This document shows positions 1-29,899 of a stretch of DNA of 29,899 nt, piece by piece. Source of the stretch: a virus; the IMG/VR virus record IMGVR_UViG_3300005663_000163, positions 1-29,899 of that record. One strand, written 5' to 3'. A program made the translations under genes and the position numbers. The notes under the pieces are model-generated. The model worked only from the letters and a program-made list of their open reading frames with translations. It was not told the origin of the DNA and did no database searches. Each line of letters starts with the position of its first letter. Position 1 is the first letter of the stretch.

Positions 1-1383
1 ATTCGGGAGGCGCATCCGCTTAAAGAGGAGCTCACTAACCTGCTTAGGTGATCCTGCGTTGATGTTGTAGCCAACTAGCTCGTTAATTTCTGACCCAATC
101 TCCGCCTTCATGTCTGCGAAGTAGACCTCGTTCTCGTCTAGTCGTTCGGGGTCGGTGCAGATTCCGGCTTCTTCGACTTCAGTGAGCATCTCACTCGCAG
201 GTAGGAGTGTTCTGGTGTAGAGCTTTTCGAGTGCTGAGTCACTTCTAACACGGTTACGTAGTATTGGCCTGATTTGAGCGGTGTTCGAGGTATCAATCGC
301 TTGATACTCTGCCAGAATTTGCGGTGGTACCAGTTCATAGGATGAATCCTTATTAGGTAAATAGGGTTTGATCATGTATTTGTAATCAGGGGCGCTGAGC
401 ACGTCACATGACACTGTTTCCAGATCGTGAATCCCTCCCAATTCGTCCAGGGTATACGACATGAGCATTGTGTCGTCGTCAACGTGAGCTTTAATTCCCG
501 CTGCTCTAAGGAACTTAACATCAAACTTTCCGTTGTGCCAGCACCACTGTATAGTTGACGCTTCCAAGTGAGGCCTAAGAAGCGGTAGGTGATGAGGATA
601 GAAGCAATAACTGATTCCGAGGTCATTCCTGGGGGTAATGCCAATCGATAGGATGCGGTCGTTGATGTGACTGAAACCAGTCGTTTCAATATCTGCCGTA
701 AGCTCATTGCTGCTCCAGGTTAGAAATTCAAAGAGGGCATCGACGTAGCCTTGGGTTACATCGTCAGGGATAATTCGTACGTCTGCCTTCAAGTGGGGTC
801 TAGGGCTGCCCCCTAGCCCGAGCTCCATAGCGTATTGGATGTCCTCGCGCCATTCGCGAAATGAGCCCGTCCCCTTCATCAGCGCAGCTACATGTATCAC
901 TGGCATGATCCCGAGCTCTGCGAGGTATGACTCAATAAGGCGGCCACGAATCTTTGTGATCTTGAGATCCCAGATGCCTGTAAGGGATCGTACTGCGGAG
1001 TTACCCATCGCTACGATGAGCCGGTGTGGGTATGCTTCAATCTTCTGCAGGAGACGATCACGGCAGCTATATGCTGCGGCTTGCATCCGTCTTGTCCCTT
1101 CTGTGCCTTCTTTTAACACACGTGCAGGATAACACTCCATTGCATTGAGGACATATACACTTCCATCGTCGGGAACGAACTTATGAAAGACCTTACCCGT
1201 GGGGCCTATTAACGGTTCTCCATCACGTACCTCGTCTAAGCCTGGTGACTCAGCAACGAAGACAATGGGAGATGCAGGATCCCCCTTCGAGCCTACCTTC
1301 GGCCCCCCGAAGGGGCAATCATCGCATACATCTTGAGGAGCATGGTCACATATGTAGCGGAGCTCTTCAGCTGACGAGTTCAT
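1..1383 (-). CDS. Uracil-DNA glycosylase / DNA polymerase A fusion (3' part missing)
   Basis: The frame is open for 461 codons from an ATG at 1383 to the window edge, so the C-terminal polymerase is cut off. Residues 1-190 resemble a family 4/5 iron-sulfur uracil-DNA glycosylase: cysteines 20, 23, 84 and 107 fit the 4Fe-4S ligands, ESPGLDEVRDGEPLIGPTG at 45-63 fits the active-site loop, and HVAALM at 164-169 sits where the second motif is expected. Residues 230-360 are a DnaQ-like 3'-5' exonuclease (ADIETTG with D231 and E233; HNGKFD with D288). From about 400 the start of a family A polymerase appears (INAGSPKQVSELLF). The start overlaps the dpdA stop by 17 bp, with GGAG 7 nt upstream. It is probably the replicative polymerase, co-transcribed with dpdA. 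Motif readings are by eye; the domain order is clear. Confidence 0.9.
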   Translation of the reverse strand, partial: MNSSAEELRYICDHAPQDVCDDCPFGGPKVGSKGDPASPIVFVAESPGLDEVRDGEPLIGPTGKVFHKFVPDDGSVYVLNAMECYPARVLKEGTEGTRRMQAAAYSCRDRLLQKIEAYPHRLIVAMGNSAVRSLTGIWDLKITKIRGRLIESYLAELGIMPVIHVAALMKGTGSFREWREDIQYAMELGLGGSPRPHLKADVRIIPDDVTQGYVDALFEFLTWSSNELTADIETTGFSHINDRILSIGITPRNDLGISYCFYPHHLPLLRPHLEASTIQWCWHNGKFDVKFLRAAGIKAHVDDDTMLMSYTLDELGGIHDLETVSCDVLSAPDYKYMIKPYLPNKDSSYELVPPQILAEYQAIDTSNTAQIRPILRNRVRSDSALEKLYTRTLLPASEMLTEVEEAGICTDPERLDENEVYFADMKAEIGSEINELVGYNINAGSPKQVSELLFKRMRLPN

Positions 1384-2140
1384 GCATATGCTCCACGTTA
1401 CGAATCACTGGGCCATCGGGGTGTGTGCGTTGCCAATAGTTACCACGATGCATATGTACATATGCAGAGGTTGTAGATAGATCTACTCTAGCAAACCCCA
1501 TTACAAGGGGATTAGCGGAATCGATTCCCATAACTCCAGGCAGCTTTGTGCATCTTAGGTCATCCGAGAGATATGCAGACATACCAAGGAGGTGCATCTT
1601 AGGATCCTCGCACTTGGCATTAATGTACTGGATGATAGGGATACGCGAACCTTCTTGATTAGCTATCCAGCGAGGAATCCCCCAGTAGTCGACATCACCA
1701 TTGGGGACTTCAAGGTAATCGCGAAGCCAGTCAACACACTGTACTAGCTCCGCCGCGTTAGATCCTTGTGGGACCTTCATTAAGGGGAAGCCGCAGTTAC
1801 GCAGAAGCGACGCGTGCTCCATCACTAGTTTCTGCGTAAGTTGAAAGTCACCTAGTACATCTGGTATCATGATGCAGTTAGCCTCTACCAGATTTGCGGC
1901 CTCAATGACTTTGCCGGGTGGAAGTGGCTGGTAGAGCTCGACTACGCTATTGTCCATGATGATGAAGCGTTCTTCAGGATAGAAGTCCTCCATGACTCCT
2001 ATATGGTCCATTAAGTCGATGTATCCTCGTGGGTACTCAAGAACATCGTGCGCTAGCAATAGGAGGTAGTTGCCTAGGATTTCTTTCTCATGCAACTGTT
2101 CCAGTAAAGTAAGTGGTGCAATCGGTGAGTATCTAGCCAT
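1367..2140 (-). CDS. dpdA: DpdA-like DNA 7-deazaguanine transglycosylase
   Basis: This 257-residue protein belongs to the TGT superfamily and resembles phage DpdA, which swaps guanine in DNA for a 7-deazaguanine base such as preQ0. Visible motifs are IMDNS at 61-65 (D63), IPDVLGD at 92-98, a WGIPR loop at 153-157, HLLGM at 183-187 and MGIDSANP at 204-211. The paired aspartates fit the catalytic residues of the family. It lacks the C-terminal zinc domain of tRNA-type TGTs, as phage DpdAs do. It has its own promoter just upstream and overlaps the polymerase gene downstream. FolE, QueD, QueE and QueC, encoded nearby, would supply its substrate. Family assignment is strong; the exact base inserted is inferred. 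Confidence 0.88.
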   Translation of the reverse strand: MARYSPIAPLTLLEQLHEKEILGNYLLLLAHDVLEYPRGYIDLMDHIGVMEDFYPEERFIIMDNSVVELYQPLPPGKVIEAANLVEANCIMIPDVLGDFQLTQKLVMEHASLLRNCGFPLMKVPQGSNAAELVQCVDWLRDYLEVPNGDVDYWGIPRWIANQEGSRIPIIQYINAKCEDPKMHLLGMSAYLSDDLRCTKLPGVMGIDSANPLVMGFARVDLSTTSAYVHMHRGNYWQRTHPDGPVIRNVEHMHELVS

Positions 2141-2176
2141 CTTTAGGGCCCTTTCTTATGCGATTCTATTATCTCT

Positions 2177-2206
2177 ATTATATAGGAACCCTATTGGGGT
2201 CATCAA
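2177..2206 (-). promoter_or_regulatory. Sigma70-type promoter for dpdA and the polymerase
   Basis: Read on the minus strand, TTGATG (2206-2201) and TATAAT (2182-2177) are separated by 18 bp. The core TTCCTATATAAT is shared with the promoters at 11046 and 26309, and the ATAGAGATAATAG that follows is shared with 26309. It lies in the 90-bp gap between the 108-residue membrane protein gene and dpdA. Confidence 0.85.
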
Positions 2207-2230
2207 GTGATGTCAAGTGATCCGCCCCGA

Positions 2231-2557
2231 TTAGCCCTTACGGAACTTTGCCGTCTCCATGAGGTCGCGTGTCAAGAACATGTAGGGACGTACTACGGTG
2301 CATAGTTCACCACCTCCCTCCGATCCCACTCGGAACTGCGTTCCTTCGGGGAGCGTAATCTCGTTCCAGTTATCATCCATCACCCTTATGAATTCGTGGA
2401 GCCGGCGTTTCTGCTTGATGACCGACCAGAGGCAGATGATACCGTTGATTCCTCGAGCTGTGCGATCTTGTCCTGGTCCCTCACGGGTGATAAGTATCAG
2501 CACTACGATGAATACAAAACCAAGTAGTTCCAAAATGTGCAGTACAAAGTCCATCAC
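2231..2557 (-). CDS. Small protein with N-terminal membrane anchor
   Basis: This 108-residue protein was not recognised. It has a hydrophobic segment at about residues 4-23 (FVLHILELLGFVFIVVLI), then a basic stretch and a soluble C-terminal half containing PEGTQFRVGSEGGG. Its start overlaps the folE stop (ATGA), so it is translationally coupled and ends the preQ0 operon. A membrane-tethered accessory is possible, but nothing ties it directly to base modification. Confidence 0.7.
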   Translation of the reverse strand: MMDFVLHILELLGFVFIVVLILITREGPGQDRTARGINGIICLWSVIKQKRRLHEFIRVMDDNWNEITLPEGTQFRVGSEGGGELCTVVRPYMFLTRDLMETAKFRKG

Positions 2558-3165
2558 GATCTTCTCCTTAGCTCAACGAGCCGATAAAATTCTTCGCGCG
2601 CCTCGACCTTATCAGTGAACACCCCCTGAACGGAAGATGTCAAGGTCTGCGTCTGTCCTGTAGCTTCCTCGACACCACGAGCAGCCATGCATCCATGTTC
2701 AGCGGATATGACACACATCACGCCTAAAGCGTCGAGGTGATGTGCAAGTATTGCAGTGACAGAGTGAGTTATGTCCTCTTGTAACGAGGGCATTACGTGA
2801 GAGAGCCCATACACAAGGCGTGAGAGCTTCGATATGCCCACGACGCGGTCTTTAGGGATGTACCCGACGTGGGCCGTCCCCAGCACCGGTAATAGATGGT
2901 GGGCACATACCGCTCTGTAGGGGATCCCAGCTTGTACGATCATGGCTCTATCGTAGATATCCTCGGAGGCCCCTTTCAAAGGAAATGTGACTCCAAGGTC
3001 ATCCTGGGGATTGTAGGGGACTATATAACTCTCCAGGTACTTCAGCCATCGTTCGGGAGTCCCCTTGAAGTTCACCTCCTCGAGGTCAATTCCCATGTCC
3101 TTCAGGATCACCCTCATGTAGGCGTGTCTTTGTACTCCTTTTACCTGTTCTTCTGTGACACTCAT
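2554..3165 (-). CDS. folE: GTP cyclohydrolase I
   Basis: FolE converts GTP to 7,8-dihydroneopterin triphosphate, the first step towards preQ0. The 203-residue protein carries CAHHLLPV at 87-94 (C87 and H90 as zinc ligands), GTAHVGYIP, GISKLSRLV and EHGCMAARGV with the third zinc ligand C159. The usual CEHH reads CAHH. A longer frame reaches 3204, but the ATG at 3165 follows the queE TAG by one base and has GAGGAG six bases upstream inside the end of queE, so it is preferred. Its place directly after queE, with queD and queC in the same run, supports a role in 7-deazaguanine synthesis rather than folate supply. Confidence 0.95.
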   Translation of the reverse strand: MSVTEEQVKGVQRHAYMRVILKDMGIDLEEVNFKGTPERWLKYLESYIVPYNPQDDLGVTFPLKGASEDIYDRAMIVQAGIPYRAVCAHHLLPVLGTAHVGYIPKDRVVGISKLSRLVYGLSHVMPSLQEDITHSVTAILAHHLDALGVMCVISAEHGCMAARGVEEATGQTQTLTSSVQGVFTDKVEAREEFYRLVELRRRS

Positions 3166-3166
3166 A

Positions 3167-4879
3167 CTACACTCCTCGGTCTGCTTCGGGCCACAATAAG
3201 ACATGTTGCTGACATCCTATATGGACCTTCTCAGTAAAAAATTCCCCACCTTGCGCGAGCCCTAGCATCATCTGCGCAAGGGCTTGTTCGTTCTGTAGTA
3301 CCGCGGCAATACGTTCCTGGGGGCCCGTAGTATCTATCGGAGTTCCTGCGGTGAAGTAGAATGAGTCGTAGAACACCGTTGGGAGGGCTGCGTATACTTC
3401 CAGTGCGTATTTGAAGTCCGCTTCATCGAAGACTACGACCTTGATACATACCCGGAAGCTACGCTTAGGGCTACGGCGCCCTAACCAATTATATAGGTCC
3501 TCTATCTCGACGATATTACCGCTGGAGGGGCCTTTGGGTGAGAACGTGATTACATCTGTGGTCTCAAGCCAGCTCGGGAAGAATTGTCCTTGGGTCTCTA
3601 CTGCTACTTTCATCCCAGCCATGTTTAGGTGTATCACGAGTGGGCCAAGCTCTTCCTGTATACACGGGTCACCGCCTGTTAGGGTAACATAAGGCGCAGG
3701 TGCTAGGCTTTTGATGTACTCCAGGATCTCCATTGTGGTCATCAGTGTACGATTCTTCTTGACCTCCTCAGGCAGTACCGCATGCATACTGTCACAATTA
3801 TGTACTATAAACCCCTCTGCTACGTAGCTCCCTGCTTCTGTGGTTAGGTCGTACACGTGACGCAATTCTGTGTCTGGTACTATGTGTGCGGGGGCATGGG
3901 GAATGGCTTGTCTTCCTATGTATTCAGGATACTTCCGGTGTAGTATGGGGCAACAGTAGGTGAGAAGTCGAACCCAATCTTTAAGGCGGAATTCTACAAC
4001 GCCTCTACCTGTATCCCTCACCGTCCATCCTATACCTACAATGCTCAGGTGCGCCTTTAGTTCGTCAATCTTGTCTTGGTTCACACGAGCAGACTGGCTG
4101 ATTGTATAGGCTGTGTTAGACTTTGCCATACATCCCTCAGCATCAAAAAAGCCCGCAACCCATCCCCTGCTAAAATCTATGTCAGTAGGTATCCTTGGTG
4201 GGGACAGCTTTTGACGAAGTTTATCAGCTATTCCTTTACGGTTCGTGTGTAGTTTGTGAATAAGTGACCCACTACGGGCTGTATATGTTCTACGTGCTAC
4301 ATGAATTTCTAGTTCCTGTAGTATTTCTTGAGAAAGGTCGATAATTTCTACATCCTTGCTATCTATATCGAGTCTAGTCCCCTGATTACTAGATTTGGAG
4401 TATGATCCATCGCCAGCGATCATTCCTGCCAGCCATCCCATTCGCCAGTGACGATTTTGAACACCTTGCGGCACGTAGTATACATCCATCTCCTGGATCA
4501 ACTCTTGTACTTCACGCCAAGCGAGGTTAGTATATATTCGATGGTTGGGAGTACATACTAGGGAATTGGTAGAATTCTCGACCTCTACTACCTCCTGCAT
4601 GCCGTTATCATGTGTATCTGTAACTTCTGTAGATTGTAGCCGACTGTTGTGTTTACCATGTACTAGCGCCATCACATAGTCACCAGCCACAACGTCCTGT
4701 ATAGGCTTCTGTGACCAATCAGCCATCAATACGTGGCTATTTTCAGCCACGCACCAGGTACATCGCAGCCCACACCCACCGAGGCGTAGGAAGTGTGTCA
4801 CGGTCCCCGACATTAGCCCCTCACCTTGTATGGTGGGGCCAAAGCACTCGATCACTTGGAACTTGTGTTCCTTACTCAC
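3167..4879 (-). CDS. queE: QueE (7-carboxy-7-deazaguanine synthase) interrupted by an intein
   Basis: The precursor is 570 residues; the spliced protein would be 251. QueE is a radical-SAM enzyme that converts 6-carboxy-tetrahydropterin to 7-carboxy-7-deazaguanine. The N-extein (1-42) has the QueE start with FGPTIQGEG and LRLGGCGLRCTW. The C-extein (362-570) resumes with CDSMHAV, then VTLTGGDPCIQ and VAVETQGQF. Joining them restores CGLRCTWCDS, the 4Fe-4S binding loop, so the unspliced protein lacks a correctly placed third cluster cysteine. The gene overlaps the upstream 69-residue gene by 8 bp and runs into folE after one base. Confidence 0.95.
   Translation of the reverse strand: MSKEHKFQVIECFGPTIQGEGLMSGTVTHFLRLGGCGLRCTWCVAENSHVLMADWSQKPIQDVVAGDYVMALVHGKHNSRLQSTEVTDTHDNGMQEVVEVENSTNSLVCTPNHRIYTNLAWREVQELIQEMDVYYVPQGVQNRHWRMGWLAGMIAGDGSYSKSSNQGTRLDIDSKDVEIIDLSQEILQELEIHVARRTYTARSGSLIHKLHTNRKGIADKLRQKLSPPRIPTDIDFSRGWVAGFFDAEGCMAKSNTAYTISQSARVNQDKIDELKAHLSIVGIGWTVRDTGRGVVEFRLKDWVRLLTYCCPILHRKYPEYIGRQAIPHAPAHIVPDTELRHVYDLTTEAGSYVAEGFIVHNCDSMHAVLPEEVKKNRTLMTTMEILEYIKSLAPAPYVTLTGGDPCIQEELGPLVIHLNMAGMKVAVETQGQFFPSWLETTDVITFSPKGPSSGNIVEIEDLYNWLGRRSPKRSFRVCIKVVVFDEADFKYALEVYAALPTVFYDSFYFTAGTPIDTTGPQERIAAVLQNEQALAQMMLGLAQGGEFFTEKVHIGCQQHVLLWPEADRGV
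3797..4753 (-). mobile_element. Intein with LAGLIDADG homing endonuclease inside QueE
   Basis: The intein spans residues 43-361 of the precursor (319 residues). It starts with Cys43 in a block A context (CVAENSHVLMADW). It has a block B-like TPNHRIY at 110-116. Two LAGLIDADG motifs lie at 149-158 (WLAGMIAGDG) and 240-249 (WVAGFFDAEG), each with an acidic catalytic residue. The C-terminal splice region reads VYDLTTEAGSYVAEGFIVHN, ending in His-Asn, and the +1 residue is Cys362. All residues needed for canonical splicing are visible and the endonuclease looks intact, so it is probably an active mobile intein. Splicing itself is inferred. Confidence 0.95.
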
Positions 4880-5081
4880 TGGGTGCTCCTAAGAGTACGG
4901 CGGCATCGTAGATACGTGTACTGATGTTCATCAGGCCTTGAAGTTTGGGCCACTCCTTATGGGAACCAGCTATAGGACCCGATACTTCTACGGCCATGAA
5001 GTCGGGCTTCAGCTTGTCGATCTCCTGCTCAATCTGTAGCTGGATTTCCTGCAGGAACAATGCTGTGGTCTTGTCGCTCAT
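4872..5081 (-). CDS. Small hypothetical protein in the preQ0 operon
   Basis: This 69-residue, mostly helical protein was not recognised. It has an acidic/glutamine-rich segment (LQIEQEIDKL) and a C-terminal helix. Its start overlaps the stop of the 83-residue gene by 4 bp and its end overlaps queE by 8 bp. That tight coupling argues that it is genuinely translated. No catalytic motif is visible. Confidence 0.75.
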   Translation of the reverse strand: MSDKTTALFLQEIQLQIEQEIDKLKPDFMAVEVSGPIAGSHKEWPKLQGLMNISTRIYDAAVLLGAPSE

Positions 5082-5329
5082 GTTGGCTCCTTAATTAGCC
5101 ACCCATCTTTTAATGGGAGCTTGAAATAGTTGGATGAAAGCATCGTTATAACTACGACTCCACCCTGTGTGCCTGCCTCTTTGTATTTGAGGCGCTCCTC
5201 CTTACTACGCTTGTCGTTCCATTTCTCCATTACCGTGTTGATAGAGGTCTGATCTGCGAGAGTAAATGCTACATCTCCATCAGCCATTACACAGCATGCT
5301 ATCTTCATCGTCTTGTTCTTAGCTACCAT
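5078..5329 (-). CDS. Small hypothetical protein in the preQ0 operon
   Basis: This 83-residue protein was not recognised. Its N-terminus, with TMKIACCVMADGDVAF, looks like a beta strand with paired cysteines; the middle is charged (NDKRSKEERLKYKEAG) and the C-terminal part ends PLKDGWLIKEPT. The ATG lies 11 bp inside the queD end, with AAGG 8 nt upstream. It sits between queD and queE, which may hint at a role linked to the pathway, but no function can be assigned. Confidence 0.75.
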   Translation of the reverse strand: MVAKNKTMKIACCVMADGDVAFTLADQTSINTVMEKWNDKRSKEERLKYKEAGTQGGVVVITMLSSNYFKLPLKDGWLIKEPT

Positions 5330-5834
5330 AGTGTGAACCTTGGGTACTAGGATACCCCTTTTGGCCTGCTATAACCCACTGCTCGCGAGACCACTCGACC
5401 ATAGCGCTATTCGAGGGTGTTTCCCAGACACGGACGCTGCGACAGAAGACTCTCGGCTTGTAACCGTTCTCTTCTATCCAGACTTCGTTTATCCACCAGA
5501 ATAGGTACTCTGCTAGGCCTTCACATCCAGTCTTTGTGACCTCTCTAACTTGTGCCAAGCCTTTACGGTTAAGTTCTCTAAAGAACTCGAGTTCAGGATC
5601 ATCCTGAGCAACCAGCAGAGTATGATCGAAGTACTCGTCAAGGAAATCTCTGAGAGTACTAAACCCTCCGAAGTCGCAAACCCAATTCCGTACGTCCAAC
5701 GTTTCGGACTCGAACTCAAAATCGAAGGCGAGACTGTAACCGTGAATGAATCGGCAGTGAGAGTCTGCCTTGTGCTGACGATATGCGACACTGTATCCTC
5801 GCGAGTGGTCATATCTCTTAGTCGATACATACAT
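5319..5834 (-). CDS. queD: QueD-like 6-carboxy-tetrahydropterin synthase
   Basis: QueD converts dihydroneopterin triphosphate to 6-carboxy-tetrahydropterin. The 171-residue protein has the T-fold signature HCRFIHGYSLAFDFEFE, with C27 as nucleophile and H31, then FDHTLLV (D70, H71) and a C-terminal glutamate in VWETP (E138). Two of the usual three zinc histidines appear replaced: Y18 where FxAAH is expected, and Y33 in HGY where HGH is expected. I have the impression of a QueD-like subfamily sharing this pattern. A longer frame to 5930 exists, but the ATG at 5834 has AAGGAG upstream and begins at the conserved sequence. It overlaps the MazG-like gene by 17 bp. Confidence 0.88.
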   Translation of the reverse strand: MYVSTKRYDHSRGYSVAYRQHKADSHCRFIHGYSLAFDFEFESETLDVRNWVCDFGGFSTLRDFLDEYFDHTLLVAQDDPELEFFRELNRKGLAQVREVTKTGCEGLAEYLFWWINEVWIEENGYKPRVFCRSVRVWETPSNSAMVEWSREQWVIAGQKGYPSTQGSHYGS

Positions 5835-6264
5835 GATCGATTCGCTCCTTAACGTTCTCGTAGCTGATGAATGGATCTGTGAAGGGCCATTCAAGGTCCT
5901 TGAACTCAGGTTTCTCCCTAAGCCGAGCATAGAGTTTATAGGTGTTGCGCACCATTAGCTCCTGGATATCGATATTAAGCACGTCCATGAGCCGTGTCAT
6001 GTACCACAGTACATCGCCAAGTTCCTCAACGAGGAGTTCCTCACGCCCACTCTCTGCCAGTATACGGCGAAACTCGTTGTAGTTATTGAACCCAGATACG
6101 CGCACGATCTTCTTGACCTGATCGACGAATTCGCCTGTCTCTCCTGCGAGGCCTAGAGCGAGGTACGCTATCTCCCCACTGTCGTTATGCCCAGCGTGCT
6201 TGTACCACGAAGTGTCCTTCAGGAACTGCATGTACTGTTCTGCCGTTTGTGGAGCAATAATCAT
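5818..6264 (-). CDS. MazG-like nucleotide pyrophosphohydrolase
   Basis: This 148-residue, all-alpha protein has the metal-binding pattern of the MazG/dUTPase superfamily: GETGE with E42 and E45, and ELGDVLWYM with E81 and D84. Relatives hydrolyse (d)NTPs to monophosphates; some phage versions act on dGTP/dCTP or on alarmones. It lies between queC (4-bp overlap) and queD (17-bp overlap), so it is made with the preQ0 enzymes. It may shape nucleotide pools during modification, but its substrate cannot be read from the sequence. Confidence 0.87.
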   Translation of the reverse strand: MIIAPQTAEQYMQFLKDTSWYKHAGHNDSGEIAYLALGLAGETGEFVDQVKKIVRVSGFNNYNEFRRILAESGREELLVEELGDVLWYMTRLMDVLNIDIQELMVRNTYKLYARLREKPEFKDLEWPFTDPFISYENVKERIDHVCID

Positions 6265-6950
6265 AAGTGCATCTCCACTGGTTCTTGTTCATACGCTGTA
6301 GGATCTGTTACTCCTGCATCTCTGAACCCCTCTCTACGACTACGGCATGTTGGGCACATACCACAGTGGTGGACGCCCCCCTCGTAGCACGACCATGTTA
6401 GCTCGAAGGGCGCAAATAACTCCTCTCCTCGCCTGATGACTTGCGCTTTGTTCATGAACATTAGAGGAGTGTACAGTCGGATTTTGTGGTAGGTCCCGAT
6501 ATAGATAGCGTTAGCCATGCCTCCGATAAATTCAGGAGTACAGTCCGGGTATGCCCAATTTGCAGCGTCATCTGCGTGAGCGCCAAAGTACACTGCTTCA
6601 GCTTCTGGATCTGTCGCTGCAAGTGAAGTGATGCAGGAAAGGAGAGTTCCATTTCTAAACGGGACATAGGTGGGACTGACACCACCCGGGAGGTCGTCGT
6701 AGGAAACTTGAGGCATGACAAGGGAGTTATCAGTAATCCCACCTTTACCAATGATCCCAGAAATGTCCTTCGTGATAAAGGCGCAATCGAGCGCCGTTGC
6801 AACCATGTGCGCATGTTGGATTTCATTTGTGTGTCTCTGTCCGTAGTTGAAACTAACCCCGCACACTAGACCATCCCAGTCCTTAACGGCTTGTGCAAGG
6901 CATGTAGTTGAATCAATTCCCCCTGATAGTAACACGTATGCTTTAGGCAT
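6261..6950 (-). CDS. queC: QueC, 7-cyano-7-deazaguanine (preQ0) synthase
   Basis: QueC uses ATP and ammonia to turn 7-carboxy-7-deazaguanine into preQ0. The 229-residue protein has the PP-loop LLSGGIDSTT at 7-16, YVPFRNGTLL at 95-104 and the zinc site C188, C196, C199, C202 (SCYEGGVHHCGMCPTC). Length and motifs match stand-alone QueC. There is no N-terminal glutamine amidotransferase domain, unlike the GAT-QueC fusions linked to archaeosine-type DNA bases. Its start overlaps the upstream gene by 8 bp and its stop overlaps the MazG-like start. Confidence 0.95.
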   Translation of the reverse strand: MPKAYVLLSGGIDSTTCLAQAVKDWDGLVCGVSFNYGQRHTNEIQHAHMVATALDCAFITKDISGIIGKGGITDNSLVMPQVSYDDLPGGVSPTYVPFRNGTLLSCITSLAATDPEAEAVYFGAHADDAANWAYPDCTPEFIGGMANAIYIGTYHKIRLYTPLMFMNKAQVIRRGEELFAPFELTWSCYEGGVHHCGMCPTCRSRREGFRDAGVTDPTAYEQEPVEMHL

Positions 6951-7131
6951 CCTCTTTCTCCTCGATGTATGCCCAAGCAGGGCATAGATTGATATATCTG
7001 TTTATGTTGAGGTTCGCAATCCTTGCCCCTTCTCGTAAGTCATCGACGGTATCCCATGCCTGATCGTCCCCAACCATGATGAATCTATCCACCACGGTAT
7101 CCCAGAAGGCGAATCTGTAACCAGTTGACAT
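6943..7131 (-). CDS. Small hypothetical protein upstream of queC
   Basis: Using the ATG at 7131 this is a 62-residue protein starting MSTGYRFAFWDT, with an acidic middle (DDQAWDTVDDL) and C-terminal EEKEDA. It overlaps queC by 8 bp. The frame is open up to an ATG at 7218, but that start would overlap the upstream gene by 68 bp and has GAGG only two bases away. The ribosome binding site of the chosen start is also weak, so the N-terminus is uncertain. Not recognised. Confidence 0.65.
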   Translation of the reverse strand: MSTGYRFAFWDTVVDRFIMVGDDQAWDTVDDLREGARIANLNINRYINLCPAWAYIEEKEDA

Positions 7132-7150
7132 CCCACGCAAGTCGATAAAC

Positions 7151-7456
7151 CTAACGATCTTCCTTCTCCTTTTGCTTGCGTCTGAGCATGTCACGGTACA
7201 GACTAAGAATTGTGCCATCTCCTCGGTACTTGTTGGGGGTGGCTTTTTCTAGAGTCTCGACGACTACATCGGCGTAGACACGTTTTGTGCCCCCAACCTG
7301 AACAACTGGTATTGCATTCTTGCCCCTTTGGCGCTGGTAGATCCCACGTACCTCGCGGAGGCCTAACAGAACAGCCATAGACCGGAGTGGGATCCAGCCG
7401 TGCTCAACGAGCTTATCAAGTATCTGAAGGACACTTAATGAACTGCGCTGAGACAC
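7151..7456 (-). CDS. Excisionase/MerR-like helix-turn-helix protein
   Basis: This 101-residue protein looks like a small winged-helix DNA-binding protein: a helix-turn-helix around LRSMAVLLGLREVRGIYQ, followed by a hairpin-like segment IPVVQVGGTKRVYADVVVETL typical of excisionase-type (HTH_17) domains. The C-terminal tail is highly basic and acidic mixed (RRKQKEKEDR). It is the gene just before the queC block, so it could regulate that block or assist recombination. Family assignment is by pattern only. Confidence 0.7.
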   Translation of the reverse strand: MSQRSSLSVLQILDKLVEHGWIPLRSMAVLLGLREVRGIYQRQRGKNAIPVVQVGGTKRVYADVVVETLEKATPNKYRGDGTILSLYRDMLRRKQKEKEDR

Positions 7457-7480
7457 GACTAGATACCAAACCGCCTTTGA

Positions 7481-7927
7481 TCAACTGAATCCGTCGCCTT
7501 CGTCAGCAGCGAAGAGCCCACGCACGTTGTTCTGCTTCTCGCCTTCGCGAAATTGGATCTTAACTTTCGCGATGACGTCTTTGCCGAGCATCGACGCGAC
7601 GACCTCAGCATCATCCGCGCTGAATGGATTCTCGAGGAGCTCCGGCGCGATCTGGGCAAGATCCTTCTTCGTGAAAGGCATGCCCTTGCCAGCCATGACC
7701 ATGTGGTTCCATAGTCGCCGCCCAGCGTACTCGCCTTCGCTAACTTCCAACACGAGGGTCCACATCGGCGTGCCTTTGCTCTGGCTGTAGCCGAACTCGT
7801 TTTCGATGATCTGACACGGGTACATTCCGGCGGGGATAGCTTCGAACTCCTGCGCTTCATCCACGCCACTCATGTCGACTACAAGGGATTCTCCCTTGTC
7901 AAAACTTACTGCTTCTTCTGGTGCCAT
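7481..7927 (-). CDS. DUF669-like (probable single-stranded-DNA-associated) phage protein
   Basis: This 148-residue acidic protein contains IPAGMYPCQIIENEFGYS followed by WTLVLEVSEGEYAGRRLWNH, the pattern of DUF669-type phage proteins found next to recombination genes and thought to have an OB-fold-like role. The C-terminus is acidic (ADEGDGF), as in single-strand binding proteins. Codons look GC-richer and more uniform than in neighbours, suggesting high expression. An overlapping frame at 7459-7869 is a shadow. It lies near the Sak4-like recombinase and nuclease genes, consistent with recombination or replication. Confidence 0.78.
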   Translation of the reverse strand: MAPEEAVSFDKGESLVVDMSGVDEAQEFEAIPAGMYPCQIIENEFGYSQSKGTPMWTLVLEVSEGEYAGRRLWNHMVMAGKGMPFTKKDLAQIAPELLENPFSADDAEVVASMLGKDVIAKVKIQFREGEKQNNVRGLFAADEGDGFS

Positions 7928-8221
7928 GTTACTTACTCCTAGGCATGTTGTCGTATGTATTTAGTTGCCGTATCTGAATGGAAGCTTGACACTTACGGCA
8001 GTATCAAGCACATCTTAAATTCGTTCAGAGCCTCGTTCTCGTTCTCGTCCTCGTTATGAGGCGTCTGAAAGGTGATCAAGGGCAGGATTTTCACCTACAC
8101 GTCTTAGTAATTCGTGATCAGTGGCTGGTAGATATAGCACCACTAATTCTCAGGGCTGTGGCACACCTTCCTAAGACTCCCACAGCATCAGCGTCTGGAT
8201 TTCGCCACCTCGATCGTTATT
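7928..8221 (-). other. 294-bp stretch without a convincing gene
   Basis: No frame over about 33 codons with a plausible start is present on the minus strand. Two very short GTG frames occur: one carries an Asn-Glu-Asp-Glu run from a repeated GAACGAG unit near 8028-8056; the other codes VVLYLPATDHELLRRVGE-like sequence. Neither has a good ribosome binding site. A plus-strand frame (8056-8313) overlaps the next real gene and is rejected. It could be a decayed gene or the leader of the DUF669-like gene. Confidence 0.5.
7966..8000. repeat. Inverted repeat in leader of DUF669-like gene
   Basis: TGCCGTA at 7966-7972 and TACGGCA at 7994-8000 form a 7-bp inverted repeat with a 21-nt loop, 39-73 bp upstream of the DUF669-like start. 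It may be an operator or an mRNA leader hairpin. There is no T-run, so it is not a terminator. Confidence 0.4.
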
Positions 8222-8425
8222 TCATATCATTCCCTTCTCAAGTGCTAGCCATTCCGGGATCTCGATCTCAAGGGTATCACCCTCTTGGAATGGATGCTCT
8301 GTCTGGTCCTTAATTTGTGACCGCGGAATCCATACGTCGCTTTCGGCGCCATGGTCTACGAGGATCGCCAATCGATTCTCAGTATCGTCTACGATCGTAA
8401 CCGTTACCCAGACGTTCTTACTCAC
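8222..8425 (-). CDS. Small conserved-looking phage protein
   Basis: This 67-residue protein is rich in beta strands (VWVTVTIVDD) with VWIPRSQIKDQTEH and a C-terminal EIEIPEWLALEKGMI. The W-I-P-R-S-Q-I segment resembles small phage proteins I have seen of unknown function. Its start overlaps the upstream gene stop by 4 bp. No function can be given. Confidence 0.72.
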   Translation of the reverse strand: MSKNVWVTVTIVDDTENRLAILVDHGAESDVWIPRSQIKDQTEHPFQEGDTLEIEIPEWLALEKGMI

Positions 8426-8676
8426 CGTGATAACGCCTTTGCGTCGTCTTGTGGCCCACCAGTTCTGCCGTCTGAAGCAGATACCGACTTCTTTCGAACC
8501 TTCTCCAGTTGAAGTTCGTCGAACACCTGGGATTCGATAGGGATCCCATTCCTAAGCTCTTTGGGCTGTATGGTAACCCGTGCACAACCGTGTAACCACG
8601 TAGTGCGCGCAATAGCTACTCCTTCAAACCCAGTTATGGTATCTCGTACTTGTGTGCCCAGTCTGATGTTGTTCAT
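8422..8676 (-). CDS. Small phage protein, KOW/SH3-like
   Basis: This 84-residue protein begins with LGTQVRDTITGFEGVAIART, followed by WLHGCARVTIQP. That is a pattern of a widespread small phage protein with an SH3/KOW-like strand arrangement; its function is unknown. The C-terminal tail is polar and likely disordered. Start and stop both overlap neighbours by 4 bp, which supports translation. A 64-residue frame at 8418-8612 is a shadow. Confidence 0.75.
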   Translation of the reverse strand: MNNIRLGTQVRDTITGFEGVAIARTTWLHGCARVTIQPKELRNGIPIESQVFDELQLEKVRKKSVSASDGRTGGPQDDAKALSR

Positions 8677-9062
8677 GTATATGCCCAGTCAACTTTCCCG
8701 TTGCGGGTTAATCGAGTTCGTATGCATGAATTGAACCAATCAGGATCGATATCGTCTACGAAGTCATCCATTATTATGAGGTCAGCGCGCCTTCCATAGA
8801 GTGCACCATTGATACTTGTGCAGAACAGTTTCTTATGGCGCTTGAATAGGTTAAACACACGCCAAGCATTTACTTGTGTGCTGGTCACATATATTACGTC
8901 CTTGCCGCGTTCAAGCGCCGCCCAGATCCTTAATTGCCATGGTTGTAGTCCAATTGGTGTGGTAGCGCGTTCAACAACAGCCTCAGTGATCTCTGGTAGC
9001 CCTGCAAAGTACACAGCTACAGGTACAGCACCAACACTTATGAGGAACTCACGCCTTTTCAT
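8673..9062 (-). CDS. Twin-arginine-signal protein fused to an ATPase-like remnant
   Basis: This 129-residue protein starts MKRREFLISVGAVPVAVYF, a twin-arginine-type signal (RRxFL plus a hydrophobic stretch). The rest, GLQPWQLRIWAALERGKDV then RADLIIMDDFVDDIDPDWF, resembles a P-loop ATPase (terminase- or helicase-like) with a Walker B-like DD (IIMDD) but no Walker A lysine motif. It is coupled by 4 bp to the Sak4-like gene. It could be a degenerate ATPase fragment or a protein that binds an ATPase partner. The combination of export signal and nucleic-acid-enzyme remnant is odd. Confidence 0.72.
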   Translation of the reverse strand: MKRREFLISVGAVPVAVYFAGLPEITEAVVERATTPIGLQPWQLRIWAALERGKDVIYVTSTQVNAWRVFNLFKRHKKLFCTSINGALYGRRADLIIMDDFVDDIDPDWFNSCIRTRLTRNGKVDWAYT

Positions 9063-9943
9063 TTCAGTGACGCCCCACCTTTGTCGAGCAAGCCTACCTC
9101 TTTGAGGATCGTCCCAATCGTTGGGTTATCGAAGTATTCACCCTTGTAGGTCTGGTAACGATGCTTAGCATCATACCTTCCTGAGGGCGACGGCATTACG
9201 TAGAGACGCCGTGCTAGGTCGTCGCCTTTACGCGCTTGCTGGTAGTAGCCCACCATATCAAAGAAGCCCTGGACTTTCTTACTTAGCTTCCCTGTTAGGT
9301 CAGGCGAGAACTTCATTTTCTTTGTCTCGTCCTGTTGGTACTGCTCAGCTGCCGTAACGATAACGTGCATTGGCAGGTCCCTGAATGCCCGGACAACTCG
9401 AAGCATCATCGTATGGTTCTTCTTGTATTCAGTCCACTCGGAGCTTTGTGTCTCGGTATCCAAACGCGTGGCATCAGTGATGCTTAGGAGCTGATTAAAG
9501 CAGTAGGCTTCCACCTCGGTGAGGCTGTCAACAATGACAGTGTTGTAGCGTTTGGCCTTCTTGATCTTCGACGCCTCTACACCCCTATTGAACGCCTCTA
9601 GCTTGATGAGTTCTTTCTCATTGTCCTCGTCGCGCGCCTTGCAATGCTGCTTGAGGAACTCGTTGATATAGCCAAGTGCCTTGAAGTCCCGTATGGTAGT
9701 AGCATCGAGGCCTTTCATGTGGGATACACTGAGATCACCTGCTTCGGCGCTGATCAACAACACATCCCGCATCGATGGGACCATTAATGCAGATGCAGCA
9801 AGTGTCGTTTTACCCACACCGTAGTTGCCGTATATCAGGAGCTTCAGATACCGCTCCTTCTGCTCTACGGTCTCAATCCTAAACTGCGGGGGCCTGACCG
9901 CTTGCTTTGCTTCGGTCTTTACGTTGGGAGATGCTGTCGCCAT
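9059..9943 (-). CDS. Sak4-like RecA-fold single-strand annealing ATPase
   Basis: This 294-residue protein is a RecA-like P-loop ATPase: Walker A GNYGVGKTT at 39-47 and Walker B YNTVIVDSLTE with D139. The size and layout match phage Sak4-type (AAA_24) recombinases, which act in recombination-dependent replication with single-strand binding proteins. The frame reaches 9997, but the ATG at 9943 has GAGGAG 8 nt upstream and gives the N-terminus ATASPNVKTEAKQ. It overlaps the upstream nuclease gene by 25 bp, consistent with the two working together. Confidence 0.87.
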   Translation of the reverse strand: MATASPNVKTEAKQAVRPPQFRIETVEQKERYLKLLIYGNYGVGKTTLAASALMVPSMRDVLLISAEAGDLSVSHMKGLDATTIRDFKALGYINEFLKQHCKARDEDNEKELIKLEAFNRGVEASKIKKAKRYNTVIVDSLTEVEAYCFNQLLSITDATRLDTETQSSEWTEYKKNHTMMLRVVRAFRDLPMHVIVTAAEQYQQDETKKMKFSPDLTGKLSKKVQGFFDMVGYYQQARKGDDLARRLYVMPSPSGRYDAKHRYQTYKGEYFDNPTIGTILKEVGLLDKGGASLK

Positions 9944-11004
9944 TGGTCGAACTCCTCGTCTCGTTGTGCTGTTATGTCGTTCAGCTGGTGGGCCCAATCA
10001 TCATTGCGGTCGATCATTAGGCATATGTCTTGTAGGTTGCAATCCCAGTTGCAGTCGCGCGTAGCATTGGTATATAGGGGGAGGTTGGGATTAATCATGT
10101 CCTCGACCTCCATTAGGATCTTCGTGCCTTCTGCTTGTTGTTGTAGTGGCGTACGCCGTGTCTTAGCTCGTTTGATGAAGTCATCGCGGTCTTCAGTTTC
10201 ACGCGCGGCAAGGTCGTTGAGGCGTTCTAGGTGTTTGTGAGTAGCCTTCTGTACATTGCCATATACTTCGATTAGTGCCTCCCTATATAGGCGATGTGTG
10301 GTTCCCTGTTTCTCTGCAGTGCTAATCTTACCAGTACCTAGGACTCTGGGAGGGTTTGCTAGTTTCTTGAGGAACTCATGGAGGATCGCGCCAGCAATGG
10401 GCTTCTCGAAGATTGTAGCAGCACCCCATATGTACGCACTCATTTGCTGGTCGTATTCTAGTGCCCCTTGAGCGAAGCTCTTGTAGAACTTCCAATCCTG
10501 GATCCAGTACTCCCCCTCGATCTCCACCAGCCGATCAAGTGTGAGCTGGTATATGACTTTATCATAGCCACTATCTATAAGTAGTAGTCTGCTAATGTAG
10601 GGAGTGAGGTCGATCTGGCATTTGACCTCTACTTGTGGTTTTCCGTCGATCCAGACAGTTTTATATGTGTCACGCTCACTTGCCCAGATGAGGTAATACT
10701 CGAGTATCCCTTCGGCGAGGGTGGTTTGTTCTTCCCAGTCATCCGGAAGACCGAAGCCAACCTTTGACTTGAGAGCCCGGCACGCCGTAACATACGCCCG
10801 AAACGCTTCAACTGGATGTTGGTAGTGGTTGTAGCCATGGTAGTCCTCTAGTGCAAAGTGGCCGCCGGATCCGATCCAGAAGTAGCTGGGTGAGTCTTTA
10901 ATCTTTAGGTTTTGTCGGAGCCCACTACCCCAGCCCCATTTGCGACGACACCGCTTGAAGAGCTGGCGATCGCTGGTCCTGATTATTGCCACCCTGTCGG
11001 GCAT
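9919..11004 (-). CDS. Cas4/RecB-like PD-(D/E)XK nuclease with iron-sulfur cysteines
   Basis: This 361-residue protein matches the PD-(D/E)XK exonuclease superfamily. It has TLDRLVEIEGEYWIQDWKF followed by a YDQQMSAYIWGA helix carrying the QxxxY motif. C19 (FKRCRRKWGWG) and a C-terminal cluster, CNWDCNLQDIC, fit the four cysteines of a Cas4/AddB-type 4Fe-4S cluster. It probably resects DNA ends to feed the Sak4-like recombinase encoded next. It is the first gene behind the promoter at 11046. Confidence 0.87.
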   Translation of the reverse strand: MPDRVAIIRTSDRQLFKRCRRKWGWGSGLRQNLKIKDSPSYFWIGSGGHFALEDYHGYNHYQHPVEAFRAYVTACRALKSKVGFGLPDDWEEQTTLAEGILEYYLIWASERDTYKTVWIDGKPQVEVKCQIDLTPYISRLLLIDSGYDKVIYQLTLDRLVEIEGEYWIQDWKFYKSFAQGALEYDQQMSAYIWGAATIFEKPIAGAILHEFLKKLANPPRVLGTGKISTAEKQGTTHRLYREALIEVYGNVQKATHKHLERLNDLAARETEDRDDFIKRAKTRRTPLQQQAEGTKILMEVEDMINPNLPLYTNATRDCNWDCNLQDICLMIDRNDDWAHQLNDITAQRDEEFDQWRQHLPT

Positions 11005-11045
11005 ATCCTATATCCTACTAATACCATACAATATCTAATATAGTA

Positions 11046-11075
11046 ATTATATAGGAACTACTATGTGGTCATCAA
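11046..11075 (-). promoter_or_regulatory. Sigma70-type promoter for the recombination/preQ0 operon
   Basis: On the minus strand TTGATG (11075-11070) and TATAAT (11051-11046) are spaced by 18 bp, with TTCCTATATAAT shared with the promoter at 2177. It lies between the small gene ending at 11086 and the nuclease gene starting at 11004, and would drive genes down to 2231, including queC, queD, queE and folE. Confidence 0.85.
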
Positions 11076-11085
11076 GAGGGGACTA

Positions 11086-11277
11086 TCAATTTTTTTTGAG
11101 GTGCTTTCTTGGCTCAGGTAGTTCAATGGTCTTGGTGCGAGATATAGAGCCGTAAGCACCACTGCATTCATACCAACCACGCGCAAAGTCCCTATGGAGC
11201 TTCTCAAAGTCATCGTCCGAGGATGCCATCTTGCGGCCAGGTTTGCGACTTTTGCTGCCCACACCTCTAAGTCCCAC
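11086..11277 (-). CDS. Small basic hypothetical protein
   Basis: With the GTG at 11277 (AAAGG about 9 nt upstream) this is a 63-residue protein. The N-terminus is very basic (KSRKPGRK), followed by SSDDDFEKLHRDFARGWYEC and a lysine-rich end. It overlaps the helicase end by 11 bp. A 78-residue frame covering the same DNA (11061-11297) runs into the downstream promoter and is thought to be a shadow. Not recognised. Confidence 0.6.
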   Translation of the reverse strand: MGLRGVGSKSRKPGRKMASSDDDFEKLHRDFARGWYECSGAYGSISRTKTIELPEPRKHLKKN

Positions 11278-12694
11278 CGCGATGGCCCTTTAACCACTCG
11301 ATGAACTCCCTAGGACGTGTTTGGACTCTGCCGACGTTACGAAGATCTGCACTTAGGATAGTTAGGAAGTGTTCATCAATTGTGTTATTGTACCTTAAAT
11401 AGTTCCAGGTTACGAATTCGTGATCGGAGATCGCTCGCTGGGTCCGCCCCTCGGCCTGTTGGTTCACATCCAAGCTGTAATCATACCCGAGGAAGTAGCT
11501 TGTAGCACAAGTCTCGAGATCAAAGGACTCAGCATACGCGATAGTACAGATCATGATACCGCGCATCTCCTTGAATGCGTTTATTTCCCACGTCTGCTGC
11601 TCGGGGGTGATTCCTCCACGCATCATGTATACGTTTCTACAGCCGCGGCGGATTAACTCATCCTGGACAAGTACACATGCTGGACGGAAAGGCACGAAGA
11701 TTATACAGTGTGGTGTCACATCCAACTGGTCCACGATTGCCTCGAACCCCCCACCCATATCCAAGCTAGGGTCAATAATCTTGGGACAGCAAAGCAGTTG
11801 TCGGAGCTTCAGGGTCTTCGCAAGAGGGTTCTTGACTACGACTATGGTGTCCTCCAGGATTGCGATCATCTCCGCATTGAGATCGTTGTACACCCGCCCT
11901 TGTGTTTTGGTCATCTCGACATAGAGTGCCTGCCGTCTACCCTCAGGGACTTGTTCTGCAACTACTGCAGCGGGGACATATGCGTGGTGTTTATCGACAA
12001 GCTTCTTGAACTCCTCAACGTTCTTAGGTCCTAGAATCACCTGACCGAAGCCATCATCGTCTACGATACACCACGTCTTGATGAACTTCCAATAGCTTCC
12101 GAAGAGCTTCCCTGGTGCAACGATGGTAAATAGCGTCCACATCGAAGAGGGATTTTTCCTCAGTGAGGACCCCGAAGCTAGTACAACTACTTCTGTATGC
12201 CTAGTGAGGCTGCGGAATAGTTTGAAAGTCTTCCCAGGCTTACGGCGTAACATAAACTTGTGATATTCATCCGCGATAACGACAGCCCACTTCACCCGCT
12301 TGATCATTGCATAGTCACGCCAGAAGATGCTGTGGTTTATTATGTAGATGCCTGCATTGGATGTTTCAGCTCCAGCCCACTGTATACACCGCTGATGCTT
12401 TGAACCACTGACGTGAATGATCCAGTCCCCAAGTGTAGGATCCTCAGTCCAGAGAGGTAGTTGCCGTTTCCATGTACCTACTGCCGATCCTGTGAAGACC
12501 ACCAAAATAGGGCCATAAGGGAACTTGTATTGATCCTCTGCGGGAGGATATATCCTCCCAAGTTCGACTAACGCATCGATGATGGGCCGTGTTTTACCAC
12601 TACCCGGCTTTGCAAGCACACCCGTCCGTAGCAGCTTGACGATCTTCTCTCGGATGTAGCCTTGATAGCCAAACTCTTCAGGTAGGTTACTCAC
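11267..12694 (-). CDS. SNF2-like superfamily 2 helicase
   Basis: This 475-residue protein has Walker A AKPGSGKT at 28-35, a DEYH box at 142-145 (motif II), a motif III-like LASGSSLRKNP and motif VI QAEGRTQRA at 413-421. These fit phage SNF2/DEAD-type DNA translocases of similar length. It is likely involved in replication, recombination or fork processing. The start overlaps the lipoprotein gene by 8 bp. The motif reading is clear; the substrate is unknown. Confidence 0.88.
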   Translation of the reverse strand: MSNLPEEFGYQGYIREKIVKLLRTGVLAKPGSGKTRPIIDALVELGRIYPPAEDQYKFPYGPILVVFTGSAVGTWKRQLPLWTEDPTLGDWIIHVSGSKHQRCIQWAGAETSNAGIYIINHSIFWRDYAMIKRVKWAVVIADEYHKFMLRRKPGKTFKLFRSLTRHTEVVVLASGSSLRKNPSSMWTLFTIVAPGKLFGSYWKFIKTWCIVDDDGFGQVILGPKNVEEFKKLVDKHHAYVPAAVVAEQVPEGRRQALYVEMTKTQGRVYNDLNAEMIAILEDTIVVVKNPLAKTLKLRQLLCCPKIIDPSLDMGGGFEAIVDQLDVTPHCIIFVPFRPACVLVQDELIRRGCRNVYMMRGGITPEQQTWEINAFKEMRGIMICTIAYAESFDLETCATSYFLGYDYSLDVNQQAEGRTQRAISDHEFVTWNYLRYNNTIDEHFLTILSADLRNVGRVQTRPREFIEWLKGHRGGT

Positions 12695-13079
12695 AAGCGT
12701 GCACTGTGCAGGGTTCGCTAAATATCCCTAGTTGCTGTCCATCAATAACTGCAGAGCCATGCGTATAGATTCCTCCTATCTGCCAAAACGTACGCCAACC
12801 ACGCGGTAGAATCTTCGCTACCAGGTAGTGCGAAAGTGCAGCCGTTCCCATATACAACCACGTCCCCGTTGTACTCGGGTTCTGCCCCAGAGCATGTCTA
12901 GCGATGGGCCCAACCTCTACGATATTCGGGTGATCCTGAATCTTGGATGTCATCAGGCCATCAGCGATTACCGTCCCTACGTAGATAACCTCCAATATTG
13001 TGTCGCCTTTGGTCCAGGGATCTTGGCTTGCGCATCCTGTAAGAAGTAGGATGCTAATCAGCAGTATGAACTTGTTCAT
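12687..13079 (-). CDS. Lipoprotein
   Basis: This 130-residue protein has a signal peptide with lipobox: MNKFILLISILLLTGCAS, cleavage before C16. After it comes a mature domain with a possible second membrane segment (GTWLYMGTAALSHYLVAK) and C-terminal cysteines. GAGGA lies 5 nt before the ATG. An outer- or inner-membrane lipoprotein could belong to envelope interaction, superinfection exclusion or lysis. Which one cannot be told. A Gram-negative host is implied but not proved. Confidence 0.82.
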   Translation of the reverse strand: MNKFILLISILLLTGCASQDPWTKGDTILEVIYVGTVIADGLMTSKIQDHPNIVEVGPIARHALGQNPSTTGTWLYMGTAALSHYLVAKILPRGWRTFWQIGGIYTHGSAVIDGQQLGIFSEPCTVHACE

Positions 13080-13227
13080 GGGGTTCCTCTATAGGTGTAG
13101 TAAACCATTCACCGCCAAAGTACCACATGCCTCTTTTTGGGAGGTGAATAGGTTCGATATTGCCTCGACGACTACGTCTCCACCAGTACCATCCTGGCCC
13201 AGAGGGTATTTCTCTCGTCCAAATCAT
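13054..13227 (-). CDS. Small tryptophan-rich phage protein (WYW paralog 1)
   Basis: The ATG at 13227 has GGAGGG six bases upstream, giving 57 residues: TREIPSGPGWYWWRRSRRG, then a central linker and MWYFGGEWFTTPI. A longer frame to 13422 covers the 40-residue gene and is rejected. The pattern W-[T/R]-x-x-P-x-x-x-G-W-Y-W-x-R, ending with a W-x-GEW motif, recurs in the gene at 21545, so the two are paralogs. Function unknown. Confidence 0.78.
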   Translation of the reverse strand: MIWTREIPSGPGWYWWRRSRRGNIEPIHLPKRGMWYFGGEWFTTPIEEPHEQVHTAD

Positions 13228-13229
13228 GT

Positions 13230-13352
13230 TCAGCCCTCCGCGGTCTCGGCTTCCGCTTTCTTTATGGCGCGTGTGACCCTGATCCAAACTACTAAAAGCG
13301 GTAGCCCGGCAAGGACCCCATAACCGAGAACAAACCATAGCGAGACGCTCAT
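13230..13352 (-). CDS. 40-residue single-pass membrane protein
   Basis: This short gene (ATG at 13352, TGA at 13230) encodes MSVSLWFVLGYGVLAGLPLL then VVWIRVTRAIKKAEAE, a single membrane helix with a basic/acidic cytoplasmic-type tail. Its ATG overlaps the TGA of the coiled-coil gene, and the GGAGGG of the next gene lies in its last codons, so it is tightly embedded. It could be a holin-like or membrane-accessory protein, but size and context alone do not settle this. Confidence 0.7.
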   Translation of the reverse strand: MSVSLWFVLGYGVLAGLPLLVVWIRVTRAIKKAEAETAEG

Positions 13353-13603
13353 TTGTCCATGTCCGAGACGGCCTCAAGCTCACTGATGCGTCGCAGGTGT
13401 TCTTTGATGATTGTTTGCGCATGTTCTAGCGCCACCTCAAGCTGCTCGATGCGTAGGTTGCACTTGTGGACAATTCTGCCTTCTGCGATGCCTTGTTCCT
13501 CAGCTTTTTGAGTCCGTTCCTGCGCCTGTTTCAGTGCAGCACGAACTTGATTCAATTCGAGGCGCAGAGATTCCGGTTCTTGGATGTATGGAAAGTCACT
13601 CAT
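13349..13603 (-). CDS. Coiled-coil protein
   Basis: This 84-residue protein is one long predicted helix with heptad-like spacing (LRLELNQVRAALKQAQERTQ and IEQLEVALEHAQTIIKEHL). It has no signal or membrane segment. It overlaps the HNH gene by 4 bp upstream and the 40-residue membrane protein by 4 bp downstream. A structural or scaffolding role near a membrane is conceivable; not recognised as a known family. Confidence 0.75.
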   Translation of the reverse strand: MSDFPYIQEPESLRLELNQVRAALKQAQERTQKAEEQGIAEGRIVHKCNLRIEQLEVALEHAQTIIKEHLRRISELEAVSDMDK

Positions 13604-13998
13604 GTTCTATTACCCTTCCTGAGGTTACATAGCAGATGTGATAGCTGGATGTTGTCATATATATGACCACCACCCTTACTAAGGGGGTATATATGATCCA
13701 TTGATGCTTGTTTCGGTTGTACCCACTTCTCACAGATGCCACATATCCCGAAATACTTCTTAAATACCTCTACGAGCTTGACGCTATGATCACACTCTAC
13801 GCCTAGGTGTTGTGCACGATGAATCTGTCGCATGCTAACCTTAGACTTCTTGTCCCGCTTACGGACCGCCTCTAGTGCCCTGTTTACCTTACAGCACCCC
13901 TTGCAATATCGGTTTAGTCCATCATAGGTACTTTTGCTCTTGTAGAACTGTGCCCGCTTCTTATAGTTACCACAACCGACGCATTGCTTATCCGTCAT
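13600..13998 (-). CDS. HNH endonuclease (endonuclease VII-like)
   Basis: This 132-residue protein has an N-terminal zinc knuckle (C6, C9, C32, C35) and a C-terminal HNH nuclease: a GICGICEKW pair, then SMDHIYPLSKGG, DNIQLSHLLCN and NLRKGNR. The layout resembles phage recombination endonuclease VII/HNH proteins. It could be a free-standing homing endonuclease or a recombination nuclease. It is coupled to its neighbours by 4-bp overlaps. Confidence 0.88.
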   Translation of the reverse strand: MTDKQCVGCGNYKKRAQFYKSKSTYDGLNRYCKGCCKVNRALEAVRKRDKKSKVSMRQIHRAQHLGVECDHSVKLVEVFKKYFGICGICEKWVQPKQASMDHIYPLSKGGGHIYDNIQLSHLLCNLRKGNRT

Positions 13999-14267
13999 GC
14001 CTTCTTCCTTGATCGTATTTGACGGATTGCTTCTTCTGGTAGCTCCACTGTGCCTTTGTGGAATAGAATAGCCTTAGCACACCACCACAAGCACTTATTC
14101 ACATCCTTAATGTACGATACATTAGGTTTGCGCCCAGCGCGCATCATGTACTTCAATGCTTGTGCTAAGTGCGCGTCACTGTCGAAGCGTGCTTCCATCA
14201 AGTCAGCTACTTCGAACCTGTGCCCTTTGACTTCTAGGTCATAATGACTTGGATTTATGTCGCTCAT
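13995..14267 (-). CDS. DUF3310 family phage protein
   Basis: This 90-residue protein has INPSHYDLEVKG then FEVADLMEARFDSDAHL and AQALKYMMRAGRK, followed by a KDVNKCLWWCAKAI helix. These are the signature of DUF3310 proteins, common in phage replication regions. Their role is not settled. The start has AGGAG upstream, just after the hairpin at 14285. Confidence 0.85.
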   Translation of the reverse strand: MSDINPSHYDLEVKGHRFEVADLMEARFDSDAHLAQALKYMMRAGRKPNVSYIKDVNKCLWWCAKAILFHKGTVELPEEAIRQIRSRKKA

Positions 14268-14284
14268 CTTTGCTCCTGTCGGGG

Positions 14285-14303
14285 CTGGGTTAAATAAACC
14301 CAG
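14285..14303. repeat. Perfect hairpin overlapping a stop codon
   Basis: The 19-bp sequence CTGGGTT-AAATA-AACCCAG has 7-bp arms and a 5-nt loop. It spans the TAA stop (14290-14292) of the upstream gene and precedes the ribosome binding site of the DUF3310 gene. It has no T-run after it, so it is more likely an mRNA stability or translation-coupling element than a terminator. Confidence 0.6.
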
Positions 14304-14709
14304 ACTCTTTAGTTATGCGGGCGCCTGGATAAACAGCCAGCAAATCTCCATTGTGCAAGACCCTGATCGAAAGCCAGACATATTCAAGGTCGGGAATATC
14401 AGCAATTTCCTCATCAATGGCTTCCCATTTGTCCTTTTCGGTATCGAATGCGTGGTGTAGATAAATCGACTTCTCAAGATTCCATCCCGCACAATGAATA
14501 AGGCTGGCGTCCAGAAAACATTCACCGACTATCGTCGGAATTTTTGGTGCGTTGCAAATGTCCTGTTCTATCCAGATAGGATCAGAGCCTAATTGTGACT
14601 TGAATGCGCCCACGTTCCCTTTTGGGGCTTTCGCGCACAGCACATAGCAATCATGCTCGGATGTTTTTATTGTCATCATTAGACTATTTTCCCTATCACC
14701 GCGTGTCAT
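14290..14709 (-). CDS. Hypothetical protein downstream of the resolvase
   Basis: Starting at the ATG at 14709, which overlaps the resolvase TGA, this is 139 residues. It contains SEHDCYVLCAKAPKGNVGAF and IPTIVGECFLDASLIHCAGW and looks like a mixed alpha/beta soluble protein. The frame continues upstream to 14823 inside the resolvase but without conserved sequence. Internal ATGs at codons 11 and 12 are alternatives. Not recognised. Confidence 0.72.
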   Translation of the reverse strand: MTRGDRENSLMMTIKTSEHDCYVLCAKAPKGNVGAFKSQLGSDPIWIEQDICNAPKIPTIVGECFLDASLIHCAGWNLEKSIYLHHAFDTEKDKWEAIDEEIADIPDLEYVWLSIRVLHNGDLLAVYPGARITKESGFI

Positions 14710-15203
14710 CCTACTGTACTTCCTTGACGGTCCTTGTGTTTGATTGGCCCGAACAATAAGTAGTAACACCCATGACGAATTGCATCGTTGGCATGCTTCT
14801 GGCTGGCTTGATAGAACCCCCAATCCTTTAGCTTCTTGTTGGTACAGAAGCCTTTAGCAATGTGGGCTGGTTGTTTAGTGATTTCGTAGATCCCCTGCTG
14901 GATGCATAGGGTCTCGATGCAGCCAATGACTCGTGTTGTCATCATCTGACTGCCTACATGGTGCTTAGCACGCCACTTGTACACGCGATAGTCCTCTATG
15001 ACTACTCTGCCTGGCTCATATAGCTCGAATAGTTTGCTTAGTGTTCCGACGGCTGTCTCTATGTCATCGGTATCTACCTCTCCGCAGAACTTAAGCTCCA
15101 TTTCCTCGAAGAATGCCCATCCTGTGGTGTGGCCAGGATCGAAGGCTAGGAGGGCTAGAGGATCCTCGTGCCCTATTCCGCTTGATAGTTCTTTGAAATC
15201 CAC
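14706..15203 (-). CDS. RuvC-like Holliday junction resolvase
   Basis: This 165-residue protein has the RNase H-fold acidic residues of phage RuvC-like resolvases: LLAFDPGHTTGWAF with D22, VVIEDYRVYKW with E70/D71, and HANDAIRHG with D140. It probably resolves branched DNA made by recombination-dependent replication, fitting the Sak4-like, Cas4-like and helicase genes nearby. A terminator sits between it and the upstream gene, so expression may depend on read-through. Confidence 0.87.
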   Translation of the reverse strand: MDFKELSSGIGHEDPLALLAFDPGHTTGWAFFEEMELKFCGEVDTDDIETAVGTLSKLFELYEPGRVVIEDYRVYKWRAKHHVGSQMMTTRVIGCIETLCIQQGIYEITKQPAHIAKGFCTNKKLKDWGFYQASQKHANDAIRHGCYYLLFGPIKHKDRQGSTVG

Positions 15204-15220
15204 ACCTGTTTCCTGTAGGT

Positions 15221-15258
15221 AGAAAGAAGGGTCTCCGCATCGGACAACCCGGAGACCC
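15221..15258 (-). terminator. Factor-independent terminator
   Basis: Arms GGGTCTCCG (15229-15237) and CGGAGACCC (15250-15258) form a perfect 9-bp stem with a 12-nt loop. On the minus strand it is followed by TTCTTTCT. It lies 28 bp after the stop of the 114-residue gene at 15287. Confidence 0.85.
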
Positions 15259-15286
15259 TCCTACTCAACGACTCGACTGTTGAGCC

Positions 15287-15631
15287 TTACTTGGTTTCCG
15301 CGCCTTTGTCATCGCCTGCTTTCGCAGATGCGGCGAGTTTTTCCTTCGCCGTGACACGCGGATCCTTGTCCGTCTTGGTGGCGGAGAATACGATCTGGTA
15401 CATGATCTCGCCGAATTCAGGCCCTGCCTTCTTCAGCATGTCGTTGATCGCGTTCTTGATGTCCACACGGGACTTCTGTGCTTCGCCGTGAAGGCCCGTC
15501 TTGGCGTTGTAATACCCGTTGCGGATGTAGTCGATACGTCGCTCACCGTTCGGAAGTACTACCGCGCGCCCTTGGCCCTTGACTTCTTCCTTGCCTTTGT
15601 CTTTGTCGGTTTGTGCGTTCTTGCCTGCCAT
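15287..15631 (-). CDS. Small abundant-looking hypothetical protein
   Basis: The ATG at 15631 (AGGAG 8 nt upstream) gives 114 residues with charged, probably disordered ends and a core (PNGERRIDYIRNGYYN, then RVDIKNAINDMLKKAGPEFG). Codons are GC-rich and uniform compared with neighbours, and the gene sits between a strong promoter and a strong terminator, suggesting high-level expression. It resembles small phage DNA-binding or regulatory proteins only in general character. Not recognised. Confidence 0.78.
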   Translation of the reverse strand: MAGKNAQTDKDKGKEEVKGQGRAVVLPNGERRIDYIRNGYYNAKTGLHGEAQKSRVDIKNAINDMLKKAGPEFGEIMYQIVFSATKTDKDPRVTAKEKLAASAKAGDDKGAETK

Positions 15632-15657
15632 TGTCTTTCTCCTGTCCATCAGGTTTA

Positions 15658-15671
15658 TGTAACATGTTACA
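15658..15671. promoter_or_regulatory. 14-bp perfect palindrome, possible operator
   Basis: TGTAACATGTTACA is a perfect palindrome 27-40 bp downstream of the -10 box of the promoter at 15698 and 27 bp before the gene start. Position and symmetry suit a dimeric repressor site. No second copy was noticed. Confidence 0.5.
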
Positions 15672-15697
15672 CGTCATTTATCTTAGCGTGTATATTT

Positions 15698-15726
15698 ATT
15701 ATATAATACTCATAAGGTGAAATCAA
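15698..15726 (-). promoter_or_regulatory. Sigma70-type promoter
   Basis: On the minus strand TTGATT (15726-15721) and TATAAT (15703-15698) are spaced by 17 bp. It precedes the 114-residue gene that ends at a terminator. Confidence 0.8.
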
Positions 15727-15742
15727 CGACCAATTTCAAACG

Positions 15743-16000
15743 TCATCCACCTTCACGCCGTAGCATCCCGTATGGAGGCTTATGAACAACTGATCGTCGA
15801 GGGGTATCCACATATTCCTTTCTGTGAAGGCCAACCAGTCGTCGAAGATGATCATGCTCCCATCCAGTAGTCGCACACGTGTTCCACGTCGGGGGATTGA
15901 GATTAGCTTTTTGTCCGGGGAACCAGAACTCGCCCGCTATAAACACACCACCTAGTGCAGCAGCACGTAGTATCTCGCGTCTGCTAAATTGTCTGGTCAT
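15743..16000 (-). CDS. Twin-arginine-signal protein (second copy)
   Basis: This 85-residue protein starts FSRREILRAAALGGVFIAGE, a twin-arginine-type signal, followed by FWFPGQKANLNPP and a basic C-terminal region. The signal plus a W/P-G-x-K segment is shared with the gene at 21153. The gene ends 17 bp before the -35 box at 15726. It overlaps the upstream gene by 4 bp. Function unknown; the mature part is short and polar. Confidence 0.72.
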   Translation of the reverse strand: MTRQFSRREILRAAALGGVFIAGEFWFPGQKANLNPPTWNTCATTGWEHDHLRRLVGLHRKEYVDTPRRSVVHKPPYGMLRREGG

Positions 16001-16200
16001 ATTGTTACCTCTATGCGTAGGCTGTAGGCGGTTAGATCACGTTTATCGCCTACAGTCCGACAATCTATGCAACTCAAGTCCAGCGTCGTGACGCGTAGCC
16101 CTGTTTCATTAGTGAACTCCGTAAGACGCTTGCATATCTCCTGCTCGATATTATACCGATGCATCCGCGCTTCTTCAATTGCCGTCATCTTGTCAGTCAC
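15997..16200 (-). CDS. Small hypothetical protein
   Basis: A GTG at 16200 with GGAG 7 nt upstream gives 67 residues: TDKMTAIEEARMHRYNIEQE, then RVTTLDLSCIDC and SLRIEVTI. The frame extends to 16248, overlapping the zinc protein gene by 56 bp, and an ATG at 16188 is another choice. The alternation of helix and strands suggests a small alpha/beta fold. Not recognised. Confidence 0.65.
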   Translation of the reverse strand: MTDKMTAIEEARMHRYNIEQEICKRLTEFTNETGLRVTTLDLSCIDCRTVGDKRDLTAYSLRIEVTI

Positions 16201-16492
16201 GATCGTGCTCCCAAATTGATCGCAGCCCAATTGTTTTGTTAACTCCAACGAACTGGACCAGCTTTAGATGTTCAACGGTGTCGATACCCTTGCTTGCGGC
16301 TATTTGATCAAAGCACGAAAGACATATAACACCCAACCTCTGTTCTCGCGAAACGACAAGGTCCCATGCTTCATCACTGACTGTGTAGTCAAACGATACT
16401 TTGTTTCCGCAAACTGCACAGGGCAGAATGAGTCCATCTGAAACACCTTCAGGCCAATTGGTCACTTCTGATGGTTCTTCGGCGGCGATCAT
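16193..16492 (-). CDS. Small zinc-binding phage protein
   Basis: The ATG at 16492 follows the primase-helicase TAA by one base and gives 99 residues. LPCAVCGNKVSFDY and GVICLSCFDQIAASKG hold two CxxC pairs, a likely zinc ribbon. A longer frame reaches 16534. It may bind nucleic acid or the primase-helicase, but this is inferred only from position. Confidence 0.77.
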   Translation of the reverse strand: MIAAEEPSEVTNWPEGVSDGLILPCAVCGNKVSFDYTVSDEAWDLVVSREQRLGVICLSCFDQIAASKGIDTVEHLKLVQFVGVNKTIGLRSIWEHDRD

Positions 16493-16493
16493 G

Positions 16494-18950
16494 TTAGTTA
16501 ATCCTGTACATTGCTTTGTTGTTCTTTGTCCCATCTTGATGCATGAATAGGTTCTTCTCTAGAGTACCTTTGTGGCCTCGTACGTACTTACCCAACGACC
16601 ACGAGTTAGTTAGCTTCCGATTCTTGCAGTATGTTTCGTCCTGCTCGGCCCAATCAACGATTTCGCTTATTGCAAACCTTTTCGCTGTGTATTCCTCGCC
16701 GTGTTTTGATCTGAATGCCTCGATGAAGTCAGCAATCCCCGCCATTACCCAGTCTGTCTCAGAGAGCTTCAGGGCCATCTGACGTGCAAGGGCTTCGGGA
16801 ATCCAATCGAACGGCAGATCGAGGACTTTAGCCATCATAATAAGTGCCTGCTCGTAATTAGCTAGACGATGCCCAGCACGGAAGTTATTGTCCCATTCTT
16901 TGTCGTGTAGGGCCCGCCTTAGGAACCGGTGGATGACAATGAGCTGATGTGCTATCCAGCCCTCACGCCCAGGCCCCCTAGCAATCTGTTTCTCTACCCA
17001 CATAGCATCATGCCCAGACTGTATAACCTGAAGCTCAAAAATAGCCGAACGTTGAATTAGATCCGGAGTGATGAAGGGCTGCTCAAGTGCAGTCAAGGCA
17101 AACGTCGAGTTTACTGGCAGACGCAGTATATCAGAGGTCGTGTACAGTTTGCGCAACTCAATGTGGGGGCTGGGTTCGGTAACCAAGCGGCACATTTCAT
17201 CGCTGAGGCGTTGTTGATAATCCTTATTGGCAGCGGTGAAGTGTATATTGTCAAGGACGTAGAGTCCTCCTGAGGATGTGATACCAGCGTACCAATCCTT
17301 TATGTCATTGGTCATGTTTGTAAGGCGGGGATACCCGGTAATGACGCTTTGCCGTAGGGCGTATAAGGAGGACTTCCCACAACCGGGCTCCCCTATAATG
17401 AGTTCGATAGGCAGCTGAGTCCCGCGCCACCTAAGGAACCACGGACTTAAGTAGTATAACAGTGTAGCTAGCAACCTCCCTTCTGTTAGGAGTTGCTCTT
17501 GAGGTATGCCTTCAGTAGGTACAGCACTAGGTAGGAAGTTAAAGCTCTTCAGTACTTCGTGCCACAATACAGCAGAGTCGTCAAGCTTCATCTCCAAGCT
17601 AGCTACGATATTCACGTGGCTTATAGGTTCCACATGTCCCTGCTCGAACAACACGCCGTGCATCCCGTTCTCGCAGATGATGTACGGCTTCGAGGGATCC
17701 GGTGTCATGATAATAAAGTGTGAGTCCGATAGCTGGTATGCTATACATCCTGGCATGTTTGCGGGTTGCGCAAGCACACGATGTGTCACAGCTTCCTTGA
17801 TCCCGGGCTCGCCATGAAACTGTGCAGCCAACCACCCCACTATACGCTGATCTATCGCAGCGAGGTTGAACTCCTGATACAGGTACGACCCAAATGCTGT
17901 ATCGTGTAGCATTATACGTGGATTACCTAGTGCTACATCCATAAGCATATGGGTCTTGTCATTAAAGAAGAACATGTCGTGGGTATTAGTATTGCGGAGA
18001 CGCCTCCCACGGGTTTCGAGCTCCATCAGTATTGAGAGGGATACGTCCTGAGTCTCCTTCCGTGAGAGGCGCGCTTTCTGTAGGCGTCCAGCGATGAACG
18101 CCTTAGGATTCGGGTGACGAGGAAACGCAATACGCTTCCTACGGCAAGTGCGGAGGATCCCAGCAAAGCTTTTGACTCCTTGTGTTACTAGGTAGTCATC
18201 CAGCCCCATCTTGGGGTCCTTTGCAGTAGTAGGCAGAATCAATTGGCGGATGTTAATAATTGGTAGTCCGCGATATCGGAGCTCATAGCCCAGTTGTGCG
18301 GCAGCTCGCTGTACTTGACTCTTCACACCGCCCTTGTTGCTATCAAAGATGATAATGGCCTCCATGCTATTGGCTACCATGTGGTCCAAGAGATCGTGGA
18401 GTCCTACTGCTACAATGCCGGAGTCTTGCAGAACCGTGGCGTTGGAATCCCCTGATGGGATTATAGCTTTCATGACACTCCCTGCACCCACCTTGACAGC
18501 CTTAAGCTTTGTGTCTTTAGGAAACGTAATCTGCTTGTTACGCCAACAGTCTATTCCTGATAGCGCAACACAGGGGAAGCCACATTTAACCGCGCATACA
18601 GCCTTCTTCTCGCCTTCGGTAATGATTATGTAGTCAGCCTGAGAGCTCTTAAGTACTTTCCTAAGATCGGGAGGGAAGTAAATATGGTTAGGGTACCCTG
18701 CTAGTGCACGGTATTTGGGGCCTCCAAGGGGATCAAGGATCTTAACTCGATAGTATGGAGCTATCTCGCCTTGGAAGTCGAAATAGGGAATTACGTAGCC
18801 ATCAGGAATGTAGGAGCTACCACCGGCAGAAGTAGCTGCTACTTCTGCCCCCGTGAGGATTCGTGCCGCTATATCGCGTGGCCCGATCCCAGATTTTTGA
18901 AGGTCCTCTATTGCACCCTGACTCAGGCCAATGCGAGCATCAGCTGTCAA
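16494..18950 (-). CDS. Primase-helicase (Toprim/DUF3854 plus AAA ATPase)
   Basis: This 818-residue protein has an N-terminal DUF3854/Toprim-like domain: YIIITEGEKKAVCA with E112 and E114, and IIIFDSNKGG with D203. A central region is followed by an AAA/D5-type helicase domain with Walker A GEPGCGKSS at 520-528 and Walker B GGLYVLDNIHF with D567. The arrangement is that of phage and plasmid primase-helicases that start replication. It lies next to a winged-helix protein, overlapping by 11 bp, and upstream of a zinc protein. It is the largest complete gene in the window. Confidence 0.87.
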   Translation of the reverse strand: MTADARIGLSQGAIEDLQKSGIGPRDIAARILTGAEVAATSAGGSSYIPDGYVIPYFDFQGEIAPYYRVKILDPLGGPKYRALAGYPNHIYFPPDLRKVLKSSQADYIIITEGEKKAVCAVKCGFPCVALSGIDCWRNKQITFPKDTKLKAVKVGAGSVMKAIIPSGDSNATVLQDSGIVAVGLHDLLDHMVANSMEAIIIFDSNKGGVKSQVQRAAAQLGYELRYRGLPIINIRQLILPTTAKDPKMGLDDYLVTQGVKSFAGILRTCRRKRIAFPRHPNPKAFIAGRLQKARLSRKETQDVSLSILMELETRGRRLRNTNTHDMFFFNDKTHMLMDVALGNPRIMLHDTAFGSYLYQEFNLAAIDQRIVGWLAAQFHGEPGIKEAVTHRVLAQPANMPGCIAYQLSDSHFIIMTPDPSKPYIICENGMHGVLFEQGHVEPISHVNIVASLEMKLDDSAVLWHEVLKSFNFLPSAVPTEGIPQEQLLTEGRLLATLLYYLSPWFLRWRGTQLPIELIIGEPGCGKSSLYALRQSVITGYPRLTNMTNDIKDWYAGITSSGGLYVLDNIHFTAANKDYQQRLSDEMCRLVTEPSPHIELRKLYTTSDILRLPVNSTFALTALEQPFITPDLIQRSAIFELQVIQSGHDAMWVEKQIARGPGREGWIAHQLIVIHRFLRRALHDKEWDNNFRAGHRLANYEQALIMMAKVLDLPFDWIPEALARQMALKLSETDWVMAGIADFIEAFRSKHGEEYTAKRFAISEIVDWAEQDETYCKNRKLTNSWSLGKYVRGHKGTLEKNLFMHQDGTKNNKAMYRIN

Positions 18951-19230
18951 GGTGGTCTAACTCCGTTTTGGGGAGATGTAGGAACGTATACGTGTTATAG
19001 CGTTCCTGATGTGTCCGCATGGACCGCTGTGATTCCTTTACTAGCCCCGCGGCAATGAGGTCTTCAAGTACCGGCCGCCATTGAACTGGTTTCATATATG
19101 GGCCGAGACCACCCTGCAACATGGTAGGTGAAATGATTGGATAGAGGCTCAGTATATGCAGGACCTTATCCCTTATGATACTGGGGTCTATGACCTCCTG
19201 TTTTTTTGTTTGCGTATTCATCGTCCTCAT
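18940..19230 (-). CDS. Winged-helix DNA-binding protein
   Basis: This 96-residue protein has a predicted helix-turn-helix/winged-helix core: IRDKVLHILSLYPIISPTML, WRPVLEDLIAAGLVKESQ, then a wing-like RYNTYTFLHLP. Its end overlaps the primase-helicase start. It may help origin recognition or regulate this operon. An ATG three codons in, at 19221, is an alternative start. Confidence 0.75.
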   Translation of the reverse strand: MRTMNTQTKKQEVIDPSIIRDKVLHILSLYPIISPTMLQGGLGPYMKPVQWRPVLEDLIAAGLVKESQRSMRTHQERYNTYTFLHLPKTELDHLDS

Positions 19231-19265
19231 TGGTTACCTGTTCTGCTTACATCTATGTTAACTCT

Positions 19266-19295
19266 ATTATAACTTAGAATCGATGGGCCAATCAA
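19266..19295 (-). promoter_or_regulatory. Sigma70-type promoter for the primase-helicase operon
   Basis: On the minus strand TTGATT (19295-19290) and TATAAT (19271-19266) are spaced by 18 bp and followed by AGAG. The -35 box overlaps the last codons of the upstream gene. Confidence 0.8.
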
Positions 19296-19672
19296 CTGTT
19301 GATTTCGCTGAGCATTTCCTTCACTAGGTCTGCGTTTGCATCGGATGTTGCGAAAGGATCTGCGAGTCCTTCCGCCTCAGCAATCTCCTTACAGCGTGTA
19401 ATGGCCAACTCAGCAAACGATAGAGTGGCCGCTTTAATCGCTTCCTGTGCACAACTAGTTCCTTCATGATCCTCCACGTGCCACATGGCAATTCTTGCAA
19501 GGCATAGACTTGCGAAGGGCACCATACTCGAGACGAGACGTTCCTGCATTTGCGGGCTAGAGGATTGGAACTTGTCTATTAGGGCTGCTAACTTGTATCT
19601 GAACAAGTCTATTTGGTGCTCCTCTTTTAACGTCGTCCCTATTATCTCGGTAATTTCCTCAATTATGCTCAT
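19292..19672 (-). CDS. Hypothetical helical protein
   Basis: This 126-residue protein appears all-helical, with EEITEIIGTTLKEEHQIDLF and LAALIDKF segments and C-terminal NADLVKEMLSEINS. It is coupled to the upstream gene by a 4-bp overlap and is the last gene before the promoter at 19266. No motif was recognised. Confidence 0.75.
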   Translation of the reverse strand: MSIIEEITEIIGTTLKEEHQIDLFRYKLAALIDKFQSSSPQMQERLVSSMVPFASLCLARIAMWHVEDHEGTSCAQEAIKAATLSFAELAITRCKEIAEAEGLADPFATSDANADLVKEMLSEINS

Positions 19673-19992
19673 ACTGACAGTCCTCTCTTTGCTGCTTCCT
19701 GTATCATGCGTGGATACACCTTGTAGTTGTCATACGCGTAGTCTTGCGGACGCATATCCATTAAATTGTCTATTTCCTGCTCGATCATGTCCTCTGCCAT
19801 ATTACCGCTGAACATTGTAGAGCATCGAAATGCCGCATCTAGATCCCGTCCTATTTCAGCGTCCGCCCATCTATCTAGCATCCGGATCGTATTGTATAGG
19901 TGCCTATCGTCCATGTTCACGATCTTGATGACTTCGCCTTCGGCGGTCATCCACCTAGTCTTCCACGTAGGCCGTTTACGTCTCTTCGCCAT
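19669..19992 (-). CDS. Conserved-looking phage protein with basic N-terminus
   Basis: This 107-residue protein starts AKRRKRPTWKTRWMTAEGE and continues IVNMDDRHLYNTIRMLDR. The W-x-T-x-x-G ... M-x-D-x-H-L-x-N-T-I pattern is one I recognise from small phage proteins of unknown role. The C-terminal half is helical and acidic. The next gene upstream (19994) ends one base before its start. Confidence 0.75.
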   Translation of the reverse strand: MAKRRKRPTWKTRWMTAEGEVIKIVNMDDRHLYNTIRMLDRWADAEIGRDLDAAFRCSTMFSGNMAEDMIEQEIDNLMDMRPQDYAYDNYKVYPRMIQEAAKRGLSV

Positions 19993-19993
19993 G

Positions 19994-20227
19994 TTACCAA
20001 TCGAACGCGTTGGGATCTGGATGTATTACTTTCACGTCCAGTGTACCATCTTTGGGATTGAAACTCCCCTCGATGAATATCTTGACCACACCGGGCGGAA
20101 ATAGATCGCGTATTTCTTTGGTAATGGGGATCTCACCCATACGGTTGCGGTCTCTATTGTACACAAGTGCCATAGGTATGGGAGCATTTGTCTCCAGCGG
20201 GAGTTGTATTTTGTATTTCTCAGGCAT
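19994..20227 (-). CDS. Small hypothetical protein after the ligase
   Basis: The ATG at 20227 shares one base with the ligase TGA and has GAGAGG 7 nt upstream, giving 77 residues; a GTG one codon earlier would add one. It is beta-rich: YKIQLPLETNAPIPMALVY, then VKIFIEGSFNPKDGTLDVKV. It resembles a small binding fold, but no family is recognised. Confidence 0.75.
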   Translation of the reverse strand: MPEKYKIQLPLETNAPIPMALVYNRDRNRMGEIPITKEIRDLFPPGVVKIFIEGSFNPKDGTLDVKVIHPDPNAFDW

Positions 20228-21156
20228 CACTCATCCTCTCTGAACCCCTTGAACACAGGGAAGCGTGGTTTGTCTTGCATCCCGTACTCTTGGTACTTAA
20301 ATGTCACCTTACGTCCAACGTCAGGCGGCTCGGAATCCTTGTTACGATAACGCTCACTCATGTCCATGTTGCGATTCCAGATTTCCTGTCTTAAGGCGTC
20401 ATCGAAACCTGTTCCCACTCTGAGCTCTCCCCACGCTGTATCCAGAATGAGGGCTCCCAACGTTCCCATCGGAACCATGTTTTCTTTATGGGAGGATCGC
20501 TTGGCATGCCCAAAATTATCCTTGATATCCTCGTTCGCGTTGTGCATCCGTTCCTCAAAACCCACCACAGTGCCTTCAGCATCAGCCCACGCCTTATATT
20601 TGAGAAGCCATCCCTGCTTCAGTGTTGATCGGCCGCTCTTGTATGGTCCATCGAAAGAGCGGATCATTGTACCTTCGAATCCCTGACTTATGTGAGTCTG
20701 GGCCACTCTAAGGAACTCATCAACATTAGCAACCCATTTATGGTTCACTATACGAATACTTGGGTGGTTCATAGACTCTACTATGAAAGTTGCGTCCGTA
20801 TACCGTTCTAGGAACTTCTCGTCTGGTTGTCGGAAGCAGTCAAACACTAGATACATGAATAGGGGCCGGCCGCCGTGCGACATAACGGCTGATTGGGTTT
20901 CGTTGAATGTGCGTATGTCCCCGTCTTCATGTACTGCAACAAGCTCACCATCTAACCGACAGTTACCCGCCACACGTTTTAGTGTCTCGTATATGTGCGT
21001 GTTGGGTACTTGAATGAATGAGGTCGTAGCTGGCCCTATCTCTGGATGCATAAGGGATCGGATCCCATCGATCTTCGGACTCACTAGTAATGGCCACTCA
21101 AGCCCTTCTAGGTGCTCATATTTGACCTTCTCGGCCTTCATGGGTCTAGTGATCAT
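20227..21156 (-). CDS. ATP-dependent DNA ligase
   Basis: This 309-residue ligase has motif I SPKIDGIRS at 26-34 with adenylated K28, motif III-like LDGELVAVHEDG with E71, motif IV GFEGTMIRS at 159-167 and motif V LLKYKAW at 184-190, followed by an OB-fold-like tail. It seals nicks during replication and recombination. The short length matches minimal phage ligases. It overlaps the upstream twin-arginine-signal gene by 4 bp. Confidence 0.93.
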   Translation of the reverse strand: MITRPMKAEKVKYEHLEGLEWPLLVSPKIDGIRSLMHPEIGPATTSFIQVPNTHIYETLKRVAGNCRLDGELVAVHEDGDIRTFNETQSAVMSHGGRPLFMYLVFDCFRQPDEKFLERYTDATFIVESMNHPSIRIVNHKWVANVDEFLRVAQTHISQGFEGTMIRSFDGPYKSGRSTLKQGWLLKYKAWADAEGTVVGFEERMHNANEDIKDNFGHAKRSSHKENMVPMGTLGALILDTAWGELRVGTGFDDALRQEIWNRNMDMSERYRNKDSEPPDVGRKVTFKYQEYGMQDKPRFPVFKGFREDE

Positions 21157-21548
21157 CGCAGTGCGCTCATAAGGGCCTCTAGCTGATGATCCCTCGCAGT
21201 GACTGTGGCTGTAATAATCGTACGTGGCTTCACAGTGAGGGGAACTGTGAATTTGAACATATTCGTTCTGCCTACGTACATGTTAGTAATCATCCCTGAT
21301 ACACCTGGAGGAATTAGCGGAAAGCTAATTCTAGCTTCACCACCACATATGTCTACCGATTCACGCCCTCGTGGTATGGAGCATATTACACGTCCAGTGT
21401 CCCAAGCAACGAGACTAATCGCGTCGCGCTTCAGGATGAGATGTCGCTTAGGGATCGAGACCAACTTAGCTCCGGGCCAGTACAATCCTTCGGCAGTTAT
21501 TACGGCACCTGCCCCAAGCATAGCTATAAGCTCACGTCTGGTGATCAT
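21153..21548 (-). CDS. Twin-arginine-signal protein (third copy, longest)
   Basis: The ATG at 21548 overlaps the upstream TGA and gives 131 residues. TRRELIAMLGAGAVITAEGL is a twin-arginine-like signal followed by YWPGAKLVSIPKR. The mature part is beta-rich (ISFPLIPPGVSGMITNMYVG, KFTVPLTVKPRTIITATV), resembling a small surface or structural domain. Phages of Gram-negative bacteria often carry such proteins without known role. It is coupled to the ligase. Confidence 0.75.
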   Translation of the reverse strand: MITRRELIAMLGAGAVITAEGLYWPGAKLVSIPKRHLILKRDAISLVAWDTGRVICSIPRGRESVDICGGEARISFPLIPPGVSGMITNMYVGRTNMFKFTVPLTVKPRTIITATVTARDHQLEALMSALR

Positions 21549-21745
21549 TTCGTTGGACTCTGTATTTGTTCGGACCACCACTCACCCTTCCACCTCGCTG
21601 TGTGTACCCAACAGTCTTGGCCAAGCCGTGCACGCATTCCGCCTTCTAACTTCGTCACATAGATTGGTGTTGGTTCAAAAAACTCCATAACACGAAACCA
21701 ATACCACCCGGTATCAGTCGGCTGTTTTTTTGTCCATTTATTCAT
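21545..21745 (-). CDS. Small tryptophan-rich phage protein (WYW paralog 2)
   Basis: This 66-residue protein reads MNKWTKKQPTDTGWYWFRV, ending with a WKGEWWSEQI motif. It matches the 57-residue gene at 13054 in the pattern W-T-x-x-x-P-x-x-x-G-W-Y-W-x-R and the terminal GEW. It is coupled to both neighbours. The function is unknown, but two copies in one genome suggest a small ligand- or partner-binding family. Confidence 0.8.
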   Translation of the reverse strand: MNKWTKKQPTDTGWYWFRVMEFFEPTPIYVTKLEGGMRARLGQDCWVHTARWKGEWWSEQIQSPTK

Positions 21746-21980
21746 TATTCGCTACCTCAGTTATCCCCGGCACCTCTACGGCTCCTCCTGGGAAGTATTC
21801 GAATTCTACAGTCTCCTCGTCATACGATGTAAACCACTTGTTGCCAATGGTATCGAAGACTCGTTGTCTAGCTTCACCCTCAGATGGAGCCTCGATTCTC
21901 AGTAGCACATCCTTATCTAGCACCACGTCATTTATTACGTGCCTGTGTACTTGCCCAAATGATATATAGAATGTGCTCAT
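21738..21980 (-). CDS. Small conserved-looking phage protein
   Basis: The ATG at 21980 (AAGGG 7 nt upstream) gives 80 residues: TFYISFGQVHRHVINDVVLD, then LLRIEAPSEGEARQRVFD and FEYFPGGAVEVPG. The order of FGQxHxH, a charged strand and F-x-x-G-N-K-W-F resembles a small phage protein of unknown function seen in many genomes. A longer frame to 22022 overlaps the zinc gene and is rejected. Confidence 0.75.
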   Translation of the reverse strand: MSTFYISFGQVHRHVINDVVLDKDVLLRIEAPSEGEARQRVFDTIGNKWFTSYDEETVEFEYFPGGAVEVPGITEVANNE

Positions 21981-22093
21981 CGTTCTGCCCTTGGTATGTA
22001 TACACGCCTGCAGGTGCAGCATCGGTATGTAGGTTTCTTCCCTTTGCGGTATCTCGGCAGTATCTGCCCAGCCTTACAGTGTATGCACTTCAT
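21977..22093 (-). CDS. 38-residue zinc-ribbon protein
   Basis: This very short gene (ATG at 22093, TGA at 21977) encodes MKCIHCKAGQILPRY, a basic linker and YRCCTCRRVYIPRAER. It has two CxxC pairs, a compact zinc ribbon. Its start overlaps the stop of the upstream gene and its stop overlaps the next ATG, so it is embedded in the operon. It may bind nucleic acid or a protein partner. Confidence 0.72.
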   Translation of the reverse strand: MKCIHCKAGQILPRYRKGKKPTYRCCTCRRVYIPRAER

Positions 22094-22512
22094 TGTCGAC
22101 ACCAGGCGTCGTGGATGGACTGGATCGCGGGCTTGAACAGCTCGCCTTGGTGAGGGTTCCGCCCAAGATACTTCGCGAGGTCCACTAGCAGGTAGTGTAG
22201 GTACAGGTTCTGCTGCCTACAGGCCATCTTGCTGGAGGCTGTGCGCTCTATATCGTCCTCTATTATGGACACGATGTACTGATTAACGTGGTGGGGCGTG
22301 CCATAGTCTGGTTGTTCTGTTACGAGTCGGCGATCTTGCTCGCCAAGACGCGCAGGATACGTACGCACAGACTCCTGAGCCAGTGCTGCCCCGATAACTG
22401 TAAATAGCACCCCTACAGCCACTATCGTGAGTACGAAGCCTAATGTAAAAGCCATGGCAACCTCTGCAGCCGTTGGTAAGGCTGCAACATATTTTCTGAA
22501 TCTTGCCCACAT
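22090..22512 (-). CDS. Membrane-anchored or secreted hypothetical protein
   Basis: This 140-residue protein has a short basic N-terminus and a hydrophobic segment at about 18-45 (FTLGFVLTIVAVGVLFTVIG), then AALAQE, which could be a signal cleavage site, and a helical soluble part ending IQSIHDAWCRQ. It may be anchored in or exported across the inner membrane. Not recognised. Confidence 0.77.
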   Translation of the reverse strand: MWARFRKYVAALPTAAEVAMAFTLGFVLTIVAVGVLFTVIGAALAQESVRTYPARLGEQDRRLVTEQPDYGTPHHVNQYIVSIIEDDIERTASSKMACRQQNLYLHYLLVDLAKYLGRNPHQGELFKPAIQSIHDAWCRQ

Positions 22513-22523
22513 GATTATCGCCT

Positions 22524-22703
22524 CTAATATTTCCTAAGGATTCCGAGCCCTAAGGCCTTGTCGTTGTCTATCTGGATCTTGTGCGATGCACGTTTAGCTC
22601 GGCTGATACTACTAAACTGTTCAACCACGCCTGTTGTGAGATTCGTTATCATGGCGTTTCTGCGCATGTATTCGGGTCTCAACGGTTTCTTTTCTTCAGT
22701 CAT
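22524..22703 (-). CDS. 59-residue NUMOD1-like helix-turn-helix protein
   Basis: This short gene (ATG at 22703, TAG at 22524) encodes a basic protein. NLTTGVVEQFSSISRAKRAS resembles the NUMOD1/helix-turn-helix module that targets homing endonucleases to DNA, but no nuclease domain is attached. The start overlaps the upstream stop by 4 bp. It could be a remnant of a homing endonuclease or an independent DNA-binding protein. Confidence 0.65.
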   Translation of the reverse strand: MTEEKKPLRPEYMRRNAMITNLTTGVVEQFSSISRAKRASHKIQIDNDKALGLGILRKY

Positions 22704-22984
22704 GTTACCTTCTCCAGCTCTTTAGGTTGATAAATATCCTCTAGCGCCTTCCACTTGGTTACCTGATTGACGTTATCTTCATCGTCATCAGGTAGCGGCC
22801 TCAATTGGTAGTGATGAATAGACCAACAGCCATCCTGTTTGTAAGAAAGTATCCCTGGGCACTTGATGATATAGTCTCCGTTATCCCATTCCGGACTGAC
22901 TTTAACTATCTCCACTATGAGCCCATTACGAGTTGTAGTGGATAAATTGCATGTGATAGCTAAGTCACCTGGCTGCCAATTCAT
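22700..22984 (-). CDS. Small hypothetical protein, SH3-like
   Basis: This 94-residue protein has NWQPGDLAITCNLSTTTRNG, then LIVEIVKVSPEW and a C-terminal LRPLPDDDED segment. The W-x-P-G-D-L-A ... N-G-x-x-V-E-I-V pattern is that of small SH3-like phage proteins. The start is an ATG four bases after the stop of the gene at 22989; the end overlaps the NUMOD1-like gene. Function unknown. Confidence 0.75.
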   Translation of the reverse strand: MNWQPGDLAITCNLSTTTRNGLIVEIVKVSPEWDNGDYIIKCPGILSYKQDGCWSIHHYQLRPLPDDDEDNVNQVTKWKALEDIYQPKELEKVT

Positions 22985-22988
22985 GTTA

Positions 22989-23351
22989 CTACTCCGGGGT
23001 GACTACTGAGAGACGTAGTTCAGTGTACTCGATGTCCGGTTTCATACGCTCTTCGCACCAATCTTCGCCCATCTCCTCGAGGATCTTGTCTCCATCGAGT
23101 CCGCCAGAGCGTAATCGATCATTGAGTGTCACAATGAAACGTGCTCCAATGTATTCCATTTCGCCCTCAGGCATTCGGGCCTTGACAGCTTCCTTCATGT
23201 AGCCGCCAACCTTCTTGCCCATAGCTTCCATAACCTTGAGGTCAGCTAGGAGCTCTGTCATCTCGTCCAGAGACATATCGGACAGATTGATCTTATCTTT
23301 CCAGTCCGTGGGTGTTAGTTCTTTAGTAATTGGTGATATGTACCTTTTCAT
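22989..23351 (-). CDS. Hypothetical protein
   Basis: This 120-residue protein has a helical N-terminal half (MTELLADLKVMEAMGKKVGG) and an alpha/beta second half (YIGARFIVTLNDRLRSGGLD, then GEDWCEERMKPDIEY). The general pattern is like phage proteins whose conserved R-R/S-x-x-L-D segment follows a helical domain. The start lies one base after the stop of the gene at 23353. No assignment is made. Confidence 0.75.
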   Translation of the reverse strand: MKRYISPITKELTPTDWKDKINLSDMSLDEMTELLADLKVMEAMGKKVGGYMKEAVKARMPEGEMEYIGARFIVTLNDRLRSGGLDGDKILEEMGEDWCEERMKPDIEYTELRLSVVTPE

Positions 23352-23352
23352 G

Positions 23353-23571
23353 TTACCATCCTACCTGTTTGCTAAGTGTGGGGTTCCATCCGCCAAATGA
23401 TTCAAATCGTTCCAGCAGACGCGCCTGAATTTTAACCTGCTCCCGTAGGACTTCGTCGAAGTTCGACTTATCGATGGCCTCGGTGCCAGGCGACTCGAGA
23501 AATCGATACCACCGAGCAAGCTGTATTTGATTTGCTTGTTCGACCTGCTCCATTGTTGGATAGGCCATCAT
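23353..23571 (-). CDS. Small conserved-looking phage protein
   Basis: This 72-residue protein reads AYPTMEQVEQANQIQLARWY, then RFLESPGTEAI and a C-terminal FGGWNPTLSKQVGW. The Y-P-T-x-x-Q-V ... Q-L-x-R-W-Y-R-F-L-x-S-P-G pattern recurs in many phages. Function unknown. Either of two adjacent ATGs (23571, 23568) could be the start; GAGGAG lies upstream. Confidence 0.8.
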   Translation of the reverse strand: MMAYPTMEQVEQANQIQLARWYRFLESPGTEAIDKSNFDEVLREQVKIQARLLERFESFGGWNPTLSKQVGW

Positions 23572-23759
23572 AAATCTCCTCTAGGTCGCCGTGACGACAT
23601 CCTTAATGCCAATAGTTGTGCTACCGCAGCTTGTAAGCTTCCTGGGGTAGATAGGGGTAGGACCATATTGGGGACGCTACTGTAAGAGTACAAGGTATAT
23701 TTGCGCCGCGCCATGTCTCGTTGTCGTGCCTTACGTGACTTCCAGTTACCCCGTTTCAT
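23568..23759 (-). CDS. Small basic hypothetical protein
   Basis: This 63-residue protein is very basic at the N-terminus (KRGNWKSRKARQRDMARRKY) and has a hydrophobic middle. It is coupled to both neighbours by 4-bp overlaps. The basic start would suit RNA or DNA binding. Not recognised; the real start could be the internal ATG at codon 16. Confidence 0.6.
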   Translation of the reverse strand: MKRGNWKSRKARQRDMARRKYTLYSYSSVPNMVLPLSTPGSLQAAVAQLLALRMSSRRPRGDL

Positions 23760-23941
23760 CTGCTGTACCCCAGGCTACGTAGTCCTTGTGTTAGTCCTGC
23801 TTGTACGACGGATGCGTTATGTTCACATACGCTACGTTTGCTGAAACCTTTCCACGATTTGCCGCAGATCCGTCCCATCACGTCTCTCGCGTACCAAAAC
23901 CACTTGCCTTTCTCTTCTACTATGTCGAATCTATGCATCAT
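23756..23941 (-). CDS. DUF1508/YegP-like small protein
   Basis: This 61-residue protein reads FDIVEEKGKWFWYARDVMGR, ICGKSWKGFSKRSVCEHN. That fits one repeat of the YegP/DUF1508 type (F-x-I ... K-G-x-W-x-W ... G ... S ... G-F/Y-x-x-K). Its role in phages is unknown. AAGGAG lies 5 nt before the ATG. Confidence 0.65.
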   Translation of the reverse strand: MMHRFDIVEEKGKWFWYARDVMGRICGKSWKGFSKRSVCEHNASVVQAGLTQGLRSLGYSR

Positions 23942-24266
23942 CGTCGCTCCTTAAGAATATGACCTCTGCGGTCCGCCCAGTGCCCTCGATCGTGTACAAA
24001 GCACCTTCAGGCTCCCCACGTTTTCGGAAGTCGAATGCTAGGACAACATGTTTGTGCTTAGTCTTATCATACGTCTGCCTTCTGAAGCCTGGGCAATCAC
24101 ACCACAGGGTGCCTACACCTGAGTCGTTAATAGGATTGATCGTGACGTGGTAGCATTCCATCTCGACACAGGCTACAATCTTGTCAATCCGGTACACGTT
24201 TGACCTGGGTCCGAATTCCTTACAAATCCGATATGTAATGTATTCCCGTTTCTCGTCATCGTTCAT
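23931..24266 (-). CDS. SWIM-like zinc finger phage protein
   Basis: This 111-residue protein contains YHVTINPINDSGVGTLWCDC, PGFRRQTYDKTKHKHV, consistent with a SWIM-type zinc finger (CxC ... xHxH-like). Around it are strands such as EGALYTIEGTGRTAEVIFL. SWIM fingers bind DNA or proteins, so an accessory nucleic-acid role is possible. It overlaps neighbours at both ends. Confidence 0.68.
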   Translation of the reverse strand: MNDDEKREYITYRICKEFGPRSNVYRIDKIVACVEMECYHVTINPINDSGVGTLWCDCPGFRRQTYDKTKHKHVVLAFDFRKRGEPEGALYTIEGTGRTAEVIFLRSDDDA

Positions 24267-24445
24267 CTGTAGAAACCCTCGACCACCTTTCTGGGTGGAT
24301 CACCTGCGAGGAAGCATTCCTCGTTTCGCCACAAGTTGACGACAATTGTTACTCGGAGGAGTACGTCTAAACCATTATCCCAATCGGCGTAGCTGCAATC
24401 GGGATTTGCTGCCAGTGCAATAGCCGTCGCCTCGTCTTCAGTCAT
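24263..24445 (-). CDS. Small hypothetical protein
   Basis: The ATG at 24445 overlaps the upstream TGA and gives 60 residues: TEDEATAIALAANPDCSYAD, then a hydrophobic LLRVTIVVNLW and CFLAGDPPRKVVEGFYR. The frame extends to 24487 without support. Not recognised. Confidence 0.7.
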   Translation of the reverse strand: MTEDEATAIALAANPDCSYADWDNGLDVLLRVTIVVNLWRNEECFLAGDPPRKVVEGFYR

Positions 24446-24651
24446 AGCCGTTTTACCCAGAGGATCTGCGATGGCGGGATGAACCACACAGTATTAGCAG
24501 CAACATCGCCCAACTCGAGGTCCTTATTGAGAAACATACCCTCTTGGGCAAGTATAACACCACTATAACTGTCTGGTACATCTACAACACGTGGCGCCAC
24601 GATTACTGTACTAGTATTGGGGTACCTGAAGCATATCTGTTCTTTAATCAT
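24442..24651 (-). CDS. Small hypothetical protein
   Basis: This 69-residue protein is beta-rich (ICFRYPNTSTVIVAPRVVDV, then VWFIPPSQILWVKRL). It is coupled to both neighbours by 4-bp overlaps. No family is recognised. Confidence 0.7.
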   Translation of the reverse strand: MIKEQICFRYPNTSTVIVAPRVVDVPDSYSGVILAQEGMFLNKDLELGDVAANTVWFIPPSQILWVKRL

Positions 24652-24938
24652 GGTAGCCCCAATGTGACTGGGACAACTTCCATATCATCCTCATTACGCC
24701 CTGAGATAGACTCTGTGTTCCAGACTTCGTCGTACTCACCATCCCAGTCTGTACCTCGATGTACACTTGTAATACCTTTCAACCACCAGGTTAATGCCAC
24801 TTGTGCATCGTGTGCCGATATAAAGAGGCGTGGAGGCAACTGCTTAGATGGTTCAACATGTGTCTTTCCGCGTCCTGGAGTGTCTGGAAGGTACTCATCG
24901 GTACTTATTTTCCTGTTTGCGTAATAGGTTCTGTTCAT
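24648..24938 (-). CDS. Hypothetical protein
   Basis: This 96-residue protein has a basic N-terminus, RLFISAHDAQVALTWWLKG in the middle and an acidic second half (DWDGEYDEVW, NEDDMEVVP). The R-L-F ... A ... A-L-T-W-W-L-K-G segment looks like a small phage family of unknown function. It begins one base after the stop of the gene at 24939. Confidence 0.73.
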   Translation of the reverse strand: MNRTYYANRKISTDEYLPDTPGRGKTHVEPSKQLPPRLFISAHDAQVALTWWLKGITSVHRGTDWDGEYDEVWNTESISGRNEDDMEVVPVTLGLP

Positions 24939-25220
24939 TTAACCCCCCACCGTCACAGGACAATCACCATCAGCGAGGCACCTATTCTCAGCGTTCTCGG
25001 CATCGGCACCACATCTTGGGCATTTAACGCGGCCGTTGTCGAATAGCGTCTCAACGACTAGGTGTGCCGATCTACGTGCATCATCCCACACTCCTTCCTT
25101 GTGGGCATGTTCACCTTCTGACGCACCAGGCACCAGTACATGAACGACCCTGTCAAGCATAGTGTCTGTATCCTGCTTGTCATTGATGATCTGGATTATC
25201 AACGCTCTGTCATAGCTCAT
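24939..25220 (-). CDS. Protein with C-terminal zinc ribbon
   Basis: This 93-residue protein has a helical N-terminal half and the zinc-ribbon-like tail VKCPRCGADAENAENRCLAD GDC. The four cysteines are spaced as CxxC ... C ... C. A similar N-terminal helical part followed by a ribbon is common in small phage proteins. The start overlaps the DJ-1-like gene stop by 4 bp. Confidence 0.75.
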   Translation of the reverse strand: MSYDRALIIQIINDKQDTDTMLDRVVHVLVPGASEGEHAHKEGVWDDARRSAHLVVETLFDNGRVKCPRCGADAENAENRCLADGDCPVTVGG

Positions 25221-25873
25221 GGTTCGTCCTTACGCATTACCATTTCGTAGCCTCGGTCTTCGTCGATAGCCGCTCTGACCTCTGGACTCATCTTGCGTTC
25301 TAAGCCCTTGGGGACAAAGCCACTATCGTGCATCTTGTATTGAGGGGGCCGGCCTTTGAGCACGTTACATATTTCTTCGGCCCACATCTCTGTCATCATC
25401 TGATTCTCTGCCGTTACGAACCTTCCATCGACAGTGAGGCTGGTTGTTTGCAGGATCGCGCCATAGTATTGTAGTCTGTGGCGTGAGCGGATAAGAGGGT
25501 AATAGCTGACCTTGATTCCCTTGACAATAGGCCCTAATGTAGGGACTGAGCAGCAAATAGCTGCTATGACCTTGTCTGCACCTTTGAATGCCCCCAGTAG
25601 CCCGGCTACATGAGCATCATCCCAATAAGCTTCCGTGTCTGCCATATTACCTGATACGATGCATATAGCATCAAAGTTTCTGGCTACGTTATGGTCGTCT
25701 AAGGTGTAGACTGTGCGTTCGGTCGTATTTGGCCGTAGAGTTAGTTCGTCGCGTATGAGTAGCTCCTGCGACACTACTTCGAAGGAATGCCCGCGATGGA
25801 CTACAACATCCAGGAGAGTCCACAACTCGTGACCGTTGTAGCGCTTGGCGCATATGACAAGGAGTTTGCTCAC
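25217..25873 (-). CDS. DJ-1/PfpI-like protein (class I amidotransferase fold)
   Basis: This 218-residue protein has VICAKRYNGHELWTLLDVVV at the start and the nucleophile elbow AICCSVPTL with C107/C108 in the middle, typical of the DJ-1/PfpI branch of the class I glutamine amidotransferase fold. The residue after the cysteine is not the usual His, so activity may differ from known members. It starts at GTG (25873), four bases inside the upstream gene. Members act as hydrolases, chaperone-like or deglycase-like proteins; a link to base modification is only speculative. Confidence 0.78.
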   Translation of the reverse strand: MSKLLVICAKRYNGHELWTLLDVVVHRGHSFEVVSQELLIRDELTLRPNTTERTVYTLDDHNVARNFDAICIVSGNMADTEAYWDDAHVAGLLGAFKGADKVIAAICCSVPTLGPIVKGIKVSYYPLIRSRHRLQYYGAILQTTSLTVDGRFVTAENQMMTEMWAEEICNVLKGRPPQYKMHDSGFVPKGLERKMSPEVRAAIDEDRGYEMVMRKDEP

Positions 25874-26274
25874 TTCGTAGTCTTACCCTTCTCTTGCTTG
25901 CCGCGACGCCGTACCTCTGCAGCACTGACGGGGACGGGTTCCAGATCGCGCTCGAGTCCAGCAGCTCCCTCTGTAGTCTGCAACGCCTCTTCCCAGTTCT
26001 TGATAGGCTTGCATTCGTTGTCGAGGTCAAGACGCATCAGGTGGATCTCTCCATTAGCAGAGAACACCTTGATGGGCATCTTGTGACTCTTGGCATATGC
26101 ATCAAGAACAGAACGCAGGTACGTAGGGTTCTTATCCAACCCTGTGAGGTCAAGCTTACTGACCTTAGTGTTGCGTTCCAGGAATGCCTTAAGAATCGGG
26201 TACGATACCCGCCCGCGACGACCAATACGCGATGTATCGATGTCTTTAGGGTCAATGTCGACGAACTTTACCAT
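25870..26274 (-). CDS. Regulator-like hypothetical protein, first gene of operon
   Basis: This 134-residue protein sits directly behind the strong promoter at 26309. It has IGRRGRVSYPILKAFLERN, KNPTYLRSVLDAYAKSHKMP and a beta strand SANGEIHLMRLDL, followed by a charged, probably disordered, tail. The middle looks like a helix-turn-helix-type or wing-containing domain, but no family is recognised. Position suggests an early regulatory or abundant DNA-associated protein. Confidence 0.75.
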   Translation of the reverse strand: MVKFVDIDPKDIDTSRIGRRGRVSYPILKAFLERNTKVSKLDLTGLDKNPTYLRSVLDAYAKSHKMPIKVFSANGEIHLMRLDLDNECKPIKNWEEALQTTEGAAGLERDLEPVPVSAAEVRRRGKQEKGKTTK

Positions 26275-26308
26275 AACAGTCTCCTCTCATCACTTTTCTA
26301 TTATCTCT

Positions 26309-26338
26309 ATTATATAGGATCACATATGGGCATTTCAA
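26309..26338 (-). promoter_or_regulatory. Strong sigma70-type promoter
   Basis: On the minus strand TTGAAA (26338-26333) and TATAAT (26314-26309) are spaced by 18 bp. ATCCTATATAAT and AGAGATAATAG match the promoter at 2177. It drives the long run of small genes from 26274 down. Confidence 0.87.
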
Positions 26339-26441
26339 GATGCATTTTGGGGTAAATTTTTGACCTGTGCGCGATCTGTAGCATTGGGGGGCTGGCCATT
26401 GTGACTAGCAGCTTCATAACGAGGCCTGAGGTTCTGAACGG

Positions 26442-26478
26442 CAAAAAGAAGGCCAAGAGAGGGAGGATTCTCTTGACC
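26442..26478 (-). terminator. Factor-independent terminator
   Basis: Arms GGTCAAGAGA and TCTCTTGGCC (minus strand, 26478-26469 and 26460-26451) form a 10-bp stem with one G-T pair and an 8-nt loop, followed by TTCTTTTT. It closes the transcript coming from the right before the promoter at 26309. Confidence 0.9.
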
Positions 26479-26537
26479 TAAGCTGACGCATTATGTGGGC
26501 CTTTATCGTTATGTACTACGGGCCTGCGCTTGATCGC

Positions 26538-26771
26538 TTACCAGTGCTTCACGTGCGTCCACTCCGCAATAGCAAGGTATGTCGCCCAACGTTTCCCCTT
26601 AGTCATTATGTCCCGAAACTCAATCATCGGGTACATACCATCCTTAGGTAGGTTACCGTAACGATATTCGCGATAGGACCACACGATCCGAGTGATCTTA
26701 CCTATGCCTAGGCTGTATTTGAGTGATACGCGATCACCTATGCGAAGCTGTCTTACTTCACGTTTCTCCAT
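26538..26771 (-). CDS. Small KOW/SH3-like phage protein
   Basis: The ATG at 26771 has GGAGG 8 nt upstream and gives 77 residues: EVRQLRIGDRVSLKYSLGIG, then KITRIVWSYREYRYG. The L-x-I-G-D-R-V ... G-I-G-K-I pattern suggests an SH3/KOW-like barrel. A longer frame to 26828 overlaps the upstream gene by 41 bp and is rejected. It is the last gene before the terminator at 26442. Confidence 0.75.
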   Translation of the reverse strand: MEKREVRQLRIGDRVSLKYSLGIGKITRIVWSYREYRYGNLPKDGMYPMIEFRDIMTKGKRWATYLAIAEWTHVKHW

Positions 26772-26787
26772 TACCGCTTCCTCCAGG

Positions 26788-26973
26788 TTATTCAAGCAGT
26801 TCCTTTCGTACCCTGTCAAAGTGGTCACTCAGGATCTGTCGAAATGATTGTTCGATGTCCTGACGATACTCTAACAAGTCTTCATACGCCTTTGGGTAGG
26901 TCTCTCGCCAGGAAGAGTTCGCTAGATCCGTATCTAGCAGTCGCCCTGCTAGTTTGTTCGAGATTCTGTTCAT
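26788..26973 (-). CDS. Small helical hypothetical protein
   Basis: This 61-residue protein is mostly helical and charged (YEDLLEYRQDIEQSFRQILS, then FDRVRKELLE). Its start overlaps the upstream stop by 4 bp. Nothing further can be said. Confidence 0.68.
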   Translation of the reverse strand: MNRISNKLAGRLLDTDLANSSWRETYPKAYEDLLEYRQDIEQSFRQILSDHFDRVRKELLE

Positions 26974-27062
26974 TGCCGTTTCCTCCAGAGCGGGGCCAAT
27001 TGAAAGTAGCCCCAGTATAGGACCCCTACGATTAGTACAATGTCATCGCCGCTAACGTTCAT
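26970..27062 (-). CDS. 30-residue membrane peptide
   Basis: The ATG at 27062 overlaps the upstream TGA and gives a 30-residue peptide, MNVSGDDIVLIVGVLYWGYF then QLAPLWRKRQ, with one membrane helix and a basic tail. A longer frame to 27158 lies inside the upstream gene and is rejected. It may be a small holin-like or toxin-like peptide; only the coupling supports it. Confidence 0.58.
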   Translation of the reverse strand: MNVSGDDIVLIVGVLYWGYFQLAPLWRKRQ

Positions 27063-27376
27063 GTCGGAGTTATGCGCTTGAAGGAGCCATTTGGCCCTCG
27101 CGGCCCGGAGATGGTCACATGGCCCAGGCTCTTGTGAGCCTCGGCGTCTTCCCACCATGCTTGCGGTATCTCTGCACCATCACATTCAATGCAGTGGTCC
27201 AACAACCATTGTCGATCCTCAGTCATTGGTGTCTTTGTATATATGACTTTGTCATCGTCGTCGGTGCATTTGGCGAAATGGGTATAGCGTTGTCGAGCGT
27301 ATGCACGAGCTTTGTCGTCATTGTCCGCTGAGAATGACTCTATGACTATACCCTTATGCCAGATGTGGTAGTTCAT
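27059..27376 (-). CDS. Hypothetical protein
   Basis: The ATG at 27376 (GGAGG 8 nt upstream) gives 105 residues: NYHIWHKGIVIESFSADNDD, KARAYARQRYTHF, then a helical acidic middle and a C-terminal GPRGPNGSFKRITPT. The opening resembles small proteins that share a beta-alpha unit with the tandem pair at 28013/28249, but the similarity is weak. Not recognised. Confidence 0.73.
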   Translation of the reverse strand: MNYHIWHKGIVIESFSADNDDKARAYARQRYTHFAKCTDDDDKVIYTKTPMTEDRQWLLDHCIECDGAEIPQAWWEDAEAHKSLGHVTISGPRGPNGSFKRITPT

Positions 27377-27699
27377 TGGTGTCTCCTCCACTCGCGCGTA
27401 TTGAACGTGATAAGGCCCTCGTTCTTGAACTCTCCGCGTTTAGCTAGTGCTAGGTCTGCCCACAGCATGTAGTAGTGGTACATCTTATAGAACATCGCAG
27501 GTTCGCGTTCACGAAGTCGACGTTGTGGTATACTCAGTACCTTAGGTGCCTCTGTGGGTACAGTAAAGTGCTTATCGCGCAACTTGTCCCTCTTAGGCAT
27601 CGTGTGCAGACGGTTGAGACACATCCAGTTGACGAGCCCTAGTGGGACCCCTTGAGCGTTCGTACCGTTCTGATTCAGTTTATGAAGTTTGTACGTCAT
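27373..27699 (-). CDS. Hypothetical protein
   Basis: This 108-residue basic protein reads YKLHKLNQNGTNAQGVPLGL, VNWMCLNRLHTMPKRDKL, then a helical region with MFYKMYHYYMLWADLALAKRG. It is coupled to both neighbours. No family is recognised. Confidence 0.72.
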   Translation of the reverse strand: MTYKLHKLNQNGTNAQGVPLGLVNWMCLNRLHTMPKRDKLRDKHFTVPTEAPKVLSIPQRRLREREPAMFYKMYHYYMLWADLALAKRGEFKNEGLITFNTREWRRHQ

Positions 27700-27911
27700 T
27701 TCTTGTGACTCCTTCTCGTCCGCTTCTGGAGAAGTTCCTCGAACCTCTCCTGAGCAGCAATAACCTTCGGATGCGGTTCCTTACGTGCTTGTCTTGCGAT
27801 CCGCTCTTCGTTGGTCTCTACAGGTGAGGGGTGTAGCATGATCAGCTCCCTCACGTTGATCCCCCGTAGATCATTCCTGTGCGTGACTCTGTACGTGTGT
27901 TTTGCGTTCAT
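27696..27911 (-). CDS. Small charged hypothetical protein
   Basis: The ATG at 27911 (GGAGG upstream) gives 71 residues with TYRVTHRNDLRGINVRELIM, then a highly charged helix (EERIARQARKEPHPKVIAAQ, and a basic KRTRRSHKK end). It may bind nucleic acid through the basic tail. Not recognised. Confidence 0.7.
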   Translation of the reverse strand: MNAKHTYRVTHRNDLRGINVRELIMLHPSPVETNEERIARQARKEPHPKVIAAQERFEELLQKRTRRSHKK

Positions 27912-27933
27912 GTTCTCCTCCACTTGGTTGACA

Positions 27934-28001
27934 TAAAATAGTCCACCACTCTGTGATCCTGTTTAGACGCAGTGCATTCCGTGAGGATCCTAATGGACTA
28001 T
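27934..28001 (-). terminator. Probable terminator hairpin
   Basis: Outer arms ATAGTCCA (27938-27945) and TGGACTAT (27994-28001) with an inner stem GATCCT/AGGATC (27955-27960 and 27984-27989) form a long hairpin. On the minus strand it ends in TTTTATG. It lies between the 82-residue gene at 28013 and the gene starting at 27911. Confidence 0.7.
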
Positions 28002-28012
28002 GTTGTGTCATC

Positions 28013-28261
28013 TCACAACGGGATAGTCTCTCCGTCGTGTGAGATCGAAAGGACCTCGACTGGTGGGTGGGAACGCCGCACAAGTACATGTGCTTTGTAG
28101 ATGACCATTGCATCATGGCAACTCGGTAGTGATACATAGCTCCGGGCCGCCGTTAGCGCCTGCTCTTCTGTTTCGTAGAAGGTGTCGTTGCCCGCGCTAC
28201 GGGCCATGCCCCGAGCCGTATTAAGGCCGTGGATCTTGTACATCAGTCTCAGTCGCCGCAT
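28013..28261 (-). CDS. Tandem paralog 2, small hypothetical protein
   Basis: The ATG at 28261 (GGAG 8 nt upstream) gives 82 residues, the same length as the protein at 28249, with which it shares layout: a basic N-terminal strand, E-x-x-A-x-x-x-A-R-x-x-x, a V-x-Y-x-A-x-x-L-V strand and V-x-x-I-x-x-D-G-E-x-x-P at the end. The two are tandem duplicates. The function is unknown. Confidence 0.77.
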   Translation of the reverse strand: MRRLRLMYKIHGLNTARGMARSAGNDTFYETEEQALTAARSYVSLPSCHDAMVIYKAHVLVRRSHPPVEVLSISHDGETIPL

Positions 28262-28497
28262 GGTAGTATCTCCCCGTCGTCGCCAATCGTGCACACGTCG
28301 ATTGGCTGTGTCGCCCACTGAACGAGTGTTGTCGCTTGGTAGACGACAAATCCAGTGCGCGTTGTGTCAAGGCCCAGAGAGCGTCTGGCATGTGCTATGG
28401 CACGCTCCTCTGTACCAAATAGCTCGACGTCGCGGACCACGCCGTGCCCACTCGCCTTTGATAATGGTACGACCGCAAAGGTACGTTTGATTTGCAT
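28249..28497 (-). CDS. Tandem paralog 1, small hypothetical protein
   Basis: This 82-residue protein reads MQIKRTFAVVPLSKASGHGV, ERAIAHARRSLGLDTTRTGF, then VVYQATTLV and TIGDDGEILP. It overlaps its paralog by 13 bp. It lies just downstream of a terminator, with no visible promoter of its own, so it may depend on read-through. Confidence 0.77.
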   Translation of the reverse strand: MQIKRTFAVVPLSKASGHGVVRDVELFGTEERAIAHARRSLGLDTTRTGFVVYQATTLVQWATQPIDVCTIGDDGEILPCGD

Positions 28498-28516
28498 GTT
28501 CTTCTCCGTTACTGGT

Positions 28517-28561
28517 TAAAAGAAGGAACCCACCCGCCTCACCCGAGTCCGAATGGGTTCC
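28517..28561 (-). terminator. Factor-independent terminator
   Basis: Arms GGAACCCA (28525-28532) and TGGGTTCC (28554-28561) enclose a GC-rich loop. On the minus strand TTCTTTT follows. It lies 11 bp after the stop of the gene at 28572. Confidence 0.82.
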
Positions 28562-28571
28562 AACCGTTGGC

Positions 28572-28841
28572 TCAGCTTGACGCTTTGCCGACTGGGGTTA
28601 TCAACACGTTACGGACGTGCTGATACAAGAGCTTGTTGCCCTTGGCGTTCGGGATCGCTTTCGTGATGTCCGAACGGCTGTAGCCTTCCGCGTCCAGATA
28701 TCGGATCCTGGCGCTGACCGTATCCAGCTTCGCGACTGCCGCTTGCTGTGCCTTTGACAACTCGACAGTCTTGTCGGTTGACTCTTTCGTGCTCTGCGTT
28801 GCCGCAGGGTCTTGCTTCTGCGCTGTTGCTTGCTTGCCCAT
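28572..28841 (-). CDS. Helix-turn-helix DNA-binding phage protein
   Basis: This 89-residue protein has a polar, probably disordered N-terminus and a C-terminal helix-turn-helix: ARIRYLDAEGYSRSDITKAI, then LLYQHVRNVLITP. The L-D-x-E-G-x-S-R-S-D-I ... Y-Q-H-V-R-N-V pattern is that of small phage DNA-binding proteins. Codons are GC-rich, AAGGAGG precedes the start and a terminator follows, all pointing to strong expression. A frame at 28609-29004 is a shadow. Confidence 0.82.
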   Translation of the reverse strand: MGKQATAQKQDPAATQSTKESTDKTVELSKAQQAAVAKLDTVSARIRYLDAEGYSRSDITKAIPNAKGNKLLYQHVRNVLITPVGKASS

Positions 28842-28879
28842 GATTGTGCCTCCTTATAGGCCCATGGATTATGCTGCTT

Positions 28880-29071
28880 CTAGCCCTCGTCGGGGTCGTC
28901 CACAGCGACTGTGACTTCGATACTGCCAGGATACGGCTCTGTGAGCCCATCCTTTCGAAGGTACAAGGTGGTAATTGCTTGACCACCGTTGTTCGGTTTG
29001 ACATTGTCGTATACGACAGCGCCTTTCGTCTGGCGTGTCATCGTCATTAGTGCTTTGCTGATCGTTTTCAT
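28880..29071 (-). CDS. Small conserved-looking phage protein
   Basis: This 63-residue protein reads RQTKGAVVYDNVKPNNGGQ, then ITTLYLRKDGL and an acidic end. The K-G-A-V-x-Y ... L-Y-L-R-K pattern recurs in small phage and mobile-element proteins of unknown function. It lies between the helix-turn-helix gene and the 96-residue gene. Confidence 0.75.
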   Translation of the reverse strand: MKTISKALMTMTRQTKGAVVYDNVKPNNGGQAITTLYLRKDGLTEPYPGSIEVTVAVDDPDEG

Positions 29072-29087
29072 GCTTTGTCCTCTTCGT

Positions 29088-29378
29088 TTAGTACTCCAAT
29101 TCGTTTAGTCCAAGATCAATGTCCATCTCCTTAAGCCACTGCTCGATTACTAATCTGTACGTTTCGGCAATGTCTTGTATATCTGAATTATCCACGCTTA
29201 GGTCGTCAGATAGATTGAGAAATCTGTCCGCGAGCAATTGAAATACGCCATTTGACCATACGTCGGTGTCAGAATCGACACTAGGCAGAATACAATGCAC
29301 TGCTCCATCTATGTCGCCATATCCAAATGCTGTATAGCAGTTGCCTAGTGCGAAGATTTCCTTATCCGATAGTCTCAT
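29088..29378 (-). CDS. Small acidic hypothetical protein
   Basis: This 96-residue acidic protein begins with MRLSDKEIFALGNCYTAFGY and is mostly helical. It is the first gene behind the promoter at 29416. An acidic, small early protein could mimic DNA or bind a host factor, but that is speculation. Confidence 0.73.
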   Translation of the reverse strand: MRLSDKEIFALGNCYTAFGYGDIDGAVHCILPSVDSDTDVWSNGVFQLLADRFLNLSDDLSVDNSDIQDIAETYRLVIEQWLKEMDIDLGLNELEY

Positions 29379-29415
29379 GCTTTGTCCTCTTGTAGATATC
29401 TATTCAGTATGATAT

Positions 29416-29445
29416 ATTATAGCGAACCATCTAGTGTCATAGCAA
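29416..29445 (-). promoter_or_regulatory. Sigma70-type promoter
   Basis: On the minus strand TTGCTA (29445-29440) and TATAAT (29421-29416) are spaced by 18 bp. It lies in the 86-bp gap before the 96-residue gene. Confidence 0.75.
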
Positions 29446-29464
29446 GTGTCATTTCGTAGTCACT

Positions 29465-29659
29465 TTAGGGTCCGTTTTTGAATCGTAGGTGAGCATTAGG
29501 ATCGGATAATGTTACCCAGGACTTGATCGTGGGGTATACTGTTTGACCACATTCTGGACAGTGTGTAGGGAATCTTGGGTTGACCCAACAGAGCATGTGA
29601 CCACAACACTCCATATGAAATATTCTGAAGGGCACTCGTTCGTTTATGAATTTTGACAC
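29465..29659 (-). CDS. Small zinc-finger phage protein
   Basis: A GTG at 29659, with AAGGA 8 nt upstream, gives 64 residues. FHMECCGHMLCWVNPRFPTH then CPECGQTVY holds cysteine pairs for a zinc finger. The E-C-C-G-H-x-L-C-W-V-N-P-R ... C-P-E-C-G pattern looks like a known small phage family without assigned role. Confidence 0.77.
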   Translation of the reverse strand: MSKFINERVPFRIFHMECCGHMLCWVNPRFPTHCPECGQTVYPTIKSWVTLSDPNAHLRFKNGP

Positions 29660-29670
29660 TTGCGCGATCC

Positions 29671-29859
29671 TTAGTGTTCTAGGGCCGTCCGAAGCGCCAG
29701 ATCATCACACCAGATCTCTAGCGCCTCTTCGGCCCGAGCGTATGCACAGATCTGTCCATCGTAATCATAGATAGGCATGTACATACGTCCACAGTGGTCC
29801 CAAACAGACATTCGGTACATCTGTACCATACGTTCCATTAAGTTGTCTGGAATGTTCAT
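29671..29859 (-). CDS. Small hypothetical protein at window edge
   Basis: From the ATG at 29859 this is 62 residues: NIPDNLMERMVQMYRMSVWD, MPIYDYDGQICAY and a helical end. The frame is open to the window edge at 29899, so the true start could lie outside. Not recognised. Confidence 0.6.
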   Translation of the reverse strand: MNIPDNLMERMVQMYRMSVWDHCGRMYMPIYDYDGQICAYARAEEALEIWCDDLALRTALEH

Positions 29860-29899
29860 GTTTGCACGCTCACTACTTAGGAGCAGAGTACCACCCACT

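Follow-up and report, generated by a model that had tools for sequence, protein, structure and literature searches.

The queE locus and its gene neighbourhood

The window analysed is a stretch of viral DNA of 29,899 nucleotides (IMG/VR record IMGVR_UViG_3300005663_000163, positions 1 to 29,899). Its minus strand carries a reading frame for the enzyme QueE (7-carboxy-7-deazaguanine synthase) with an in-frame intein, lying among genes of the preQ0 pathway. The features were located as follows:

1367-2140, minus strand: conserved protein adjoining FolE, 257 amino acids, 42% identical to the protein next to FolE in another phage (L075)
2554-3204, minus strand: FolE (GTP cyclohydrolase I), preQ0 pathway
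3167-4879, minus strand: queE precursor reading frame (QueE with in-frame intein), 570 amino acids, GTG start, no internal stops
3167-3796, minus strand: QueE C-extein, amino acids 362-570, stop codon included (QueE profile and structure alignment)
3794-3796, minus strand: Cys+1 (C362), the third cluster cysteine of mature QueE
3797-4753, minus strand: intein, 319 amino acids, from C43 (Cys1) to N361
3797-3859, minus strand: C-terminal splicing region of the intein, HVYDLTTEAGSYVAEGFIVHN (TIGR01443 above cut-off)
4133-4165, minus strand: second LAGLIDADG motif, GWVAGFFDAEG (profile match; conserved columns among relatives)
4406-4438, minus strand: first LAGLIDADG motif, GWLAGMIAGDG (PF14528; conserved columns among relatives)
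4535-4555, minus strand: intein block B, CTPNHRI, with T110 and H113 (from the sequence)
4754-4774, minus strand: first two cluster cysteines, C36 and C40, and W42 at -1; C40 is Cys-3
4754-4879, minus strand: QueE N-extein, amino acids 1-42, ending CGLRCTW (alignment to known QueE structures)
5319-5930, minus strand: QueD, preQ0 pathway
5818-6264: MazG
6261-6950, minus strand: QueC, preQ0 pathway

FolE, QueD, MazG and QueC surround QueE, and the locus was therefore taken as a preQ0 cluster such as Hutinet et al. (PMC6884629) describe in phages. The 257-amino-acid protein adjoining FolE gave no match in Pfam, PHROG or PDB; it is also found in QueE-encoding Brevundimonas, Bacillus and Weizmannia phages, and may be a candidate DpdA-like enzyme that inserts preQ0 into phage DNA. 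No TGT (PF01702) was found by profile search in a 72-kb phage contig that shares part of this sequence (see below).

Two side observations concern the surroundings. The minus-strand reading frame at 1-1383, open at the window edge, combines a uracil-DNA-glycosylase-like domain with a downstream DNA polymerase A 3'-5' exonuclease domain. The metagenome that yielded the 72-kb contig also holds a QueE (L033, 2609-3328, plus strand) in which the first loop of the cluster motif is expanded (CDGAGNQWCTWC, C-x7-C-x2-C).

The QueE precursor

An earlier note, made from the letters of the window, had read this gene as a phage QueE with an intein at 3797-4753, and the boundaries proved exact to the base (C43 to N361, 319 amino acids, minus strand). 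The CxxxCxxC cluster motif is present and the QueE profile TIGR03365 matched over the exteins (E 8e-47) in two stretches flanking the insert; its score of 159.7, under the equivalog cut-off of 206.1, is expected because the protein is split by the insert. The QueE structures 5tgs and 6nhl were aligned on both sides of the insert, with CxxxCxWC corresponding to C36/C40/C43. Profile, structures and preQ0 neighbours agree with the naming of the gene as QueE.

Alignment to the QueE structures and to intein-free relatives placed the insert directly before the third [4Fe-4S] cysteine, where the earlier note had put it. The insert is in frame and its removal gives an intact conserved host protein, as is characteristic of an intein; the predicted junction, CGLRCTWCDS, would be recreated as proposed and matches intein-free QueE relatives. 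By calculation, the intein has a mass of 36.1 kDa and spliced QueE one of 27.9 kDa. The unspliced N-extein together with the intein Cys1 likewise reads CGLRCTWC, so the CX3CX2C string is complete before splicing, with the intein's nucleophile Cys1 (C43) in the third place. It had been claimed that unspliced QueE cannot form its cluster correctly; this is plausible, and is put with caution because the precursor still offers CX3CX2C with Cys1 as the third cysteine.

A stretch of 7,002 bases is 100% identical in another viral contig (72.5 kb), and an assembly error is unlikely since the same bases recur there. Neither a frameshift nor a lost catalytic residue was found: the frame is open, all catalytic residues are kept, and both contigs are identical in this respect. 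The same facts, along with the intact neighbours FolE, QueD and QueC, argue against a degenerate, dead insertion that would leave the phage without QueE, an explanation we regard as highly improbable.

Intein motifs, profiles and structure model

All parts of an intein listed in the earlier note were recovered in the insert: block A at Cys43 (C43-VAENSHVLMAD), two LAGLIDADG motifs, a His-Asn end and a +1 Cys. The residues of a class 1 intein are complete (C43 at position 1, T110-x-x-H113, H360-N361, and C362 at +1), and both LAGLIDADG motifs hold acidic residues that are conserved across 16 relatives. The comparison with intein profiles, suggested earlier as a check, gave two matches above cut-off, LAGLIDADG_3 (PF14528; 42.2 bits in two stretches, cut-off 22.5) and intein_Cterm (TIGR01443; 26.7 bits, cut-off 15.6), and one below, Intein_splicing (PF14890; E 5e-6, 26.8 versus a curated cut-off of 35.8).

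AlphaFold, given 16 aligned related viral inteins, produced a model of the intein alone (pLDDT 88.3, pTM 0.80); a whole-precursor prediction from two sequences reached a pLDDT of 35 and was not used. The best PDB matches of the intein model in Foldseek were the TliVMA intein, PI-SceI and then, for the endonuclease part, I-DmoI (E 4e-14 to about 1e-9). The modelled resemblance to solved inteins, with TIGR01443 above and PF14890 below cut-off, points to a Hint splicing fold. All expected sequence features being present, the insert reads as a complete class 1 LAGLIDADG intein and is predicted to splice.

Empty and interrupted QueE sites

Viral QueE genes were collected in two scans, one with a peptide spanning the empty site, and hence biased to empty alleles, and one with peptides downstream of the site only; among the 73 distinct viral QueE reading frames obtained, 69 had an empty site, 2 were interrupted and 2 lacked coverage of the site. 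Wherever the motif of an empty site was read, the +1 residue was Cys (66/66). The second interrupted QueE came from the downstream scan (phage L075). Its intein lies at the identical junction (CTYRCAW^CIAENS ... LVHN^CDTMF) and is 39% identical to the intein studied; the L075 cluster has the same kinds of neighbours, including FolE and the 42%-identical conserved protein beside it. Since only two viral QueE inteins were found, homing in nature is something that we infer.

An actinobacterial QueE (L262, 913-2676, minus strand), situated in a QueC-QueD-QueE locus, carries an intein at the same point with Ser1 and an Arg-Asn end. The plasmid and phage collections contained no further QueE intein. 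A short-peptide-pattern scan of the genome collection with the two QueE inteins gave 0 matches; a whole-genome profile search did match (see below). Four candidates for an intein-bearing QueE were rejected: in the faecal phage L038 the intein lies in a helicase-like protein, and in L094, L095 and L100 the extra length is a reading frame ahead of QueE.

Relatives in cellular genomes

The insertion position is peculiar neither to the phage studied nor to QueE, and is common to many radical-SAM families. The model NF038136 (intein-containing Rv2578c radical SAM) matched across the insert (E 1e-17). In its members the intein interrupts the cluster motif at the corresponding position (GCSHACxY^C ... 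HN^CFAR). Of the sets compared, this one matched the QueE inteins best, apart from the match of the two QueE inteins to one another.

Whole cellular genomes were searched with a profile built from the two phage QueE inteins and containing no extein (E below 1e-8 for Actinomycetota). Matches were obtained in 28 genomes in total (23 of 296 Actinomycetota, 3 of 331 Pseudomonadota and 2 of 250 archaeal genomes), and in all 28 the host is a radical-SAM or related protein with the intein placed ahead of its third cluster cysteine. The 23 actinomycetotal hosts comprised 21 with CxxxCx(aromatic)^C read directly, one DUF5131-type protein and one bacterial QueE; the hosts in Pseudomonadota (3) and archaea (2) were PA0069-like and AmmeMemoRadiSam-like proteins, these names and that of the DUF5131-type host being readings of the sequence and not profile results. 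The intein profile PF14890 matched in 101 of the same 296 Actinomycetota genomes; other inteins were therefore there to be found, yet were not picked up by the QueE-intein model.

Viral loci and residues at the insertion point

Viral sequences were scanned with the LAGLIDADG stretch alone as pattern, taken from six aligned radical-SAM-site inteins, i.e. inteins inserted directly before the third cluster cysteine, as the QueE intein is. The scan yielded 31 loci, 18 of them before the third cluster cysteine, in hosts of the Rv2578c/PA0069-like, SPASM-type, DUF5131, DUF1848 and other radical-SAM kinds and in both phage QueE. The remaining loci lie elsewhere, e.g. in inorganic pyrophosphatase and SNF2 helicase. 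At the shared point, 50 inteins could be compared: Cys-3 was present in 50/50, Cys1 in 49/50 (one Ser) and Cys+1 in 50/50, although Cys-3 and Cys+1 are not independent evidence because they are dictated by the cluster motif.

Several further viral loci were noted. In L339 and L341, which are radical-SAM-like, a related intein lies before the second cluster cysteine (GCDIN^C...HN^CSYCDK), L341 being grouped with L339 by the same junction. Related inteins in L331, L334 and L338 occur at one and the same point of viral proteins that share a VD/LD^C junction; L331 matches the Pfam inorganic pyrophosphatase (InPase), and L334 and L338 were assigned by junction only. Four DUF5131-type loci (L258, L322, L327 and L329; Pfam DUF5131 profile match given for L322) have the intein between the N and C of GCxN^C or ACDN^C. 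This placement suggests that the DUF5131 junction cysteine may correspond in function to the third cluster cysteine of radical-SAM proteins.

Possible common origin of the radical-SAM-site inteins

In a tree of full-length inteins, on which the claim of a lineage rests, the radical-SAM inteins were united with a support of 96/96, with three outlying rows left out. In the endonuclease-only tree they fell on one side of an unsupported branch (44/0). The splicing-domain-only tree did not unite them, and one clade was unrejected there (p-AU 0.304). A wider tree with more viral inteins placed all 34 of the 34 chosen radical-SAM inteins within a weakly based group of 39, the five others being three of pyrophosphatase type, one SNF2 intein and one that precedes the second cysteine of a radical-SAM protein. 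A strict single clade of radical-SAM inteins was unrejected in this tree (p-AU 0.132), and the claim of such a clade is weakened by the five others; the lineage seems to be centred on radical-SAM genes and is not a proven exclusive clade. Host families are mixed inside the group, DUF1848 with PA0069-like (99/94) and archaeal AmmeMemoRadiSam-like with SPASM-type (96/58), a pattern that favours transfer of the intein between families.

These trees also bear on independent insertion, by which unrelated inteins would have reached the same point in each family, Cys-3, an aromatic residue and Cys+1 providing a good splicing context, and would group through convergence or long branches. The lack of union in the splicing-domain tree is in line with it, as are the strict single clade of the wide tree, neither shown nor rejected, and the DNA flanking the site, which is only loosely alike between families. 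The full-length tree speaks the other way, and so do the extein-free search, which gave only radical-SAM-site inteins in cellular genomes, and NF038136, a model of intein plus host, which matched across the insert in 10 of the 10 viral hosts scanned. Independent insertion is on this evidence unlikely.

We consider it probable that the inteins represent an undescribed LAGLIDADG lineage specialised on the radical-SAM [4Fe-4S] cysteine triplet. It would be spread over several families in phages, bacteria and archaea (QueE, Rv2578c, PA0069-like, SPASM-type, AmmeMemoRadiSam-like, DUF5131, DUF1848 and probably MoaA). The splicing nucleophiles would occupy the position of the third cysteine, and splicing and cluster assembly would compete for the same thiols.

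Proposed mechanism and expected redox sensitivity

The element studied is very probably a class 1 two-motif LAGLIDADG homing intein in phage queE, inserted between the codons of W42 and C362, before the third [4Fe-4S] cysteine; it would splice to CGLRCTWCDS, most likely home into intein-free queE, belong to the radical-SAM-site lineage and probably be sensitive to redox state or iron as a by-product. Motifs, fold match of the model, empty sites and relatives at the same point were observed; splicing, cutting and gating we infer. Cys1 would attack the peptide bond of W42, the acyl group would then pass to Cys+1, and Asn361 would cyclise as the exteins join as CGLRCTWCDS. The normal third cluster ligand would be in place only after splicing. 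The endonuclease would most likely cut intein-free queE across a highly conserved stretch, into which the intein would then be copied.

A disulfide between Cys-3 and Cys1, or metal bound to the precursor CX3CX2C, would probably make splicing redox- and iron-sensitive. Such redox (perhaps iron) sensitivity is expected because C40 (Cys-3) is a cluster cysteine facing Cys1, as in Pyrococcus abyssi MoaA, in which oxidation leads to a Cys-3/Cys1 disulfide that blocks splicing (Callahan et al. 2011, according to PMC10663303 and PMC3922620). The suggestion in the earlier note that redox state could affect splicing thus stands in so far as it has this precedent and the required pair, C40 and C43, is present; the sensitivity would be a by-product of the site, perhaps a useful one, and not an established regulatory switch.

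In a stronger version, QueE splicing would have evolved into a switch: active enzyme would be held back until the cell is in a reduced, iron-replete state, by means of Cys-3/Cys1 or of iron or a cluster on the precursor CX3CX2C. The near-constant Cys-3 and Cys1 at this point, the redox trap published for P. abyssi MoaA (in the account of the two articles cited above) and the CGLRCTWC already present in the precursor are compatible with such a switch. Cys-3 and Cys+1 are, however, fixed by the motif and Cys1 is common in inteins, so that this conservation is expected without regulatory selection; moreover, most viral QueE have no intein (69 versus 2). In the actinobacterial QueE L262, Ser1 replaces Cys1, so no Cys-3/Cys1 disulfide is possible there and the disulfide is not universal among these inteins. 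We consider an evolved switch doubtful.

A selfish element is the first reading suggested by the patchy distribution among viral QueE and by the intact endonuclease motifs. In its plainest form this would mean that the site was chosen only as the most conserved stretch of the gene that offers a Cys+1, any redox or metal sensitivity having no biological role, and we judge it a likely account. Inteins elsewhere also lie in conserved functional motifs, e.g. in the ATPase domain of mycobacteriophage TerL (PMC5050341). Selfishness alone nevertheless leaves unexplained the restriction of the nearest cellular relatives to radical-SAM proteins, which other inteins in the same genomes do not show. The preferred reading remains a homing intein of the radical-SAM-site lineage with redox or iron sensitivity as a probable by-product.

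Significance

Inteins are usually described as tied to one site in one gene. Here, the relatives of one intein are found at the same catalytic motif in families that share little beyond the radical-SAM core. This is a natural series in which to study the routes of inteins into new genes and a possible link of splicing to redox state or iron. QueE suits such tests, being a small enzyme once mature and one that can be read out via queuosine in an E. coli queE mutant. The Cys-3/Cys1 arrangement throughout the family makes its members candidate redox- or metal-gated protein switches.

Comparison with known systems

A literature search, with most subscription papers lying outside it, returned no intein in QueE and no described group of radical-SAM inteins. 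A Campylobacter phage paper that names both inteins and radical SAM (PMC3322345) was rejected as a precedent, since its inteins lie in other genes. The element itself is an ordinary intein, and Rv2578c and, presumably, MoaA had already shown this kind of site; the apparent novelty is the number of radical-SAM families sharing the insertion point.

Splicing in a Hint fold with a LAGLIDADG endonuclease is, judging from the model, common to the QueE intein, PI-SceI and TliVMA, and the two-motif LAGLIDADG endonuclease alone is shared with I-DmoI; all three differ in their host genes, with identities of 11-18%. The mycobacteriophage TerL inteins (Kelley et al. 2016, PMC5050341) are likewise phage inteins with homing endonucleases in functional motifs, and most of the TerL-type inteins recovered share Cys1, HN and Cys+1; their hosts are terminases, and they fall outside the radical-SAM group in the trees. 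The phage preQ0/archaeosine DNA-modification clusters (Hutinet et al. 2019, PMC6884629) have QueE beside FolE, QueD and QueC as in the present phage, whereas QueE is interrupted here and the text of that paper names no intein.

The two closest systems are in radical-SAM hosts. Pyrococcus abyssi MoaA has the same Cys-3 and Cys1 pair, with the splicing-blocking disulfide described above, and its Cys-3 position, as reported in PMC10663303 and PMC3922620, suggests an insertion at the same CxxxCxx^C point; MoaA is archaeal and has been studied experimentally, whereas the QueE intein is known from sequence. The NF038136 Rv2578c proteins of Actinomycetota resemble the QueE precursor in the position (GCSHACxY^C ... 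HN^CFAR), type and approximate size of their intein, and differ in that the host is another radical-SAM family, the intein is about 25% identical, and the gene is cellular and not of phage origin.
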